Assembly: GCA_018608405.1 (NCBI GenBank)
Contig: JABAZP010000005.1
Coordinates: 186,001 to 250,000 of the forward strand
DNA: 64,000 nt
Direction: 5' to 3'
Source: Flavobacteriales bacterium
Lineage (GTDB): Bacteria; Bacteroidota; Bacteroidia; Flavobacteriales_E; Vicingaceae
The notes beneath the pieces are model-generated. The model had not been told where the DNA came from. It did no database searches and worked only from the letters and a program-made list of their open reading frames with translations. Made by a program: the position numbers and the translations under genes. Positions 1 to 64,000 of the stretch are shown piece after piece; positions within the stretch are counted from its first letter, which is position 1, and every line of letters begins with the position of its first letter.

Positions 1-821
1 AAGTAGACAGTATTGGTAATTTGGTTTGGAAACAATATTATAACGAACCGTTAAGCCAGAAAAAAGGTCATGTGGAGGTGCTGCAAGACGGCAACCTTGC
101 ACTTTTTGGTACAGGTTATCATCCGCAAGGGGCGTAAAGAGCCATCTTAAAAATAAACGGTAGTACTGGTAATTTAATTTGGCGCCTGAAGCACGGTATC
201 ATCAATTTAGATGAAGGATATAATGTTGGAAAAGAATTACCTAATGGCAATTTTGTTTGTGCAGGCTCAAGTATTCGAATATATAATGGAATGCAGGTAG
301 ACGATATCAAACTAACCATGCTAGATAGTGCAGGAAATTTATTATGGAGTAAAGATTACAATTACCATTGTTTAGGAATTAACGAATACGTTAAGGATTT
401 AATCATCACTTCAGACGGAGGTTTCGCTATGACCGGTTTTATATTAAACGCCCCAGGTGGCACAAGAAATGATGTATTTGTGCTAAAAACAGACACTAAT
501 GGGTTAATAACAAGCCTTAATTCAGGTTTTAGAGAAGTTACTCCCGACATGAGGGCTTACCCTAACCCAACAAAAGATATTGTGAATATTCCGTATGTGG
601 AAGGTTTGGAGCAAATAGAACTTTATGATATGGGAGGGAATTTGCTTCAAGATTTCGTCGACTTCGACTCCCCGCCAAAGGTCGGGCAAGCTGCTCAGTT
701 TGACAAAAGCATTGAAAGTGTGAACAAAATTAACCTCTTCAACTATGATGCAGGGATTTACTTCTTAAAATTAAGTATGAAAAACGGAGAGGTGTTTACA
801 AAGAAGGTGATTAAACAGTAA
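1..821 (+). pseudogene. T9SS-sorted surface protein, 3' part, interrupted by an in-frame stop
   Basis: The reading frame is open from the window edge (codons start at base 3) to the TAA at 819-821, apart from one in-frame TAA at 135-137. The translation on both sides of this stop is one continuous repeat-type protein: phrases such as GNLVW, DGNLALFGTGY, ILKINGSTGNLIW and DGGFAMTGF recur as in beta-propeller (delta-60/SBBP-like) surface proteins of Bacteroidota. The end is a type A T9SS C-terminal sorting domain: RAYPNPTKDIVNI, then IELYDMGGNLLQDF, then DAGIYFLKLS. The 5' part is outside the window. An ATG at 291 could restart a short product, but it would lack a signal peptide and so should not be exported. 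I infer a nonsense mutation or a base-call error. A repeat-like insert interrupts the sorting domain at about 656-707. Confidence 0.8.
656..707 (+). repeat. Probable in-frame repeat insertion within the T9SS sorting domain
   Basis: Between the LLQDF strand and the following DKSIESVNKIN segment lies a GC-richer stretch coding for DFDSPPKVGQAAQF. This does not fit the usual short loop of the sorting domain. The DNA contains TTCGACTTCGACTCC and CTGCTCAGTTTGAC, which resemble the ends of dispersed intergenic palindromes in bacterial genomes, plus a CCCCGCC/GGTCGGG core. A related fragment GTTCGACTTCCATCC lies in the noncoding DNA at about 1134. The boundaries are estimates. Confidence 0.4.
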
Positions 822-822
822 A

Positions 823-1100
823 CAGATTGCTTATTTCACTGTCGCTTCATCACAATGACTATATAAAAGACAGATTGCTTCCGTTAAGTTTCACAACGTT
901 CGCAATGATAAATACGATAGTCATTGCGAAGGAGGCACGACTGTGGCAATCTTGTGATTAAAGAGCAGATTGTTCGTTCTGTTTCTCTTTACTCGCAATG
1001 ATTTTAAAATAAACAGATTGCTCCTTCCGCTGTCGCTTCATTACAATGGTGATTTAAAGAACCAGATTGCTTCGCTCTGTTGCACGTTGCTCGCAATGAC
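823..1100 (+). repeat. Array of six imperfect palindromic repeats
   Basis: Six units of 33-39 bp share ends of the form CAGATTGC...GCAATGAC. They lie at about 823-859, 871-909, 920-952 (inverted), 966-1002, 1014-1049 and 1063-1100. ATTGC at one end pairs with GCAAT at the other, so each can fold into an imperfect hairpin. The interiors vary, often with GTCGCTTC or TTCGCTC. The array starts 2 bp after the stop codon of the broken T9SS gene. The same family recurs at 41426-41553. This is typical of dispersed non-autonomous palindromic elements, not CRISPR, because spacer lengths are short and irregular and one unit is inverted. Confidence 0.8.
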
Positions 1101-1186
1101 AAATTGAAAAACCTGAAGGTTCCATTTAGCTGCGTTCGACTTCCATCCAACAAATTACACGAGTTCAACAACACAATAAAAGTGTA

Positions 1187-1216
1187 ACAAGAAACGCCGC
1201 TATTCTCACAGCGGCG
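1187..1216 (-). terminator. Intrinsic terminator of the cupredoxin gene
   Basis: A 7-bp GC-rich stem (CGCCGCT at 1195-1201 with AGCGGCG at 1210-1216) and an 8-nt loop are followed on the minus strand by TTTCTTGTT. It lies 26 bp past the stop codon of the gene at 1243-1761. Bases 1101-1186 between this hairpin and the repeat array hold no recognisable feature. Confidence 0.75.
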
Positions 1217-1242
1217 CATTGCTTTATTAATCTATCCTTATG

Positions 1243-1761
1243 TTACTCTACGTTGAACCTTCCAATCATATTGGTATGGCCTGGGTAGGTACAAATGTAA
1301 TGGTACGAACCTTTTGCGGGAGCATCAAACTCGATGGTTAATGTTTCTCCCATTTTACTCATGGTTGTATTGGCGAATACTCTTTCGTCATTCGGTACAA
1401 AGTCTTTCTCTTTACCTGCCTTCATACCTGCAGTAGCGATTTCTGCTCCGCTACCCAATTCTACTAATACAAAGTTGTGAAACATTCCTTCAGCCGAACT
1501 TTTGTTTTCAAACGTTAATTTTACCCTTGAATTGGCAGGGACAAACAAGGCTTTTGGTTCAAAAGCTATTTCAGCCATAGTTTCTCCTAAGGCTGCTACT
1601 TTAATTTCTACTACCTCTTTTTCTTCTAACACTTCTTCAACCTCTTCTATTACCTCTTCAACTTTTTCTGCTGCAGGTTCCGCTTTTTTGGACTCTTTCT
1701 TTTCGTTTCCTCCGCAAGAAATTAATATGCCCAATCCTAATACTATAACTAACTTTTTCAT
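1243..1761 (-). CDS. Azurin/plastocyanin-like cupredoxin lipoprotein
   Basis: Small exported blue-copper type protein of 172 residues, likely carrying electrons in the periplasm. The first 16 residues form a lipoprotein signal with lipobox L-I-S-C (Cys16). Residues 17-50 are a Glu/Lys-rich charged linker, and the cupredoxin domain fills about 53-172. Candidate copper ligands are His95 (FHNFVLV) and Cys157, His162 and Met165 in CTYPGHTNM, the spacing seen in azurin and auracyanin-like proteins. It is transcribed alone and ends in a hairpin terminator. It is divergent from mtgA with a 63-bp gap. I saw no clear TAnnTTTG promoter on its side. The redox partner cannot be told from the sequence. 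Confidence 0.88.
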   Translation of the reverse strand: MKKLVIVLGLGILISCGGNEKKESKKAEPAAEKVEEVIEEVEEVLEEKEVVEIKVAALGETMAEIAFEPKALFVPANSRVKLTFENKSSAEGMFHNFVLVELGSGAEIATAGMKAGKEKDFVPNDERVFANTTMSKMGETLTIEFDAPAKGSYHYICTYPGHTNMIGRFNVE

Positions 1762-1812
1762 TTTTATGTTTTTATTTTTAGAACAGTTTGCGCTAACATT
1801 AGTTCAAAAAAT

Positions 1813-1820
1813 TATCTTTA
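1813..1820 (+). promoter_or_regulatory. Candidate -7 element (TATCTTTA) of mtgA
   Basis: TATCTTTA is one base from the Bacteroidota TAnnTTTG consensus and ends only 4 bp before the GTG start at 1825. If it is used, the mtgA transcript would be almost or fully leaderless. Confidence 0.4.
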
Positions 1821-1824
1821 AACG

Positions 1825-2520
1825 GTGAAAAAAATCGTGCGACGTATTTTAGTTGGATTGTTGAAGTTATTAGCAGTGCTCATGCCGTTATCTTTTGCCT
1901 GGGTTGTAGCTTATAAATTTATTGCCCCACCAATAACCGGTATGATGTTTTACAAGTGGTGGGAACAGGAAAATTATACCATTGACTATCGTTGGAAAGA
2001 TGTAGAAGAGATTGATTCTTCTGTACCATTGGCTTTTATTTCCTCAGAAGATCAAAAATTTCTAGACCACAATGGTTTTGATGTGGAAGCGATAAAAAAG
2101 GCCATTGAAAGCAATAAGGAGTCTAAAAAAGTAAGGGGAGCAAGTACTATTAGTCAGCAGGTTGCCAAAAACGTATTTCTGTTGCCCACGAAGAGTTATC
2201 TCCGCAAAGGATTAGAGGTTTATTTCACTTTTTTAATCGAATTGGTATGGGGTAAGGAACGGATTATGGAAGTTTATATCAACGTTGTTGAATTGGGAAA
2301 AGGAGTTTACGGAGTTGAAGCCGCTGCTCAAAAATATTTTAAGAAATCAGCAAAAAAGTTAAGTAGACAGAATGCTGCACTAATAGCCACTGCGTTACCA
2401 AATCCTCTTATTTATAAACTTAAATCACCTTCAGGGTATATGCACAAACGTTCGAATTGGGTATTGCGACAAATGAATAATTTAGGAGGAGAAGGAATTT
2501 TACGAGAATGGTATGAGTAG
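1825..2520 (+). CDS. mtgA: Monofunctional peptidoglycan transglycosylase
   Basis: Polymerises lipid II into glycan strands at the inner membrane. The protein has 231 residues, with one N-terminal membrane anchor (about 7-30) and a GT51 domain. Family motifs are visible: SSEDQKFLDHNGF with catalytic Glu75, GASTISQQ at 105-112, RKGLE, and the KERIMEVYINV block. The start is GTG at 1825, because no ATG lies near and the anchor begins at once. There is no transpeptidase domain, which separates it from class A penicillin-binding proteins. Its stop overlaps the next gene by 8 bp, so translation of the two is probably coupled. Confidence 0.93.
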   Translation: MKKIVRRILVGLLKLLAVLMPLSFAWVVAYKFIAPPITGMMFYKWWEQENYTIDYRWKDVEEIDSSVPLAFISSEDQKFLDHNGFDVEAIKKAIESNKESKKVRGASTISQQVAKNVFLLPTKSYLRKGLEVYFTFLIELVWGKERIMEVYINVVELGKGVYGVEAAAQKYFKKSAKKLSRQNAALIATALPNPLIYKLKSPSGYMHKRSNWVLRQMNNLGGEGILREWYE

Positions 2521-3130
2521 GGGGCTGTTGGTTTTGAGTTTGCTTTTTTCAATAACTGTAGTAGGCCAATCCCCTGCCTGGAAGAGCCTTGGAACTGCCG
2601 AAAAGTGTTGGGTGGTATTTCATCCCTTTGTTGCAAAAAAAGCCCATAGAATTACACAGCAAGTTGTAATGGTGATGGACAGTTTGAAAGAAGTCAATTA
2701 CTTCGAGGGAAATACTCGAAGTGGAAGTAAGGCTGATGCAGTAAGACATGCCTATTGGATGGCTGAGTTACGCAGAAAAATTGGCAAGAGAAGAGCGCTC
2801 AAACTTGGTAATGCACATGAAAAAAAGAATAAACAAGATTTTGAAAAAGGTAGATTAGAGGAGCAGCTTCTACCGGATGAAGCAGCTATGCAGATGGATC
2901 TTAAAAACAATGAGAAGGGAGTAGAGATTGGACGAACAAAATCAGAATCCTTGAGTAGCGTTTTGAAGGCACTTCAAACTGGTGAGCTATTTTGGATCAA
3001 GCAAAATGGAAAGGGGGAATTTTTAGATAAGAATAATCACGTAATTCCATCGAGCGAATGTTCTGGGAAATGGGGAGATGAAAGGTTAGTAGTTCCTACG
3101 AACAGCGTTACAAACCAAATCCAAAATTAA
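2513..3130 (+). CDS. Exported DUF6973-like protein
   Basis: Protein of 205 residues with an N-terminal signal peptide (about 1-19, ending VVGQS). The conserved core is DAVRHAYW (75-82), GNAHE (99-103) and MDLKNNEKG (127-135). This pattern of paired His, Glu, Asp and Asn residues marks the DUF6973 family and suggests a metal- or acid/base-dependent hydrolase, but no activity is established to my knowledge. It overlaps the end of mtgA by 8 bp and so shares its transcript. The 3' end overlaps the convergent gene at 3108-3659 by 23 bp. The family assignment is from motif memory. Confidence 0.72.
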   Translation: MSRGLLVLSLLFSITVVGQSPAWKSLGTAEKCWVVFHPFVAKKAHRITQQVVMVMDSLKEVNYFEGNTRSGSKADAVRHAYWMAELRRKIGKRRALKLGNAHEKKNKQDFEKGRLEEQLLPDEAAMQMDLKNNEKGVEIGRTKSESLSSVLKALQTGELFWIKQNGKGEFLDKNNHVIPSSECSGKWGDERLVVPTNSVTNQIQN

Positions 3131-3659
3131 AACGCAGAATTGGATTGGAATAAGGCGAATTTATGTCATCATTTAAGTTGAAGAGAATTAAAATGCTAGC
3201 AAACGAATTACCGCCAATGCTAGATCTATAACCTGCACCAACTAAAGGGCTAAGAAAGTTAATTCTTTCACCCGGAGTGTTGATGTTTTCGAAACTCAAA
3301 TACTCCATTTCAGCATGAAGTACCGCTTGCTCAAGTATGGCATATTGTTGAAAAATAGCTCCACCTATTATATTGGAGGACGGTAATAATCTAGGTTTAA
3401 CATAAATGTATCGGGCGCCAACACCGGCCAACCACTTTTCGGTTAACTTATAGCCTACTGTTGGAGAAACCTCGATGTACGTTAAGTCTCCGAATTGTGC
3501 TCCAAGGTTACCTCCAACAACAACTTTGTCCAATTGAAAGCCTTTTTGAGGTGTTGCTTTCGTTGCTGACGGGCGACTATTATCTTCTCGTGCTTGGCTG
3601 AAAGCACCAAAACTGATAAGACCAAAGAAGAGAAGAAATCCAAAGTGTTTTACATTCAT
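3108..3659 (-). CDS. Small outer-membrane beta-barrel protein
   Basis: Protein of 183 residues with a signal peptide cleaved after about FGAFSQA, then a short polar segment and alternating hydrophobic/polar strands (VVVGGNLGAQFG, YIEVSPTVGYKL, WLAGVGARYIYV). It ends FNFGFGL, the aromatic-terminated last strand usual for outer-membrane barrels. About eight strands can be drawn, comparable with OmpX/PorT-like barrels of Bacteroidota. The substrate or partner is unknown. It converges on and overlaps the DUF6973-like gene. Upstream DNA shows no clear promoter hexamers. Confidence 0.7.
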   Translation of the reverse strand: MNVKHFGFLLFFGLISFGAFSQAREDNSRPSATKATPQKGFQLDKVVVGGNLGAQFGDLTYIEVSPTVGYKLTEKWLAGVGARYIYVKPRLLPSSNIIGGAIFQQYAILEQAVLHAEMEYLSFENINTPGERINFLSPLVGAGYRSSIGGNSFASILILFNLNDDINSPYSNPILRFNFGFGL

Positions 3660-3788
3660 TTTACGCTCGAGTCATGTAATTTAAAACTCCACTTGTAACT
3701 GGAATTTTCCTTTGGTGTAATTCAAAGGCTACTATTTTAATTCGGAGCTTATTTAGAGGTAGCAAAAAGGTTAATTTATGTGATTTAC

Positions 3789-3796
3789 TAAATTCG
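3789..3796 (+). promoter_or_regulatory. Candidate -7 element (TAAATTCG) of the lytS-like gene
   Basis: TAAATTCG differs by one base from TAnnTTTG and lies 63 bp before the ATG at 3860. The leader is very AT-rich and holds a 12-bp perfect palindrome, AATTTATAAATT, at 3828-3839 that could be an operator. Confidence 0.35.
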
Positions 3797-3859
3797 TTCC
3801 TAAACGTTTATAAAATTAATAAACATAAATTTATAAATTACTTGTTCTGAAAAGCTATT

Positions 3860-4951
3860 ATGGATTCTAAGTTAAGGTTGTATTGGGTGTGTCAGTTTTT
3901 AGGATGGTTTACCTATACCTTCATCATGTGGTTGCTTAATGAGTTGAGTGGGATGGAGTTGGATTTTTATTTTACTTCTAACTTAACAATTACCTTCATT
4001 TTTGGGATTCTGATATCTCATACGTATAGAGAGGTTATTTTGCAGTTAAACTGGTTGAATTTAAAAATAGTAGACCTTATTCCCAGAGTAATTCTTACCT
4101 CTATTCTTTGCGGAGTAGCTTATTATTTTCTGCACACGTTCGTTTTTGAAATTATCATTGCGCGCCAAAAAGTTATTCTTACCACGTTAGAAATTCTGCA
4201 GAACACTCTGAACCTATCCGTTATTTTTATTTTGTGGTCGCTTATGTATTTCTTGTTTCACTTCATTCAGAATTACAGAAAAGAGGAGATTAAGAACCTA
4301 CGTTGGCAAGCATTAAGTACCGAAGTAGAGTTGAATAAATTGAAATCTCAGTTGAACCCTCATTTTATTTTCAATTCTATGAATAGCATCCGGGCTTTAG
4401 TAGATGAGAACCCTGAACGGTCGAAGGATTCGATTACTCAACTATCGAATATTTTGAGAAGTTCTTTGTTAATGGGTCGGCAAAAGGTAATTCCCCTGAG
4501 TCAAGAAATTCAATTGGTAAACGATTATTTAAGTATAGAGCAGACAAGATTTGAGGAACGTTTGCAAGTGAAATACGAAATTGATGAAAACGCCAAGGAT
4601 CATAAAGTACCTCCAATGTTGCTTCAAACACTGGTTGAGAATGGAATTAAGCACGGCATAAGCAAGTTGCCCGAAGGTGGAAAAATTGAGATTCGTGCGA
4701 GTAAAGAAGGGGAGGATTTAAAACTGACAATTGAAAATACAGGAAATTTTAGAGAGGTAAAAGATCGAGAACCTGGTTTCGGCTTATTGAATAGTAGGCA
4801 ACGCCTTTTTTTATTGTATGGTGAAAAGGGGGAGCTTCACATCAGTAATTCTGAACATGGAACAGTGATTGTGCAGGTTACCATACCAGCAAACATAAAA
4901 AAGATAAAAGTATTTAAAGGAAATATTGAAACAAACAACGAGGACATATGA
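3860..4951 (+). CDS. LytS-family sensor histidine kinase
   Basis: Membrane sensor of 363 residues. Four hydrophobic segments lie in the first 135 residues (about 10-28, 40-55, 73-100, 112-137), followed by a His_kinase (PF06580) domain. The phospho-acceptor motif is NPHFIFN at 166-172 with His168, and LSIEQTRFEERL and LVENGIKHG (ATP-binding N box) follow. No separate periplasmic domain is present, so the signal is probably sensed within the membrane. The ATG of the response regulator gene overlaps its stop by 4 bp, so the pair is co-translated. Such pairs in Bacteroidota usually control neighbouring or unlinked envelope genes; no target is evident here. Confidence 0.92.
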   Translation: MDSKLRLYWVCQFLGWFTYTFIMWLLNELSGMELDFYFTSNLTITFIFGILISHTYREVILQLNWLNLKIVDLIPRVILTSILCGVAYYFLHTFVFEIIIARQKVILTTLEILQNTLNLSVIFILWSLMYFLFHFIQNYRKEEIKNLRWQALSTEVELNKLKSQLNPHFIFNSMNSIRALVDENPERSKDSITQLSNILRSSLLMGRQKVIPLSQEIQLVNDYLSIEQTRFEERLQVKYEIDENAKDHKVPPMLLQTLVENGIKHGISKLPEGGKIEIRASKEGEDLKLTIENTGNFREVKDREPGFGLLNSRQRLFLLYGEKGELHISNSEHGTVIVQVTIPANIKKIKVFKGNIETNNEDI

Positions 4952-5685
4952 AAGCAATAATAATAGATGATGAGCGCTTGGCAAGAAAAGAACTCGCCAA
5001 CTTACTAGCAGACTATCCTGAAATTGAAATTATTGGAGAAAGCCACAATGCAGATCATGCAAAGAAAAACATTGAAGCATTGAAGCCTGACCTTATTTTT
5101 GTAGACATTCAGATGCCAGCTAAAACTGGGTTTGATTTATTGGAGGAGCTTTCCTTTGTTCCACAAGTAGTTTTTACAACTGCATACGACGAATACGCGT
5201 TGAAAGCATTTGAAGTGAATGCATTTGATTATTTATTAAAGCCAATTGATAAAGACCGCCTGAAAGACTGCGTGCATAAGCTAAATGAAAACGTAAAGGA
5301 AGAAGAGGAAATAGAAGACCATGAAGCCGAAGAAGATTCAACGAAAAGATTAGGACCGAACGACCAAGTTTTTGTGAAGGATGGAGAGAAGTGTTGGTTT
5401 GTGCGCTTAAAAGATGTGAGCGCTTTTGAATCTGAAGGAAACTACGTTCGTGTTTATTTTGAAAAGAATAAGCCCCTTATTTTGAAGTCATTGAATAATT
5501 TGGAGCAGCGCTTGGACAGTAAGTCTTTTTTTAGAGCCAACAGAAAATTCATTATCAATTTAAATTGGATTGAAAGTATGGAAAGTTGGTTTAATGGTGG
5601 CTTAAGAGTTACGTTGACTGATGGCAAACAAATTGAGATTTCTAGAAGGCAAGCAGCAAAGTTGAAAGATAAAATGAGTCTTTAA
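4948..5685 (+). CDS. LytTR response regulator
   Basis: DNA-binding partner of the preceding kinase, 245 residues. The receiver domain covers about 1-120, with the acidic pair Asp7/Asp8, phospho-acceptor Asp53 (FVDIQMPAKTG) and the conserved FDYLLKPID block. An acidic linker (about 118-135, rich in Glu and Asp) leads to the LytTR domain (about 140-243), recognised by FVRLKDVSAFESEGNYVRVY and FFRANRKFIINL. LytTR domains bind imperfect direct repeats about 20 bp apart. Its stop codon overlaps by 4 bp the stop of the convergent DUF1853 gene. Confidence 0.94.
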   Translation: MKAIIIDDERLARKELANLLADYPEIEIIGESHNADHAKKNIEALKPDLIFVDIQMPAKTGFDLLEELSFVPQVVFTTAYDEYALKAFEVNAFDYLLKPIDKDRLKDCVHKLNENVKEEEEIEDHEAEEDSTKRLGPNDQVFVKDGEKCWFVRLKDVSAFESEGNYVRVYFEKNKPLILKSLNNLEQRLDSKSFFRANRKFIINLNWIESMESWFNGGLRVTLTDGKQIEISRRQAAKLKDKMSL

Positions 5686-6569
5686 AAGGGCCAATTCGAA
5701 CGAACGACAAACCCTCGGTCTATAGGTGTTCCATCAGTTTGAAAACGAGAAATCATAATCTCATTTTGTAATGCTAAGTAATCAAGAATGTCTGCATTTA
5801 ACTTTTTGAAATTGATGCGCTTTAATCTGTCGTTAAAAGGAAATACCCAATCTTTTCGGTTTGGAACAATTGAAAAGATGCACTCTTCTTGTGCTATATT
5901 CACAAGGTTCTCTTCATGCAACCACCAAGCATTTTTTAAAGGGTTGCTACCTATTGCATATTCATTGAAGGCAATGAACTCAGCCCCTTTTAATAGCAAC
6001 TGTGGAGTAAAATCTTGATTTCTAAATTCAATGGGAAGTAGGTTGTTGTGATTGCTGACTAACTGTAATTGGTGTTTTAAAAGTTTAGTTCTTTTTTTAG
6101 ATAGGTTGTCTTTTGTTGAAGGCCCAATCCATTGGTATTCTCCATCAATTTTTATTTTTAGAAAGAATTTTATCGCCAATTCCAGATGAATTTGATACCC
6201 TGTCAACTTTTCTTGTAGTAAGTAGTCTATTTCACCAACGGTTAGCTTCTCGTCTATAAGCTGCAGATTATAACCTAGTAGGGTATATCTTGGGCTGTTC
6301 TGAAAATAGAAACTGAGTAGTTCTTCAGCGTATTTTCCCAATCGAAGTTTCTGTAAGCCTGTCGGGTAAGGTTTGTTTTGGATGCTCTTGAACCAGCTCC
6401 ATACTGCATCAAAATTATTAAAGTCATGAAGGTTAAATAATAATTTCTCAGGAAAGAAAGGCTTGAAAACGAACGGGGATGAAAGCAATGCCAACAAATC
6501 TCGATGAAATTTCGAATCAATTTGATTGATTCGGTCTATTATAGCTAAGTGTTTAGGGCTTGAATTCAT
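5682..6569 (-). CDS. DUF1853 family protein, possible nuclease fold
   Basis: Protein of 295 residues without signal peptide or membrane segment. The family is recognised by RLGKYAEELLSFYF (76-89), VGEIDYLL (111-118) and HLELAIKFFLKI (128-139). The order acidic residue, GE-x-D, then E-x-x-x-K in a strand recalls PD-(D/E)XK-type nucleases, but this is my inference and no function is established. The ATG at 6567-6569 faces the divergent DUF4924 gene 44 bp away. The 3' end overlaps lytT by 4 bp. DUF1853 is known mainly from gammaproteobacteria and Bacteroidota. Confidence 0.75.
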   Translation of the reverse strand: MNSSPKHLAIIDRINQIDSKFHRDLLALLSSPFVFKPFFPEKLLFNLHDFNNFDAVWSWFKSIQNKPYPTGLQKLRLGKYAEELLSFYFQNSPRYTLLGYNLQLIDEKLTVGEIDYLLQEKLTGYQIHLELAIKFFLKIKIDGEYQWIGPSTKDNLSKKRTKLLKHQLQLVSNHNNLLPIEFRNQDFTPQLLLKGAEFIAFNEYAIGSNPLKNAWWLHEENLVNIAQEECIFSIVPNRKDWVFPFNDRLKRINFKKLNADILDYLALQNEIMISRFQTDGTPIDRGFVVRSNWPF

Positions 6570-6613
6570 GAAATAAATCTCAATTTTGGCGACTATTAAA
6601 TTACTGAAAGCAT

Positions 6614-7177
6614 ATGTTAATATCTAGAGAAAAACGAAGGTCAAATATTGTTGAATACTTACTGTACATGTATCAAATAGAAGATATTATTCGTTCTTTT
6701 CAGTTTGATATAACACAAATCGATGCCAATGTTGTTCAGCGGTTTGATCAACCTGCTGCTATTAAATTAGAGATTAAGCTGTGGTATGCCGATTTAATAG
6801 ATAAAATGCAACAACAGCAACTTCAACGTTCCGGGCATTTGAAAGAGCTGAAAAATATAATAGTTCAATTGCAAGATTTACACGATCAGTTGCTCACTAC
6901 TTATCAAGACAAAAAGTACATTGAACTTTATGAAGCTGCACGCCCATCATTGAAGGAGTTGACGGTTAAATCTGTCGGTCAAGACTTAATTAACCAAGTG
7001 GATGTAGGTATTCACGGTGTTTATGGGTACTTGGTGATGCGATTAAAGAAGAAAGAAATAGGAGAGCAAACCCAAGTAGCCATTACCCACATTACTACCT
7101 TTCTAGCACATTTAGCTTCTCAGTTTCATAAATTAGAAGCTGGGGAATTGAAACTTCCAGAAACACAGAAAAATTAG
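6614..7177 (+). CDS. DUF4924 family protein
   Basis: Cytoplasmic, mostly helical protein of 187 residues, typical in length for DUF4924. The start MLISREKRRSNIVEYLLYMYQIED is the family signature, and the remainder is long amphipathic helices rich in Gln and Leu. The family is restricted to Bacteroidota and has no known function. It is transcribed alone, divergent from the DUF1853 gene. It ends 18 bp before the stop of the convergent amidase gene, with no clear terminator between them. Confidence 0.85.
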   Translation: MLISREKRRSNIVEYLLYMYQIEDIIRSFQFDITQIDANVVQRFDQPAAIKLEIKLWYADLIDKMQQQQLQRSGHLKELKNIIVQLQDLHDQLLTTYQDKKYIELYEAARPSLKELTVKSVGQDLINQVDVGIHGVYGYLVMRLKKKEIGEQTQVAITHITTFLAHLASQFHKLEAGELKLPETQKN

Positions 7178-7194
7178 GAGAACGAAGCTGATTC

Positions 7195-8577
7195 TTACTT
7201 TATTTGGATTTGAAGCGTTGGCGTTTCTGTTAAATTGAAACTCACTTTTTCAAACTTTGGTGGGCCAAAAAATGCTTTTGAGCCCATTGAGAAAGCAGTT
7301 GGTTCAGATGGGAAACCGATGAATTTGTCCAATTTAGAATTCGAATTTAAATCGTGAAATGCCGCCAAAGCATATTCTGCAATTGGCACAGAATAATGCA
7401 CTGCTTGAATTGTTTCTTGGTTCGCTCTGGTTACTACAGATAGGGCGCCTCTGTACTTTTTGTAATTCTCGCTGCCTTCCATCAAAGTGTAAAAAATCAA
7501 CCCCTTTTGTTTTTTAACACTAATGTTGATTTTTAAATCCTTGTAGTTTTCCTTGTAATTTTTATCTACTACAAAGTTTTCTGGATTTATCATATGAGCG
7601 TTTAGCTGATCCAAATTGAGTTTGACATTTGTTTGTTCTAAAGCAGGTGCTAGAAGTTCTAAATTCCTTTCAGGGGTGTGCTTTTTCCAATACAATTGCT
7701 TGTAATTGATGTCGGTGGCATAAGTTTTAGGAGAGTATGTATGCATAATACTCCGCAAATCAATTTTTTTCACATTTGTATTATTAGCCGACTTGTAGTA
7801 GACCGTAAGGTTTCTTAAATCGTACACAATGGTCCAATATGTTTTGTAATTGTCCCTTTCTTGACTACTGCCATTTAATATAGAAAACATTCCATCTACT
7901 GTTTGACTTTCTATTGATGTTGCTCTGGAAGTTAATTGGCAAAACCGATCTTCCGACTCTCTCGATTCAAAATCAATGTTGTTCTTATTTGCCTCGTAAT
8001 AATTCAGTGACTCCAAATAATTGCTATTTGTCAAAGCTTGAAATTCCTCTTCTGTATTACTTACCACGGCTTTTCCGTTTACAAAGTCCACAACAAAAGA
8101 TCGTCCACCTCTATCGGCTACAATATAATGTAGCTTCGAGTGAATGGGGTTGATGTTCATAGAATCTAAATAGAATTGAACTTCGGCTGCAGTTTTGTAA
8201 TTGTCCAAATTATACTGAATCCATTCTAGCTCTGAAATGGTTGGTTGACCACTTTCTTCATAGTAACTGTCGGAACACCATAACATTTCAATAGCCAAGC
8301 CACGTTCATTTACACCGCCATAAGGGAATTCTTTGCCAACTTGGTTAAAAGTCACTGAACCGTACCTTGAAGTCCAACCAACAACATTTTCCCGATCTAA
8401 GCCATAGGCAACCTTTTTAACGCCACGTTTATTTTGCAATACAACCCCGTCACCGTTGTACCAATCAAAATTTTTACCCAAAAACATTTGAGTATTCTTT
8501 ACAAACAATGCAGAACATGCTGAAGATACCGAGCTAATTGCTACGATAAAAAATAATGTCGAAAATATCTTTTTCAT
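7195..8577 (-). CDS. Exported linear-amide C-N hydrolase (choloylglycine hydrolase family)
   Basis: Ntn-type amidase of 460 residues. I place the start at the ATG at 8575-8577, because it gives a clean signal peptide (MKKIFSTLFF...SSA). Cleavage after Ala20 would expose Cys21 as the N-terminal nucleophile. The mature start CSALFVKN, then GKNFDWYN (Asp38 in the substrate pocket), NERGLAIEM and LTNSNY match the penicillin V acylase/bile salt hydrolase family. The usual Arg of the R-x-x-D pocket is Lys35. The substrate may be any N-acyl amide, and nothing points to bile salts. The gene is last in an operon with a membrane protein and a methyltransferase. An upstream in-frame start at 8634 would add 19 residues that spoil the signal peptide. 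Confidence 0.85.
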   Translation of the reverse strand: MKKIFSTLFFIVAISSVSSACSALFVKNTQMFLGKNFDWYNGDGVVLQNKRGVKKVAYGLDRENVVGWTSRYGSVTFNQVGKEFPYGGVNERGLAIEMLWCSDSYYEESGQPTISELEWIQYNLDNYKTAAEVQFYLDSMNINPIHSKLHYIVADRGGRSFVVDFVNGKAVVSNTEEEFQALTNSNYLESLNYYEANKNNIDFESRESEDRFCQLTSRATSIESQTVDGMFSILNGSSQERDNYKTYWTIVYDLRNLTVYYKSANNTNVKKIDLRSIMHTYSPKTYATDINYKQLYWKKHTPERNLELLAPALEQTNVKLNLDQLNAHMINPENFVVDKNYKENYKDLKINISVKKQKGLIFYTLMEGSENYKKYRGALSVVTRANQETIQAVHYSVPIAEYALAAFHDLNSNSKLDKFIGFPSEPTAFSMGSKAFFGPPKFEKVSFNLTETPTLQIQIK

Positions 8578-8620
8578 GGATAAAACTAATTTGATGCGTT
8601 TGATTTGCAGGATTAATGGC

Positions 8621-9133
8621 TTAGGCAGTAACATGGGATAAATAAAGTACCATGTAGGAAGCTAAACAAATAACCGAGTTGATGTTCATTTTTAAAAAGA
8701 GTCGCTGCACATTAGACGGCGAAGGAAGCAAAAAGTAGCCTAAGGCCCAAAAACAAATTGCACTAGCTATATCTAACCAATCAAAAGTGCCATTGGTGAT
8801 GTTTGTTAACTGAAAAAACTCTAAGGCTACAGCAATGATGATGGGAAGGACCGCAAGATGAATTAAGTACCGTTCTTTTCCAAAATAAATGTTTTTTGAT
8901 GCGAGTGTTACGGCTAAAACCCAGAGACCTTCCGGAAGAGAAAAGACTAAAAACGAAGGTAAAACTAGGTTCTCAGAAATACTCGCTTTCAAACTAAAAT
9001 AAACATCTCCAGAAAAAACAAATTGAAATAGTTCATTCACTACAGTGTCCTCGCTTCTGTAAAACAAGTAAACAAACAAACTAAAAAGTAAGCTCAATGC
9101 AATTGTAACGTGATGGATGCTAAGGTTTTTCAA
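8621..9133 (-). CDS. Small VanZ-like integral membrane protein
   Basis: Protein of 170 residues with about five hydrophobic segments. The segment EFFQLTNITNGTFDWLDIAS (about 114-133) resembles the core of VanZ-like proteins, where a Glu-x-x-Gln and an Asp-rich turn lie at membrane borders. Similarity elsewhere is weak. Its first 14 bases overlap the end of the methyltransferase gene, and its stop lies 43 bp before the amidase ATG, so the three form one operon. Function unknown. An enzyme-associated membrane partner is a guess from context. Confidence 0.6.
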   Translation of the reverse strand: MKNLSIHHVTIALSLLFSLFVYLFYRSEDTVVNELFQFVFSGDVYFSLKASISENLVLPSFLVFSLPEGLWVLAVTLASKNIYFGKERYLIHLAVLPIIIAVALEFFQLTNITNGTFDWLDIASAICFWALGYFLLPSPSNVQRLFLKMNINSVICLASYMVLYLSHVTA

Positions 9134-9704
9134 AAACTAAAAGTTGATAGCTGTTCAGAACACCAAATTTAAGTGCTTTCACTGGTCTAACGTTTTTTAA
9201 CGCTGTTAAATTTTCTAGAGGGAAGTATGATTGAAAATGAAACAACTTGGAAACTGGTTGAAATAGCTTTTCAAAGAAACGAGCTACTGGGGAATTTGAA
9301 AAATGATTCAAGATAATAATCTTACCATTAGTTGGGAGTAAGTTCAGCGCTTCTTCTAAGATTTTGTTGGGGTTTGGAGTGGTACTCAAAACATGTGCGA
9401 GCACAACAACATCAAACTTTTGATTTAATTGAGAAAGGTTGGTAGCATCCATATGAAGTAGTGTAATGGTACTGGGGTTGTTTTTTTTTGCGTTCTGCAA
9501 CATTTCTGCGGACAAATCTATTCCTGTGATCCGTTTCGAAAGATACTTTGTTAGATGTGTTCCATGCCCAACGCCAACTTCTAGAATGCTGCAATTCGGG
9601 TAGTTGTTTACCTCTTGAACGAGCAACCTTTTGTGCGGTTTTAAAAAAAAGTCAATTACAAAATACAAGGGTGAAATGGTATCGTAGAATTGACTGGTTT
9701 TCAT
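9120..9704 (-). CDS. Class I SAM-dependent methyltransferase
   Basis: Protein of 194 residues with the Rossmann motif ILEVGVGHGTHL (about 40-51) and the acidic motif GIDLSAEML, then VVVLAHVLS and GKIIILNHF. The overall look, including a hydrophobic FFEKLFQPVSKLFHF segment, is like UbiE/PmtA enzymes that act on lipid substrates, but this is inference. First gene of the overlapping operon with the VanZ-like protein and the exported amidase. The ATG at 9702-9704 is followed by KTSQFYDTISPLY, the usual N-terminus of this class. No clear promoter was seen in the 85-bp divergent gap on this strand. Confidence 0.82.
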   Translation of the reverse strand: MKTSQFYDTISPLYFVIDFFLKPHKRLLVQEVNNYPNCSILEVGVGHGTHLTKYLSKRITGIDLSAEMLQNAKKNNPSTITLLHMDATNLSQLNQKFDVVVLAHVLSTTPNPNKILEEALNLLPTNGKIIILNHFSNSPVARFFEKLFQPVSKLFHFQSYFPLENLTALKNVRPVKALKFGVLNSYQLLVFEKP

Positions 9705-9760
9705 TTTGCTAAGTTAATTCCAATATTTTCAAATTGCATAAATCCCTGAAGTGCTTTCAA

Positions 9761-9768
9761 TACTTTTG
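9761..9768 (+). promoter_or_regulatory. -7 element (TACTTTTG) of the SDR gene
   Basis: Perfect match to TAnnTTTG, 21 bp before the TTG start at 9790. It supports a start at 9790. Confidence 0.6.
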
Positions 9769-9789
9769 TGATAGAATAAATTGGAGTAA

Positions 9790-11349
9790 TTGGAAGAGGA
9801 AAGAAAAAAAGAAATTGAGGCTAAAAAGCTAACAACTGAAGACCTTAAGATTAGTTTGGACGTGCTAAAAAGCCTGGTGCAAGATAGTGATGCATTGGTG
9901 TTGTTGGATCAGCAGGACCGAATTGAATTGCTAAAAGCTGCAGGGATCTTGTCTCGACCTGACAGAACAGAACTCAAAAAGAGGAGAAAGGCACTTAATA
10001 ATCAGCGTAAAAATAAAATTCGTAAGAAGGATAGAGCAGCTAGAGGAAAAACTGGAATTCGTGCTGCTCGAACGTCAGATGTTTTTACAGCACCTGATCA
10101 ATTGCTTTTACCTCAAGGAGAGGACCGCATGAATGGTGAGCGAATTTCGTCGCCAAGGAATTGCTACGTGTGTAAAAAAGAATTCACCTTGCTTCACCCA
10201 TTTTATGATACTATGTGTCAGTCTTGCGGTGATTTGAACTACACAAAACGTTTCCAAACAGCAGACTTAAAAGGGCAAGTTGCCTTAATGACTGGTTCTC
10301 GTTTAAAGATTGGCTATCACGTGACGTTGATGATGCTTAGAGCAGGAGCAACGGTAATTGCAACCACTCGTTTTCCTGCAGATTCTGCTATTCGATTTGC
10401 AAAGGAAAAAGATTACATGAAATGGTGTGACCGATTGCATATTCATGGTCTTGATTTACGGCACACGCCAAGTGTTGAATTGTTTTGTTCTTACATTGAA
10501 GAAACTTACGATCGATTAGACATATTGATCAACAACGCCGCACAAACTGTCCGAAGACCTCCGGGTTTCTACGCACACATGATGGAGCTTGAAGAAGCTT
10601 CGATTGATAGTCACGCACCTGAAGTGCAATACTTACTGCGAAGTCATGAGAATTGTATTGCAAGAATTGAGGGTGCAGCAGGCATAGCAAAAGATACTTC
10701 AACTTTAGCGGTGAGCTGGAATGCCAAAGGACCTGGCATCGGATTGAGAGCTTCGGCTGCTTTGTCTCAAATTCCTTACAGTTATGATGGAGCTGTTCAA
10801 GACAAAGAAGTTTTCCCTGAAGGGAAACTAGATGTTGACTTGCAACAAGTTGATTTGCGAACTACAAATTCATGGCGCCTAAAGCTAGGAGAAGTGCCCA
10901 CGCCAGAGTTATTAGAAGTGCAATTAGTAAATTCCATCGCTCCTTTTGTTTTGTGTAATCGTTTGTCAACCATGATGAAACGAGACAATACTGGTCAAAA
11001 ACACATTGTGAATGTAACTGCTATGGAAGGAAAGTTTTATCGTTTTAAGAAAGAACCAAGGCACCCCCACACGAATATGGCAAAAGCTGCACTGAACATG
11101 TTAACGCATACTTCAGCTAGTGAATTGGCTAATTTTGGAATTTACATGAATGCTGTGGATACTGGTTGGGTGACCGATGAAGATCCGGCTCAAATCGCGA
11201 AATATAAAGAAGAAGTTCACGATTTTCAACCACCGCTAGATATCGTTGATGGAGCGGCCCGAGTAATGGATCCTGTTTTTGACGGGATTAATCGCGGGGA
11301 ACATTGGTGTGGAAAGTTTTTAAAAGATTATTTCCCGATAGATTGGTAA
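9790..11349 (+). CDS. Long SDR-family protein with inserted zinc ribbon
   Basis: Protein of 519 residues. Residues 1-110 are helical and Lys/Arg-rich. A four-cysteine zinc-ribbon-like motif follows (Cys125, Cys128, Cys143, Cys146). Then comes an SDR Rossmann domain with cofactor motif TGSRLKIG (168-175), NNAA (248-251) and the terminal D-T-G-W segment (457-460). The normal catalytic Tyr-x3-Lys is Thr428-Asn-Met-Ala-Lys432, so the tyrosine is missing. An insertion of about 100 residues lies between NNAA and this site. Start: a TAA stop at 9787-9789 in frame directly precedes the TTG at 9790, so TTG is the only early start. It is transcribed alone. Enzyme function is uncertain; it may be a binding or regulatory paralogue. 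Confidence 0.75.
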
Positions 11350-11377
11350 TAGCGCTTGTATTGAGGAATTTAATGTT

Positions 11378-12840
11378 ATGCACAAGATTTACATTATGAA
11401 AAGTCATATACGAAAGGTATTTTTAGGATTAAGAGTTGTTTTTCTCTTTAAACTAGTATTAGCCTCTATTTTGTTGCATTCCCAGTCGCATTTTATTATT
11501 AATGCTTCGAATTCTCCTTATTACATTCTGAACGATACTACAATACTGCAAGGAGATACACTATTGATATCAGCAGGAGGTCAGATTTTTATTGGAGACT
11601 CCGTGAATGTTCAAGTCAATGGAGTACTTAAAATAAAAGGGGATTCTAATAATTTAGCATCAATTAAACCACTTACACCGGGGATTGGATGGGGAGAATT
11701 TCTTATTTCCATTCAAGTCGACTCATTAATAATAGAAAATGCTTTCATTGAGGACGGAAGGTTTTTAAGCATTAACACGGTTAATTACTTCAACAATGTA
11801 GCATTTGTTAATAATCAGAATCTGCAATGGAACGATGCGATTTCAAGGTTCATAAGAGGGGAGCTGAAAATTGAAAATTGCAATGTTCAAGGACAGAATA
11901 AAGGAGAAGGGTTTTTGGTTCACTCCATTAATAATCCGCAGGTTTTGAACTGCTATTTCAGGGCTATTCCCGAGGCTGTTGAGTACTTGAATTGCAACAA
12001 TGGAAGAATTGGAAAGTGCGAGTTCTTCGATATGAATGACGATGCTATTGATTTAAATAATTGTTACAAAACGCTTGTAGACAGTAATTTGATTGTAAAT
12101 GTCGCGAATAGAGGAATGGAAATAGGAAGTGAAAATTTTGGCAGTTCAACTGACATTCTTGTGTATAGGAATGTTCTAGTTAATTGCGAAGAGGGCGTTA
12201 ATTTTAAAGAAGGTTCAAGTGGGTTAATTGTGAACAATACATTTCATAACAATAGAACAGGGGTTACATCGGTGGCTCAAGGTCGTCCAAATACAGGTAG
12301 CAATGTTAATGTCTTGAACTGTATATTCCACGAAAACAACATTCCAATATTTTCGGATACTTCATCTGCATGTACCGTTAGTTTTAGTTCTAGTAGTTCT
12401 TTTTTATTAGTCGGGGACAGTAATTTATTTGAAGCACCTGGCTTTAATATCCGTTGAATTTAGACTATTCCTTAAAAAAGACATCTAAATGTATTGATGC
12501 CGGTCAAAGAACTGGAGCCTTAGATTTAGATGGTACCTATGCAGATTTAGGAGCCATATATTATCATCAAGACACAGTAAGTTCATTGGCAGAAAATTCT
12601 ATCATTCAACTATCGCTGATGCCAAATCCTGTTGTTGATCAACTTACAATTCAGGTGAACGATCGAATTGATAGGATTCAGATATATAATATCAACGGGC
12701 AATTAGTGAAAGAAGAAAGTGCTAGTTATATTACTCAGAAAAGGAATTCAATAAATGTGGAAGACCTTGAAACAGGTATTTACATTGTGATTGTCACGAA
12801 TGAAATATTTCAGATACAAGGCAAATTTGTGAAGTTATGA
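11378..12840 (+). pseudogene. T9SS-sorted parallel beta-helix protein, split by a frameshift
   Basis: The first frame (11378-12457) encodes a signal peptide (LVLASILLHSQ) and right-handed beta-helix repeats (NCNVQGQNKGEGF, NVANRGMEIGS, YRNVLVNCEEGVNF, VNNTFHNNRTGV). It ends early at APGFNIR. The second frame (from about 12451 to 12840) continues with P-L-NLDYSLKKTSKCIDAGQ and finishes with a type A sorting domain (LMPNPVVDQLTIQV, IYNINGQLVKEE, LETGIYIVIV). Restoring one C near 12450 (CCC instead of CC) gives a continuous GFNIPLNLDYSLK, the standard ending of these proteins. So it is one gene with a one-base deletion or a sequencing error. The ATG could be 11378 or 11396. Confidence 0.85.
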
Positions 12841-12939
12841 AGCAATGATGAGTTTATCATTAAGCAATAAAAGTGGAAGGTGGCACTAAATATCTCTCCA
12901 AACAAAATGAAAGCATTCTAAAAATTACGCTATCCTGCT

Positions 12940-14124
12940 TCATCTCTGATTGATGTGTTGGGCTAGATAATACCCCATCGAAAAGCAAGCTTGTATTAAA
13001 TATCCTCCCGTTGGAGCATCCCAGTCTAGCATTTCACCGATACAGTAAGACTTTTGTTTTTTTGTTAATTCAAAATTGGGTGTAATCTCTTTTAAGTCAA
13101 CTCCTCCAACAGTAGAAATAGCTTCATCCAGATGGGCTATTCCTTTAATTTCGATTGGAAATTTTTTTATTTTTCCTGCTAAAATTGAGTGGTTGTTAAA
13201 GTCATCTTTCGAAACATATGTTTTATTTAAGCCGATTTGCAAAGCGCTCAGGTTTAGTTCATTTCTTAAACAATCAGTTATATTTTTTGCTTTTGTATTG
13301 GTTAGCTTTTTGAGCAAGGCATCAGTTGAAAAAGTGGGTTTAAAATCAATGTAAATAGTTGCTTTACCTTTTTTGAGTTGCTTTCTTATTTCGGGGCTAA
13401 GGGCATAAATAGCATTGCCCTCCAACCCAAATTGACTAAGTACTACTTCTCCTTTCTGCGATTTATTATCGCAGGTTATGCTTATGTTTTTAAGTGGTTT
13501 ACCTGCAAATTTATCACTTATTGCTGTTTCCCAATTTACCTGGAATGCGCAATTGCTGGCTTCAAAATTATTTGTTTTTATCCCCTTTTTTTTAAACTCA
13601 CTTCGCCAAGTTCCATCTGAACCGGTTACCTTCCAACTGCCACCGCCTAAGGCGAAGATGCAATAATCAGGAGATACGGTGGTTCCATCCTTAAAAATTA
13701 ACGCTTCATTTTCGTCCCAGCCTATCCAAGTTTTTCCAAAGTGAATTTTTACTGCATTTAGTACCAGCGTTTTTTCAATTGCATGCAACACCTCAATGGG
13801 TTTAATGCCTTTCTTAGGGTACACCCTATTGCTACTTCCTACAAAAGTCGGAATACCAATACTTGCCAGCCAAACTCTAAAATCGTCGTTAGTGAACGAG
13901 CTGAGCGCGCCATTTAAGGTTGATTGGTGTGCATAGCGCGAAGTCATTTCACTCATTGCTTCACCATGGGTTAAATTGAACCCCCCTTTTCCTGCAACTA
14001 AAAACTTGCGGCCCAAGGCTTTATTTTTTTCATATACCGAAATGTGAAACTTGCTGGAATCTAAAAATGATGCTACACTTAGCGCGGCAGCTCCTCCACC
14101 GATTATTGCAACTCTCTTTTTCAT
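12940..14124 (-). CDS. FAD-dependent oxidoreductase, HI0933/TIGR03862-like
   Basis: Flavoprotein of 394 residues. The FAD-binding motif is VAIIGGGAAALS at the N-terminus, followed by VYEKNKALGRKFLVAGKGGFNLTH, the signature of the HI0933-like family. The late block ISTVGGVDLKEI and the ending GEMLDWDAPTGGYLIQACFSMG complete the cofactor site. The TIGR03862 branch is annotated as putative aminoacetone oxidase, a weakly supported function. The ATG overlaps the stop of rlmA by 4 bp, so it is the second gene of a two-gene unit. Confidence 0.88.
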   Translation of the reverse strand: MKKRVAIIGGGAAALSVASFLDSSKFHISVYEKNKALGRKFLVAGKGGFNLTHGEAMSEMTSRYAHQSTLNGALSSFTNDDFRVWLASIGIPTFVGSSNRVYPKKGIKPIEVLHAIEKTLVLNAVKIHFGKTWIGWDENEALIFKDGTTVSPDYCIFALGGGSWKVTGSDGTWRSEFKKKGIKTNNFEASNCAFQVNWETAISDKFAGKPLKNISITCDNKSQKGEVVLSQFGLEGNAIYALSPEIRKQLKKGKATIYIDFKPTFSTDALLKKLTNTKAKNITDCLRNELNLSALQIGLNKTYVSKDDFNNHSILAGKIKKFPIEIKGIAHLDEAISTVGGVDLKEITPNFELTKKQKSYCIGEMLDWDAPTGGYLIQACFSMGYYLAQHINQR

Positions 14125-14957
14125 CTTGCTTTCGTTGGTTTAAATACGCTGATGTGAAAATCGCAGGTGATGTTGATGTTGTTGCAATTAGCTATTTTTT
14201 CTTGACTTTCTTCATTGGTGTTGTAATAGTACGGTGTCATTTTGTGCAATGCTTGCAAGGTTGAGGCGTTTTGGATATGAATGTCAAACGTGACCCTTTT
14301 AGAAAGGTGTAATTCAAATTTGTAACCTAAGTCTTCAGCAATCTTGTGTTCGTGTGGTCTAAAATCATTGTATATCAATTCGGCCAACTGTTTCATATGA
14401 TTCTCTGCAGGACTTCCTACAATTAGAAACCCATCGTACTTCAAAACCCGATGAAATTCCTTTGGATCATTGGGTGAAAAAACAGACAAAACAAGATCCA
14501 TGCTATCGGTGGCGATTGGCAAACGGTACGCAGAGCTAACAAAGAAGAAGATGTCTTTGTATTTTTTAGCAGCATTTTTAACTGCAATTTTAGAAATATC
14601 AGTTCCGAAAACCTGACTATTAATATTGCTATTACTTAGCACTCTTTCAGTGTAATAACCTTCACCACAACCGGAATCTAATGCGTTGAAATTTTTCTTA
14701 TCAAAGCCTAATTCATGTTGGATTATCGAGCGAATATCATCTATTAAGGGGTCGTAAAATCCTTGTTCTAAAAAGTCGCGTCGGGCAGCAATCATTAACT
14801 GATTGTCTCCTGGTTCTTTAGACTTCTTTTTATTGACCGGTAACAAATTCAAATAGCCCTCTTTAGCCAAGTCAAAAGAATGGTTTTGTTCGCAGCGGTA
14901 CGTTTTGTCTTGCTGAATTAATTCAGCGCTGCAGTGCGGACAAATAATAGTAGGCAT
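14121..14957 (-). CDS. rlmA: 23S rRNA (guanine-N1) methyltransferase, RlmA-like
   Basis: Enzyme of 278 residues. An N-terminal zinc-binding knuckle (Cys6, Cys9, Cys22, His26; CPHC then C-x3-H) precedes the segment EGYLNLLPVNKKKSKEPGDN, highly characteristic of RlmA. The SAM motif is ALDSGCGEGYYTERVL with VFGTDISKIAV and DLVLSVFSPND. RlmA modifies G745 or G748 in helix 35 of 23S rRNA; which of the two cannot be decided here. First gene of the unit with the downstream flavoprotein (4-bp overlap). Separated from the tRNA-dihydrouridine synthase stop... on the other side by a 30-bp gap. Confidence 0.87.
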   Translation of the reverse strand: MPTIICPHCSAELIQQDKTYRCEQNHSFDLAKEGYLNLLPVNKKKSKEPGDNQLMIAARRDFLEQGFYDPLIDDIRSIIQHELGFDKKNFNALDSGCGEGYYTERVLSNSNINSQVFGTDISKIAVKNAAKKYKDIFFFVSSAYRLPIATDSMDLVLSVFSPNDPKEFHRVLKYDGFLIVGSPAENHMKQLAELIYNDFRPHEHKIAEDLGYKFELHLSKRVTFDIHIQNASTLQALHKMTPYYYNTNEESQEKIANCNNINITCDFHISVFKPTKAR

Positions 14958-14987
14958 GGGTTTTCTTTTCTGCTTCGAAGTTAAACT

Positions 14988-15953
14988 TTAATAAAACGAA
15001 AGTTCCTGTTCTGTTTCAAGAATTTCGCGAACTGCTCTGTCATAAGCTTCAATCGTGTTTGCCTTTTTAATTTTTTTCACAACCTTTTTTGGGTTGTCAA
15101 AGGTTTGGGCAAAATACTCCCAATAGTGTAACATTTTTAAGGTAATATGTTTTGCACCTGAAAGCGATTCTTCAAATTCAGAAAATAATGTGTCGTGAAA
15201 TTTGCTAAATATCTCAAATCGGTTTTCAGGGTATTCTTTTTGTTGGTTTTTAATCATCATTGGCAAAAAAGGATCAGCAATCAAGCCTCTGCCAATCATC
15301 CAATGATCAATGGATGGAAAACGTTCTTGCATTTCGTTAAAACCTACGACAGTGGTTATGTCACCATTATAATATATTTTATGATTGGTGTTGTCCAAGC
15401 AGCGTTGGAATGAATCTAAATCGACTCCACCTTTGTATAACTGCTTGCCGATTCGCGCATGAATGGCAATGTTTTTCAAAGGGTATTTCTCAAGAAGGGG
15501 AAATACTTTCAAAATCTCCTCAGGATTTTCATATCCCATTCTCATTTTCATAGAAACAATGAGGTCCGTTTCTGAGTGAACTCTGTCTAAAATGTGGTCA
15601 ATCTTTTCAGGTTGACAAATTAAACCAGAACCCATGCCTCGGTTTGTTACCATGGGGTAAGGGCAGCCCAGATTCCAATTCAATTCATTATAACCTAATG
15701 ACTTTACATACTTGGCAACAAATAAAAATTCCTCCGCATCGTTGGTCATTATTTGCGGAATAACGGTAAGTGTATTGTTGTTTTTAAGCAGCAAGTCTCT
15801 GTCGTAGGCAGGTTTAATTATAAACTTTCCATTTAATCGAATGTAAGGAGAATAGAACGTATCTATTCCTCCAAAATACTTGTGAAAGGCATTTCGAAAG
15901 CGAAAATCAGTAAAACCTTGTAGTGGTGAAGAAAGCAGTGTTATTGGCCTCAT
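14988..15953 (-). CDS. tRNA-dihydrouridine synthase
   Basis: FMN-dependent reductase of 321 residues that makes dihydrouridine in tRNA. The N-terminal LLSSPLQGFTDFRFRNAF, the catalytic loop NWNLGCPYPMVTNRGMGSGL (general acid Cys97), MKMRMGYE, IAIHARIGKQLYKGG and MIGRGLIADP are all standard Dus motifs. By sequence style it is closest to the DusC-type branch, but I do not assign the position modified. It overlaps the M1 peptidase gene upstream by 4 bp, so the two are in one transcript. Confidence 0.9.
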   Translation of the reverse strand: MRPITLLSSPLQGFTDFRFRNAFHKYFGGIDTFYSPYIRLNGKFIIKPAYDRDLLLKNNNTLTVIPQIMTNDAEEFLFVAKYVKSLGYNELNWNLGCPYPMVTNRGMGSGLICQPEKIDHILDRVHSETDLIVSMKMRMGYENPEEILKVFPLLEKYPLKNIAIHARIGKQLYKGGVDLDSFQRCLDNTNHKIYYNGDITTVVGFNEMQERFPSIDHWMIGRGLIADPFLPMMIKNQQKEYPENRFEIFSKFHDTLFSEFEESLSGAKHITLKMLHYWEYFAQTFDNPKKVVKKIKKANTIEAYDRAVREILETEQELSFY

Positions 15954-17620
15954 TCTAGAATTTCCAAGATTTTTAATTCATAATAAATGCCTCGTTCAAT
16001 TAAAAAGTCAAGCTTTTGGCCTGGAACAATATCCATACTTTGAAATTCTGTTGAGGGGTTCAAAACGATTTTGTCCCCATTCATGGCCATTAACAACTCC
16101 TGCTGCTTCATCAATGGAATTTCTTTCTCCCATCGATAGTGTAGCTTGCTTTTTATTCTGTCTAACTTTATTTCTAACTGGGGTGGTTTGGTCTCGTATA
16201 AATACCAATTTAACATTGGTGAATAATCGTCTAATAGCAATTCATTTAGTTTCACAACCATTTCTTCGCTTGACACATTTTTTTCTTGAAAGTCAATTTG
16301 AATTTGCTTCAAGGCATTCAAAAAAAGTCGATCATCGTTCACCAAAATGCGTAAGGAGTGCATCATCAATGCACCCTTATCATAAATGTCTTGGTCTGGT
16401 GCATTGGTCCAGCTGTTGTAAATTACTCCGCAAACTTTATGAATTGGAATGGTATTGGAAGTAGAAAACAGCATTCTTTGAATTCGTTTAGAGTAATCTT
16501 CTACACCCAAGTGACGTTCTAAAAACAAGGCTTCTGAGTAAGTTGCTATTCCTTCATGAATCCAAATGTCACAATAGTCTTTTCCGGTTACACTATTTCC
16601 CCACCATTCATGTGCTAGTTCGTGCACCAAGGTAGTGTTGATTGTGTCTTTCCAATTTTTTTCATAGTCATCTCCCATAGCAATACAACTTTGGTGTTCC
16701 ATGGCAGAAAAGGTCGACTCAACAAATCGGCAGCCGTCATTCCACCAAGGAAATGCTCCAAAAATTTGTTCAAATTCTTTCATAATTAGTGGTGCCTGAT
16801 TGTAATATTCTGAAGCGATTTCTTTGTTATAATCCATTACGAAGCACTCAATATTTCTCTCAATTCCATTAATGTCTAAATATGGCTTCTCGATTTTTGT
16901 GAAATTCCCGGCATTAAATGAAATGTTGTAAATGTTGATGGGATTGGTAACTAAATGTTTAAAGGTCTTTTTGTTGTCATCTTTCGTTACCTCAATTAAT
17001 TGGCCATTTGCAGTTACCGTTAAATCAGATGGAACAGTAACATTAATTGAAGTTGTGTCGGCTTCGTTACCTAGCAAGATATTGCAAGGCATCATGAAAT
17101 GGGGACCTATTCCTTCAGTAATCGAAGAAATCCAATGTCTGCCTTTCTTATCTTTTTTCCACTGAATAGGGCCTTCTCCTAATGTTTTTACCGGTTTCCC
17201 TCTGTAGCTTATGGTGAGACTAATTCTGCTTGTAAAATCTTGATCCGTTGGGAAACTCAAAAATAAAAAGTCCCCTTTATGTTTAAGTTTCGCCCCACTA
17301 ACGCTGCTTGTAAACGATTCAATTTTCATTCTTTTTTGCAGGTCAAACATAAAAGTATCTTTCCGAATAGAAGGAGTAAAGGTGATTTTCATTTCTCCTG
17401 AGATCCGCTCCTTATTGGGTATTAATTCTACAGCCCAGTCGTAGCGATTAATTTTATAGGCTCGTTGTGGATTGTCATTATTTCCTGCTAATTTTTCTTT
17501 TTTGCTAAATTTTTTAAAGCCCTCGTTATTCAAGCCATATTTAACGAAAGGGGTTAAGTAGCAAGAGCTTTGAACCAAAACAAACAGTAGGAGCGTAATT
17601 TTTGAGAGTACGTTTCGCAT
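15950..17620 (-). CDS. M1-family metallopeptidase lipoprotein
   Basis: Gluzincin aminopeptidase of 556 residues. The signal peptide ends in VQSSC, a lipobox with Cys20, so the protein is probably membrane-anchored outside the cytoplasm. Zinc site: HELAHEWWG with His333, Glu334, His337, and Glu356 in WIHEGIATYSEA. The GAMEN-type substrate motif is SAMEH (305-309). It is shorter than classic M1 enzymes (about 850) and lacks a long C-terminal helical domain. Overlaps the dus gene by 4 bp and follows a membrane protein gene by 13 bp. A second, unrelated M1 enzyme lies at 52375-54783. Confidence 0.9.
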   Translation of the reverse strand: MRNVLSKITLLLFVLVQSSCYLTPFVKYGLNNEGFKKFSKKEKLAGNNDNPQRAYKINRYDWAVELIPNKERISGEMKITFTPSIRKDTFMFDLQKRMKIESFTSSVSGAKLKHKGDFLFLSFPTDQDFTSRISLTISYRGKPVKTLGEGPIQWKKDKKGRHWISSITEGIGPHFMMPCNILLGNEADTTSINVTVPSDLTVTANGQLIEVTKDDNKKTFKHLVTNPINIYNISFNAGNFTKIEKPYLDINGIERNIECFVMDYNKEIASEYYNQAPLIMKEFEQIFGAFPWWNDGCRFVESTFSAMEHQSCIAMGDDYEKNWKDTINTTLVHELAHEWWGNSVTGKDYCDIWIHEGIATYSEALFLERHLGVEDYSKRIQRMLFSTSNTIPIHKVCGVIYNSWTNAPDQDIYDKGALMMHSLRILVNDDRLFLNALKQIQIDFQEKNVSSEEMVVKLNELLLDDYSPMLNWYLYETKPPQLEIKLDRIKSKLHYRWEKEIPLMKQQELLMAMNGDKIVLNPSTEFQSMDIVPGQKLDFLIERGIYYELKILEILE

Positions 17621-17633
17621 TATTTTGTGTCCT

Positions 17634-18188
17634 TTATAATTGAGTAAATTTTTCCAGACGAATCCGGTGGTGACGTTGTAAAATAATGGGATATAAGTTG
17701 CTTATTGTGTTTATGATTATTAAGAATATGGAAATAGAATAGTAGGCTAAATGCCAAGTGTACAAATTGATAAGTACTATCAAAACCAAGGCACCTAAAT
17801 GACCGAATTCAGATTGATGTGTTTGATAAATAAAATTGTCAATCCCCGTTCGGGTTCCGTTAAAGTACTTTTTGCGGTTCTTCTTGGTGCCCCAAAAAAA
17901 CAACATCAATAATTTTCTAAAATAGGACATACCCATTATCTTATACCAAAACTTCAGTCGTTTTGTGTTTTTTAATACATAACATGAACTGCCGATTAGC
18001 CGGCTAGTAGGGTAAGCAAATCCTGTAAAAGCAAAAATTCCCGTAGCAAAAAGCGCAATCAGGAATGCAATCGAAAAATCTAAACCAAGATGAAAATTCA
18101 CTCCTTGTTGAATCCATAGTACCAAGATTACTTGATACAGTTGATAGGCTAAAAAAGCCGAGGCTAAGGGTAGTAGGATTTTTTTCAA
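17634..18188 (-). CDS. Membrane protein resembling CrtO-type acyltransferases
   Basis: Protein of 184 residues with about four membrane segments. The ending NTISNLYPIILQRHHRIRLEKF (about 157-178) resembles the terminal motif N-x-x-x-N-x-Y-P-x-x-L-Q-R-x-x-R of glycosyl-diaponeurosporenoate acyltransferase (CrtO) relatives. In the middle is WYKIMGMSYFRKLLMLFFWG. In other bacteria this family acylates sugar on a carotenoid, but no carotenoid gene lies nearby, so substrate and role are open. It sits between the M42 and M1 peptidase genes, with gaps of 17 and 13 bp, in the same strand run. Confidence 0.5.
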   Translation of the reverse strand: MKKILLPLASAFLAYQLYQVILVLWIQQGVNFHLGLDFSIAFLIALFATGIFAFTGFAYPTSRLIGSSCYVLKNTKRLKFWYKIMGMSYFRKLLMLFFWGTKKNRKKYFNGTRTGIDNFIYQTHQSEFGHLGALVLIVLINLYTWHLAYYSISIFLIIINTISNLYPIILQRHHRIRLEKFTQL

Positions 18189-18205
18189 AGCATGTATTGA
18201 CTCGC

Positions 18206-19306
18206 TTACTTCAGATAACTAAAATCGTGATTGGCTTCGATGTTCAATAACGTTTCGTAAATCAGTTGAATTACATCTTCAATATCATCTTTGTGCGCCA
18301 TTTCAACAGTGGTGTGCATGTATCGCAGTGGCAAGGAGATTAACGCAGAAGCAACCCCTCCGGTAGCATAAGCAAATGCATCAGTATCGGTACCTGTAAT
18401 TCTACTTGCTGCATAACGCTGAAACTTTATTTTGTTCTTGTCGGCGGTGTCAATAATCAACTCTCGTAAATTATTTTGTACGGCAGGTCCGTAAGCGATA
18501 ACAGGGCCATCTCCTGCAACAAAATCCCCTTGTTCTACCTTATTAATTAAGGGAGTCTGTGTATCATGACATACATCGGTTACAATAGCAACGTCTGGCT
18601 TTATTCGTTCAACAATCATTTGCGCGCCGCGCAATCCAACTTCTTCTTGAACAGCATTGGTAATGTACAAACCAAAAGGTAATTTTTTCTTGTTCTCCTT
18701 CAGCATCCGAGCAACTTCAGCAATCATGAACCCCCCAATTCTATTGTCTAAAGCACGGCCTACGTAGTATTTTTTATTCAGCACCATTAACTCGTCTTCA
18801 TAGGTAATAACACAGCCTACATGAACGCCAAGTTTTTCTACCTCTTCTTTCGAAGTGCAACCACAATCTAAAAAGATATTATTCATCTTAGGAGTGTCTT
18901 CAGGTTTACTTGCACTTGCTCCTCTGGTATGAATAGCAGGCCATCCGAAAATGGCTTTTACAAATCCTTTTTTCGTGTGAATATTGACTCGTTTTGAAGG
19001 GGCAATCATGTGGTCAGAACCTCCATTTCTTCGAACATAGATAAAGCCGTCTTTAGTAATGTAATGCACGTACCAAGAAATTTCATCGGCGTGAGCTTCA
19101 ATGACAACTTTGTACTTTGCTTCTGGATTTATTATCGCTACTGCAGTTCCATAGGTATCTACAAAATGCTCGTCGATATATGGTTTTAAATATTCTAGCC
19201 AAATTTTTTGACCTTCAGATTCATACCCAGTTGGAGAGGTATTGTTTAAGTATTTAAATAGAAATTTTTCTGAATCCTTATTGATGATCTTTTTCCTTTT
19301 GGCCAT
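18206..19306 (-). CDS. M42-family zinc aminopeptidase
   Basis: Protein of 366 residues, cytoplasmic (no signal). Two-metal peptidase motifs are visible: EAHADEIS (His72, Asp74), VGRALDNRIGG (bridging Asp), QEEVGLRGA (catalytic Glu pair), TDVCHDT (Asp ligand) and the late His in LRYMHTTVE. These match M42 glutamyl/deblocking aminopeptidases, which form dodecameric tetrahedral particles. It is the first gene of the minus-strand run reaching dus. The 52-bp gap to the divergent DUF4421 gene contains TATATTTA on the minus strand as a possible promoter. A shorter relative lies at 43984-44934. Confidence 0.9.
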   Translation of the reverse strand: MAKRKKIINKDSEKFLFKYLNNTSPTGYESEGQKIWLEYLKPYIDEHFVDTYGTAVAIINPEAKYKVVIEAHADEISWYVHYITKDGFIYVRRNGGSDHMIAPSKRVNIHTKKGFVKAIFGWPAIHTRGASASKPEDTPKMNNIFLDCGCTSKEEVEKLGVHVGCVITYEDELMVLNKKYYVGRALDNRIGGFMIAEVARMLKENKKKLPFGLYITNAVQEEVGLRGAQMIVERIKPDVAIVTDVCHDTQTPLINKVEQGDFVAGDGPVIAYGPAVQNNLRELIIDTADKNKIKFQRYAASRITGTDTDAFAYATGGVASALISLPLRYMHTTVEMAHKDDIEDVIQLIYETLLNIEANHDFSYLK

Positions 19307-19345
19307 AAAATAAATCTTTGTAAAGTAAATATAAGTTCTTACTTA

Positions 19346-19353
19346 TATATTTG
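19346..19353 (+). promoter_or_regulatory. -7 element (TATATTTG) of the DUF4421 gene
   Basis: Perfect TAnnTTTG match with only CTAGC between it and the ATG at 19359. Start of transcription in Bacteroidota lies about 4-7 bp past this element, so the mRNA would begin at or next to the start codon. Confidence 0.6.
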
Positions 19354-19358
19354 CTAGC

Positions 19359-20378
19359 ATGAAATGGAAAATTCTTCTGTTACTAGGTGGTATCATCTTT
19401 TCACTATCGTCCATTTCACAAGAAACAGTGGATTCTAATTATATACATGTATTAACTGAGAAATTACACCTACGAACTTTTACATCAAATAAATATACAA
19501 ATGTAGTTGTTTCAACAAATGGCACTAACTCCATTGAGTACGAGCCAAATTCTACCACGACTTTTGGTGTTGGAGCAACCGTAAGGTCATTTTCGTTAAA
19601 TATAGCTTACGGTTTTAGGTTTTTAAATGCAGAAGAGGGGAAAGGCAAAACAAATCATTTCGACTTGCAGGCAAACCTTTATAAGCGCAAGTATGTGATG
19701 GATATTTTTGTGCAGTTGTATGAGGGTTTTTATCTAAACAACACAAATGCACTAAATGAGAATTATACATTGCCGTTTTATTTAAGGCCGGATTTAAACG
19801 CCAGATTATATGGAGTTTCTTATTTACATGTATTTAACTCCGATAAATTCTCTTATGCTGCCCCATTTGTGCAAAATGAGATCCAAGAAAAATCGGCAGG
19901 AAGTTTTCTGTTAGGGGGTAAAATGTTTTACAATAGTGTTGCGACAGATAGCTCATTGGTTCCATCTTTTACTCAGGATTCTATTTACGGAGTTATTTCA
20001 AATGTTCAGCAATTTAAAGCCTTTCAGGTTGGGCCTACAGTTGGATATGCTTATTCCTTGGTAGCAAAAAAGCACTTGTTTTTAATTGGTTCTCTAGATC
20101 TTTCGTTTATGACTGGACCAGTACGTTTTAATAGTTTAGATGGGAAAGAAGATGAGCAATGGCAGGTTAACCCGGTTATTGGAGCACGATTGGGACTTGG
20201 TTATAACTCTCCCGGGTGGTTTTTGGGACTAACATTTTTACAAGAAGGCACCACACTAAAGGGGGTTGATAAGTTGGGTGAGATAAACATAAGCGGCGGC
20301 AGTGTGCGATTAAATTATGTGAAACGATTTGAAATGAGTAAGAAATTTAAAACTTTGCTTGCAAAACTTCCGCTTTAG
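19359..20378 (+). CDS. DUF4421 outer-membrane barrel protein
   Basis: Protein of 339 residues with signal peptide (ending SSISQ). Family features include KLHLRTFTSNKYTN and the long set of beta strands (GVGATVRSFSLNIAYGF, FDLQANLYKRKYVMDIFVQ, GFYLNN, YGVSYLHVFN, SYAAPFVQNEIQ, GSFLLGGKMFYN), followed by GARLGLGYNS and GWFLGLTF. DUF4421 is a Bacteroidota family of unknown function, predicted to sit in the outer membrane. A perfect promoter element lies 5 bp upstream. The next gene begins 17 bp downstream, so they may share an mRNA. Confidence 0.85.
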   Translation: MKWKILLLLGGIIFSLSSISQETVDSNYIHVLTEKLHLRTFTSNKYTNVVVSTNGTNSIEYEPNSTTTFGVGATVRSFSLNIAYGFRFLNAEEGKGKTNHFDLQANLYKRKYVMDIFVQLYEGFYLNNTNALNENYTLPFYLRPDLNARLYGVSYLHVFNSDKFSYAAPFVQNEIQEKSAGSFLLGGKMFYNSVATDSSLVPSFTQDSIYGVISNVQQFKAFQVGPTVGYAYSLVAKKHLFLIGSLDLSFMTGPVRFNSLDGKEDEQWQVNPVIGARLGLGYNSPGWFLGLTFLQEGTTLKGVDKLGEINISGGSVRLNYVKRFEMSKKFKTLLAKLPL

Positions 20379-20395
20379 TATTTTGTTTATTCAAC

Positions 20396-20995
20396 ATGGG
20401 CATATTAGCTAACTTATTTAAGGGTAATTCTTTCCAACATGAACCAAAGGCTGCAGAGGAGGCTGAGGTTTTGATTCGAGAAGCGATAAAAACGACAAAG
20501 GCTTTTGAAAACGATTTTTCGATTTGGCTGGAAAAGGGAATGCACAAAGGATTGCTAGATTACCTGAATGAGTGCATATCTGAGCGAAAAACAAACCCAA
20601 GAGCTGAGGTCAACCTATATTTTCATGAGTCAAAAAATTCGAATGGGTTCTATTTCAGAGCTGAAAGCCCATGGTCAACAGAAGATTATTATTTTCTAGT
20701 TCACTTAATCAAACAAAAATTGATAGCTCAAAACTACGTTCAAAACCACGCAACTAGAGAAGTAATAGAGCAAAAAGGAGAGCTAAAAACAAATGAAGAG
20801 TTTTTCTTTAAACCTTCGTTGAAGTTTAAACGAGAAACACCCTACGAACAGTTATTCGGAAATGTATTTATTGAACATAGAATTAATGGGGACAAAACCG
20901 AACTCATAAAAATAATGGTGAATACTTATACGGATCAGCTTTATAAAAAGCCCTATGACTTCGAGGATTTTTTAACTGAAATTTGTTTAATTTAA
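20396..20995 (+). CDS. Conserved-looking hypothetical protein, partner of the next gene
   Basis: Cytoplasmic protein of 199 residues that I do not recognise. It is charged, has no signal or membrane segment, and looks alpha/beta: a helical N-terminal half (EAEVLIREAIKTTKAFENDF) and strands such as AEVNLYFHES, NGFYFRAES and NVFIEHRING. It lies 17 bp after the DUF4421 gene and 4 bp before the kinase-like gene, which suggests joint function with the latter. Phrases such as KLKFKRETPYEQLFG-like FKRETPYEQLFG and FGNVFIEHR could be interaction surfaces, but nothing more can be said. Confidence 0.6.
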   Translation: MGILANLFKGNSFQHEPKAAEEAEVLIREAIKTTKAFENDFSIWLEKGMHKGLLDYLNECISERKTNPRAEVNLYFHESKNSNGFYFRAESPWSTEDYYFLVHLIKQKLIAQNYVQNHATREVIEQKGELKTNEEFFFKPSLKFKRETPYEQLFGNVFIEHRINGDKTELIKIMVNTYTDQLYKKPYDFEDFLTEICLI

Positions 20996-20999
20996 TGGC

Positions 21000-22070
21000 A
21001 TGAATGATATTTCGAAAAAGAAAGTACACTACCCAATAAAAGAGCCGCTGCGCCAATATCTAGAAGAGTACTCAAGAGAAATATCGCTTCCCATCGCTTA
21101 CGAAGATTTAAACCACTACGAGAACTCTATATCGTTATACAACGATGCAGGAGAGGATACACTATGGGAGACCGTCTTTTATAGTCAAAGTGACATGAGC
21201 GAAATTCATACTGCTCTTAGTAGCGTGTATGCTTTGCTAAAAACAGAGGGAGACGTTGAAATATTAGAACATTTATATGTCAACAGGATTGATTATTGTC
21301 CTTTTGGAAATTCTAAACCCTTCCGTATTCGCGTCACGAACAAATTCAATGATAATTATGATTATTTCTATATCAAAAAAGCTGATTCTTCAAGAGTTTA
21401 CGGTCTAGAACTGGAGCATATTCTTTCACCAAATAGAATTTCCTACATCGTTGACGGTAACACAATAGTAGAAGATCACATTGCAGGAATTCCTGGAGAT
21501 GTATTCATAAAAAATTGGCTAACAGACCCTCAATTAAATAAAATTCGATTAGCAAAGGAATTTGTAAAGTTTAATGAACGTTGTTTTGTTCGGTTGTTAG
21601 GAGATATGCGATCTTACAATTACGTGGTGGATGTTACTCCTGATTTTGATGCAGTTCAATATAGAATTCGGGCAATTGATTTTGATCAGCAAACGTATGA
21701 GGGGAATAAAACCATGTATTTACCGCAGTTTTTTAAAGACAATAATCCCATTGTTGAATTTGTTGCAAATCTTTTAGATCCTAAAACTATTCGACAGTAT
21801 CAGAAAGAGGAGCGTGTATTGATTGCAAATCGAATTAGGGTTTCACGGTATCGCTTAAAAGATTTATCTGACTGCCTAGAAAATGATACGATTAGTTTAC
21901 CAGAAAAGGTAAATCAGTTGAAACAAGAGTTAGCTGATCATTTTAGTGATGAAAGTTTCTTGGAATGCACTTGCATGGGAGATATCCTCAAAACTCGACT
22001 GTATATTTTAATGTACGACAATCGTTCTGTATTAAAGGGGGACGATGACAAAGAGTTTAAGCTAGTTTAA
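21000..22070 (+). CDS. Hypothetical protein with kinase-like catalytic motifs
   Basis: Protein of 356 residues, soluble. I do not recognise a named family. Motifs in the order expected of an atypical protein-kinase/APH fold are visible: a strand with Lys (FYIKKAD, 123-129), a Glu-containing helix (YGLELEHIL, 134-142), a hinge-like segment (HIAGIPGDVF, 160-169), a catalytic-loop-like LLGDMRSYNYVVD (199-211; Asp202, Asn207 in D-x4-N spacing) and RAIDFDQQ (224-231), with Asp-Phe-Asp in the place of DFG. The C-terminal 100 residues are helical. The kinase idea is inference. The gene follows 20396-20995 by 4 bp and overlaps the convergent dehydrogenase by 9 bp. Confidence 0.6.
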   Translation: MNDISKKKVHYPIKEPLRQYLEEYSREISLPIAYEDLNHYENSISLYNDAGEDTLWETVFYSQSDMSEIHTALSSVYALLKTEGDVEILEHLYVNRIDYCPFGNSKPFRIRVTNKFNDNYDYFYIKKADSSRVYGLELEHILSPNRISYIVDGNTIVEDHIAGIPGDVFIKNWLTDPQLNKIRLAKEFVKFNERCFVRLLGDMRSYNYVVDVTPDFDAVQYRIRAIDFDQQTYEGNKTMYLPQFFKDNNPIVEFVANLLDPKTIRQYQKEERVLIANRIRVSRYRLKDLSDCLENDTISLPEKVNQLKQELADHFSDESFLECTCMGDILKTRLYILMYDNRSVLKGDDDKEFKLV

Positions 22071-22997
22071 AATCTTATCGGCTAGAATATTACTAAGTTT
22101 ATAGTAAGACTCTTTGGTCCATCCAGCCACATGCGGAGTGAGTATAACTTTTTTCGAGCTTCTTAAATAATTAAATGCTTCGGGTAGGTCTGTTTTACTT
22201 AAATCTTCAAATGAAGTTTTCTCATATTCTAAAACATCTAAACAAGCGCCCATAACCTGACCTTTTTCTAAGGCTTTTACCAAGTCAGAGGTTTTAACGT
22301 TTTTTCCTCGTGCAGTGTTGATGAGGTAGATGTCGTTTTTAAAATGGTTTAAAAATAAATCATCTATCATAAATGTGGTTTCTTCCGTCAAAGGCAGGTG
22401 AATACTTAATATCTCGGTCTCTTTAAAAAAAGTTGTTAAGTCAACTTCGGTTACAATTTCGCTAGAGAAATTACTTTTATACTTATCATATGCAATGGTT
22501 TTGACACCAAACCCAGCTAGTCGTTCAGCCAATGCCTGCCCCATAAAACCATAACCTAATATGCCTACTGTTTTACCCTTTAGTTCAAGACCTCGGTTTT
22601 TTTCTCTATTCCATTGGGCATTCCGCACTTCCACGTCTGATTGTTTTAGGTGGTTGAACAAGCTTAAAATCATACCTATGCAATGCTCAGCTACAGCATC
22701 TCTATTTCCTTCTGGCGAGTTGTATAATTGAATGTTCTTTTTTCGAGCTACTTCCGAGTCTATATTTTCCATGCCTGCTCCTGAACGGGCAATCCACTTT
22801 AATCGAGGAGATTGCTCAAATACTTTTTCGTCAAACTTGAATTTACTGCGTATAACAGCACCACTGTATTTGGGTAAAATACTAAGGATTTCTGCTCTGG
22901 ATAGTTCATTCTTCCAATGGCATTCGTAACCAGCATGTTCTAACCTTTCGAAAAGAATGGGGTGAACTGAATCGATGAAAATTACTTTGGGTTTCAT
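22062..22997 (-). CDS. 2-hydroxyacid dehydrogenase, phosphoglycerate-dehydrogenase-like
   Basis: NAD-dependent enzyme of 311 residues. The nucleotide-binding motif is VGILGYGFMGQALAERL with a following Asp (AYDKYK). Catalytic Arg lies in INTARGKNV, Glu in VLEYEKTS and His in TPHVAGWTKES. It differs clearly from the serA product at 60630-61580 in its motifs, so it is probably a paralogue with another 2-hydroxyacid substrate. Its own TACCTTTG promoter overlaps the end of mgtE. The gene order dehydrogenase, mgtE, rsmA, DUF4286, TPR, serS is familiar from other Flavobacteriales. Confidence 0.85.
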   Translation of the reverse strand: MKPKVIFIDSVHPILFERLEHAGYECHWKNELSRAEILSILPKYSGAVIRSKFKFDEKVFEQSPRLKWIARSGAGMENIDSEVARKKNIQLYNSPEGNRDAVAEHCIGMILSLFNHLKQSDVEVRNAQWNREKNRGLELKGKTVGILGYGFMGQALAERLAGFGVKTIAYDKYKSNFSSEIVTEVDLTTFFKETEILSIHLPLTEETTFMIDDLFLNHFKNDIYLINTARGKNVKTSDLVKALEKGQVMGACLDVLEYEKTSFEDLSKTDLPEAFNYLRSSKKVILTPHVAGWTKESYYKLSNILADKILN

Positions 22998-23019
22998 TCG
23001 TGTAAGGTTTAAATATCCT

Positions 23020-24378
23020 TTACAACCAAAGGTACATGAGATGACCGATGCCGAAATAAATAAAAAGGCCTACAATGTCATTCATGGTAGTGATAAATGG
23101 ACCAGTTGCAAGCGCAGGATCAATTTCATATTTGTCTAGCATAAGAGGTACAAACGTGCCAAAAAGTCCTGCAAAAATAATGACTAGCACAAGCGCAATG
23201 CTCACAGTAGCAGCCAACTCATTGCTGTCTTTGAAGATTATGGTATAGATAAAAATTAGAATGCTACAAACCAAACCGTTTAATAATGCGACTAAAAACT
23301 CTTTGCCGAGTCGCTGGAAAAGGTTGCTGAACCCTAAACTATTGTTCGCTAAACCTTGCACAATAATTGCCGAAGACTGAACTCCTACATTTCCACCCAT
23401 GGCGGCAATAAGTGGTATAAACAGTGCCATTTCAGGATATATTTGAAGCGTATCTTCATACTGACCAATAACTAATGCCCCTAAAACACCGCCTAACAAT
23501 CCAACTAGAAGCCATGGTAAACGTGCTCTTGTTAAAACGCGAACACTATCGGAAGAGTCTACACTCTCCGAAATACCCGAGGCCATTTGGTAATCTTTGT
23601 CCGCTTCTTCTTTGATTACATCTACGATATCGTCAATTGTAATTCTGCCAATTAAGCGATTCAATTCATCTACCACGGGAAGCACAACCAAGTCGTACTT
23701 TTCCATAATAGACGCAATTTGATCTGACATCTCGTACGCCTTTACTGAGCGCACGTCTTCAAAATATAGGTCTTTAACAGTTGATCCATCCGGGGCTAAC
23801 AGTAGTTTTTTTAAGCTCAAAGTACCAATCAACTTTTCCTGATTGTCAACAACATAAATGGTATAAACGTTTTCAATGTCTGTTGCTTGCTTTCGCATTT
23901 CTCGCAAACATTTAATCAAGGTCCAATCAATCCTAACCTTGATGAGTTCTTTAGCCATTAAACCACCGGCGGAATCTTCAGGGTAAAGTAGAAGGTCGAC
24001 AATGTCACTTGCTAAATCAGAATCTGTTATGGCAGAAATTACTTCATCTTTCTTTTCATCTGAAAGCTCGGCCATGATATCAGCCGCGTCATCAGAGTCC
24101 ATGTTATCAATGAAATTTTCTGCGATCTCTTTTGGGGTAAGATTTCGAAGTAATCTTTCTCGAACGTCTTCTTCTAATTCAATTAAAACATCAGTGGCTA
24201 TTTCATCGTCAAGGCACTGGTATAGCAGTGCAACTTCTTCTGCAGTCAACTCATCGCTAATGTCAGCAATGTCGGCAGGGTGAAGCTTATTCACCTCATG
24301 CAATAAATCTGCTTTAAGGTCGCCATGGAGGCAATCCTTTAATTCAGAGATATATTCTTTGGTTAATTCAAACTGCAT
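23020..24378 (-). CDS. mgtE: Magnesium transporter MgtE
   Basis: Inner-membrane Mg2+ channel of 452 residues. The N-terminal MgtE domain (about 1-125) is a superhelix of acidic repeats (ADIADISDELTAEEV, LTPKEIAENFIDNMDSDDAADIM). Two CBS domains follow (about 135-255, including VYVVD-like YTIYVVDNQEKLIGTLSL and RLIGRITIDDIVDVI), and then five membrane helices from about 285. The pore-lining block LFIPLIAAMGGNVGVQSSAIIVQG is the MgtE signature. In known MgtE proteins, Mg2+ bound between the cytosolic domains closes the channel. A TAAATTCG promoter-like element lies 17 bp upstream. Confidence 0.96.
   Translation of the reverse strand: MQFELTKEYISELKDCLHGDLKADLLHEVNKLHPADIADISDELTAEEVALLYQCLDDEIATDVLIELEEDVRERLLRNLTPKEIAENFIDNMDSDDAADIMAELSDEKKDEVISAITDSDLASDIVDLLLYPEDSAGGLMAKELIKVRIDWTLIKCLREMRKQATDIENVYTIYVVDNQEKLIGTLSLKKLLLAPDGSTVKDLYFEDVRSVKAYEMSDQIASIMEKYDLVVLPVVDELNRLIGRITIDDIVDVIKEEADKDYQMASGISESVDSSDSVRVLTRARLPWLLVGLLGGVLGALVIGQYEDTLQIYPEMALFIPLIAAMGGNVGVQSSAIIVQGLANNSLGFSNLFQRLGKEFLVALLNGLVCSILIFIYTIIFKDSNELAATVSIALVLVIIFAGLFGTFVPLMLDKYEIDPALATGPFITTMNDIVGLFIYFGIGHLMYLWL
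23027..23034 (-). promoter_or_regulatory. -7 element (TACCTTTG) of the dehydrogenase gene
   Basis: Perfect TAnnTTTG on the minus strand, 29 bp before the ATG at 22995-22997, inside the last codons of mgtE. Confidence 0.6.
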
Positions 24379-24395
24379 ACTTCTACTTTCAGTTG

Positions 24396-24403
24396 CGAAT
24401 TTA
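24396..24403 (-). promoter_or_regulatory. Candidate -7 element (TAAATTCG) of mgtE
   Basis: One mismatch to TAnnTTTG on the minus strand, 17 bp before the mgtE ATG and between mgtE and the stop of rsmA. Confidence 0.4.
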
Positions 24404-24427
24404 GCGTTTATCCTATAAAAAAGACCC

Positions 24428-25210
24428 TTATTGAGTGGATTCTATTAAATTGGTTAATTCAATAAATTGCTGCACACTTAATTGCTCAGGTCGTTTGTTA
24501 AATAATTCCATCGCTTTAAGCTCATCTGTCAAATATTGTTTCAGGGAGTTTCGCATGGTCTTTCTGCGTTGATTAAACGAAACTTTAACGAGTTGTTTAA
24601 AAAGCTTTTCATCGCAGGGAAGTTTCTTTACGCTATTTCGTTTTAATCGAATAACGGCAGACTTTACTTTTGGTGGGGGATTAAAAACATCTTCATGAAC
24701 GGTGAACAGATAGTCAATATCGAAGAAGGCTTGTAAAAGAATGGAAGTAATTCCATAAACTTTTGAGCCTTCTTTAGAGGCAATCCGTTCCGCAACTTCT
24801 TTTTGAAACATGCCGACAACTTCCAAACACTGATCTTTGTATTCTAAGGCTTTGAATAGTATCTGCGTAGAAATATTGTAGGGAAAATTTCCTAAAATTC
24901 CAAAAGGCTGATCACCATAAATGGTTTTAAGATCTATGCTTAGAAAGTCACCCTCAATCAATTGATCGTTATTAATCCAGTGTTCTTGCTTCAGATACTC
25001 GATAGATTCTGTGTCAATATCAATAACGGTAAGTTTTAAATCTTTTCGTTCTGTGATAAATTTAGTCAACACACCCATTCCGGCTCCAACCTCCAAAACG
25101 TTTTTCAGTTTTCCATCTACGTTAAAAGCATCAACAGTTGCTTTTGCAATGCTAAGGTCCGTTAAGAAATGCTGTCCAAGCTGCTTTTTAGCTCTTACTC
25201 TTTTTGCCAT
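24428..25210 (-). CDS. rsmA: 16S rRNA dimethyladenosine transferase
   Basis: Dimethylates two adjacent adenosines in the 3' hairpin of 16S rRNA (A1518 and A1519 in E. coli numbering). The protein has 260 residues, the usual length. It starts RAKKQLGQHFLTD, and the SAM motif VLEVGAGMGVLT, the acidic VIDIDTES and the catalytic loop GNFPYNIS (standard N-L/I-P-Y with Phe here) are all present. The C-terminal helical domain contains FNQRRKTMRNSLKQ. Its ATG overlaps the DUF4286 stop by 1 bp, so they are co-transcribed. Confidence 0.96.
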   Translation of the reverse strand: MAKRVRAKKQLGQHFLTDLSIAKATVDAFNVDGKLKNVLEVGAGMGVLTKFITERKDLKLTVIDIDTESIEYLKQEHWINNDQLIEGDFLSIDLKTIYGDQPFGILGNFPYNISTQILFKALEYKDQCLEVVGMFQKEVAERIASKEGSKVYGITSILLQAFFDIDYLFTVHEDVFNPPPKVKSAVIRLKRNSVKKLPCDEKLFKQLVKVSFNQRRKTMRNSLKQYLTDELKAMELFNKRPEQLSVQQFIELTNLIESTQ

Positions 25211-25515
25211 TAAGCAAATTCTAATAGGGTTCTAAATGCGGCAGATTTGCCATCGTATCGGTCTGAATGCTCTTTCTGCAGAGCTGGTGCTTTTTCTACT
25301 TGATAGTGATGTAAGTCTGCCATACTTGAGCATGTATATTGAATGTTGTAACTTACCCCTTCTTCGTCTTCCTGTCGGGAAATAACTTTTAACAGCCTAT
25401 ACTCAGTAAAATAACCGGTGGCCATCACATCTGGTATGTGTTTACTTTTCATCCATGCTAACCAATCCTCATGAATTGAACTGTCAATATTAACCGTAAC
25501 ACTATACACTATCAT
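25210..25515 (-). CDS. DUF4286 family protein
   Basis: Small cytoplasmic protein of 101 residues, full length for DUF4286, with a ferredoxin-like dimeric alpha-beta barrel look: IVYSVTVNIDSSIHEDWLAW, HIPDVMATGYFTEYRLLKV and QYTCSSMADLHHY. The function is unknown. The family is almost always next to rsmA and the TPR gene in Bacteroidota, as here (1-bp overlap with rsmA and a 4-bp gap to the TPR gene). Confidence 0.88.
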   Translation of the reverse strand: MIVYSVTVNIDSSIHEDWLAWMKSKHIPDVMATGYFTEYRLLKVISRQEDEEGVSYNIQYTCSSMADLHHYQVEKAPALQKEHSDRYDGKSAAFRTLLEFA

Positions 25516-25519
25516 AATC

Positions 25520-27364
25520 TCAATTTATTTCTTGCTCTATTTTATCTCCCCTTAAGGCTCTAAACCGCTTTCTAGCTTCCACTACAAATAAACTAGAAGG
25601 GTAGGTGGTAAGTAAAGATTTGTAAAGCTCCATTGCCTTTTCTTTGTTGTTAAATTCCTCTTCTTCCAATTTTGCCAAAGCAAATAGGGCATCATCTCCC
25701 AATAAGTCTTCTGCATAACCTGCAATTAATTCTCTTAAAAAAACTGCAGCTTTTTGGTAATCGCTTACTTGCACTGACATTTTATATTTGGCAAATAAAA
25801 TATCGTCTTGTAATGTTGTAAATGGGAAAAATTTTGGAATTGAATCTAACAGTACGGTTGCCTTTTCAAAATCTTTTTTGAATATGAGTAGGTCTGCAAC
25901 AGCGAACATCTGCAAGGGTTCAATGATACTATCTCGACCTACATTGTCTGTTATTAATAGAGATAAGTCCATGGCATCATTTGAAATGAGTTTAGAGGTT
26001 GAACCTTTTAGAACGTCTAATTGCGCTTGAGCCCAATAAAAGTCACCAGTATAAAACGCAATCTTGGCATTTTTATATTTTACCACTTCGCCTAATCTAT
26101 CGTATTTAAATTCTTTTTCCACTTGTGAGTACAACAAAGAGGCTTCCCAAATCTCGTCGTTTAAAAGGTAAAGGTCTGCTAGTTCTATTTTTGCTTCAGC
26201 CTTATCGAAATTGCTAATGCCTTGCAAGTTGATCAACTCAGTGAGTATTGTTATACCATTCTGAACGCTATCCAAATAATACCCGTTTAATTCAGCTAAA
26301 CCCCTCATTAAAATTGTGGTGAGTTCGCTTTTGCCAAGTTCTTTTATGGTCGACTGGTAGGCATTTTCTAAGCTAGTTAAGTCGGCTTTAGTGTAGTTCT
26401 TATTTCCTATTATCTTTTCTTTAAGAACTTCAACAAGTCTCATTTTCGATTGAAAATAATACGGAGAATCCTTTAACTCAATGACGTAATTAAAGGACTT
26501 TTCAGCAGTTGATAGTTCGTCGTTTAGCAATGCTAGTGTGCCAAGGTCGAAAACTCTTCTTCCTTCCTCGCCGTTTTTGCGGTCAAGTGCTTTTGCTTGA
26601 ATAAAGGCACCAGTGAAGTTTTTATCCTGAATATAGAGCCATATTAACATTTCAGAGTAAACTTCCTCGTTTGGTTCTTTTTGAATTCTTCTGAGTAGGA
26701 TTTCCTTTAGTTTCGCTTTTTGAACCCCATCTGGATCTGGGTTTAGAAGTCGAGATAATAAATTTTGGATGGTTTGTAAATAGCTTCTATTGCCTCCTAG
26801 AATTGAGAGGTACTCTTCCATCATTTCATCAGTTTTTCCTAGCCACCCGTAAGTGTTGGCAAGTTCAAATTGATAGAGTCTATCGTTTCTAAAAGAGCGT
26901 CTAGCCTTCAGATAAATCTCTTCGGAGTAAGTATAATATTTGTATTTGTTAAATTGATTTGCCGCGGGTCTCGTTGTCCAGTTGTCTTTCAGAGCCAGCT
27001 GCACTGCTTTATCAAAACTTTTACCCGCTTCTTTTTCAAGTTCCTGAACAGAATAAATATGACCTTGATCTACAAGAAATTCAGCTCTCTGAGGATATTG
27101 TCTAATTCTTTTCCTCACCATTTTTTCCGCCGAATTGAAATCTTTTTCGGCAAGGTAAAGCTCTAATAAGTCGTAATAGTATGCGTCTGAACTAGATTGC
27201 TTTACAAGTTCCTCGTAATACGTAATTGCTTTTTCATTCTCACCATTATTTTTTGCTTGCTTCGCCAAAGCGACAACAGTCCTGAGGTCATTTGATTGGC
27301 CCCAACTTGCAGTATTAGCAATTAGCAACAGTGAAAAAAGAATTAGCGCAAACGCTCTATTCAT
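25520..27364 (-). CDS. Exported tetratricopeptide-repeat protein
   Basis: Protein of 614 residues with a signal peptide (ending ANTASWGQS), so it is periplasmic or envelope-associated. Most of the length is helical TPR-like repeats: NNGENEKAITYYEELVK, EKDFNSAEKMVRKRI, FNNKEKAMELYKSLLTTYPSS and others, about ten or more degenerate units. TPR scaffolds bind protein partners, and none can be named. It lies between the coiled-coil lipoprotein (8-bp overlap) and DUF4286. The syntenic position next to rsmA is conserved in the order. Confidence 0.82.
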   Translation of the reverse strand: MNRAFALILFSLLLIANTASWGQSNDLRTVVALAKQAKNNGENEKAITYYEELVKQSSSDAYYYDLLELYLAEKDFNSAEKMVRKRIRQYPQRAEFLVDQGHIYSVQELEKEAGKSFDKAVQLALKDNWTTRPAANQFNKYKYYTYSEEIYLKARRSFRNDRLYQFELANTYGWLGKTDEMMEEYLSILGGNRSYLQTIQNLLSRLLNPDPDGVQKAKLKEILLRRIQKEPNEEVYSEMLIWLYIQDKNFTGAFIQAKALDRKNGEEGRRVFDLGTLALLNDELSTAEKSFNYVIELKDSPYYFQSKMRLVEVLKEKIIGNKNYTKADLTSLENAYQSTIKELGKSELTTILMRGLAELNGYYLDSVQNGITILTELINLQGISNFDKAEAKIELADLYLLNDEIWEASLLYSQVEKEFKYDRLGEVVKYKNAKIAFYTGDFYWAQAQLDVLKGSTSKLISNDAMDLSLLITDNVGRDSIIEPLQMFAVADLLIFKKDFEKATVLLDSIPKFFPFTTLQDDILFAKYKMSVQVSDYQKAAVFLRELIAGYAEDLLGDDALFALAKLEEEEFNNKEKAMELYKSLLTTYPSSLFVVEARKRFRALRGDKIEQEIN

Positions 27365-27908
27365 TTACCGATTCTTTATAAGCAGCAATTAATGAGTCAA
27401 CTTCAGGTAATAGCTCATTGTATTTTTTTGAACCTTCAGTAATGGCAGCAGTCAACTGACCTGTTGCCATTGTCAATTGGTCATAGTTGGTTTTTTCTAA
27501 AGAGTAATACCGCTCAAACTGTTTTTCGTCTACCAGTCCTTCTGATACGTCGTGATTTAGGTCTGCTATCTGCTTTTTCAGAATGTTAGCTTCGTTCTTG
27601 ATGGTGCCGTATTCTCCTCTAATAAAACCCATTTCTTTTCGCAGTTGAACAAAGGCATCCAACTTAAAAATCATCTCCGGTTTTAAGGTGTCTACTATTT
27701 TATTCTGAATGTAGTTTTTTCTGTCAAAGAAGTTATCTGCCAATTGTTTTACTTCTGCACTATCCAATGCGTTCACCACTTTTGCAACAGAATCAACCTG
27801 GTTTGTTAATTTCTCTATGCTCTCCTTCTGATCAGGGTTTATTTTTGGACCGCAAGAGACGATTAGTAGTGAGAAAATTAGAGATAGGGTAAATAGATGC
27901 TTTTTCAT
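27357..27908 (-). CDS. Coiled-coil lipoprotein
   Basis: Protein of 183 residues. I use the ATG at 27906-27908, because it gives a lipoprotein signal (MKKHLFTLSLIFSLLIVSCG; lipobox I-V-S-C). An upstream start would add 22 residues lying inside serS. After the Cys come long heptad-like helices (ESIEKLTNQVDSVAKVVNAL, LKKQIADLNHDVSE), so an elongated coiled-coil bundle is likely. The function is unknown. It begins 1 bp after the serS stop and overlaps the TPR gene by 8 bp, which suggests that the lipoprotein and the TPR protein act together at the envelope. Confidence 0.78.
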   Translation of the reverse strand: MKKHLFTLSLIFSLLIVSCGPKINPDQKESIEKLTNQVDSVAKVVNALDSAEVKQLADNFFDRKNYIQNKIVDTLKPEMIFKLDAFVQLRKEMGFIRGEYGTIKNEANILKKQIADLNHDVSEGLVDEKQFERYYSLEKTNYDQLTMATGQLTAAITEGSKKYNELLPEVDSLIAAYKESVNE

Positions 27909-27909
27909 T

Positions 27910-29181
27910 TTAATCAATTTTTTGAAATTTAGTGTAAGGAAATAATACCTCTGGAATATTAACACCATCTTCAACTTGGTTGTTTTCCAATAATGCAGCC
28001 ATTATTCTAGGCAATGCAAGTGCACTTCCATTCAAGGTATGGGCAAGTTCTGTTTTGCCTTCGGTATTTTTAAATCTAAGTTTTAAACGATTGGCTTGAA
28101 AAGCTTCAAAATTAGAAACTGAACTTACTTCTAACCATCTATTTTGCGCTGCCGAATAAACTTCAAAGTCATAAGTAAGAGCGGAAGTGAATCCTAAGTC
28201 GCCTCCGCATAGCAATGCGATTCTATATTGAAGACCAAGTTTATCCAAAATACCAGAAACATGCTTTACCATGTCATTCAGGGCTTCATATGATTTGGAA
28301 GGGTGTTGTATTTGTACAATTTCAACCTTATCAAATTGGTGCAGTCTATTAAGACCTCTTACATCTTTTCCATAAGATCCGGCTTCTCTCCTGAAACAAG
28401 GCGTATATCCACTATTTTTAATAGGAAAATCACTTTCTTTTAAAATTACATCGCGGTAAATGTTAGTAATCGGAACCTCTGCAGTTGGAATTAAGTATAA
28501 ATCGTCTACACCGACGTGATACATCTGTCCTTCCTTATCGGGCAATTGCCCTGTTCCGTAACCCGATGCTTCGTTTACTAAATGAGGAGGTATTACTTCG
28601 CTATAACCTGCATTTTCGGCTTCATCTAAAAAGAAATTAATTAATGCTCGTTGTAGCTTGGCACCTTTTCCTGTATACACAGGAAAACCTGCTCCGGATA
28701 TTTTAACACCGACTTCAAAATCAATTAAACCGTACTGCTTGGCTAAATCCCAATGAGGCAGTGCTTCAAAATCGAAGGTAACAACGTTGCCATGCTCTTC
28801 AACAATTTTATTGTCCGCATCTGTGTTTCCTTTTGGCACAATTTCATTGGGGACATTTGGTAATTGGTATAATAAGTTCTGCTGCGCCTCTTCAATTTCT
28901 TGAAGCTTCGCCTTTTCTTCGTTACTCTTCTCCTTAAGCGACTTTGTTTGTTCCTTAAGCACATTGGCTTCTTCTGCTTTCCCACTTTTGTATAAATCGC
29001 CAATTTGTTTAGCCAATTTATTTCCTTCAGCCAAGTCATGGTCCATAGACTGTTGCGTAGCTTTTCGCTGTTCGTCCAATGAAAGGATTTCGTCTATGGT
29101 TTTAGTAAGGTCAAGGTTTCTTTTCGTAAATCGCTCAATTACTAAATCTCTATTTTCTTTGATGTAAGGAATCTGTAACAT
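27910..29181 (-). CDS. serS: Seryl-tRNA synthetase
   Basis: Class II synthetase of 423 residues, charging tRNA-Ser. The N-terminal antiparallel coiled coil (about 25-105) has the IPYIKENRDLVIERFTKR start. The motif 2 region is TPCFRREAGSYGKDVRGLNRLHQF, and the motif 3 region is HTLNGSALALPRIMAALLENNQ. Length and motif order are normal. It has its own TATCTTTG promoter 21 bp upstream and heads the run into the lipoprotein, TPR, DUF4286 and rsmA genes. Confidence 0.97.
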   Translation of the reverse strand: MLQIPYIKENRDLVIERFTKRNLDLTKTIDEILSLDEQRKATQQSMDHDLAEGNKLAKQIGDLYKSGKAEEANVLKEQTKSLKEKSNEEKAKLQEIEEAQQNLLYQLPNVPNEIVPKGNTDADNKIVEEHGNVVTFDFEALPHWDLAKQYGLIDFEVGVKISGAGFPVYTGKGAKLQRALINFFLDEAENAGYSEVIPPHLVNEASGYGTGQLPDKEGQMYHVGVDDLYLIPTAEVPITNIYRDVILKESDFPIKNSGYTPCFRREAGSYGKDVRGLNRLHQFDKVEIVQIQHPSKSYEALNDMVKHVSGILDKLGLQYRIALLCGGDLGFTSALTYDFEVYSAAQNRWLEVSSVSNFEAFQANRLKLRFKNTEGKTELAHTLNGSALALPRIMAALLENNQVEDGVNIPEVLFPYTKFQKID

Positions 29182-29202
29182 TCTTATGGTTTATTCGGCC
29201 TC

Positions 29203-29210
29203 CAAAGATA
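29203..29210 (-). promoter_or_regulatory. -7 element (TATCTTTG) of serS
   Basis: Perfect TAnnTTTG on the minus strand, 21 bp before the ATG at 29179-29181. Bases 29211-29322 show no other feature. Confidence 0.65.
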
Positions 29211-29322
29211 CTAGAGTTTACTAGAACATAAGGAGTGTGTATTGTACAATTTTTAGCTAATAAAGCACTGGAATTAAAGTACCTTATCTTGTTATGCAAT
29301 GAACTACTTGCGGATAAATACT

Positions 29323-29381
29323 TATTAAAAAAACAAAACCCTAGCATACCATCTATTTAAAATAGAAGTAAACTAGGGTTT
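29323..29381 (-). terminator. Intrinsic terminator of rplU-rpmA
   Basis: Arms AAACCCTAG (29336-29344) and CTAGGGTTT (29373-29381) pair perfectly. The intervening 28 bases hold a second small hairpin, CTATTT/AAATAG. On the minus strand a T-rich run (TTTTGTTTTTTTAA) follows. It lies 22 bp beyond the rpmA stop. Confidence 0.8.
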
Positions 29382-29402
29382 GAAAATTTTTAAAATCGGT
29401 GC

Positions 29403-29666
29403 TTACGCTTCCGCCACAGTTTTCACGTGAACGAATGATTTTTTATTTGCTCTTTGTTGGAAAGTAACTATACCGTCTTTCAAAGCATATAGTGTATGGT
29501 CTTTTCCCATTCCTACATTTTCACCCGGGTGATGCTTCGTTCCTCTCTGACGAATAATGATGTTACCTGCAATAGCGCCTTGGCCACCGAAGATTTTCAC
29601 ACCTAGTCGTTTACTTTCCGAATCTCTACCGTTTTTAGAACTACCGGCTCCTTTTTTATGTGCCAT
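29403..29666 (-). CDS. rpmA: Large-subunit ribosomal protein bL27
   Basis: Protein of 87 residues whose N-terminus reaches toward the peptidyl transferase centre. The sequence [22 protein letters not shown] and the [13 protein letters not shown] core are standard bL27. There is no N-terminal extension needing processing as in some Firmicutes. It lies 55 bp after rplU in the classic rplU-rpmA pair and ends at a strong terminator. Confidence 0.98.
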
Positions 29667-29721
29667 GATCTATAAGTTTTATCTGTTACTATAAAATCTA
29701 ATCAGTCTTTTTTCTGATTGA

Positions 29722-30267
29722 TTATTTATCTTCCTTTTTATCAGCAGCTTTCTTAGGAGCTGCTTTTTTAGCTGCAGGTTTTGCCTTAGCAGTCGCTTTC
29801 TTTGCTTCAGCCTTTGGTGCAGCTGCTTTTTTAGGCGCAGCCTTTGGAGCTTTAGCTTCAGTTGCTTTTGCCTTTGGAGCTGCGGCAGCTTTTGCCTTAG
29901 GAGCTTCCTCAACTTTCGTTGCTTCTGCTTTCTTAGGAGCCGCTTTTGCAGCGCCACCCTTTCCGAAACCTGTGATTTCAATTTTCGTCAAATATTGACG
30001 ATGGCCATTTCTCTTTTTATAGCCTTTTCTTCTTTTCTTTTTGAAGACGATAACTTTATCGCCTTTCAGGTGTTCCAAGATTTTTCCTAAAACAGAAATA
30101 TCTTTTATAGCTGGGGCGCCAACTTCAATTTTGTCTCCATCTGCAGTTAAAAGAACGTTATCAAAAGAAACTTTTGATCCTTCTTCTCCTTCCAAACGAT
30201 GAACAAATATTTGTTGATCTTTTTCTACCTTGTATTGTTGCCCTGCTATCTCTACAATTGCGTACAT
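29722..30267 (-). CDS. rplU: Large-subunit ribosomal protein bL21 with long basic tail
   Basis: Protein of 181 residues. The first 103 or so form a normal bL21 (MYAIVEIAGQQYKVEKDQ, KVIVFKKKRRKGYKKRNGHRQ, LTKIEITGFG). The remaining 75 or so are a low-complexity Ala/Lys/Pro tail with repeats of the type APKAKA, APKKA and AKPAAKKA. Such tails occur in some Bacteroidota bL21 and probably bind rRNA or are disordered. The promoter TAAATTTG is 40 bp upstream, and the leader starts with a CCCATTTTTGGG palindrome. Frame shadows of the tail give spurious Lys/Leu-rich ORFs. Confidence 0.96.
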   Translation of the reverse strand: MYAIVEIAGQQYKVEKDQQIFVHRLEGEEGSKVSFDNVLLTADGDKIEVGAPAIKDISVLGKILEHLKGDKVIVFKKKRRKGYKKRNGHRQYLTKIEITGFGKGGAAKAAPKKAEATKVEEAPKAKAAAAPKAKATEAKAPKAAPKKAAAPKAEAKKATAKAKPAAKKAAPKKAADKKEDK

Positions 30268-30307
30268 GCCGTTAAGGTTTTAATTTAAATTCCCAAAAAT
30301 GGGAGGG

Positions 30308-30315
30308 CAAATTTA
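30308..30315 (-). promoter_or_regulatory. -7 element (TAAATTTG) of rplU-rpmA
   Basis: Perfect TAnnTTTG on the minus strand, followed at once by CCCTCCCATTTTTGGG. Its start region resembles those of rpmE2 and the EamA gene (see findings). Confidence 0.65.
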
Positions 30316-30348
30316 GCGAAAGCCTTTCATAAAGACAACTACTATATG

Positions 30349-31278
30349 CTACTTTTTTGAATTGAGTTCTTTTATTAACTCTTTTCTTTCTAACTGATTG
30401 TCTTTGTTTACAATATAAATTCCAGTTAGAATTACTCCAATGCAAATAAATTGTAAGAACTCGATGCTTTCACCATCCAATAATCCCCAAAAAATTGCAA
30501 AAACTGGAATTATGTACGTAACGGAGGATGAAAATACAGCGGACACTTTTTTAATGAGCATGTTAAATAGGATGACAGCGATTGCTGTACCAAAAATGGC
30601 AAGAAGGACAATGTAAAACAGGTTTAAGCCAGCTAACTCATCTGTTCGTAGAATGTCGAAGAAATCCGTACTTAAAAGGTGAGTTGCTGCTAAAGGGCCG
30701 GTAAATAAAAAACCAAACGAAGTGATATTTATAGCTCCAACCTCTGATAAGAATGTTTTAATAAAGTTTATGTTAGTAGCGTACATTATGGTTGCGAGCA
30801 CAACTAAGCCTGCATATGCTAGGTTGCCTTCTCCCATGCTTAGATTGCCTGAAGAAAAGATTAAACCAATCGCACCTAGTAATCCTAGTAGCACTCCTGC
30901 GAATTTCATCCATCTAAAACCAAGCTGAAAGAATAGTAAACCTATTACCACTGTGAATAGTGGAACGAGTGAATTGAGCATTCCAGTTAATGAACTGCTG
31001 ATTTGTGTTTGTGCCAAAGGGAATAGATAGGCCGGAATTCCACTACCTAAAAAACCGGCTATGCAGATAGGCAACCATTGATTTCTTTTAATTTTCTTAA
31101 AGTTTCGAAATAAAATTGGAGACAAAAATATTGAGGAAATTACTATTCTCAATGAGGCGACTTGTCCCCAACTAAAAGATACGAGTCCTTTCTTCATAAG
31201 TATAAAGGAGCTACCCCAGACAAATGCTAGAAAAAGCAGCAGGGTCCACTGAATAATTGGTTTGTCTAAGTTGGGCAT
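30349..31278 (-). CDS. EamA/DMT-family transporter
   Basis: Inner-membrane protein of 309 residues with ten predicted helices in two EamA repeats (about 9-140 and 155-290). WGSSFILMKKGL in helix 1 and SSLTGMLNSLVPLFTVVIGLLFF in helices 3-4 are typical of the drug/metabolite transporter superfamily. Substrate unknown; many relatives export amino acids or metabolites. A TAATTTCG promoter-like element lies 17 bp upstream. The 3' end is separated from the rplU promoter by about 30 bp. Confidence 0.9.
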   Translation of the reverse strand: MPNLDKPIIQWTLLLFLAFVWGSSFILMKKGLVSFSWGQVASLRIVISSIFLSPILFRNFKKIKRNQWLPICIAGFLGSGIPAYLFPLAQTQISSSLTGMLNSLVPLFTVVIGLLFFQLGFRWMKFAGVLLGLLGAIGLIFSSGNLSMGEGNLAYAGLVVLATIMYATNINFIKTFLSEVGAINITSFGFLFTGPLAATHLLSTDFFDILRTDELAGLNLFYIVLLAIFGTAIAVILFNMLIKKVSAVFSSSVTYIIPVFAIFWGLLDGESIEFLQFICIGVILTGIYIVNKDNQLERKELIKELNSKK

Positions 31279-31295
31279 TTTTTAAAATTAGAGGG

Positions 31296-31303
31296 CGAAA
31301 TTA
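31296..31303 (-). promoter_or_regulatory. Candidate -7 element (TAATTTCG) of the EamA gene
   Basis: One mismatch to TAnnTTTG, followed by CCCTCTAATTTT, the same initial transcribed pattern as in rplU and rpmE2. Confidence 0.45.
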
Positions 31304-31377
31304 GTTCCTTAATATTTACTACGGGTACTTCGAAAATATTTCGACCATTTAATGAACAGTAATAGCGCTTTTAGGGT

Positions 31378-31385
31378 TAAATTTG
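31378..31385 (+). promoter_or_regulatory. -7 element (TAAATTTG) of the HMA lipoprotein gene
   Basis: Perfect TAnnTTTG, 17 bp before the ATG at 31403. It lies inside the longer open frame that begins at 31352, and so supports the later start. Confidence 0.6.
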
Positions 31386-31402
31386 TTCAAAATTGTATTG
31401 CT

Positions 31403-31897
31403 ATGAAAAAGTTACTTGTATTGTCTTTCTCTTTTGCTACTCTATTTGCAGCTTGTGGAGATTCGAAAACATCATCAGCTGAGGCAGAAGTGATTGAAAT
31501 AAATGCGACTGAAAATAAGTCAGAAAAAGTGGTCTTAGCCGAAAATAAACTAGAGGTGAAGATGGAAGTTGAGGGCATGACTTGTGCAATGGGCTGCGCA
31601 AAATACATTGAGGAGAAAGTTGGTGGTATGGAAGGAGTAGTAGCTTCTACCGTAAATTTCGAAGAGAAAATAGCAACTTTTGAATTTGATAAAACAACAA
31701 TATCATCGGAAGCGATTCAAGAATTCATTAGTAACATACACGATGGGCAATACAAGGCAAAAATTGCGGTGTCTGATTCAAATGTCGAAATTGAAGATAA
31801 GGATGCGGAAGCTGAAGAAGCAACAGTATCAATGAGCGAAAGAATTGATATTTCGTTTCCTCAATTATTCACCTATTTTATAAAGAAAATTAGATAA
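31403..31897 (+). CDS. Heavy-metal-associated (HMA) domain lipoprotein
   Basis: Protein of 164 residues. The ATG at 31403 gives a lipoprotein signal (MKKLLVLSFSFATLFAACG; lipobox F-A-A-C). A Glu/Lys-rich linker leads to an HMA domain (about 52-115) with EVEGMTCAMGCAKYIEEKV. The metal site is C-x-x-x-C rather than the usual C-x-x-C, a form common in Bacteroidota. An acidic tail follows. It lies 47 bp before ctaA. I infer a copper-handling role near cytochrome oxidase assembly, but the sequence does not prove the metal. Confidence 0.85.
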   Translation: MKKLLVLSFSFATLFAACGDSKTSSAEAEVIEINATENKSEKVVLAENKLEVKMEVEGMTCAMGCAKYIEEKVGGMEGVVASTVNFEEKIATFEFDKTTISSEAIQEFISNIHDGQYKAKIAVSDSNVEIEDKDAEAEEATVSMSERIDISFPQLFTYFIKKIR

Positions 31898-31944
31898 GGC
31901 CTTTTTTGAGTAGATAAGAAAGTGTCTTAGCGAAAATCTGTACT

Positions 31945-33012
31945 ATGGAAAACCATTCTCAAACCCTTGAGAACAACCAACTCCAAAACTCTTCTAGAAA
32001 ACAACACAAAGCAATTATAATATGGTTGCTAACCGGGTGTGCACTCATTTTTATTATGGTAGCAATCGGTGGATTAACTCGTTTAACTCATTCAGGTCTA
32101 TCCATGGTAGAGTGGAATTTGTTCGGAAGTAATCCGCCGAGTTCTCAAGCTGATTGGGAAATATTGTTTGATAAGTACAAGCAGTATCCAGAGTACCAAT
32201 TGGTAAATTTTAATTTTTCATTAGAGGAATTTAAGACCATCTTTTATTGGGAATACGGTCACCGAATGTTTGGTCGATTAATAGGGCTGGTATTCATTAT
32301 ACCTTTTTTCTGGTTTTTAATTCGTAAAAAGATAAACAAGTCGTTACTACCAAAGTTGGTCATTTTACTTTGTATGGGTGCATTTCAAGGTTTACTGGGG
32401 TGGTATATGGTCAAAAGTGGGTTGAAAGCAAACCCTGATGTTAGTCACTACAGATTAGCCATGCATTTGACCACGGCGTTCCTAACTTTTGGTTATACCT
32501 TTTGGGTAGCGCTAGGACTCATTTATCCTAAATCAGAAAGAGCTTCCAATCATGTCTTAAAGCGAGGGTTTCAATTTCTTTTCCCCGTTGTTGTGTTGCA
32601 AATAATATGGGGGGCATATATAGCAGGGTTGAATGCCGGAAAAGTTTATAATGCATGGCCTAAAATGGGCGAGAAGTGGATTGCGGATGGTGTAACGGCA
32701 ATGCAGCCGTGGTATTTGAACTTCGTTGAAGGACTTGCTGGTGTTCAATTCATTCACCGCTACTTGGCGTATCTAGTCGTAGGGCTTATCTTATTTCTAT
32801 TTTGGAAAGCAAAAAAAATGCAACTCTCCTCATCTCAAAAATGTGGCGTAAATTCTTTAGTGATAGCGGTCAGTGTTCAATTTGTACTAGGAGTAGTTAC
32901 CTTGTTATATGCAGTGCCAGTTAGTCTTGGTTTGCTGCATCAATTAGGAGCATTTGTCTTGTTGGGATCAGTAATCTACAGCTTGCACCGGTTTAGATTT
33001 AGTTACTCATAA
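31945..33012 (+). CDS. ctaA: Heme A synthase (COX15/CtaA)
   Basis: Oxidises the C8 methyl of heme O to give heme A for cytochrome oxidase. Inner-membrane protein of 355 residues with eight predicted helices in two four-helix bundles. Conserved His residues lie in EYGHRMFGRLIGL, HYRLAMHLTTAFL, FIHRYLAYLVV and LLHQLGAFVLLGS, and the early motif GGLTRLTHSGLSMVEW is a COX15 hallmark. It follows the HMA lipoprotein gene by 47 bp on the same strand and converges with gldD with a 6-bp gap. No other oxidase gene is in the window. Confidence 0.95.
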   Translation: MENHSQTLENNQLQNSSRKQHKAIIIWLLTGCALIFIMVAIGGLTRLTHSGLSMVEWNLFGSNPPSSQADWEILFDKYKQYPEYQLVNFNFSLEEFKTIFYWEYGHRMFGRLIGLVFIIPFFWFLIRKKINKSLLPKLVILLCMGAFQGLLGWYMVKSGLKANPDVSHYRLAMHLTTAFLTFGYTFWVALGLIYPKSERASNHVLKRGFQFLFPVVVLQIIWGAYIAGLNAGKVYNAWPKMGEKWIADGVTAMQPWYLNFVEGLAGVQFIHRYLAYLVVGLILFLFWKAKKMQLSSSQKCGVNSLVIAVSVQFVLGVVTLLYAVPVSLGLLHQLGAFVLLGSVIYSLHRFRFSYS

Positions 33013-33018
33013 GCCAAT

Positions 33019-33582
33019 TTACTTCCAATTAATGGTCTCAATCAAATGTTGAATGTCTTGTTCTATGAAGGACTGAACAGGAGCAATAGAATCGAAGTTT
33101 GGAACTACATTAAAGTACAAAGCTCCTCGCACAAAATGGTTTGTACTATCTGTTAAGTAGAATTGCGAGCCTGAAGCCGTATTTCCATCCAAGGTGTAAA
33201 ATACTCCGTAAATCCTTTTGTCCTCTTTAAAAATAGATGTTTCTGAAATGTCTTGTGCTTTTTCTAAGTGTTTGTAAACTAAGGCTCTTGCATCATCTAG
33301 TAATTTGGGAAGGTTAGTGTCAACCTTCAAATAACTCATGTGCACTCTTGCTCCGTATTCGGAAAAATCTACATTTAAAAACCTGCTATCTTGTTGTGTT
33401 CTTTCTAAATTAATACTAGCATATTGAGGTAGTTCAAATTGAAATGGAAAAGGAATGCTGTCTGTTGTTGAGTATTCTTTTTCAGGCAAATCAATTCTAA
33501 AGTACCCAGTAGGTTTCGGGATTGGCGTGTCTTGGCAGGCTATCAAAATGAGGATAAAAAAAGGGAATAATAATCTTCTCAT
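33019..33582 (-). CDS. gldD: Gliding motility lipoprotein GldD
   Basis: Lipoprotein of 187 residues (lipobox L-I-A-C, Cys16). The conserved GldD segments are PKPTGYFRIDLPEKEY, then ARVHMSYLKVD, GVFYTLDGNTASGSQFYLTDS and FVRGALYFNVVPN. GldD is required for gliding and chitin use in Flavobacterium johnsoniae and is part of the essential gld set. Its start overlaps the stop of gldE by 1 bp, so the two are co-translated, matching the mutY-ssb-gldE-gldD order of Flavobacteria. Confidence 0.94.
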   Translation of the reverse strand: MRRLLFPFFILILIACQDTPIPKPTGYFRIDLPEKEYSTTDSIPFPFQFELPQYASINLERTQQDSRFLNVDFSEYGARVHMSYLKVDTNLPKLLDDARALVYKHLEKAQDISETSIFKEDKRIYGVFYTLDGNTASGSQFYLTDSTNHFVRGALYFNVVPNFDSIAPVQSFIEQDIQHLIETINWK

Positions 33583-34916
33583 TAGGCTTCGCTTGTTTCT
33601 TTTGGCAACGTAAGTTTTATGCGTTTAACCCTTCTTTTATCAGCTGCTTCAATGGTTATCTGGTATTCGTTGAAACGCAATTTTTCGTTTTTCTTAGGTA
33701 TTTTTCCAAACAATTCTAATACAAACCCTGCCATGGTTTCAGACTCTCCCTTTTCCGCTTCAAAATCCTCCCCTTCGATGTTTAGTACTCTGTACATGTC
33801 GTTTAAAGGAGTCTTTCCTTCAAACACATAATTAAACTCGTCTAATTTAGAATAAACCAAATCTTCGTCGTCGAATTCGTCTGATATTTCTCCTACAATT
33901 TCTTCAAGAATATCTTCCAAACTAATAATTCCTGAACTTCCTCCATATTCGTCAACCACAATGGCAAGGTGTGTTTTTCTGGTTTGAAATTCCTTAAGAA
34001 GATCATCAATTTTTTTATTTTCAGGAACAAAAAATGGCTTTCGAATTATTTTCAGCCAGTCAAATTTTTCCTTGTTTAAATGAGGCAATACATCTTTGAT
34101 GTACAACACTCCTAAAATGTTGTCGAAAGATTCCTTGTGGACAGGAATTCTGGAAAACCCCGCTTCTAGTATTGTCTCAATCACTTCGTTAAAAGTTAAG
34201 TTTTCGTCTAAACTTACCACATCAACTCTTGAAGTCATGACTTGCTTTACCTCAGTATTTCCAAACTTTACAATCCCTTCAAGGATTTTTTGTTCTTCGT
34301 CTTTTCCGTATTCGTCAGAAGTCAATTCTAAAGCTTGAGATAATTCATCTACTGAAATGTTGTGTCCTCTCTTCTTAATTCGTTTATCAATGAAATTTGT
34401 GGAATTAACCAAAACACCACTTATTGGAGTTAGAATACCTCGAATGTAATACAACGGCTGAGCCATGAATTTTGCTAAACTGAGCGGTTTCTTATTGGCG
34501 TAAACTTTAGGAATGACTTCTCCTAAAAGCAGTAAAAGAAAAGTAACTACTACAACTTGAATAAGAAATTGTGTCACTTCGCTTAGTGAATGGTCTATAA
34601 GTAAATCGCTCAGGTAGGTGGAAAGGATTACAATTGCAACGTTTATAAAATTATTGGCTATCAAAATGGTAGCCAACAGTCTTTTTGGTCTTTCTAACAA
34701 ATTGCGAAGTATTCCAATACTCTTATCTTCTTTCCCCTCTATTTCTCCGATTTCGGCTGGGCCCAATGAAAAGTAGGCTACTTCAGAGCCTGAGATTAAG
34801 GCAGAACAAATTAACAATAGAATTACTGCAACACTTGCTGCGATTATTGGAAGCTGTTCGCTAATAGTTATAGCTGCAAGGTTAATGTTTAAAACCTGTT
34901 GAAAGGGGTCGTCCAA
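33582..34916 (-). CDS. gldE: Gliding motility-associated protein GldE (CNNM/CBS/CorC type)
   Basis: Membrane protein of 444 residues. The N-terminal CNNM domain (about 20-200) has four hydrophobic segments (SVAVILLLICSALISGSEVAYF and others). Two CBS domains follow (about 225-345, MTSRVDVVSLDEN and VDEYGGSSGIISLEDILEEIVGEI), and a CorC/HlyC domain ends the protein. In F. johnsoniae GldE supports GldD function. By family it may also affect Mg2+ or other ion homeostasis. It lies 46 bp after ssb and overlaps gldD by 1 bp. Confidence 0.92.
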   Translation of the reverse strand: MDDPFQQVLNINLAAITISEQLPIIAASVAVILLLICSALISGSEVAYFSLGPAEIGEIEGKEDKSIGILRNLLERPKRLLATILIANNFINVAIVILSTYLSDLLIDHSLSEVTQFLIQVVVVTFLLLLLGEVIPKVYANKKPLSLAKFMAQPLYYIRGILTPISGVLVNSTNFIDKRIKKRGHNISVDELSQALELTSDEYGKDEEQKILEGIVKFGNTEVKQVMTSRVDVVSLDENLTFNEVIETILEAGFSRIPVHKESFDNILGVLYIKDVLPHLNKEKFDWLKIIRKPFFVPENKKIDDLLKEFQTRKTHLAIVVDEYGGSSGIISLEDILEEIVGEISDEFDDEDLVYSKLDEFNYVFEGKTPLNDMYRVLNIEGEDFEAEKGESETMAGFVLELFGKIPKKNEKLRFNEYQITIEAADKRRVKRIKLTLPKETSEA

Positions 34917-34962
34917 TTGCTACAGTATTCGTGAATATTTGAACTCTGAATTGATCATTCTA

Positions 34963-35400
34963 TTAAAATGGTAGATCGTCTGCATCATCAGATGAAATGT
35001 CTGCGCTTCCTTTATCCTTCTTCGGTTCATTTGAGGCAGCTGAATCAGTTGTGCTGTTTCCACTTGAAGACCTTCCGCCCAACATCGTCATTTGATCCCC
35101 AACAACCTCAGTCGTGTAACGAGTATTTCCATCTTTATCTTGCCAGCTTCGCGTTCTTAGCTTACCTTCAACATAAATTTGACTGCCTTTTCTTAGGTAT
35201 TTTTCTGCAATTTCCGCAAGACCTCTCCACAATACCACATTGTGCCATTCTGTTTGCTCTTGGCGATTACCATTTTTGTCTTTGTAGGTTTCAGAAGTAG
35301 CAATCGAAAAGTTAGCCACAGAAGCACCATTTTCTAAATGTCTTACTTCAGGGTCTTTACCTAAATTACCTACCAATATAACTTTATTTACTCCTGCCAT
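34963..35400 (-). CDS. ssb: Single-stranded DNA-binding protein
   Basis: Protein of 145 residues. The OB fold occupies 1-108 ([50 protein letters not shown]). A Gly/Ser-rich linker follows, and the conserved acidic tip DDADDLPF recruits replication and repair proteins. It has its own TATCTTTG promoter within the end of mutY, and is followed by gldE and gldD. Confidence 0.97.
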
Positions 35401-35416
35401 GTCTGATGTGGTTAAA

Positions 35417-36514
35417 TTATGCGCTTAACAAAGATAGTAAATTGGTTTCTTCATTCAGATAATTTTCTATTAATTTCGGAATCGGTTTCTCGTGTAATTC
35501 TGTCTTTTTAATTCGTTCAAAATTCCCATTGATGGTACTAATCTTACTGCCAACAGAAAGGTGGTAGAATTTTGCGAAAAGTATTTGGTGACTTAAAATA
35601 TGTTTCCGTTCTGCTGAAATTGCCTGAACTGAATATGCTGTATTGTTTAATAGGTCTTTAAAGGACTCGGTGTTGAGTAGTGATTTGTTTGAGGTTGACT
35701 TAGTAGTTTCCACTAGTGGGAAATCATATAAATTTTGCCAAATCCCTTTGGCGTCTCTTTTGTTTATCAGTAGTTCATCTTCCGATTCAATGATGAGGTA
35801 ATTTAAATACCTTTTCTTCTGTTTTAGCTTTTTCTCTTTAATTGGTAATATCTCAATTTGATTGCTCTTAAACGCTACGCACGAGTCGACAAAAGGACAG
35901 ATAGTACAGTTTGGGTTTTTTGGAACGCACTGTAAAGCTCCAAATTCCATAATAGCCTGATTGTGCTCTGCAGGATTATCTTTTTCTAAAAGTTGCTGTG
36001 CAAGCTGAGAAAACTCTTTCTTTCCGAGAGTTGAGTCTACAGGTGTTTCAATACCAAATAATCTAGATAATACTCGATATACATTTCCATCCACTACAGC
36101 GAAGGGTAAGTCAAAAGCAAATGAAGCTATGGCCGCCGCAGTATAGTCACCAACCCCCTTAAGTGCTCTAATTTCTTTATAGGTAGAAGGAAATTTCCCA
36201 CCATGGTTCTCTTTTACAAATTTTGAAGCGCTGTGTAAGTTCCGAGCTCTAGAGTAATATCCTAGTCCTTGCCAATCCTTTAATACATCTTCTTCGTTTG
36301 CGTCAGCCAATGACTCAACAGAAGGGTAATGAGTGATAAACTTGATATAATAGTCCATTCCTTGAGCTACCCTCGTTTGTTGCAAAATAATTTCTGATAG
36401 CCAGATATGATACGCAGAATTCGTATTTCTCCACGGTAAGTCTCTTTTATTCAAGCGATACCAACTTAATAGTTGAGCGTTGTTAAGTGTAAGTTTGTCT
36501 TTTAAATAGGTCAA
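35417..36514 (-). CDS. mutY: Adenine DNA glycosylase MutY
   Basis: Removes adenine mispaired with 8-oxoguanine. Protein of 365 residues. The helix-hairpin-helix and catalytic region are [21 protein letters not shown] and [12 protein letters not shown], with catalytic Asp in VDG and Glu in EIILQQTRV. The 4Fe-4S loop is [17 protein letters not shown] (C-x6-C-x2-C-x5-C). A C-terminal NUDIX-like MutT domain (about 230-350) follows. The start is TTG at 36512-36514, because no in-frame ATG precedes the conserved [21 protein letters not shown] element lies only 5 bp upstream. Confidence 0.94.
35429..35436 (-). promoter_or_regulatory. -7 element (TATCTTTG) of ssb-gldE-gldD
   Basis: Perfect TAnnTTTG on the minus strand, 28 bp before the ssb ATG, overlapping the last codons of mutY. 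Confidence 0.6.
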
Positions 36515-36519
36515 GTCGT

Positions 36520-36527
36520 CGAAAATA
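36520..36527 (-). promoter_or_regulatory. Candidate -7 element (TATTTTCG) of mutY
   Basis: One mismatch to TAnnTTTG on the minus strand. Only ACGAC separates it from the TTG start, so a leaderless mRNA is expected if it is used. Confidence 0.4.
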
Positions 36528-36571
36528 TTTTAACTAAATGATTTGTAGTTGTTTGTATTGGAAAAAAGGGT

Positions 36572-36579
36572 TATATTTG
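36572..36579 (+). promoter_or_regulatory. -7 element (TATATTTG) of the HU gene
   Basis: Perfect TAnnTTTG, with TTTG at 36552-36555 as a possible -33 element. It gives a leader of about 60 nt that is very A-rich just before the ATG at 36644, as in strongly translated Bacteroidota genes. Confidence 0.7.
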
Positions 36580-36643
36580 TCGGATCGAAGTTGTAACGGC
36601 TTCGTATAAAACCAATTAATTAAACAAACAAAATTAACAAAAG

Positions 36644-36931
36644 ATGACAAAAGCAGACATCGTAGCAAAAATTTCAGAGAATACTGGAATTGAAAAAGCA
36701 GCTGTATTGAACACTGTAGAAGAATTCATGAAAACTGTAAGAGGTTCATTGGAAGGTGGAGAGAACGTATACTTAAGAGGTTTCGGTTCATTCATCACTA
36801 AGAAGAGAGCTGAAAAAACTGGTAGAAATATTTCTAAGAACACTACCATGATCATTCCTGAGCACTTTATCCCTGCTTTCAAGCCTTCTAAGAGCTTTGT
36901 AAATAAAGTGAAAGCTAACGTTAAGCCATAA
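36644..36931 (+). CDS. hup: HU/IHF-family DNA-binding protein
   Basis: Nucleoid protein of 95 residues that bends DNA as a dimer. The two N-terminal helices (TKADIVAKISENTGIEKAAV) and the body GENVYLRGFGSFITKKRAEKTGRNI precede the beta arm with the Pro-containing tip. FKPSKSFVNKV is the usual end. Length is normal. It heads a group with the TPR lipoprotein, the COX24-like gene and rng, an order common in Bacteroidota. A strong hairpin begins 26 bp after the stop. Confidence 0.95.
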   Translation: MTKADIVAKISENTGIEKAAVLNTVEEFMKTVRGSLEGGENVYLRGFGSFITKKRAEKTGRNISKNTTMIIPEHFIPAFKPSKSFVNKVKANVKP

Positions 36932-36936
36932 GCTTG

Positions 36937-37815
36937 ATGTCGAGTAATTTTACAAAACAACTCCTGCTAATATTAGCGGGAGTTGTTGTTCTTGGACTTT
37001 TGTACTGCGCTCCGAAACAAGAGTCTGAGATTGCGGAAAAGAATAACTCTGTTGAAACAGAAGAAAGTCACGAAGGGCATGATCATGCTGAGGGAGAAGG
37101 TCACGATCATGAACACGAAGGTGAATTTGAAGATCGTTTAGACGACTCAGATAAAGAATTTATAGCCGGCTTGGAAAAGCGAGCTAAGCAAATTGCTGAT
37201 GTGGATACGAAGTTGAATTTGTATGATTCATTGATAACGTTTAGCATAAGAAGAAACGTTCCACCATTAGTGGCAAAGTACACTGAAGAAAAAGCACGAG
37301 TAGTACCTACTGAAGTAAACTTTATGTTGGCAGGTGATAATTTCTTCAAAGCATTTCGACTTTCGAAGTTAAAACCAAAAGATTTGGTTGCTGGTGCGAT
37401 TCGGAATTACGAAAAAGTACTTGAATTAAACCCAGATAATTTACAAGCTCAGACAGCAATTGGAGTAGCAAGTGTCGAAGGTTCAAGTCAATTGGGGATT
37501 ATGCCAATGAAAGGAATCGGTATTTTGAAAGATGTGCTAAATAAAGATCCAAAAAATGTGGATGCCATGACAAATTTGGGTTACTTTGCAATTCAATCCG
37601 GGCAGTTTGAAAAAGCTGTTGAACGGTTTGAAGGAGTTCTTAAAATTGACCCTAACAATGCGGAAGCATATATCTACCTAACAGACGCTTACCTGAGCCA
37701 GGAGAAGGTTGAAAAGGGAATAGAAACATTAGAAAAATACAAATCATTAGTAGACGATCCAATTGCAATTAAACAGGTGGAAGACTACATAAATGAGATT
37801 AGAAATAAAAATTAA
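36937..37815 (+). CDS. TPR lipoprotein with His-rich segment
   Basis: Protein of 292 residues. The ATG at 36937 is used (a TTG directly upstream is also possible). Lipoprotein signal ends V-L-G-L-L-Y-C. Residues about 38-62 are a His/Asp/Glu/Gly-rich stretch (SHEGHDHAEGEGHDHEHEG) able to bind divalent metal. Three or four TPR units follow (AIRNYEKVLELNPDNLQAQT, VDAMTNLGYFAIQSGQFEKA, VERFEGVLKIDPNNAEAY). It lies between hup and the COX24-like gene. Function unknown; an envelope scaffold is likely. Confidence 0.85.
   Translation: MSSNFTKQLLLILAGVVVLGLLYCAPKQESEIAEKNNSVETEESHEGHDHAEGEGHDHEHEGEFEDRLDDSDKEFIAGLEKRAKQIADVDTKLNLYDSLITFSIRRNVPPLVAKYTEEKARVVPTEVNFMLAGDNFFKAFRLSKLKPKDLVAGAIRNYEKVLELNPDNLQAQTAIGVASVEGSSQLGIMPMKGIGILKDVLNKDPKNVDAMTNLGYFAIQSGQFEKAVERFEGVLKIDPNNAEAYIYLTDAYLSQEKVEKGIETLEKYKSLVDDPIAIKQVEDYINEIRNKN
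36957..36986 (+). terminator. Strong hairpin after hup, inside the start of the next gene
   Basis: Fifteen-base arms at 36957-36971 and 36972-36986 pair with one G-U wobble. The RNA would form a long stem with a tiny AAUA-type loop, followed by UGUUCUUGG (weak U tract). It overlaps codons 7-17 of the downstream lipoprotein gene. It may act as a partial terminator, an mRNA 3' protector for hup, or a translation attenuator. Confidence 0.55.
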
Positions 37816-37833
37816 TAGTTAAAACTTAAAGTT

Positions 37834-37926
37834 ATGCCAAGCGGTAAGAAAAGAAAAAGACATAAGATGGCGACGCACAAGCGAAAGAAAAGACTTCGCA
37901 AGAATCGTCATAAGAAGAAGAAATAA
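37834..37926 (+). CDS. AURKAIP1/COX24-domain basic mini-protein (mS38-like)
   Basis: A 30-residue protein beginning MPSGKKRKRHKMATHKRK and continuing KRLRKNRHKKKK, with about two thirds Lys/Arg/His. This is the Bacteroidota AURKAIP1/COX24 family, related to the mitochondrial ribosomal protein mS38 tail. It probably binds rRNA in the small subunit (inference from the family). It begins 18 bp after the TPR gene and is closed by an intrinsic terminator 3 bp after the stop. It is short and easily missed by gene callers. Confidence 0.85.
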   Translation: MPSGKKRKRHKMATHKRKKRLRKNRHKKKK

Positions 37927-37928
37927 TT

Positions 37929-37952
37929 AAAGCCCGATTCGGGCTTTTGTTT
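37929..37952 (+). terminator. Intrinsic terminator after the COX24-like gene
   Basis: AAGCCCGA pairs with TCGGGCTT with a one-base loop gap, followed by TTGTTTTC. It ends the hup/TPR/COX24-like transcript ahead of rng. Confidence 0.85.
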
Positions 37953-38057
37953 TCTAACTACTTTTTTATCAGAGAGTCCCTGCATTATTTATGCGATGGG
38001 ATTCTTGTGTTTGCATAATTCTGCACTCATTTTGGGTGTTGTAGAAGATTTATAAAC

Positions 38058-39611
38058 ATGAGTGTTGATGTAGTAATTAGCTCAAAATCTTCAGAAGATG
38101 TTATCGCACTTTTAGAAGATAAGCAACTGATAGAATTACACAAAGAGAAAAGTAACAACAACTTTTCCGTTGGAGATATCTATCTAGCTAGAATTAAAAA
38201 AGTAATGCCGGGACTAAATGCGGCATTCGTAGATGTAGGGTACAGTAAAGATGCCTTTTTGCACTACCTAGATTTGGGACCAAACTTTACGTCCTTGAAT
38301 AAATACGTCCAAGATGTAGGAGCTAAAACGCAAAGAACTTCGTCTCTGAAGGGATTCAAATTTGAAGAGGAGATAAATAAAGATGGTAAAATTGCTGAGC
38401 AATTAACCACCAATCAGCATGTCTTGGTTCAAATTGCGAAAGAACCAATTTCTACCAAAGGTCCTCGTTTAAGCAGTGAGTTATCTATTGCCGGGCGTTA
38501 CATGGTATTGGTTCCTTTTTCCAATCGTGTCTCAGTTTCTCAAAAAATCCGAAATCAAGAAGAAAAGGACCGCCTAAAACGACTCATTAAGAGTATCAGA
38601 CCTGAAGGGTTTGGAGTTATTGTTAGAACAGTAGCTGTTAACAAGAAGGTGGCAGATTTGCATGCCGACTTAAGCGAACTCATGGAAAAGTGGGATAGCT
38701 GTTTTCAAAAAATGAAATCAGCCAAGCCTCCGAAGAGAGTTTTGGGTGAGATTAGCAGGAGTTCTGCGATGCTTAGGGATTTATTAAATAAAGATTTTAA
38801 TCACATTTACGTCGACAATACAGAAACCAAAAAAGAGTTGGTTACTTATATATCTTCTATTGCACCGGGGAAAGAAAAAATGGTAAAAGGTTATAGAAGG
38901 GACGCTCCAATATTTGAACATTTTGGAATCGAGAAGCAGATTAAGTCACTTTTTGGCAGAAACGTAACCATGAAGTCGGGAGCTTATTTGGTAATTGAAC
39001 ATACTGAGGCACTGCATGTAATTGATGTAAATAGTGGACAGCGAAGTAAGTCCAAGGACAACCAAGAGCAGAACGCTTTTGATGTGAACCTGGAGTCAGC
39101 TGCAGAGGTTGCACGTCAGCTGCGGTTGCGTGACATGGGCGGAATAATTGTGATTGACTTTATCGACATGAAAGACGGCTCCAACAGGGAACTGCTTTTT
39201 GAAAAGATGAAGGAGTTTATGAAGGATGACCGAGCTAAACATACCGTGCTGCCTCCTACAAAATTTGGGCTGATACAAATTACACGTCAAAGAGTACGAC
39301 CTGAAATGGAGATAAAGACTTCAGAAAAATGTCCTTGCTGTAATGGAAATGGCGAAACACACGCCACAATTCTATTAATTGATGATATCGAGAATAACTT
39401 AAGGTATTTGCTGGAGCAGCAAAATGAAAAGAAGATAACTTTAACTACACACCCTTTTGTTGAAGCTTACTTAACAAAAGGTTTCTACTCCGTTCAACGG
39501 AAGTGGTATATGAGGTACAAGAAATGGGTTACAATTCGTAAGTCTTCCGCGTATTCTTTTCTCGAGTATCGATTTTTCGATGCAAAGAAAGAAGAGATTC
39601 GATTGAAATAA
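38058..39611 (+). CDS. rng: Ribonuclease G/E family protein
   Basis: Endoribonuclease of 517 residues acting in rRNA maturation and mRNA decay. An S1 domain lies at about 37-120 (FSVGDIYLARIKKVMPGLNAAFVDVG). The catalytic core shows HVIDVNSGQRSKSKD and GGIIVIDFIDM, which supply the two Mg2+-binding Asp residues. The zinc-link CPCCNG follows near residue 430. There is no long C-terminal scaffold, so it is the RNase G-like short form. It is preceded by a terminator and followed by a bidirectional one. Confidence 0.94.
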   Translation: MSVDVVISSKSSEDVIALLEDKQLIELHKEKSNNNFSVGDIYLARIKKVMPGLNAAFVDVGYSKDAFLHYLDLGPNFTSLNKYVQDVGAKTQRTSSLKGFKFEEEINKDGKIAEQLTTNQHVLVQIAKEPISTKGPRLSSELSIAGRYMVLVPFSNRVSVSQKIRNQEEKDRLKRLIKSIRPEGFGVIVRTVAVNKKVADLHADLSELMEKWDSCFQKMKSAKPPKRVLGEISRSSAMLRDLLNKDFNHIYVDNTETKKELVTYISSIAPGKEKMVKGYRRDAPIFEHFGIEKQIKSLFGRNVTMKSGAYLVIEHTEALHVIDVNSGQRSKSKDNQEQNAFDVNLESAAEVARQLRLRDMGGIIVIDFIDMKDGSNRELLFEKMKEFMKDDRAKHTVLPPTKFGLIQITRQRVRPEMEIKTSEKCPCCNGNGETHATILLIDDIENNLRYLLEQQNEKKITLTTHPFVEAYLTKGFYSVQRKWYMRYKKWVTIRKSSAYSFLEYRFFDAKKEEIRLK

Positions 39612-39617
39612 AAAAGT

Positions 39618-39645
39618 AAAAAGCCACATAATAGTGGCTTTTTTT
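39618..39645. terminator. Bidirectional terminator between rng and the MFS gene
   Basis: AAAAGCCAC (39619-39627) pairs with GTGGCTTTT (39634-39642). T runs follow on both strands, so it can serve rng and the convergent MFS gene, whose stop lies at 39644-39646. Confidence 0.88.
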
Positions 39646-40900
39646 ACGCTTCGATTTTTAAATCTCTCAACTTTGTATAATTGAAAATGAGCGGTAAAAG
39701 TGAAAGCACGGTAACGCCTCCGGCAATTACAAACGCCCATGTAATATTCGAACCTTCAGAGAAGAAAGTCCAAGAAAACAATCCAATAAAAATGGAGCGA
39801 AGCAGGATGTTAATGCTTTGAAAAACGCTGTTGGTCCTGCCAATAATATTATTCGGAACGTGATTAAAGAGGTACGTAATTCGTTGAATACGAATACCTG
39901 CATTGGCAATTCCTAAACTAACTGCCAATCCAAAAAGCACGTAAATTGAATGGGTTACGGATAAAACAAAGAATGCGATTAGGGCTATTATCGTAAGTAC
40001 AATTATAGAGAGGATAATATTCGACTTTCGGAAAATAAGGCTAATGAAAAAACCGGCAAATAGCGCTCCTGCAGCGTAGTTCATTTTAGTAATGGCATAA
40101 ATATTTCCTAATTCGCCAAGATGTTTTTCTACATAAATAGGCCACAACAAGTGCGTGGATATCAGTACAAATATAAAAACCGTGTACGAAGCATTTCCAA
40201 AGTGAAATATTGCCGGTCGTTTTTTGAGGTACTGTATACCTTCTTTTAGTCGCACTAATACCGGTTCTTTGGAAATTACATTTACAACAGTGGGCACATA
40301 CTTAATAAAATAAATCAAGCTCATTGCAATGATGTAGGTAATCCCGTCCATTAAAAAGATTTCGTGAATTTCCCAAGATTGAATTTGAATGTTGTGCCCC
40401 CAAATATCTACGTTGATCCCTTCTATTAATAATACGGCAATAGCACCGGAGAATACATTTATGGATTGCCCCATAACCTCTAACAATGAGTTGGTTTTGC
40501 TGTAATTTTCCTTCTCAGTAATCTCCTGGCCAAAAGCATATAAGGTAGGGTAGTGGATGTTGTAATTAAACAAGGTGAAGCAAAAAACAAAAGCGACTCC
40601 AAACATTGGAATGCTGCCATTTATGAACCCATAAGAAGAAATACTTAAAAGCACTAAAGCGCTTGCTGCGCAAATTCCGATAAAGATATTCTTACGCGGA
40701 AATCGATCGATTATGGTACCTGCATAAAGCCCCCAAAATAGTGTAATAAAAGTGGCAACGGCATAAATGGTAGCAAATGTAGATGCGGCGTTTAGGTTTT
40801 TCGCAAAGTACCAAGGTATTGCCAACATACTAATTCCTTGTGCAAAGTGGGAAACAGCGTTTGCGCTGAGTAATAAAATGAGTGCTTTTCTATTTTTCAA
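39644..40900 (-). CDS. Major facilitator superfamily transporter
   Basis: Inner-membrane protein of 418 residues with twelve predicted helices. The loop 2-3 motif is LYAGTIIDRFPRKNIFIG, a standard MFS-type G-x-x-x-D-R-x-x-R-x-x block. The MacB/NRE-like multidrug or macrolide efflux branch (DHA3-like) seems closest by style (LVRLKEGIQYLKKRP between helices 6 and 7). Substrate unknown. It is divergent from recX with a 49-bp gap to the recX ATG. Confidence 0.88.
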   Translation of the reverse strand: MKNRKALILLLSANAVSHFAQGISMLAIPWYFAKNLNAASTFATIYAVATFITLFWGLYAGTIIDRFPRKNIFIGICAASALVLLSISSYGFINGSIPMFGVAFVFCFTLFNYNIHYPTLYAFGQEITEKENYSKTNSLLEVMGQSINVFSGAIAVLLIEGINVDIWGHNIQIQSWEIHEIFLMDGITYIIAMSLIYFIKYVPTVVNVISKEPVLVRLKEGIQYLKKRPAIFHFGNASYTVFIFVLISTHLLWPIYVEKHLGELGNIYAITKMNYAAGALFAGFFISLIFRKSNIILSIIVLTIIALIAFFVLSVTHSIYVLFGLAVSLGIANAGIRIQRITYLFNHVPNNIIGRTNSVFQSINILLRSIFIGLFSWTFFSEGSNITWAFVIAGGVTVLSLLPLIFNYTKLRDLKIEA

Positions 40901-40922
40901 GGATTAGTTTTAGTTGAAGCAG

Positions 40923-40930
40923 TATCTTTG
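40923..40930 (+). promoter_or_regulatory. -7 element (TATCTTTG) of recX
   Basis: Perfect TAnnTTTG, 19 bp before the ATG at 40950. It shows that an in-frame upstream start at 40914 is not used. Confidence 0.65.
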
Positions 40931-40949
40931 TTTCAATCGACAAAGTTCT

Positions 40950-41426
40950 ATGTTTAATAAGAAACAACCACTTTCTTTTCAAGAAGTTTTATCAAAGTTA
41001 ATGCGCTACTGCTCTTACCAGGAGCGCAGCCCTTTTGAAGTAAAGCAAAGACTGAGGGAATATGCACTTCCTGCTGATAAGGTGGAAGAAATTATGGATT
41101 TATTGGTTGACGATAATTTTATTAACGAAGAGCGATTTGCTGCATTATTTGTGCGTGGTAAAGTAAAAGTTAAACGATGGGGGTTGTATAAAATTAGAGA
41201 AGGTTTATCGAGAAAAGGAGTAAGTTCAGCAGAGATGGATAAGGCTATTACCACTATTGATGAAAAGGTATATCAAGAGAATTTAAGCTATTTGATAGAT
41301 CGCAAGTTAGAATTAAGCCCCGAATATCGAAAGGATATTTCTAAAATGTACCGGTACTTGCAATCTAAGGGTTATGAAGGGGAGAAGATTAGTAAGGTTC
41401 TGAAAGAAAAGAAGTTGATAGGGTAG
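40950..41426 (+). CDS. recX: Regulatory protein RecX
   Basis: Inhibitor or modulator of RecA filaments, 158 residues, made of three-helix repeats. The segment LMRYCSYQERSPFEVKQRLREYALP is the RecX repeat 1 signature. FINEERFAALFVRGKVKVKRWGLYKIREGL covers repeat 2, and RYLQSKGYEGEKISKVLKE repeat 3. The ATG at 40950 is chosen because the promoter covers the codons before it. recA is not in the window. The stop codon touches the first palindromic repeat. Confidence 0.92.
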   Translation: MFNKKQPLSFQEVLSKLMRYCSYQERSPFEVKQRLREYALPADKVEEIMDLLVDDNFINEERFAALFVRGKVKVKRWGLYKIREGLSRKGVSSAEMDKAITTIDEKVYQENLSYLIDRKLELSPEYRKDISKMYRYLQSKGYEGEKISKVLKEKKLIG

Positions 41427-41553
41427 TCATTGCGAACGAGGACAGGAGTGCGGCAATCTGGTTATGGATAAACAGATTACTTCTCTACACTTTGTTTCGC
41501 TCGTAATGACGAATTGATTAACAGATTGCTTCATTTCATTCCTTTCGCAATGA
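41426..41553 (+). repeat. Second array of palindromic repeats, three units
   Basis: Units at 41426-41460 (GTCATTGCGAACGAGG... ending GGCAATCTG), 41473-41510 (CAGATTAC... ending GTAATGAC) and 41522-41553 (CAGATTGC... ending GCAATGAA). They share the terminal ATTGC/GCAAT complement with the array at 823-1100. The cluster fills the gap between the recX stop and the 3' end of the broken T9SS-type gene. Confidence 0.8.
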
Positions 41554-41577
41554 ACTATATGATTAAAACATTAACAA

Positions 41578-43363
41578 TTACTGTATCACAATCTTCACTT
41601 GTTGTTTTTCACGTTCACCTATTATTATTAAAAAGTAAATACCACTATCTAAATTATCTAAGTTAATTTGTTGACGGAATGCATTTTCATTTAAACGATA
41701 CGTTTTAACCAATTGCCCTGAAATACTAAACAGTTGCGCTTGATTGTTAACCGCTTTACCCATTAAAGTAACTTGCCCTTGGGTTGGGTTGGGGTAAGCC
41801 AATATGCCGTTATCTGCTTTTATTTAAGTGGCATTTTCTTTTAAAGAAGTAATGTTGCCCAAATGATATGCCGCCAAAAATGCATCATGAGATCCTCTGG
41901 TAACAAAAGTGTCTACCCCCAGAATTATTGCTGTATCTGCAATAAGGCCGCCAATGTAGAGTATGCTATCTTTAAAATGCATCGCTAGTACACCATCTTT
42001 TGTAATACCAGAAGAATATATTACATCTTCTGCTATTAATCTACCAGTTCTATCAAATGCAGCAAAGAATAAATCTTTATTTCTGCAATTATTACACTTT
42101 GTAACTGCTTCTATATAATTGTTTCCATTGGAATAAGTCATTTGAAGACTAAAATTACCTCCAATGCCAAAATAGTTTTTGCTAATGGACGCTGAGCCCA
42201 TCGTAACTGTTATATCGCCTATACTTTTTGAGGGATACATTCCCAATAACTTCCCAGTAGTATTAAATACAAAACAAGCACCTTCTTGAAAGGCGCCATT
42301 GCTACCAGTATGATTGATGGTATCAAAGGTAACGGTGCGATTAACTGCAATATTATAATGACCACTTACAATTAATTATAGAGTCTCCTTCTACATCTGC
42401 ATCTATAAACTGATCAAAAGTATTACGAGATTAAAAATTCCAAACATAATTTAGGCTGGTGTCAAAACCTAAAATTAACGCATTGTCCACATTTTCTTTA
42501 ACCAAGGTATCTGAACCAACTAGTAAGGTGTCTCCGTTGAAAAAACCTGTTATAGAAGTTCCGTTGTTGTTACTTTCGATAGAAACGGGTCGAATAATAT
42601 GAACACCTGAAGAAAATGGAAATGTTTTGAACCCTAAATAATCACTATTAAAATCAAATTTTAATTCGTGGTAACTTTGTTTTAAAGAATCACGGCCAAA
42701 TAATTTTTGATAACTAAAAGCTTGCTCCCCTCCTCCTAATATATAGCAATATAAACTATTGTTGGATAGTTGTAATTGGAATACATTCAACAAATATTCC
42801 TGTAAAAAATTCCCTATAGTATCTCCTCCAAAACTTTTGTGCCACAACACGTTACCATTGTTGTCCAGCTTTGCAATGTAACTCCCTAAGTTTAATGGGT
42901 CCATTTCCACATTATCAAACCCTTTACCTTTTCTAAAGTTTTGCGTCGTTAGTCGCCCACTAATGTAGCAATTTCCATCTTGGTCTGCTACCATGTCGTA
43001 ATAGGCATCATCGGCTCCACTACCTGCATAACGCTCCCACAGCAAGTCTCCTTGGGGATTATATTTTGCAATCCAAACATCTAGTCCACCATTGTTGGCA
43101 AGACTATCAAAGTTGGTAAAAACCCTGCTTTTAATGCGAACTCCGTTGCTGTCTCGCACATACACATCGTTCACTTGACCTGCCACGTAAATGTTGCCCC
43201 AACGATCAGTTTGTATGTCTTCCACCTTTTCGGGGTTGTTGTCTATTACATTGTCATGGTGCCGTATCCACTGAAAACCTTTGCTGGTGGTTTGGGCTGG
43301 AACAACAGCGCTTAAAAAGAACAACAGAAGATTTATTATTAGTGCTTTCAAGGTTTTATTCAT
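41578..43363 (-). pseudogene. T9SS-type cargo (beta-propeller surface protein), multiply disrupted
   Basis: The 5' frame (43363 to about 42431) has a signal peptide (LLLFFLSAVVPAQ) and propeller-like repeats (WGNIYVAGQVND, DQDGNCYISGRL, LDNNGNVLWHKSFGG). It then shifts frame near 42434, at a run of five T where four would keep WNFNLVIPFDQF in frame. A second +1 shift lies near 42373, after DADVEGDSI. The third frame continues SGHYNIAVNR... to ENAT, where a TAA stop at 41824-41826 precedes IKADNGILAYPNPTQGQ, a type A sorting domain ending GIYFLIIIG and VKIVIQ. So there are two one-base insertions and one nonsense codon. It probably is a pseudogene unless the assembly is wrong. It is a paralogue of the gene at 1-821. 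Confidence 0.85.
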
Positions 43364-43417
43364 TATGGTTTTTAGACTTATTGCTCTTATTCAAAATTAA
43401 ACCATTTGCAATTCATG

Positions 43418-43987
43418 TTAATGACTTGATTTCTCTTCAATAACTCTTAGTCCAAAATAGCCGTCGGTAAATTTTATTGAATACTGAGAGGTTCCTTCAA
43501 TTTTAGGAAAGTTATCGTCGTAGATGGTTCTTAAATATTCATCATCCAGGTATTGCCCATCTTCTAAATGAAAAATGTATTTATCATCAAACGGTTCAAA
43601 GTCAACTATTTTATATATTTCTATATAAGGTGAACTGTGCAATGTGAGATTCAAAATAAATAGTAGGACGATGCTTGTTGGTGCAAACGAAATGATATTA
43701 AATATGACGTACTCGTAAAAACTCATTGTAAATATTTTGCGGTACAACTTAATTGGAATAAAAAACCAAAGCGCAGTAGTAATTGCTAGCAAACGGAATA
43801 AACCAAAGTTCGAGATGTCTATTTTATGGATATTAACTACGAAGAAGAGCATAGAGCCAATGAAAGTTACTGCTGAAAATACAGCAAGAAAACTCATGTT
43901 GTCATCTTTTTCAACGACCAATTTCTTGTTTAAAGGAGGTGTTTCTTTTCTCCTTTCAAGATAACGTTGCCGATTTGGATTGGTCAT
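43418..43987 (-). CDS. Hypothetical membrane protein
   Basis: Protein of 189 residues that I do not recognise. A basic N-terminus (QRYLERRKETPPLNKK) is followed by three hydrophobic segments (about 32-52, 63-80 and 90-112) and a polar C-terminal domain of about 75 residues rich in Asp and Tyr (FEPFDDKYIFHLEDGQYLDDEY). The C-terminus may fold outside the membrane as a small beta domain. It overlaps the M42-like peptidase gene by 4 bp and so is probably translated with it. Confidence 0.65.
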   Translation of the reverse strand: MTNPNRQRYLERRKETPPLNKKLVVEKDDNMSFLAVFSAVTFIGSMLFFVVNIHKIDISNFGLFRLLAITTALWFFIPIKLYRKIFTMSFYEYVIFNIISFAPTSIVLLFILNLTLHSSPYIEIYKIVDFEPFDDKYIFHLEDGQYLDDEYLRTIYDDNFPKIEGTSQYSIKFTDGYFGLRVIEEKSSH

Positions 43988-44934
43988 AAATGTTTCACTA
44001 AATAACTATAAAGCTGGTGCATGGCTTCTGCATCATCTTTATGAACGCTTTCTGTTGACATGTGCACATCGTTTTCAGGTGCACCAATAAAGCACCAATC
44101 GATGGGATATGGAGATTTTTGAAGTGCATTACCATCACTTCCTCCTGCGCTTTCAACTTCTAACTGAAATTTAACACCAGAATCTTTCGCAAGTTCAATG
44201 ATCTTATCAATATAACTTCTTCTAGGTATGCCTGAGTCACGCATGGATATGGCAACTCCATTTCCATCTTTAACTCCATTGGTAACCCAGGTAATGTCTG
44301 AAATAAGCGATTGACGAATTTGATAGTTTTCGTAGAGGTATTTTGCCAAAAAACCCACACTTCCTCCGCCGACTTCTTCCCAAGCAGAAAAAGCGATGGC
44401 TCCATTTTCTAAATTTTCAGCCACTTTAAGTGCACTCCATATACCTAAACGGTCATCCAAATAGCAATTTTGAATATGAGTGTCTGTCTCAATCCAATTT
44501 GGCTTGTACGTTAGTGTCGTTCCTCGGTCAATTGGTCTTTCAAAAATAATCTTGGTTTTTACTACTTTTCGCTCATCTACTTCTTCTTCAATTTCAAAGT
44601 CTAACTTACCTTCAATTTTCCCTTGGCTATCTTCCCCTAATAGAATAGTTTTTTCCTTCGCCTTTGGGCCACCAATTTTAAGTAACTCATTTTCGTAACC
44701 AACAGAGTAGCCAACAGAGTCCATGTGCGCATATATTGCCGTTCTTGGTTTCCCAAAAATTAGAATCAGGCAGTCTTGAAACTCTTCACCATAGATCAAT
44801 TGAGGTTGAACTTTCCAATTTGATTTATTTTCATTTACATAAGCAATTAAATAGTCTCTAACTGCTAGTTCGCTTCCTGAGGGGGCATGAATGGAGCACA
44901 ATGTTTGAAGTAAATCTTGGTCTTTTTTAATCAT
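43984..44934 (-). CDS. M42/M20-like zinc aminopeptidase
   Basis: Protein of 316 residues, cytoplasmic. Two-metal motifs: IYAHMDSVGYSVGY (His and Asp), CYLDDRLGIWSALK (bridging Asp), SAWEEVGGGSVGF (Glu pair) and the terminal VHMSTESVHKDD. It starts LCSIHAPSGSELAVRDYL, the normal M42 beginning. It is a distant paralogue of the enzyme at 18206-19306 and is somewhat shorter. It shares a 4-bp overlap with the downstream membrane protein gene, and upstream it is insulated from dnaN by a terminator. Confidence 0.85.
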   Translation of the reverse strand: MIKKDQDLLQTLCSIHAPSGSELAVRDYLIAYVNENKSNWKVQPQLIYGEEFQDCLILIFGKPRTAIYAHMDSVGYSVGYENELLKIGGPKAKEKTILLGEDSQGKIEGKLDFEIEEEVDERKVVKTKIIFERPIDRGTTLTYKPNWIETDTHIQNCYLDDRLGIWSALKVAENLENGAIAFSAWEEVGGGSVGFLAKYLYENYQIRQSLISDITWVTNGVKDGNGVAISMRDSGIPRRSYIDKIIELAKDSGVKFQLEVESAGGSDGNALQKSPYPIDWCFIGAPENDVHMSTESVHKDDAEAMHQLYSYLVKHL

Positions 44935-44952
44935 GGAGTAAAGATAGGGCTT

Positions 44953-44990
44953 TCACAAAAAAAGCCCATCTCGTTGGTACGAAATGGGCT
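44953..44990 (-). terminator. Intrinsic terminator of dnaN
   Basis: AGCCCAT (44963-44969) pairs with ATGGGCT (44984-44990), followed on the minus strand by seven T. It lies 20 bp past the dnaN stop. Confidence 0.88.
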
Positions 44991-45009
44991 TCAGAATAAT
45001 TTAATATGG

Positions 45010-46131
45010 TTATGAATTTAACATCACCGGCATCACAAGCATTAAGACTTGTTCGTTTTCATCATTGCCAGTGGCAGGAGTTAAAATTCCGGCTCTATTT
45101 GGTGCCGACATTTCAATATTCACTTCATCAGTATCTAAGTTGCTCAACATTTCAATTAAGAACCTTGAGTTAAAGCCAATTTCCATATCTTCTCCATTGA
45201 AAGAGCACTTTAAACGTTCTTTTGCTTCATTATCGAAGTCTACGTCTTCAGCAGATATTTGCAATTCGCTGCCGCTCATTTTTAACCTTACTTGGTGTGT
45301 TGTTTTGCTAGAGAAAATACTTACCCTTTTGATTGAGCTTAGCAAAGACATTCTTTCAATGGTTAACTTGTTCGGATTCTCTTTAGGGATTACCGCCTCG
45401 TAATTCGGATATTTTCCATCAATTAACCTACAGATCAATTTTGTATCTTCAAAGGCAAAAGATGCATTGGTTTCATTAAACTCAACCTTCACCTCTTCTT
45501 CCACAGAACTCAAAATATTCTTTAACAGGTTTAGTGGCTTTTTCGGCATAATAAAGCTAGCTGTTTTGGAAGCTTTTGCATCCGTTCTTCTATACTTTAC
45601 TAATTTGTGCGCGTCGGTTGCTACAAAGGTTAAGTCTTCTTTTGACAGTTGAAAGAAGACACTTGACATAACTGGTCGTAAGTCATCGTTACCACTTGCA
45701 AAAATTGTTTTGTCAATGGCGTTAAACAATAACTCTCCGGCAACTTTAAGGTTGGTTGGCGATTCTACCTCAGGAGTTTTAGGGAACTCTCCTCCATCTT
45801 GACCTGGTAATTTGTACTTACCATAATCAGACTTAATCTCTATCGACTTTTTTTCTAAATCTATTGTAAATGTAAGTGGTTGGTCTGGCAATGATTTTAA
45901 AGTGTCTAGAAGCAGCTTTGCAGGAATTGCAATGATTCCTTCTTCTTTGCAATCAACAGTGATTTTAGTTACCATGGTTGTCTCCAAATCGGAAGCCGTA
46001 ACTTGAATTAGATTTTCACTAATTTCAAATAGAAAGTGGTCTAAAATAGGGAGTGAATTGTTGCCATTTAAAACACCACTAATGTTCTGTAACTGTTTGA
46101 GTAATGAGCTACTCGATACTAAAAATTTCAT
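45010..46131 (-). CDS. dnaN: DNA polymerase III sliding clamp (beta subunit)
   Basis: Ring-forming processivity factor of 373 residues with three topologically equal domains. MKFLVSSSSLLKQLQNISGVL is the usual N-terminus. FVATDAHKLVKYRR in the second domain and LMLVMPVMLNS at the C-terminus complete the hydrophobic partner pocket. It is transcribed from its own TAAATTTG promoter and ends at a strong terminator. The neighbours gldF, gldG and DUF4340 upstream are a conserved Flavobacterial arrangement, with dnaA not nearby. Confidence 0.97.
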   Translation of the reverse strand: MKFLVSSSSLLKQLQNISGVLNGNNSLPILDHFLFEISENLIQVTASDLETTMVTKITVDCKEEGIIAIPAKLLLDTLKSLPDQPLTFTIDLEKKSIEIKSDYGKYKLPGQDGGEFPKTPEVESPTNLKVAGELLFNAIDKTIFASGNDDLRPVMSSVFFQLSKEDLTFVATDAHKLVKYRRTDAKASKTASFIMPKKPLNLLKNILSSVEEEVKVEFNETNASFAFEDTKLICRLIDGKYPNYEAVIPKENPNKLTIERMSLLSSIKRVSIFSSKTTHQVRLKMSGSELQISAEDVDFDNEAKERLKCSFNGEDMEIGFNSRFLIEMLSNLDTDEVNIEMSAPNRAGILTPATGNDENEQVLMLVMPVMLNS

Positions 46132-46156
46132 ACTGTCTGTCTTTATCTATTGCAAA

Positions 46157-46164
46157 CAAATTTA
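46157..46164 (-). promoter_or_regulatory. -7 element (TAAATTTG) of dnaN
   Basis: Perfect TAnnTTTG on the minus strand in the 69-bp gap after the DUF4340 gene, 25 bp before the dnaN ATG. Confidence 0.65.
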
Positions 46165-46200
46165 TAGCTTTTGCAAGGGTGAAATTGAACTTTGTTGTAT

Positions 46201-47241
46201 TTACTTTTCAACAGTTGTTAATGACGCTAAGTCGCTCAAACTAGGAACCAATTTATCGAAGGTCAAATTCTGTACGACAGGGTTTACATCAGAGCCTAGA
46301 TGGCTTGTAAAAATGTACATGCGTTCAGGGTGATAATCTATTTCTTTTCCTCCCAATGTAGAGCCTTCTTTAACCGGCATGTTGTAGCTTTTAATGAGGT
46401 ATTCTTTACCGTCATTCATTCTCACCTTTACCTTGTGTCTTGGTAAGGCGGAATAGATAGAATCGATAACATCTGTCTTCGTTTTTTGATCAATATACTC
46501 GTAGTATACAGCTGCGAACTCTTTTAAATATGGCACCGCAACCTGTGGAGATAACTCCGCAGTATTATTTGCATTAAGATTGGTGACCTTGAATTTACCC
46601 AATGCATATTGTTCAATCTTAAAAGAGACTGCGGTATCATAGCCATGAATTACTTCGACGCTTTTAATTTCTTTGGGATTGCATTTCATGACAACTCGAT
46701 CTTTCCAGAGTGTTGGATCCATAAAAAATCGAGTACCAAGGTAACCCCTTTCCATTATCAAATGGGTAATGTATGGTTTTGAAGATTTTTTACCATCTTT
46801 TTCAAGCAACATATAAGTTCCCAAGCGGCTAACTGTTGGGTCTCCAATGTACCAGGTCTTTTCAGGTTTATTACTGTCTGTATAAAACTCAACCTTGATA
46901 GATCTTGTTGCCAAACTTTTTATGGTATGTTCCATCTGGTCTTGCGCAACTACGCCGCTCACTTTAATGTCTGAAAGGGTTTTTAAGATTAAATCAATTC
47001 CATCCTTTCTAGCTCCAAACTTATTGTTTACAGTCCAGTCTGATTCATTCACTCTGGTTAGTAAAATGCTTTCTCCATTCGCTTTGCTTAAGAAAATTTT
47101 TGATACAGCGGCTGTGTCTTCGATTGAAAAATCCTTATAATCTTCCGTATTTTTAGAGGAGAATCCGTTGTTTTTATTCAAAAGAAAGTAGGCGCCAACC
47201 CCTACAATTACGAGAATAATTAATCCAATTAAGTTTTTCAT
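46201..47241 (-). CDS. DUF4340 domain protein linked to GldG
   Basis: Protein of 346 residues with one N-terminal membrane anchor (LIGLIILVIVGVGAYFLL). The large outside-facing domain has the DUF4340 pattern: SKIFLSKANGESILLTR, NESDWTVNNKFGARKD, LKTLSDIKVSGVVAQ and repeated WYIGDPT/THLIM segments. DUF4340 proteins commonly follow ABC-type gliding transport genes, as here: the ATG directly abuts the gldG stop. I infer a periplasmic partner of GldF/GldG. No enzymatic motif is seen. Confidence 0.85.
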   Translation of the reverse strand: MKNLIGLIILVIVGVGAYFLLNKNNGFSSKNTEDYKDFSIEDTAAVSKIFLSKANGESILLTRVNESDWTVNNKFGARKDGIDLILKTLSDIKVSGVVAQDQMEHTIKSLATRSIKVEFYTDSNKPEKTWYIGDPTVSRLGTYMLLEKDGKKSSKPYITHLIMERGYLGTRFFMDPTLWKDRVVMKCNPKEIKSVEVIHGYDTAVSFKIEQYALGKFKVTNLNANNTAELSPQVAVPYLKEFAAVYYEYIDQKTKTDVIDSIYSALPRHKVKVRMNDGKEYLIKSYNMPVKEGSTLGGKEIDYHPERMYIFTSHLGSDVNPVVQNLTFDKLVPSLSDLASLTTVEK

Positions 47242-48987
47242 TTAGTTTCTGGTGTATTTCTTCTTTCGTATGGTGTGTAGTATTAATCCAATTAGAATGG
47301 TTAGTACTATCGGAGCTAATGTTGTAATTAGTTGAATTTGAATTCGGTTTTCTTTAATTTCTTGAGTGTCGAGCAACCGTATTTTGAAGCTCTTATTGTT
47401 AGACAAGATTAAACCACTTTCGTCTACCATGTAATTTAGAGCATTAAGGAAAAAGCTTTTATTGCCATAGACCTGTTTGGTGTATTTATCAAACCCCAAT
47501 GCAAAGAATTGATTGCTCTGCTCATCAAATTCATTCTTAATTAGATCACCATCAGAGATGAATAATTGCTGCGTTGAATCGCTTTTTTCTTTGAATTTTA
47601 TTTGTTTAGACTGAGTTATGTTTGGAGTTAACCTGTTTTTGTAGACTGATTCAAAATTGCCTTCCACGAGCACAGCTACAGGAATATTTTTCTTGTTGTA
47701 TTGCTGAACTGGAGGCTCGAAGCTCAGCATGTTTAAGCTAACTCTGGTTGGAGACTTTACAATTTTTGTAGTTTCTGAGGTTGAAAGTAGTACCGTCTTT
47801 TTTAGGTCGCTCTTACCAACTAAATCAATACTCCCCATGAACTCACCTTTAACAACGTCTAAGTTTTTATTGACCGGGTGGTCATTGTTGCTGAACAAGA
47901 AAGGAAAGTAAGGCCAAGGGAATAGTTTTGTTTTAACTTGATTTCCATATTGTCCATTCACCACAGGTATTGGCGCAGAACGCAAATCCATGACCAAGTC
48001 TTTATTGAATCGAACTCCATAGTTAAAAAGTTGGTCGTCTAAATTCAAGTTTTTTGAAGTGGCTAAAATGGTGTTGTTGTTATATTGTGCGTCAAGGCTA
48101 TCCATGTCAGCAAAGACTTGATCAATAAGCCAAATTACTTTACCACCATACATGATGTACTGGTCGATAATAAATTTATCTTTTTCGTTAAAGCTTGAAT
48201 CTGGAGCAGCAATTACAATCGCATCGAATCGTTTTTGTACAATAGCATTTGTACTATCTTGGTTGGTGTAAATACGCTCTTGTAAGCTATTGACATTGCC
48301 ATTTATGGCTACTCTTTCGACATTATAATATTCACGAAGCGAGCCCATAATGTCAGCTGTTTCGTATTTATTGAGTTCTCCATGACCTTCTACAAAGGCA
48401 ATGCTCTGAACTGAAGGTGTTGAAGCTTTTTTAATACCGAAAGCCAATTCATATTCTAAACTTTCTATGGATTGATTTAAAATCAACTCTGGCTGACCTC
48501 CAAATTGACTCTTCAATAGCTGAACGGCAATTTGCACTTCGCCGTAACTAATAATGGCGCCCGGCCAAACAATTTTTTGCGAAACTCCGTCTTCCCCTTT
48601 GATGTTTAAATCTGTTGGTCGTAGCCCCTTTTTGTATAGGTTTCTGTACGTTTCTTCTCGCTCCTTTTTATCAATTGCAGCTGAAGGGTTAATGAATTCA
48701 AAATCGACTTTGCCGTTAGAATAAGCTTGAAACTCATCTAACATTTCTTTGGTTTCATTTCGTAACCGTTTAAAGGAGGCAGGGAAATCACCTTCCAAAT
48801 AAACCGTTATGTAAACGTCGTTCTCCAAACTTTCAACCAGCTGTTTCGTTGGTTCTGAAATGGAATAACGGTTCTCTGTGGTTAAATCAAAGCGCTGGAA
48901 CGCAACGGAGCTAATGATATTTAGCAGCAGCAAAATGCCAAGCCCAATAAAAAAACCAATAATATCTTTTGTGCGCGTCTTATTCAT
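47242..48987 (-). CDS. gldG: Gliding motility-associated protein GldG
   Basis: Protein of 581 residues, predicted membrane component of the GldA-GldF-GldG ABC transporter needed for gliding in F. johnsoniae. A membrane helix at about 10-28 (DIIGFFIGLGILLLLNII), a long periplasmic ABC-type domain (DUF4350-like, with QRFDLTTENRYSISEPTKQL and FDAIVIAAPDSSF) and a C-terminal helix (LITTLAPIVLTILIGLIL) are present. The ATG at 48985-48987 overlaps the gldF stop as TAATG and is preferred over a TTG two codons upstream. Confidence 0.93.
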   Translation of the reverse strand: MNKTRTKDIIGFFIGLGILLLLNIISSVAFQRFDLTTENRYSISEPTKQLVESLENDVYITVYLEGDFPASFKRLRNETKEMLDEFQAYSNGKVDFEFINPSAAIDKKEREETYRNLYKKGLRPTDLNIKGEDGVSQKIVWPGAIISYGEVQIAVQLLKSQFGGQPELILNQSIESLEYELAFGIKKASTPSVQSIAFVEGHGELNKYETADIMGSLREYYNVERVAINGNVNSLQERIYTNQDSTNAIVQKRFDAIVIAAPDSSFNEKDKFIIDQYIMYGGKVIWLIDQVFADMDSLDAQYNNNTILATSKNLNLDDQLFNYGVRFNKDLVMDLRSAPIPVVNGQYGNQVKTKLFPWPYFPFLFSNNDHPVNKNLDVVKGEFMGSIDLVGKSDLKKTVLLSTSETTKIVKSPTRVSLNMLSFEPPVQQYNKKNIPVAVLVEGNFESVYKNRLTPNITQSKQIKFKEKSDSTQQLFISDGDLIKNEFDEQSNQFFALGFDKYTKQVYGNKSFFLNALNYMVDESGLILSNNKSFKIRLLDTQEIKENRIQIQLITTLAPIVLTILIGLILHTIRKKKYTRN

Positions 48988-49718
48988 TACCAATTTCTAG
49001 AGCTTAGTTTTAATTTGGTTAACATAAAGAAAAATGCAATAACCGAAAGGAAATAAAGTGCATCCCGACTATCAATAACCCCTCTACTCATTGAACCGTA
49101 ATGTTCACTAATTCCCAGCTTCTGAACGAAAAGGTCAAAACTTCCAAAAAGAGCTAAAGAGCTTATAAAGTCAAATCCGATATACGTGAAAAAACTCAAA
49201 AAAACTGCGATTATAAATGAAATTACCTGATTGTTAGAGAGTGACGATGAAAACAATCCAATGGCGACAAAGCCTGAAGCCAAGAAAAGTAATCCGAGAT
49301 AAGATCCCCAAGTTCCGCCTTGATCTAAATTACCCTCTGGCGCACCAAGCTGGTACACCACAACATAGTATATTAAAGTAGGAAGAAGGGAGAAAAGTAC
49401 GAGTAGAACTCCGGCTAGGTATTTTGCACCAATAATTTGCAAATCTGTTAAAGGTTTGGTGAGGAGTAGTTCAATGGTTCCTGTTTTGTTTTCGTCAGCG
49501 AATAGACGCATGGTAATGGAAGGGATTAAAAACATGAAAACCCAAGGAGCTAGGCTAAATAGAGGCCCTAATGTGGCGTACTCGTTATCTAGAACATTAT
49601 AATCACTTGGAAATACCCACATGATTAGGCTCATAATTGTAAGAAAAACAATGATGACAATGTATCCTATTAGGGATCCTAAAAACGACTGAATTTCTTT
49701 CTTTAACAGGCTGAACAT
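48987..49718 (-). CDS. gldF: Gliding motility ABC transporter permease GldF
   Basis: ABC-2 type permease of 243 residues with six predicted membrane helices. The start LLKKEIQSFLGSLIGYIVIIVFL and the block MRLFADENKTGTIELLLTKPLTDLQII are typical of GldF. It works with GldG (TAATG overlap) and the ATPase GldA, which is not in this window. It is divergent from lysC with a 133-bp gap to the lysC ATG. Confidence 0.94.
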   Translation of the reverse strand: MFSLLKKEIQSFLGSLIGYIVIIVFLTIMSLIMWVFPSDYNVLDNEYATLGPLFSLAPWVFMFLIPSITMRLFADENKTGTIELLLTKPLTDLQIIGAKYLAGVLLVLFSLLPTLIYYVVVYQLGAPEGNLDQGGTWGSYLGLLFLASGFVAIGLFSSSLSNNQVISFIIAVFLSFFTYIGFDFISSLALFGSFDLFVQKLGISEHYGSMSRGVIDSRDALYFLSVIAFFFMLTKLKLSSRNW

Positions 49719-49825
49719 ATGCGCTGAAGTTTAAAGGACAAACTTAACAAAAAGGTGTGCTAAATGGAAGTTTCATAAAAAGTCCCGCAGTTAAAAAATG
49801 TAAATTATTAAATACTTAAAACAGT

Positions 49826-49833
49826 TACCTTTG
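49826..49833 (+). promoter_or_regulatory. -7 element (TACCTTTG) of lysC-lysA
   Basis: Perfect TAnnTTTG, 18 bp before the ATG at 49852. It covers the codons of a longer frame that starts at 49831 and so supports the later start. The upstream 100 bp contain no lysine riboswitch-like structure that I can see. Confidence 0.65.
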
Positions 49834-49851
49834 TGTGCTAAAAATTTTTGT

Positions 49852-51162
49852 ATGATAGTTCTCAAATTCGGGGGTACTTCTGTAGGTTCTGCTGATCGAA
49901 TAAAAAAGGTGGCAACTCTAATCTCTAGCGGAGAAAAAAAAGTTGTTGTGTTGTCTGCTATGTCGGGTACGACAAATTCCTTAGTGCAAATAGCAAATTA
50001 TCTTTTTGAGAAAAAGAACGAGCTGGCTGCTCAGCTTATTGAAGGTTTACGCACGCAATACCACGGTGTGGTAGAGGAACTGTTTGCAAAAGATGACTCT
50101 AAGCTGTTGATGAAAGAGTTGATTAAGTCGCATTTTGACTTTTTACAAGGGTTTACTCAAGACTCGTTCACCATACATGAGGAGAAGGCGGTGCTTGCTC
50201 AGGGAGAATTAATTTCTACTGCGTTGTTACATTATTACTTAAAGGAACAAGGTATTTCCTCCTGCTTATTACCAGCGCTTCAATTTATGAGAATTGATAA
50301 AGATTTAGAGCCTGATCATTACTACATCAAAGAGAACTTAAACCGTTTAATTAAAGAAAATAAAGGCGAGCAGCTTTTTATTACACAGGGGTTTATTTGC
50401 AGAAACGCTTATGGAGAAATTGACAATTTAAAGAGAGGAGGGTCGGATTACACGGCTTCTTTAGTAGGAGTTGCCACAAAGGCCGAAGAAGTACAAATAT
50501 GGACTGATATTGATGGAATGCACAACAATGACCCACGAGTTGTTGAGAAAACGAGCCCTATAAAGCAGTTGTCATTTGATGAAGCCGCTGAGCTAGCTTA
50601 CTTCGGCGCAAAGATCTTGCACCCTTCAAGTATAGTTCCTGCAAAGCAAGCGAACATCCCAGTGCGTTTAAAGAGCACCTTGTCGTCGGGTTCTTTGGGT
50701 ACGTTAATAACTGAGAATATAGAAGGAGGAGGAGTGAAGGCAATAGCTGCTAAAGATGGGATTAGTGCCATAAAAATAAACTCAGGTAGAATGTTGCTGG
50801 CGTATGGTTTTTTGCGAAGGGTGTTCGAAATTTTCGAGCTTTACAAAACACCTATAGACATGATTACAACTTCGGAAGTAGCCGTTTCTGTTACCGTTGA
50901 TGATGCAAGTCAGCTTGATAGTATTAAAAAAGAGTTGATGAAATATGGCGCAGTTGAGGTAGATGCTGACCAAACAATTGTATGTGTTGTTGGTGATTTT
51001 ATTAAAAATGAAAAAGGAATTGCAGCTGATATATTAGATAAACTTCGAGACATACCGATTCGTATGATTTCGTATGGTGGTAGTAATCATAACATCTCAT
51101 TTTTAATTAGCACCAGTGATAAAGAAAGAGCATTGAAAAGTCTAAATCAGTTGTTCGTATGA
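49852..51162 (+). CDS. lysC: Aspartate kinase
   Basis: Phosphorylates aspartate, the first step to lysine, threonine and methionine. Protein of 436 residues, monofunctional. MIVLKFGGTSVGSADR at the start, RGGSDYTASLVG, and QIWTDIDGMHNNDPR are kinase-domain signatures. Two ACT domains (about 300-436) likely give feedback control by lysine. The start at 49852 is preferred because KFGGTSVGS normally lies within a few residues of the N-terminus and the promoter lies upstream. The stop overlaps lysA by 4 bp. Confidence 0.96.
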   Translation: MIVLKFGGTSVGSADRIKKVATLISSGEKKVVVLSAMSGTTNSLVQIANYLFEKKNELAAQLIEGLRTQYHGVVEELFAKDDSKLLMKELIKSHFDFLQGFTQDSFTIHEEKAVLAQGELISTALLHYYLKEQGISSCLLPALQFMRIDKDLEPDHYYIKENLNRLIKENKGEQLFITQGFICRNAYGEIDNLKRGGSDYTASLVGVATKAEEVQIWTDIDGMHNNDPRVVEKTSPIKQLSFDEAAELAYFGAKILHPSSIVPAKQANIPVRLKSTLSSGSLGTLITENIEGGGVKAIAAKDGISAIKINSGRMLLAYGFLRRVFEIFELYKTPIDMITTSEVAVSVTVDDASQLDSIKKELMKYGAVEVDADQTIVCVVGDFIKNEKGIAADILDKLRDIPIRMISYGGSNHNISFLISTSDKERALKSLNQLFV

Positions 51163-52322
51163 GATATTTCACCGAATTAAAGACCGCAGAGCTTTCGAGT
51201 TATGCTACGCCCTTTTACTATTATGATCTTAAGTTGCTTGACGATACATTAGATGCAATCAACGATGCGATTGATGGCACTAATTTTAAGGTGCATTATG
51301 CGATTAAAGCCAACGCAAATGACGAAATTTTAAGCCGTGTTAAAGCAAAAGGATTGGGGATTGATTGTGTAAGTGGGAATGAAGTTCGAAAGGCTATTGA
51401 TTCAGGGTTTTTAGCAAAAAATATTTCGTTTGCCGGAGTTGGAAAAACTGACGAAGAGATAGCGTATGGTTTAGATCATGATATTTTTACCTTTAACGTA
51501 GAGTCGTTAGCAGAATTAAAGGTAATTGACGAATTAGCGAAAGAGAAACAAAAGGTGGCGGGCATTGCAATTCGTTTGAATCCAAATGTAAATGCAAAAA
51601 CGCATCATTACATTACAACCGGATTAGAGGAAAATAAGTTTGGAATCAATGCATGGGAACTGCCTGAATTGTTCGAAATGTTACCAACTCTAAAAAAATT
51701 AAGCTTAAAAGGGATTCATTTTCACATTGGATCGCAAATAAATGATTTGACGGTATTTAAAAGTTTGTGCAACCGAGTAAATGACTTTCAAAAACAATTT
51801 AAAGAACGCGGAATTGCATTAGATCACGTTAACGTTGGTGGCGGTTTGGGCGTGAATTATACAAACCCAGACGAAGAGTCAATTCCTGATTTTAACAGCT
51901 TCTTCCAAGTATTTAAAGACTTTTTAGTAGTTGAACCGGGTCAAGAAGTGCACTTCGAATTGGGAAGGTCGGTTGTAGCTCAATGTGGGAGTCTGATTTC
52001 GAAAGTTCTCTATATCAAAGAAGGTATCAAAACTAATTTTGCAATCATAGATGCAGGAATGACTGAATTGATTCGTCCGGCATTGTATCAATCCTATCAT
52101 AAAATTGAAAACATAAGCGCTACTTCAAAGGAAAACTCTAAAAAGTATGACGTTGTTGGTCCTATTTGTGAATCATCTGATTGTTTTGGGAAAGCTATAA
52201 GTTTGCCAGAAACGAAAAGGGGAGATCTAATTGCGATTCGCTCTACGGGTGCTTACGGAGAAGTAATGAGTTCTTTCTATAATCTAAGGGAAAAGGCAAA
52301 AGCTTTTTATAGCGAAAGTTAA
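51159..52322 (+). CDS. lysA: Diaminopimelate decarboxylase
   Basis: Final step of lysine synthesis, PLP-dependent. Protein of 387 residues, alanine-racemase fold type III. Lys in HYAIKANANDEIL binds PLP. GIHFHIGSQI, GGGLGVNYT, EPGQEVHFELGRSVV and the GPICESSDCFGK block (partner-subunit Cys) are standard. It overlaps lysC by 4 bp, making a compact two-gene lysine unit. The 52-bp gap to the next gene has no clear promoter. Confidence 0.96.
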   Translation: MRYFTELKTAELSSYATPFYYYDLKLLDDTLDAINDAIDGTNFKVHYAIKANANDEILSRVKAKGLGIDCVSGNEVRKAIDSGFLAKNISFAGVGKTDEEIAYGLDHDIFTFNVESLAELKVIDELAKEKQKVAGIAIRLNPNVNAKTHHYITTGLEENKFGINAWELPELFEMLPTLKKLSLKGIHFHIGSQINDLTVFKSLCNRVNDFQKQFKERGIALDHVNVGGGLGVNYTNPDEESIPDFNSFFQVFKDFLVVEPGQEVHFELGRSVVAQCGSLISKVLYIKEGIKTNFAIIDAGMTELIRPALYQSYHKIENISATSKENSKKYDVVGPICESSDCFGKAISLPETKRGDLIAIRSTGAYGEVMSSFYNLREKAKAFYSES

Positions 52323-52374
52323 TTGCAACAATTTGATTTTTAGAACACTTCATTTTTTAAAGTTTATTTAATTC

Positions 52375-54783
52375 ATGTCTAAGAAATTAATTCTCATACT
52401 GCTAGTATTTCTTCAATACGTTGTGCAAGCTCAAGATAAAACAAGAACCTATTATGCTGATGAAGCCTTAATGCCCCGTGAAAGGTTTGTAGATTTTTCA
52501 CACCTGAAATTAGAAGTGTCATTTGTTCCGAAAGAGAAATTAGTTCGAGGCAAGGTTCAAGAAAGATTTACGGTACTTCGGAAAGAGATTGACACGTTGT
52601 TTCTCGATGCAATTGATATGACATTTTTCGAGGCTAAGCTGGACGGCGAGCCGGTAGAATATGTAAAATATAAGAACGGCATTACGTTAAAGTTCCCAAA
52701 GTCGCTGCAGTGGAATGAGGAGCACGAAATTGAAATTAAGTACGAAGCAACACCTAAAAAAGGCCTTTACTTTATTGGTTGGGATGATCCGACCGGCAGA
52801 AGTCGGAAGCAAATTTGGACACAAGGGCAAGGAATTGATAATCGGCATTGGATACCGATGTATGACGAACGAAACGATCAGTTGGTGTCGGAGATGATTG
52901 TAACCTTCGACTCAAAATATAAGGTTCTTTCTAATGGCCAATTAGTGCTCCAAAGTGAACTAGAAAACCAGAATGAAACAACATGGCACTATCAGATCAG
53001 TCATCGCCATGCACCGTATTTAATAATGCTAGGTATCGGCGATTATGGCATCAAGTCTGAATTATCAACTTCCGGTGTGCCCATGAATTTTTACTATTAC
53101 CCCGGACAAGAAGATCAAATTGAACCTACTTATCGCTACTCGAAGGAAATGTTCGATTTTTTTGAGAATGAAATTGGTGTTGCATACCCTTGGGAAACCT
53201 ATTCCCAAATACCGGTGCAAGATTTTATGTATGGCGCAATGGAAAATACCACAGCAACAATCTTTGGTGATTTTTACTTAGTTGATAGTAGTGGTTTTTT
53301 GGACCGAAATTACGTTCGAGTGAATGCTCACGAACTAGCTCACCAATGGTTTGGAGATATGGTTACAGCTCGCTCCGCTGCGCACCATTGGTTACAAGAA
53401 AGCTTTGCCACGCATTATGATTTAATGTATCAAAAAGAGGCTTTTGGTGAGGATCATTTTAATTGGGTTCGAAGAAACTATAATAATCAAGCTGTTGAGG
53501 AGTCAAAAAAGAATCTAAAACCAATTGCACACAGTGAAGCTGGAACTGTACGTCACTATCCAAAAGGGGCTCATGTACTACAAATGTTGAAATATGTTGT
53601 TGGTCGAGAGCAGTTTAATGCGGCTATTAAATACTACCTTGAAAAACATGCTTACAGTAATGTTGATTCAGATGATTTATTAACGGCATTTCATGAGAAA
53701 CTAGGATTGAGCTTAGATTGGTTTTGGGAAGAGTGGATGTACAAAGGAGATGAGCCACATTATTTAGTTGATTTTAAGACTAAAAAGGACATAGGCCGAT
53801 TTGAAGTTATTCAAATTCAAGAAGAAAAAGACTTAAGCTCAACTTTTCAAATGCCCATTGTTTTTGAAGTTTACTTCGAAGATGGGACAAAAGAGATGAA
53901 ACGAGTGATGGTGGAGAGCGACACGGCTGAGATTCAAATCCCATTAAAGGGTAGAAAGGTAGAATATGTTTTGTTTGACCCCAATAGTGAGGTGATGAAG
54001 CAGATTACCTTCGAAAAATCGAAAGACCTGCTGAAGGCACAAGCTGTAAAAGCTGAGCACATGATTGACCGATACGATGCATTATTGGCATTGAGTGAAT
54101 TGAATTTTAAGGATAAAGATGATTTTTTCTTGAAGCGGTTTGATCAAGAATCTTTTCATGGGATAAAGTCATTAATCGTAATGGAACTTTCAGGCGAAAA
54201 ATCTAAATTGAAGGAAGAAATAATACTTAAAGCGTTGACTGATGACGATGCTGAGGTGAGGAGAACTGCATTGTTCAGCATCTCCGAAGTGACTCCCAGA
54301 ATAGAGCTAGAGCTAATGAAGTGTTTGAACGACCCTTCTTATAAAAATATTAAAACGGCTTTGGAGGTATTGTGCGTTAATAACCTTGAAGATGCTAATA
54401 AGTATTTAGAGTTGACCAAAGGCAAAGTAGGGAACAGGTCTAGTAACATTGAAATTACATGGTTGAAAATTGCAACGATTGTCAATAAAGACAGGGTTTT
54501 TGCAGATAAGATAGTGGATTACACTTCCGCTTCGCACGAATTCTTAACCCGAACAAATGCAATGCAGGCGCTAAGGAATATTCAATATTTGAATGAAGAT
54601 GCAATAAATAACTTGTTAGAAGCCAGATTTCATTTTAATAGTCGTTTAAGAAATTCGGCAGCAACTACGTTAGATTATTTTGCAGAAATAGATGCATACA
54701 AAAGTAGTTTGTCTGCTTTTTTTAAACTCAAAACCTTAACGGAAAAACAAAAGGAAGTGTTGCAAAAATATATTATTGACTAA
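52375..54783 (+). CDS. Exported M1-family aminopeptidase with HEAT-like C-terminus
   Basis: Zinc peptidase of 802 residues with a signal peptide (ending YVVQAQ). Domain order: beta N-terminal domain (about 25-220), thermolysin-like catalytic domain with GAMEN (287-291), HELAH (His319, Glu320, His323) and Glu342 in QESFATHYD, then a beta linker and HEAT-like repeats from about 560 (DDDAEVRRTALFSISEV, LTRTNAMQALRNIQYL). The N-terminus cleaves free residues from peptides, probably in the periplasm. It is a distant relative of the lipoprotein M1 at 15950-17620. The 3' end overlaps the convergent T9SS cargo by 11 bp. Confidence 0.94.
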   Translation: MSKKLILILLVFLQYVVQAQDKTRTYYADEALMPRERFVDFSHLKLEVSFVPKEKLVRGKVQERFTVLRKEIDTLFLDAIDMTFFEAKLDGEPVEYVKYKNGITLKFPKSLQWNEEHEIEIKYEATPKKGLYFIGWDDPTGRSRKQIWTQGQGIDNRHWIPMYDERNDQLVSEMIVTFDSKYKVLSNGQLVLQSELENQNETTWHYQISHRHAPYLIMLGIGDYGIKSELSTSGVPMNFYYYPGQEDQIEPTYRYSKEMFDFFENEIGVAYPWETYSQIPVQDFMYGAMENTTATIFGDFYLVDSSGFLDRNYVRVNAHELAHQWFGDMVTARSAAHHWLQESFATHYDLMYQKEAFGEDHFNWVRRNYNNQAVEESKKNLKPIAHSEAGTVRHYPKGAHVLQMLKYVVGREQFNAAIKYYLEKHAYSNVDSDDLLTAFHEKLGLSLDWFWEEWMYKGDEPHYLVDFKTKKDIGRFEVIQIQEEKDLSSTFQMPIVFEVYFEDGTKEMKRVMVESDTAEIQIPLKGRKVEYVLFDPNSEVMKQITFEKSKDLLKAQAVKAEHMIDRYDALLALSELNFKDKDDFFLKRFDQESFHGIKSLIVMELSGEKSKLKEEIILKALTDDDAEVRRTALFSISEVTPRIELELMKCLNDPSYKNIKTALEVLCVNNLEDANKYLELTKGKVGNRSSNIEITWLKIATIVNKDRVFADKIVDYTSASHEFLTRTNAMQALRNIQYLNEDAINNLLEARFHFNSRLRNSAATTLDYFAEIDAYKSSLSAFFKLKTLTEKQKEVLQKYIID

Positions 54784-55462
54784 CCACAAACTTGGCAGTC
54801 GATTGATTTCCGTTTTTATCTGTAACGGTTACAAAATAGAAACCTTTAGTCTTTTTTTCAAACGGAATTGAAACCTCTTTTCCTTGAACGTTAGTTCTCG
54901 AGTGAATTAATTTTCCTGTAATGTCATAGATGTTTATAGCACGAGCCATAACGTCATTTAGCTTAATAAGGATTTGATTATTGGCATAATAAGCTTTGTT
55001 TATCTGAATGGATTGTTCTTTTATGTTGACGACAAATTGCTCGCACTCTCCAGGGAACTTATTGACGTTTATCGGATAAATGGTAGTACCACTAACACTA
55101 GCGCAGGCAGAAAATATATTATTTCCATTAATAATAAAGTCTTTGGCTAAAATATAAGTTCGGCCCTCACCAACTTGCATTATTCGGTTAAAACCGACCA
55201 ATAACAAGGTGTCAACTGAAATTGAATTAGAAGTGCCATCCCCAACAGAATAGTTTATTATAAATTCATCTCCAGGTATTAACGTGTTGGGTCCATTGTT
55301 TCTAATTCGAACTTCAATGTCAAAAGTGTCAACGGTATTATAGGTGTTAGTAGAACTTGGAGATAAGATTGCTAATACTTCAATATCAGAGTTTTGACCA
55401 AATTGCGCAGTCGTAGTAATAGTGAAAAAGCAAGCAGTAATTAGTAAATAATAATATTTCAT
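54773..55462 (-). CDS. T9SS-sorted surface protein (intact)
   Basis: Protein of 229 residues: signal peptide (TTTTAQ end), a CARDB/adhesion-like beta domain (about 25-130, DTFDIEVRIRNNGPNTLIPG), and a C-terminal T9SS sorting domain (about 150-229; INIYDITGKLIHSRTNVQGK, KKTKGFYFVTVTDKNG, TAKFVVSQ). It is the only complete T9SS cargo in this window. It overlaps the M1 gene by 11 bp at its 3' end and the S4 gene stop by 4 bp at its start, so it probably shares the S4 transcript. Confidence 0.85.
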   Translation of the reverse strand: MKYYYLLITACFFTITTTAQFGQNSDIEVLAILSPSSTNTYNTVDTFDIEVRIRNNGPNTLIPGDEFIINYSVGDGTSNSISVDTLLLVGFNRIMQVGEGRTYILAKDFIINGNNIFSACASVSGTTIYPINVNKFPGECEQFVVNIKEQSIQINKAYYANNQILIKLNDVMARAINIYDITGKLIHSRTNVQGKEVSIPFEKKTKGFYFVTVTDKNGNQSTAKFVVSQ

Positions 55463-55662
55463 GTAATGTTTATTTTTTGGTCAAGCACTTCGATGATATC
55501 ACCTTTTCTTACTTTAAGACGCTTTCTGGTGTCAATTTGTCCGTTGCAAGATACTTGCTCGTCCTCAACTAAGGCTTTTGCCATTCCTCCAGTTTCTGCA
55601 ATTCCCGTCAACTTCAACAATTTGATGAGTTCTATGTATTCTTGGGATAGTTCAAAGTTCAT
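55459..55662 (-). CDS. Small S4-domain RNA-binding protein
   Basis: Protein of 67 residues made up of a single S4-like domain: EYIELIKLLKLTGIAETGGMAKALVEDEQVSCNG and then TRKRLKVRKGDIIEVL. The family is close to YbcJ/RlbA-like proteins, which bind structured RNA. Function unknown. The promoter TAAATTTG lies just 4 bp upstream of the ATG, giving a probable leaderless mRNA. It is divergent from the DUF3108 gene and overlaps the T9SS cargo gene by 4 bp. Confidence 0.85.
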   Translation of the reverse strand: MNFELSQEYIELIKLLKLTGIAETGGMAKALVEDEQVSCNGQIDTRKRLKVRKGDIIEVLDQKINIT

Positions 55663-55666
55663 GGTG

Positions 55667-55674
55667 CAAATTTA
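55667..55674 (-). promoter_or_regulatory. -7 element (TAAATTTG) of the S4 gene
   Basis: Perfect TAnnTTTG on the minus strand, with only CACC before the ATG at 55660-55662. A leaderless transcript is expected. Confidence 0.6.
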
Positions 55675-55732
55675 AAGAAAGCAATGAATTGGGATATGTT
55701 ACTTTGAGCTTTGTTTCGTTAATTTGAGCCTC

Positions 55733-56545
55733 ATGAAAGTGTTACTTTATTTACTCTTCGGATTTGTGTCTATTTCAACTTTTGGTCAAAGTTGTGCGAT
55801 TGAAAACACTAGCTTCAAAGTAGGAGAGAGAGTGGATTACACCATTTATTATCATTTAGCAGGTGTTTGGGTTGGTGCCGGAGAAGTATTTTTTAAAGTT
55901 GATTCCTTGAACTTGAAGGGTCAAAACTTTTACCATTTCAACAGTGAGGGGAAAACATTCAGAAAGTACGATTGGGTGTATAAGGTAAGGGATCATTACG
56001 AAACGTACATGAACATGAACACCATAAGGCCACTCCGTTTTAAAAGAACGGTAAACGAAGGAGGAACGCACATTAGGGAAGACTACATTTTCAACTACCG
56101 TGAAAAAACAGCATATACTTTACGCCAAATGGAAGAATATGAGCCTTATGTGAAGGATACTGTTGGGCTAGATGGTTGCAGCTACGACGTGTTGAGTATG
56201 ATTTACGTAGCCCGAAACTTAGACTATTCAGGTTTGAAGAAAGGTGAAAAAATTCCAATCAAAATATTCCTGGATAACGAAACGCACGATAGCTATATTG
56301 AATTCTTGGGAATTAAGAATTTAAAAATAAAAGATGTGGGAGAGTTTAGGTGCATTGTATTCTCTCCGCTTTTAATTGAGGGTACTATATTTAACTCCGG
56401 AAATGGTATGACAGTTTATGTTACAGATGATCAGAATAGAATTCCTTTGTTGATTGAAACGCCCATTCTTGTTGGCTCCATTAGGGCGAGAGTGAATAAA
56501 ATGAAGGGCTTGAGATTTCCTCTAAATTCGAAGATTAGCGATTAA
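55733..56545 (+). CDS. DUF3108 domain protein, exported
   Basis: Protein of 270 residues with a signal peptide (ending ISTFGQS). The DUF3108 beta-rich domain is recognised by FKVGERVDYTIYYHLAGVWVGAGEVFF, the polar segment EGKTFRKYDWVYKVRDHYETY and the DGCSYDVLSMIYVAR turn. A soluble LolA/lipocalin-like barrel in the periplasm is likely. Function unknown. I choose the ATG at 55733 over the TTG at 55724. TTACTTTG upstream is a weak promoter match. The stop overlaps the convergent DUF493 gene by 4 bp. Confidence 0.85.
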   Translation: MKVLLYLLFGFVSISTFGQSCAIENTSFKVGERVDYTIYYHLAGVWVGAGEVFFKVDSLNLKGQNFYHFNSEGKTFRKYDWVYKVRDHYETYMNMNTIRPLRFKRTVNEGGTHIREDYIFNYREKTAYTLRQMEEYEPYVKDTVGLDGCSYDVLSMIYVARNLDYSGLKKGEKIPIKIFLDNETHDSYIEFLGIKNLKIKDVGEFRCIVFSPLLIEGTIFNSGNGMTVYVTDDQNRIPLLIETPILVGSIRARVNKMKGLRFPLNSKISD

Positions 56546-56814
56546 AGTGCCATCAATCCTTCAATCTCTGCCGCTTTTTCATACCGTTCAATAATTCCAT
56601 CAGAGTTCAACATTAATTCCTTAGCGCTTACACTTACAAAATTCCCTTTGCTACTTTGCTTTAAACTTACTTGAGCCTCGGCTCCAAAAAGCGCTTCAAC
56701 TTGTGCTAATTTTTTATTGTCAGCAGGAACTATGAATTTGAAAAAATAGACTCTAGGCCACTCTTTATTGACTTCTAACTTCTCTTTCAGTGCTGTGTAA
56801 TCTATTTTTGCCAT
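56542..56814 (-). CDS. DUF493 (YbeD-like) family protein
   Basis: Protein of 90 residues, length normal for DUF493. It has an alpha/beta ACT-like look: WPRVYFFKFIVPADNKKLAQVEALFG, then GNFVSVSAKELMLNSDGIIERYE. In enterobacteria YbeD is a small regulator-like protein, and its role here is unknown. It abuts the HEAT-like gene upstream (1-bp overlap) and is likely in one mRNA with it. Confidence 0.8.
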   Translation of the reverse strand: MAKIDYTALKEKLEVNKEWPRVYFFKFIVPADNKKLAQVEALFGAEAQVSLKQSSKGNFVSVSAKELMLNSDGIIERYEKAAEIEGLMAL

Positions 56815-57347
56815 TATTCTCCTTCTATTGGTAAGTTCCTAACTACATCTGCCAAACTTACAAGTAGCACTTTTTTGTCGCCGTCTTCCATATCTTCTAT
56901 GGCTTCCAATAAATCAGACTCTAAGTCCAATAATTCATCTTGAGAAAAAGCACTGTCAAAATTTTCAACAACGGTTAATGCTTCAAGACTTGTCATGTAA
57001 TCGCCATTAATGGCTGTTTTTACGAATAAATCTAAGTAAGGCGAGCCATCGATTGCTGATTGCCAAAAAGTTGCTACCAAAAAGCTTTGGTAAAAAGAGT
57101 ACTCTTCATCTTGAATTGCTTTAATTAGAACGGGAATGCTCTCTTCATCCTTTAGGTCGTATAGGAACTCGATAATTGCGGCCTCTACATTCGGTCCATC
57201 GGTGTCTTTTAAAAGCTCCAAAAGTGCTTGGAAACTTATCGCGTTTCCTTCTTTTCTATTTTTCTTTATTGCCTCAAGTACAACCTTTGCGTCGTCGGAT
57301 TTAAAATGACTTATAATTTCTTTAATGACAGTGGAATTTTGGCTCAT
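56814..57347 (-). CDS. HEAT-repeat-like helical protein
   Basis: Acidic soluble protein of 177 residues. The paired-helix pattern (SFQALLELLKDTDGPNVEAAIIEFLYDL, ESIPVLIKAIQDEEYSFYQSFL, DYMTSLEALTVVENF) fits HEAT-like repeats, and many Asp and Glu residues lie on the surface. A Bacteroidota-specific protein of unknown role. It overlaps the DUF493 gene by 1 bp. The gap to the DUF1569 pseudogene (78 bp) shows nothing recognisable. Confidence 0.65.
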   Translation of the reverse strand: MSQNSTVIKEIISHFKSDDAKVVLEAIKKNRKEGNAISFQALLELLKDTDGPNVEAAIIEFLYDLKDEESIPVLIKAIQDEEYSFYQSFLVATFWQSAIDGSPYLDLFVKTAINGDYMTSLEALTVVENFDSAFSQDELLDLESDLLEAIEDMEDGDKKVLLVSLADVVRNLPIEGE

Positions 57348-57425
57348 AGCTTTTTATTGGGCTACAAAAGTAATTAAGTTGTTTTGAGATTCTAAGGTTC
57401 TGGGCGAATTAACGCCCGCCAAGGT

Positions 57426-57877
57426 TTATACCCCGAATTGGGTAAGGTGGTGGTCCAAGTGTTTATAAAACATGTTGTTCCATTCCACGCTCGTTAATGG
57501 TCCAAAAGAGTGAGAAACTTTACCTTCAAAATAATCTTCGCCAAGCTCTTTTGTTTTTTGTATAAAATTGATTAACCGAGCCTTCTCTTGCTCAAAATCT
57601 TTTTATCTTTCACTAAAAATTGTGGAGCAGTTTGAATGCTTTTCTTGTATGGCTTTTCCGAAACAACTCCATTTTTGACAAAAGTTTTCAGTATTAATTT
57701 GACCAAAGCGTTAGGTTTTGGGTGTGTGTTTTCGAACGCCATTTCGTACGTTACGTTGCAGTGGGCTAGCATTTGAGCCACATCCATTTTACCCCACTTA
57801 GGTTGAGTTTTGTCAGATAGCTTTTCTATTCGTTGCAGGGTAGATTTAATGACTTCTTCCGTAAATACATTTTTCAT
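57426..57877 (-). pseudogene. DUF1569 (DinB-like) gene with a one-base frameshift
   Basis: The first frame (57877 to 57572) starts MKNVFTEEVIKSTLQRIEKL and contains PKWGKMDVAQMLAHCNVTYE, the DUF1569 signature. After FLVKDKK it runs off frame (ILSKRRLG, stop). Adding one A to the A5 run near 57604 restores KDKKDFEQEKARLINF, GKVSHSFGPLTSVEWNN and MFYKHLDHHLTQFGV, then a TAA at 57426-57428. The restored C-terminus is exactly what DUF1569 proteins have, including the metal-site-like HLDHHL. So a one-base deletion in a homopolymer, either real or a sequencing error, splits the gene. Confidence 0.85.
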
Positions 57878-57916
57878 TGGTTTGGATTTAGTTGAAAATA
57901 AACAATGTTGTTCAAC

Positions 57917-58624
57917 TTACACTTTTGTCAATTGCGCCAAAAAGCTACCATCTTCTTGCTCGTAGATAACTTCCGTTTTCCAACGGCATTTTATTGCTAC
58001 TTCCTTCAATAATTCCTGATCAATATATAGCCATTGATACTTATCTCCTATGGCTTGTTCAAAGCTTAGTTGATAGTTGAAAACTCCAAAATATTCTTGG
58101 CTAAAATCCAATTCTATTTCGCCATTTCTTAAGTCTGAAGAATCTAAAAGAATCTGGCCATCCTCAGTCGTTAATTCATGCGATTTTTGGAGGTATTTCT
58201 CTAACCCTGTTATACTTCCTGCAACACCAATCCCATTCATTAAAAATAATAAGGTGTCAAATTTTTGAGAAGTGTTGTATTGTAAAAAATCTTCACAAAT
58301 GGGGTTTTTTATGCCTAGGTGGTTCATAATTTCAACACCATCCTCCGAAATATCTAGCGCTGTAACCTCATGTTTTTGTTGAAGAATTAAACTGTGGGCA
58401 CCTGCGCCTGCACCTACATCTAAAATAAAACCTTGGCAAAGTTGAAGGGCAATTTTCTCAATTTCAGGCAATTTTTCTGCTTTTCGAAAGTATATTTCGA
58501 TGGGCATGGAGGTAATTGACCCGTCATCCATGTGAATTTTTATGGCAGCTTTTTTATTTCCTTCCCAATACGATTTCAGAGCTAACCCGTGAGGTATCCA
58601 TGCAGCTACCTTAGGTTTTTTCAT
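57917..58624 (-). CDS. Class I SAM-dependent methyltransferase
   Basis: Protein of 235 residues. The SAM-binding motif is FILDVGAGAGAHSLIL (about 69-84), followed by VTALDISEDGVEIM and FDTLLFLMNGIGV. The N-terminal KVAAWIPHGLALKSYWEGN is not part of the core and may hold the substrate site. Substrate not identifiable. It overlaps the YggS gene stop by 4 bp and so is co-transcribed with yggS and the DUF1015 gene upstream. Confidence 0.82.
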   Translation of the reverse strand: MKKPKVAAWIPHGLALKSYWEGNKKAAIKIHMDDGSITSMPIEIYFRKAEKLPEIEKIALQLCQGFILDVGAGAGAHSLILQQKHEVTALDISEDGVEIMNHLGIKNPICEDFLQYNTSQKFDTLLFLMNGIGVAGSITGLEKYLQKSHELTTEDGQILLDSSDLRNGEIELDFSQEYFGVFNYQLSFEQAIGDKYQWLYIDQELLKEVAIKCRWKTEVIYEQEDGSFLAQLTKV

Positions 58625-59286
58625 CCTCTACTTCCAAAAATTGAACTACCAATTCGAACCATGTTTGAACCTTCCTCCATTGCAATGTGATAGTCTCCGC
58701 TCATGCCTGTACTCAATATGGTGAGCTCAACATTTTTGGAATAGTTATTTTGGGTAAGTGAATCAAAAAATGTTTTCAAACCTTTAAATTCATTTCGAAT
58801 AGTTGCTTCATTGTCTGTATTGGTTGCCATTCCCATTAATCCGACTACTTTAATATTTTGGAGTGCATTAAACTCTTCGCTGCTCAATAGTTCTACAACT
58901 TCAGACTCGTCCATACCGTATTTACTTTCTTCTTTTGAAATGTAAACCTGTAGCAAAACATTGATAACCCTTTCATTTTGTGCAGCTCTTTTATTGATTT
59001 CTTGCAGTAAACTTAGTTTATCAACTGAGTGAATTAAAGAGACAAACGGAGCAATGTACTTCGTTTTTTTACTCTGGAGATGGCCAATCATGTGCCATTC
59101 AATGTCTTTTGGTAATTCTTCGGCTTTGCCCTTCATTTCTTGCGGCCGATTTTCACCAAAAACACGCTGCCCCGCAGCATACGCTTCTTCAATGTCGGAA
59201 GAAGGTTTGGTTTTGGAAACAGCAACTAATTCCACTCCTTCCTGCAAGGTTTCTTTAATTTTTTGAAGATTTTTAGCAATACTCAT
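58621..59286 (-). CDS. YggS-family pyridoxal phosphate homeostasis protein
   Basis: PLP-binding protein of 221 residues with an alanine-racemase-like barrel. Lys in ELVAVSKTKPSSDI is the PLP lysine. FGENRPQEM, WHMIGHLQSKKTKY and the late TILSTGMSGDYHIAMEEGSNMVRIGSSIFG are family signatures. The group (YggS, PLPBP) keeps PLP levels and amino-acid pools balanced, without a known catalytic reaction. It lies 6 bp after the DUF1015 gene and overlaps the methyltransferase gene by 4 bp. Confidence 0.94.
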   Translation of the reverse strand: MSIAKNLQKIKETLQEGVELVAVSKTKPSSDIEEAYAAGQRVFGENRPQEMKGKAEELPKDIEWHMIGHLQSKKTKYIAPFVSLIHSVDKLSLLQEINKRAAQNERVINVLLQVYISKEESKYGMDESEVVELLSSEEFNALQNIKVVGLMGMATNTDNEATIRNEFKGLKTFFDSLTQNNYSKNVELTILSTGMSGDYHIAMEEGSNMVRIGSSIFGSRG

Positions 59287-59292
59287 AAAGTT

Positions 59293-60537
59293 CTATTTTG
59301 TAGAGTAAACAGTTAATCCGCTTCGAAGTTTTGGCTCAATCCAAGTGCTTTTTGGTGGCATGGTTTGGTTTGCATCCGAGATGGTTTTTAATTGCTCCAT
59401 ACTTACCGGGTAATGAGCAAATGCAACTTTAGCTTTGCCACGGTCTACTTCTGCTTTTAGGGCTTCTATTCCTTCTAAACCTCCTTTAAAGTAAACTCTG
59501 CTGTCTGTTTTTAAGTCGCTAATTCTTAAAATCGGGCTAAGCAAGTGATTGGTTAAGATGGAAACATCTAAACTCTTTACCGGGTCATCTACTTTAAATT
59601 GTCCTTCTTTTGGAATGAGGCAATACCATTTCCCTTCAATGTACATTCCGATTTCATGAGTTTTTTCCGGCCTAAAAAAGGAACCATCTACGTAAGCAAT
59701 TTCAAAGTTATCTTGAATCGCTTCTAAAAAAGAAGTTACGCTGTGGTCGCCAATAGTTGTAACTAATCTGTTGAATTCATAAATTTTCAAGCAGTTTTGA
59801 GGAATGAAATACCCCATAAAATAATCATAAGCTTTTTCTTCTGAAGGGTTTCCATCTGCCTTGCGCAAGCTTTTACCCAATAGGGCGGAAGAAGCTGAAC
59901 GATGATGACCATCAGCAATATAAATTGATTTGATTTCAGAAAAGTATGCCGTTATTTTCGCCACTGTTTCTACGTCGTCTATTTTCCAAAATGAATGCCG
60001 GTCTCGATCTGTGGTGGTGAAATCGTACTCAGGTCGGTCCAAAATTTTCTCGTTGGTGATGCGGTCAATTTTGTCATGATTGGGATACGTGAAGCAAACT
60101 GGTTCTGCATTAATTTGAACTGTTTCAAGATAATTTTTAAAGATTTTTTCTCGCTTTGTTATCGTGGCCTCGTGCTTTTTAATTACGTTGGAATAGTAAT
60201 CTTCTACCGAAGCACAAGCAATAATTCCTAGGTAAGGATGGCCGTCTTTAATTTGTCGATAGACGTAATAGCTTTCTCTTTTATCTTGAATGAGAATCTG
60301 CTGATTTACAAAATCTGTAAATTTTCTTTTTACTTTCTCAAATTTTCCTTTCGAATTGGTAAACGATTGTTTGTCCGTTTTGTATTCCGGGTTTAAGATG
60401 TGCAAGAAAGTAAAAGGATTTTCATCTAACTTTCGAATTAAATCCGGTTTAGTATACGAAATATAGGATCGAGAAGCGACCAAATGAACTTTATCTCTTG
60501 TTGGCCTAAATGCTTTGAAAGGTTTAATGTTTGCCAA
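59293..60537 (-). CDS. DUF1015 family protein
   Basis: Protein of 414 residues, soluble. Family marks: KPFKAFRPTRDKVHLVASR at the start, YVYRQIKDGHPYLGIIACASVEDY, IYIADGHHRSASSALLG (about 211-227) and the Cys/Tyr-containing YDYFMGYFIPQNCLKIYEFNR. The ADGHHR motif is similar to that of ParB-like nucleotide-binding folds. DUF1015 genes are often linked to serA/serC, as here, which suggests a link to serine or phosphoserine metabolism, but the activity is not established by the sequence. It is separated from serA by a terminator. Confidence 0.88.
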   Translation of the reverse strand: MANIKPFKAFRPTRDKVHLVASRSYISYTKPDLIRKLDENPFTFLHILNPEYKTDKQSFTNSKGKFEKVKRKFTDFVNQQILIQDKRESYYVYRQIKDGHPYLGIIACASVEDYYSNVIKKHEATITKREKIFKNYLETVQINAEPVCFTYPNHDKIDRITNEKILDRPEYDFTTTDRDRHSFWKIDDVETVAKITAYFSEIKSIYIADGHHRSASSALLGKSLRKADGNPSEEKAYDYFMGYFIPQNCLKIYEFNRLVTTIGDHSVTSFLEAIQDNFEIAYVDGSFFRPEKTHEIGMYIEGKWYCLIPKEGQFKVDDPVKSLDVSILTNHLLSPILRISDLKTDSRVYFKGGLEGIEALKAEVDRGKAKVAFAHYPVSMEQLKTISDANQTMPPKSTWIEPKLRSGLTVYSTK

Positions 60538-60566
60538 GTTGTTTATTTTTTACGAAGATAATGACA

Positions 60567-60600
60567 AAACAAAAACTGCCGTCATCTAATGACAGCAGTT
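60567..60600 (-). terminator. Intrinsic terminator of serA
   Basis: AACTGCCGTCAT (60574-60585) pairs with ATGACAGCAGTT (60589-60600) with one G-U pair, followed on the minus strand by TTTGTTTTG. It lies 30 bp past the serA stop. Confidence 0.85.
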
Positions 60601-60629
60601 AAATTATTTGTTTTTGATGAAACAAGTAT

Positions 60630-61580
60630 TTACTTGTTATAATGTCCTTTAATAATGGAAGCCAATTCACCACCAATTCGATCTTGCGCTTCTAAAGTTG
60701 CAGCACCAATGTGGGGGCTTAGTGAAATTTTGCCATGAGATAAGATGTCGGCCCTAGGGTTAGGCTCATTTACAAAAACATCCAATGCTGCGTGGGCAAT
60801 CTTTCCAGAATCTAGAGCTGAAATTAACGCATCTTCGTCAATGGAACCGCCTCTAGCTGCATTCAAAATCACTGCACCATCTTTCATAGCACTAAGTTCC
60901 TCTGCTCCAATAACAGGCTTATCTGTACTTGGAATATGAATGCTTAAAAAGTCCGATTTTTTCAACAAGTCTTCTTTCGATACTCCGTCCACTTTCACAC
61001 TTACTTTTTGACCGCCAACCGTTACATCTATGTCAAATGGTCCTGAATTAATATCCGTTGCCAAAACATTCATTCCGCATCCCAAAGCATAACCTGCTAG
61101 TGCTTGTCCAATTCTACCAAAGCCTAGTATGCCAAGAGTTTTTCCTCTTAACTCTATTCCTTTTGCGTATTTTTTCTTCAACACTTTAAAGTCAGAAACA
61201 CCTTTAACAGGCATTTGTCTGTTTGCATCATACAAAAAACGAACAGCACCAAATAGATGAGCCATGACTAGCTCAGCAACTGATTGAGAAGAAGAAGCAG
61301 GCGTATTGAAAATATTTACACCTTTAGATCTTCCATACTCAACATCAATGTTGTCCATACCAACCCCACCGCGGCCAATCATTTTTATTCCCGGGCAGGA
61401 ATCAAAAATGTCTTTTCTAATTTTTGTTGCTGATCGAACTAAAATAACTTCGTACCCTTCATTGTTAATCGCGTTGATTAAATTCTCTTGAGCTACTGTC
61501 TCAGTAATTACTGTGAAACCTGCTTCTTCTAATTCAATTTTTCCTGCTTCTGCTATTCCGTCGTTTGCTAGTATTTTCAT
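60630..61580 (-). CDS. serA: D-3-phosphoglycerate dehydrogenase
   Basis: First step of serine synthesis. Protein of 316 residues, short type without ACT or intervening domain. The NAD motif is LGILGFGRIGQALAGYA, catalytic Arg lies in LNAARGGSIDEDAL, Glu in VFVNEPNPRAD and His in LSPHIGAATLEAQ. IGRGGVGMDNIDVEYG completes the substrate-side signature. It follows serC by 131 bp on the same strand. A second 2-hydroxyacid dehydrogenase lies at 22062-22997. Confidence 0.94.
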   Translation of the reverse strand: MKILANDGIAEAGKIELEEAGFTVITETVAQENLINAINNEGYEVILVRSATKIRKDIFDSCPGIKMIGRGGVGMDNIDVEYGRSKGVNIFNTPASSSQSVAELVMAHLFGAVRFLYDANRQMPVKGVSDFKVLKKKYAKGIELRGKTLGILGFGRIGQALAGYALGCGMNVLATDINSGPFDIDVTVGGQKVSVKVDGVSKEDLLKKSDFLSIHIPSTDKPVIGAEELSAMKDGAVILNAARGGSIDEDALISALDSGKIAHAALDVFVNEPNPRADILSHGKISLSPHIGAATLEAQDRIGGELASIIKGHYNK

Positions 61581-61670
61581 GTTTTCAGTTTAAAGCTTTA
61601 GGGCTAAACCCAAAGCATTATTTGTGTATTTATCAATTGATTTTTAGTTGCCTCTCTTTGCCTGAAAGAT

Positions 61671-61696
61671 GACGCAAGGGTCTCTTCTCTTGCGTC
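61671..61696 (-). other. Perfect hairpin between serC and serA
   Basis: GACGCAAG (61671-61678) pairs with CTTGCGTC (61689-61696), a 10-nt loop. There is no T run after it on the minus strand, so it is not a normal terminator. It lies 16 bp after the serC stop and may set relative levels of serC and serA mRNA. Confidence 0.4.
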
Positions 61697-61711
61697 TAAC
61701 AGCGAAGCGGT

Positions 61712-62785
61712 CTAACTTCTTTTCTTCTCAAGATCTTTCATTACATCCACCAATACTTGCACACTTTCAAGTGGCAACGCATTGTACATTGATGCTCTAT
61801 ATCCGCCTGCAGATCTATGGCCTTTAATTCCACTGATGTTTGCAGCATTCCAAACTTTGTTAAACTCTTCGGTTAAGCTTTCATCTTTCAAAACAAAGGT
61901 GGCATTCATATTCGAACGATCTGCTTTCGCAGTAACTCCCTCGAAAAGTGAATTTCTATCAATTTCGTTGTATAGTAACTCGGCTTTTTGGTTGTTTATA
62001 TTTTCAATCCATGAAACCCCACCATTTTTCTTTAGCCATTGCAAGTTTAGCATGCTAACGTAAATTGGATAAACCGGAGGGGTGTTAAACATAGAATCTT
62101 TCTTAATGTGCGTTTGCAAGTCTAACATAGCAGGAATATTATTCCCTGTTTTGCCAAGTGCACTTTCTTTCACAATGTACAATGTTGTTCCGGCTGGACC
62201 CATGTTTTTTTGTGCTCCTGCGTAAATCAAATCAAAATCTGCAACATTTATTTTTTTGCTAAAAATATCAGATGACATGTCACAAATCAAAGGAATTCGA
62301 CTAACAGGTGTCGTTTTAAATTGTGTGCCAAAAATGGTGTTATTTGATGTGTAGTGTAAGTATTTTGCATCATTGGGAATGCCAAAGCCAGATGGAATGT
62401 AAGAATAGTTTTTCTCTTTACTGGAAGCAACTTCAATAACATCTCCAAGTCGCTGAGCTTCTTTAATCGCTTTGTCCGACCATGTTCCAGTATTAATGTA
62501 TGCTGCTTTCTCTCCCATGGGTAAAAAATTGTAGGCTGCAATTAAGAAACCTAAACTGGCACCACCTTGTAAAAACAAAACTTGGTAACCTTCCGGCACA
62601 TCCAATAACTCTTTTACTAACGCACGGGCGTTTTCCATTACTTCCACGAAGTCTTTGCTTCTGTGAGATATTTCTAATAATGAAAGGTTTAGGTCATTAA
62701 AATTTACAACAGCCTCTGCAGCTTGTTGAAGTACCTCTTGTGGTAAAATACAAGGACCCGCACTGTAATTGTGAACTTTTGGCAT
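61712..62785 (-). CDS. serC: Phosphoserine aminotransferase
   Basis: PLP-dependent class V aminotransferase of 357 residues that forms phosphoserine. Start VHNYSAGPCILPQEVLQQAAEA, then HRSKDFVEVMENARA, LFLQGGASLGF (PLP phosphate site), FDLIYAGAQKNMGPAG (PLP Lys) and SGIKGHRSAGGYRASMYNALPLE (substrate site). Length is normal. It leads the serC-serA gene pair. A TAAATTTC element about 28 bp upstream is a weak promoter candidate. Confidence 0.96.
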   Translation of the reverse strand: MPKVHNYSAGPCILPQEVLQQAAEAVVNFNDLNLSLLEISHRSKDFVEVMENARALVKELLDVPEGYQVLFLQGGASLGFLIAAYNFLPMGEKAAYINTGTWSDKAIKEAQRLGDVIEVASSKEKNYSYIPSGFGIPNDAKYLHYTSNNTIFGTQFKTTPVSRIPLICDMSSDIFSKKINVADFDLIYAGAQKNMGPAGTTLYIVKESALGKTGNNIPAMLDLQTHIKKDSMFNTPPVYPIYVSMLNLQWLKKNGGVSWIENINNQKAELLYNEIDRNSLFEGVTAKADRSNMNATFVLKDESLTEEFNKVWNAANISGIKGHRSAGGYRASMYNALPLESVQVLVDVMKDLEKKRS

Positions 62786-62937
62786 AGGATAATATTTAGA
62801 GTCACGAAGTTGCGAAATTTATCGCAATTTTGAAATTCAAACAAGCACTTAATACGCTCGTTTAGGTTAAGTTTTACTTAATTGTAACGAAAGGTAAATT
62901 TAATCGTAGTTAAGGTGATTTTAATTGGGAAAAATAG

Positions 62938-62945
62938 TATATTTG
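62938..62945 (+). promoter_or_regulatory. -7 element (TATATTTG) of rpmE2
   Basis: Perfect TAnnTTTG, 23 bp before the ATG at 62969, followed by CCCTCCAATTTT as in rplU. Confidence 0.65.
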
Positions 62946-62968
62946 CCCTCCAATTTTTTAAGACAGAG

Positions 62969-63250
62969 ATGAAAAAAGATATCCACCCAGAAGACTATAG
63001 AACAGTTATATTTAAGGACATGTCAATTGATTATGCATTTATGACAAAGTCTACTGCAGCTGCAAAGGAAACTATCAAATGGGAAGATGGAAACGAATAT
63101 CCATTGATCAAGTTAGAAATTTCTTACAAATCACATCCGTTTTACACTGGTAAGATGAAGTTGGTAGATACTGCTGGTAGAATTGACAAGTTCAAAAACA
63201 GATACAAGAAATTTGATAAAAAAGCCGAAACTCCTGCAGAGGGAGAATAA
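62969..63250 (+). CDS. rpmE2: Large-subunit ribosomal protein bL31, type B
   Basis: Protein of 93 residues. [19 protein letters not shown] is the type B start. The Cys-x2-Cys zinc site of type A bL31 is absent, as expected of the zinc-independent form. The C-terminal [22 protein letters not shown] is conserved, followed by a short acidic tail. The ATG at 62969 is used: a longer frame from 62915 would cross the promoter. It ends at a strong terminator. No second rpmE is seen here. Confidence 0.95.
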
Positions 63251-63267
63251 GCTGAGCATATATAACA

Positions 63268-63303
63268 GAAGCCCCAATCTCGTAAGAGGTTGGGGCTTTT
63301 TTT
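63268..63303 (+). terminator. Intrinsic terminator of rpmE2
   Basis: AGCCCCAA (63270-63277) pairs with TTGGGGCT (63290-63297), followed by seven or more T. Confidence 0.92.
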
Positions 63304-63584
63304 GTTAATATTATGTGATTAAAATTCTCTTAGAGCTATTTGGTTAGCGTAGGTCGCTAATAGCAAACAACGAGGATGACTAACAACCATTCTGAGGCTT
63401 TTCCTATTCGATGTTTCAATGTAGCCTTAATCTACTTTTATAACCGTATTGTTTTCAAAATCGTAGTGCGTTGTTGCTCTAATGTCGTAATACGATTGCC
63501 TGTAAGCGCGGTAAGCACCGATGTAACGAAAGTTCAAAACATAAAGTATCCTAATCTATTTTAACAACTTAGTAAGGCTAATAA
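63304..63584. other. Intergenic region without recognisable gene
   Basis: About 280 bp between the terminators of rpmE2 and atpC. A 62-codon open frame at 63376-63564 on the plus strand is rich in Val, Cys and Ile, lacks a plausible start context, and matches no family I know. I see no tRNA, repeats or paired stems. Confidence 0.5.
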
Positions 63585-63619
63585 CGAAAAAAGCCCGTTT
63601 CGATTTCTCGAACGGGCTT
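63585..63619 (-). terminator. Intrinsic terminator of the atp genes
   Basis: AAGCCCGTT(T)CGA pairs with TCGAACGGGCTT with one bulged T, followed on the minus strand by a run of T (TTTTTTCG). It lies 26 bp past the atpC stop. Confidence 0.88.
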
Positions 63620-63645
63620 CGTAGTTTACTTAATGTCCAACTGCA

Positions 63646-63879
63646 CTAATCGGCTAAAACAATAATTTTATTATGGTTCACCTCAACAACGCCACCTTTC
63701 ACTTCAAATAAGTGTTCGGTGCCATTTGCATCTACTTTAATCTTTCCATTTTTCAACGTAGCTAAAATTGGTGCGTGGTTTTCTTGAATTCCAAACTCAC
63801 CATCAGAACCAGGAAAGCTGGCCGACTTAATGTCTCCGCTAAAAATATTCTGATCTGGTGTTACAATTTCTAAATACAT
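63646..63879 (-). CDS. atpC: F1F0 ATP synthase epsilon subunit, short form
   Basis: Central stalk subunit of 77 residues. MYLEIVTPDQNIFSGDIKSASFPGSDGEFGIQENHAP and the KVDANGTEHLFEVKGGVVEV end make a complete N-terminal beta sandwich. The usual C-terminal helical hairpin (residues about 90-135 in E. coli) is absent, so the inhibitory epsilon conformation cannot form. Short epsilon subunits are common in Bacteroidota. It is 11 bp after the atpD stop and is the last gene of the atp operon, closed by a terminator. Confidence 0.93.
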   Translation of the reverse strand: MYLEIVTPDQNIFSGDIKSASFPGSDGEFGIQENHAPILATLKNGKIKVDANGTEHLFEVKGGVVEVNHNKIIVLAD

Positions 63880-63890
63880 AATATGGTGTA

Positions 63891-64000
63891 TTATTTGTTT
63901 TCAGCAAGCATTTTTTCGCCTGCTTCAATAGCTTCTTCTATTGTTCCTTTCAAGTTAAACGCTGCCTCTGGATACTGGTCTACTTTGCCATCCATAATCA
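63891..64000 (-). CDS. atpD: F1F0 ATP synthase beta subunit, C-terminal end (partial)
   Basis: Only the last 36 codons are in the window: IMDGKVDQYPEAAFNLKGT and then IEEAIEAGEKMLAENK. The PEAAF and GTIEEAIEAG segments are the usual C-terminus of the catalytic beta subunit. The stop TAA is the complement of 63891-63893. The catalytic P-loop lies outside the window. It is directly upstream of atpC. Confidence 0.92.
   Translation of the reverse strand, partial: IMDGKVDQYPEAAFNLKGTIEEAIEAGEKMLAENK

Follow-up and report, generated by a model that had tools for sequence, protein, structure and literature searches.

A predicted kinase-fold protein family in Bacteroidota, with a lineage-specific neighbor gene in a Flavobacteriales genome

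A Bacteroidota family of the protein-kinase-like (PKL) superfamily, likely a phosphotransferase that acts on a core substrate and has no obligatory partner, is our preferred reading (probability roughly 0.8) of P2, the second of two closely spaced proteins encoded in a Flavobacteriales genome; on the same reading, its upstream neighbor P1 is unrelated to it. Neither Pfam nor NCBIfam has an entry for the P2 family, and its genes therefore carry no family name. What these collections lack is an apparently active kinase-fold enzyme of at least hundreds of Bacteroidota species, and the near-absolute conservation of P2 suggests an important conserved reaction. Below, we discuss the predicted fold and the invariant residues of P2, the status of P1, and the genomic contexts in which the P2 family occurs.

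Gene layout

Within the window, a stretch of 64,000 nucleotides, two plus-strand open reading frames lie 4 bp apart. The gene before them, at 19359-20378, encodes a DUF4421 protein (Pfam E 7e-55), and the gene pair, the spacing and the preceding gene are confirmed as they were first described:

20396..20995, plus strand: P1, the upstream open reading frame (199 aa), member of a separate uncharacterised Bacteroidia family that neighbors P2 in family f1 only
21000..22070, plus strand: P2, predicted kinase-fold protein of 356 aa (AlphaFold2 model, Foldseek matches, Bacteroidota homologues)

Both are real open reading frames. Comparison with genome G002 indicates purifying selection on P2 (dN 0.020, dS 1.23) and on P1 (dN 0.057, dS 1.03), the dN/dS ratios being rough because dS is near saturation. 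In G002 the DUF4421 gene is broken up into short frames, and it was not found at this position in other members of the genus (L154, L156, L157, L074), a pattern suggestive of decay or loss. As several close relatives lack it or carry a broken version, it is not part of the system either. At its 3' end, the P2 gene overlaps by 9 bp with a convergent minus-strand gene at 22062-22997, which resembles a D-2-hydroxyacid dehydrogenase on inspection.

Predicted fold of P2

AlphaFold2 models the P2 of the window, together with 60 homologues, with a pLDDT of 86 and a pTM of 0.85. A Foldseek search of the PDB with this model returns 41 matches at E<=1e-3, all of them PI3K, protein kinases, Bud32 or the pseudokinase Pan3, the best being Vps34 (2x6h, E 2.3e-5, TMq 0.40). 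Matches in the BFVD viral library are likewise mostly viral kinases, mainly protein kinases. Global TM-scores of the kinase matches are low (<=0.40), and we therefore claim the superfamily for P2 and no particular kinase family. In the model, the secondary structure runs in kinase order, with K126 in a strand, E137 and E139 in the next helix, D202 to N207 after a long helix, and D227 after a pair of strands. The predicted architecture is thus that of a two-lobed kinase, albeit with low TM-scores, and not the unrelated fold that the preliminary description had named as grounds for giving up the kinase reading. The model, the Foldseek matches, the invariant residues and the wide distribution described below together support the kinase call made there for the second protein, which holds at the level of the superfamily.

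Invariant residues and a proposed mechanism

The conserved positions fall into the following parts of P2:

21000..21272, plus strand: N-terminal region, residues 1-91, before the kinase lobes (boundary placed from predicted secondary structure)
21273..21494, plus strand: predicted N-lobe, residues 92-165, with the K126 strand and the E137/E139 helix (secondary structure, invariance)
21594..21620, plus strand: predicted catalytic loop LLGDMRSYN, residues 199-207, with D202 and N207 (invariance)
21675..21692, plus strand: putative metal-loop motif IDFDQQ, residues 226-231, with D227 and D229 (invariance, predicted role)

K126, E139, D202, N207, D227 and D229 are invariant in all 138 P2 homologues, as are F228 and Q230, so that the Lys-Glu-Asp-Asn-Asp set of PKL members is present in order (K126, E139, D202, N207, D227). 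Of the residues singled out initially, Lys126, Asp202, Asn207 and Asp227 proved invariant (138/138), while Lys127 is variable, and the predicted catalytic lysine of P2 is therefore K126. E137 is replaced by Asp in two of the 138 sequences; E139 is the stricter position, and the helix glutamate may therefore be E139. Eighty of the 138 homologues are loci found with a pattern that covers the D202-N207 loop, and the remaining 58 were chosen without the motif. Conservation of D202 and N207 in alignment A2 is discounted because its loci came from a pattern spanning that loop; in the set free of motif selection, both residues are retained in 58/58. K7, K8 and W56 are invariant in the N-terminal region. 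A canonical glycine-rich loop (GxGxxG) is absent from P2, and four further invariant residues, C100, N104, P107 and R109, appear to stand where the nucleotide loop would lie.

For P2 we infer ATP use, catalysis, the type of substrate and a cytoplasmic location. The protein would most likely be an ATP-dependent phosphotransferase. In the proposed mechanism, the ATP phosphates would be held by K126 together with a glutamate, E137 or E139, of the helix that follows; D202 would serve as the catalytic aspartate, and Mg2+ would be bound by N207 and D227. The target of P2 would probably be a single, fixed intracellular substrate that belongs to core physiology, and no obligatory genetic partner would be needed. 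We lean only slightly toward a small molecule or lipid over a protein as that substrate. More tentatively, the family may be a kinase, or a transferase with a kinase fold, that is distributed across the phylum Bacteroidota and has not been described before. It would be marked by an N-terminal region of its own and by an atypical nucleotide loop, and its core substrate would be one that is not known to be phosphorylated, for example a Bacteroidota-specific lipid or envelope component. The mutations with which to test P2 are now defined: K126, D202, N207 and D227.

P2 could instead combine a kinase fold with an activity other than phosphotransfer, such as AMPylation or glutamylation, or could serve as a non-catalytic scaffold. 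Other divergent PKL families, such as SelO and SidJ, have such alternative activities (PMC10870513), and in P2 the loop is atypical and DFG is replaced by a conserved IDFDQQ. Unlike many pseudokinases, however, P2 keeps all five canonical catalytic positions in 138/138 homologues (counting E137 or E139), and we regard this reading as unlikely.

P1, probably an unrelated lineage-specific neighbor

The preliminary description proposed that the two proteins form a two-component module, a kinase with its substrate or regulator; as part of a functional module, P1 might also be an antitoxin-like partner. P1 and P2 are encoded on the same strand, and P1 lies directly upstream of P2 in 12 loci, with a gap of 4 bp in most of the genus and of at most 21 bp elsewhere. 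All 12, however, belong to family f1, and P1 occurs at the same syntenic position, with the same flanking genes, in two genomes in which P2 does not adjoin it (G019 and G023; loci L165 and L166). In G019, another contig encodes a different P2; in G023, P2 was not found. The two loci give the impression that P2 was either gained by insertion or lost at this position. The P1 family is wider and fast-evolving, occurring in 42 of the 247 genomes of the class. Across these 247 genomes, P1 and P2 are found together in 16, against 14.5 expected (Fisher p = 0.6), and each is commonly found without the other: P1 without P2 in 26 of 42 P1 genomes, and P2 without P1 in 69 of 85 P2 genomes. With family f1 left out, the odds ratio is 0.75. 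The two genes are ~1.2 Mb apart in G222, and in other clades P2 has other co-directional neighbors. With adjacency confined to f1 and chance-level co-occurrence, linkage and co-occurrence do not identify a two-gene kinase-partner module, and the proposal is not supported; we consider a functional module somewhat less likely still than a P2 that does not transfer phosphate. P1 is most likely an unrelated, lineage-specific neighbor of P2.

The AlphaFold2 model of P1, built from two input sequences only, has a pLDDT of 43. A weak match to T6SS_Tdi1_C (E 0.044), seen in one of 15 members of the P1 family, is not credible.

An uncatalogued family

Sequence and profile searches with P2 yield nothing credible in Pfam, NCBIfam, PHROGs, PADLOC or PDB sequences, and 39 P2 homologues searched against Pfam and NCBIfam give scattered weak matches only. 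A literature search limited to open-licence papers returned no account of the family. The PKL superfamily comprises more than 70 families, many of them absent from Pfam, and the KINtaro database holds 72 PKL family models (PMC10870513); the P2 family may already be among them. With no sequence-level match and low TM-scores, the kinase resemblance could in principle be an artefact that conceals another fold, but the confident model, the uniform kinase matches in two structure libraries and the invariant motifs in kinase order make this very improbable. The motifs noticed at the outset are present and, judged from their conservation, far exceed a chance resemblance.

Distribution and genomic neighborhoods

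P2 is found in 80 of 296 genomes of the phylum, in one of which (G305:C1:3158139-3158413) it is represented only by short, stop-interrupted fragments, an apparent pseudogene, and in 85 of 247 genomes of the class, with one weak partial match discounted. At least 592 stretches match P2 in the GTDB species collection; the best 80 loci listed from it are all from Bacteroidota, and as far as searched, the family is restricted to this phylum among the matches listed. Hosts include Pontibacter, Hymenobacter, Algoriphagus, Chitinophaga, Runella, Roseivirga and Saprospiraceae. The gene is usually single-copy and chromosomal, and it is absent from the plasmid, phage and IMG/VR sets searched. G147 carries two copies (L212 and L213), of which L212 is very divergent yet keeps all catalytic residues. 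Co-occurrence of P2 with BshC (bacillithiol synthesis; 231 of 247 genomes) and SprA (239 of 247) is uninformative because both are nearly universal.

In the P2 tree, sequences group largely by family. Family f1 forms two separate clades (L154-L164 and L168-L173), one linked to P1 and the other located elsewhere in the genome, which points to transfer or an old duplication. A neighborhood survey shows that the immediate same-strand neighbors of P2 vary by clade: DUF3817 in 15 loci, mostly of Cyclobacteriaceae; FtsW/RodA (rodA) in Runella and Telluribacter; MlaE in Chitinophagaceae; glycosyltransferases in Flammeovirgaceae and in genomes of other classes; and, in other loci, CorA, a LytTR regulator or malic enzyme. 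This variety fits a gene that works alone. At L185 and L186, two loci in genomes of other classes, an upstream glycosyltransferase gene, whose product we take to resemble BshA, shares 4 bp with P2.

Comparison with known kinases

The best PDB fold match of P2 is to the catalytic domain of the class III PI3-kinase Vps34 (PI3K, PF00454). P2 shares 9% identity with PI3K over the alignment, has no Pfam match to the PI3/PI4 kinase profile and lacks the other PI3K domains; PF00454 itself was not found in 60 Bacteroidia genomes.

HipA (PF07804), APH (PF01636) and RIO (PF01163) have in common with P2 a D-x4-N loop with an Asp motif after it, and the label of an APH/RIO-type kinase had been attached to P2 for its order of Lys strand, Glu helix, hinge, loop and IDFD motif. 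The narrower label finds no backing: Pfam gives no APH match for P2, nor for 39 family members at E<=1, and an hhalign comparison with Bacteroidia APH is not significant (E 0.044, probability 1%), although a control alignment of HipA with APH, known relatives, failed too; RIO1, which has too few Bacteroidia sequences for an alignment, was compared by Pfam scan only, which gives no match. Least probable of all is the reading of P2 as a toxin kinase of the HipA type or as a kinase of some other conflict system: hhalign against Bacteroidia HipA does align the D-x4-N loop, again without significance and with the same failed control, and the D-x-[RH]-x-x-N loop of P2 presumably resembles DxHxxN-type loops, but P2 has no HipA_C match in Pfam, no PADLOC match and no HipB-like or other fixed partner gene, and it is a gene under very strong purifying selection, usually in one copy and never on the plasmids or phages searched.

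The Lani_1194/NoeA family is another divergent predicted kinase family that also occurs in Flavobacteriales; its members are kinase-methyltransferases, with a methyltransferase domain and an Arg replacing the Lys (PMC9758233). P2 has neither the methyltransferase domain nor the Arg, and is set apart from that family by its published description (PMC9758233).

Most other significant fold matches of P2 are to Ser/Thr kinases (RSK2, CDPK, MK2) and Bud32 (E 4e-4). Identity to these is ~10-15% with TM-scores of 0.2-0.4, and P2 differs from them in having IDFDQQ for DFG and in the missing GxGxxG loop, whereas the order of its Lys, Glu, Asp, Asn and Asp is that of eukaryotic-type kinases.
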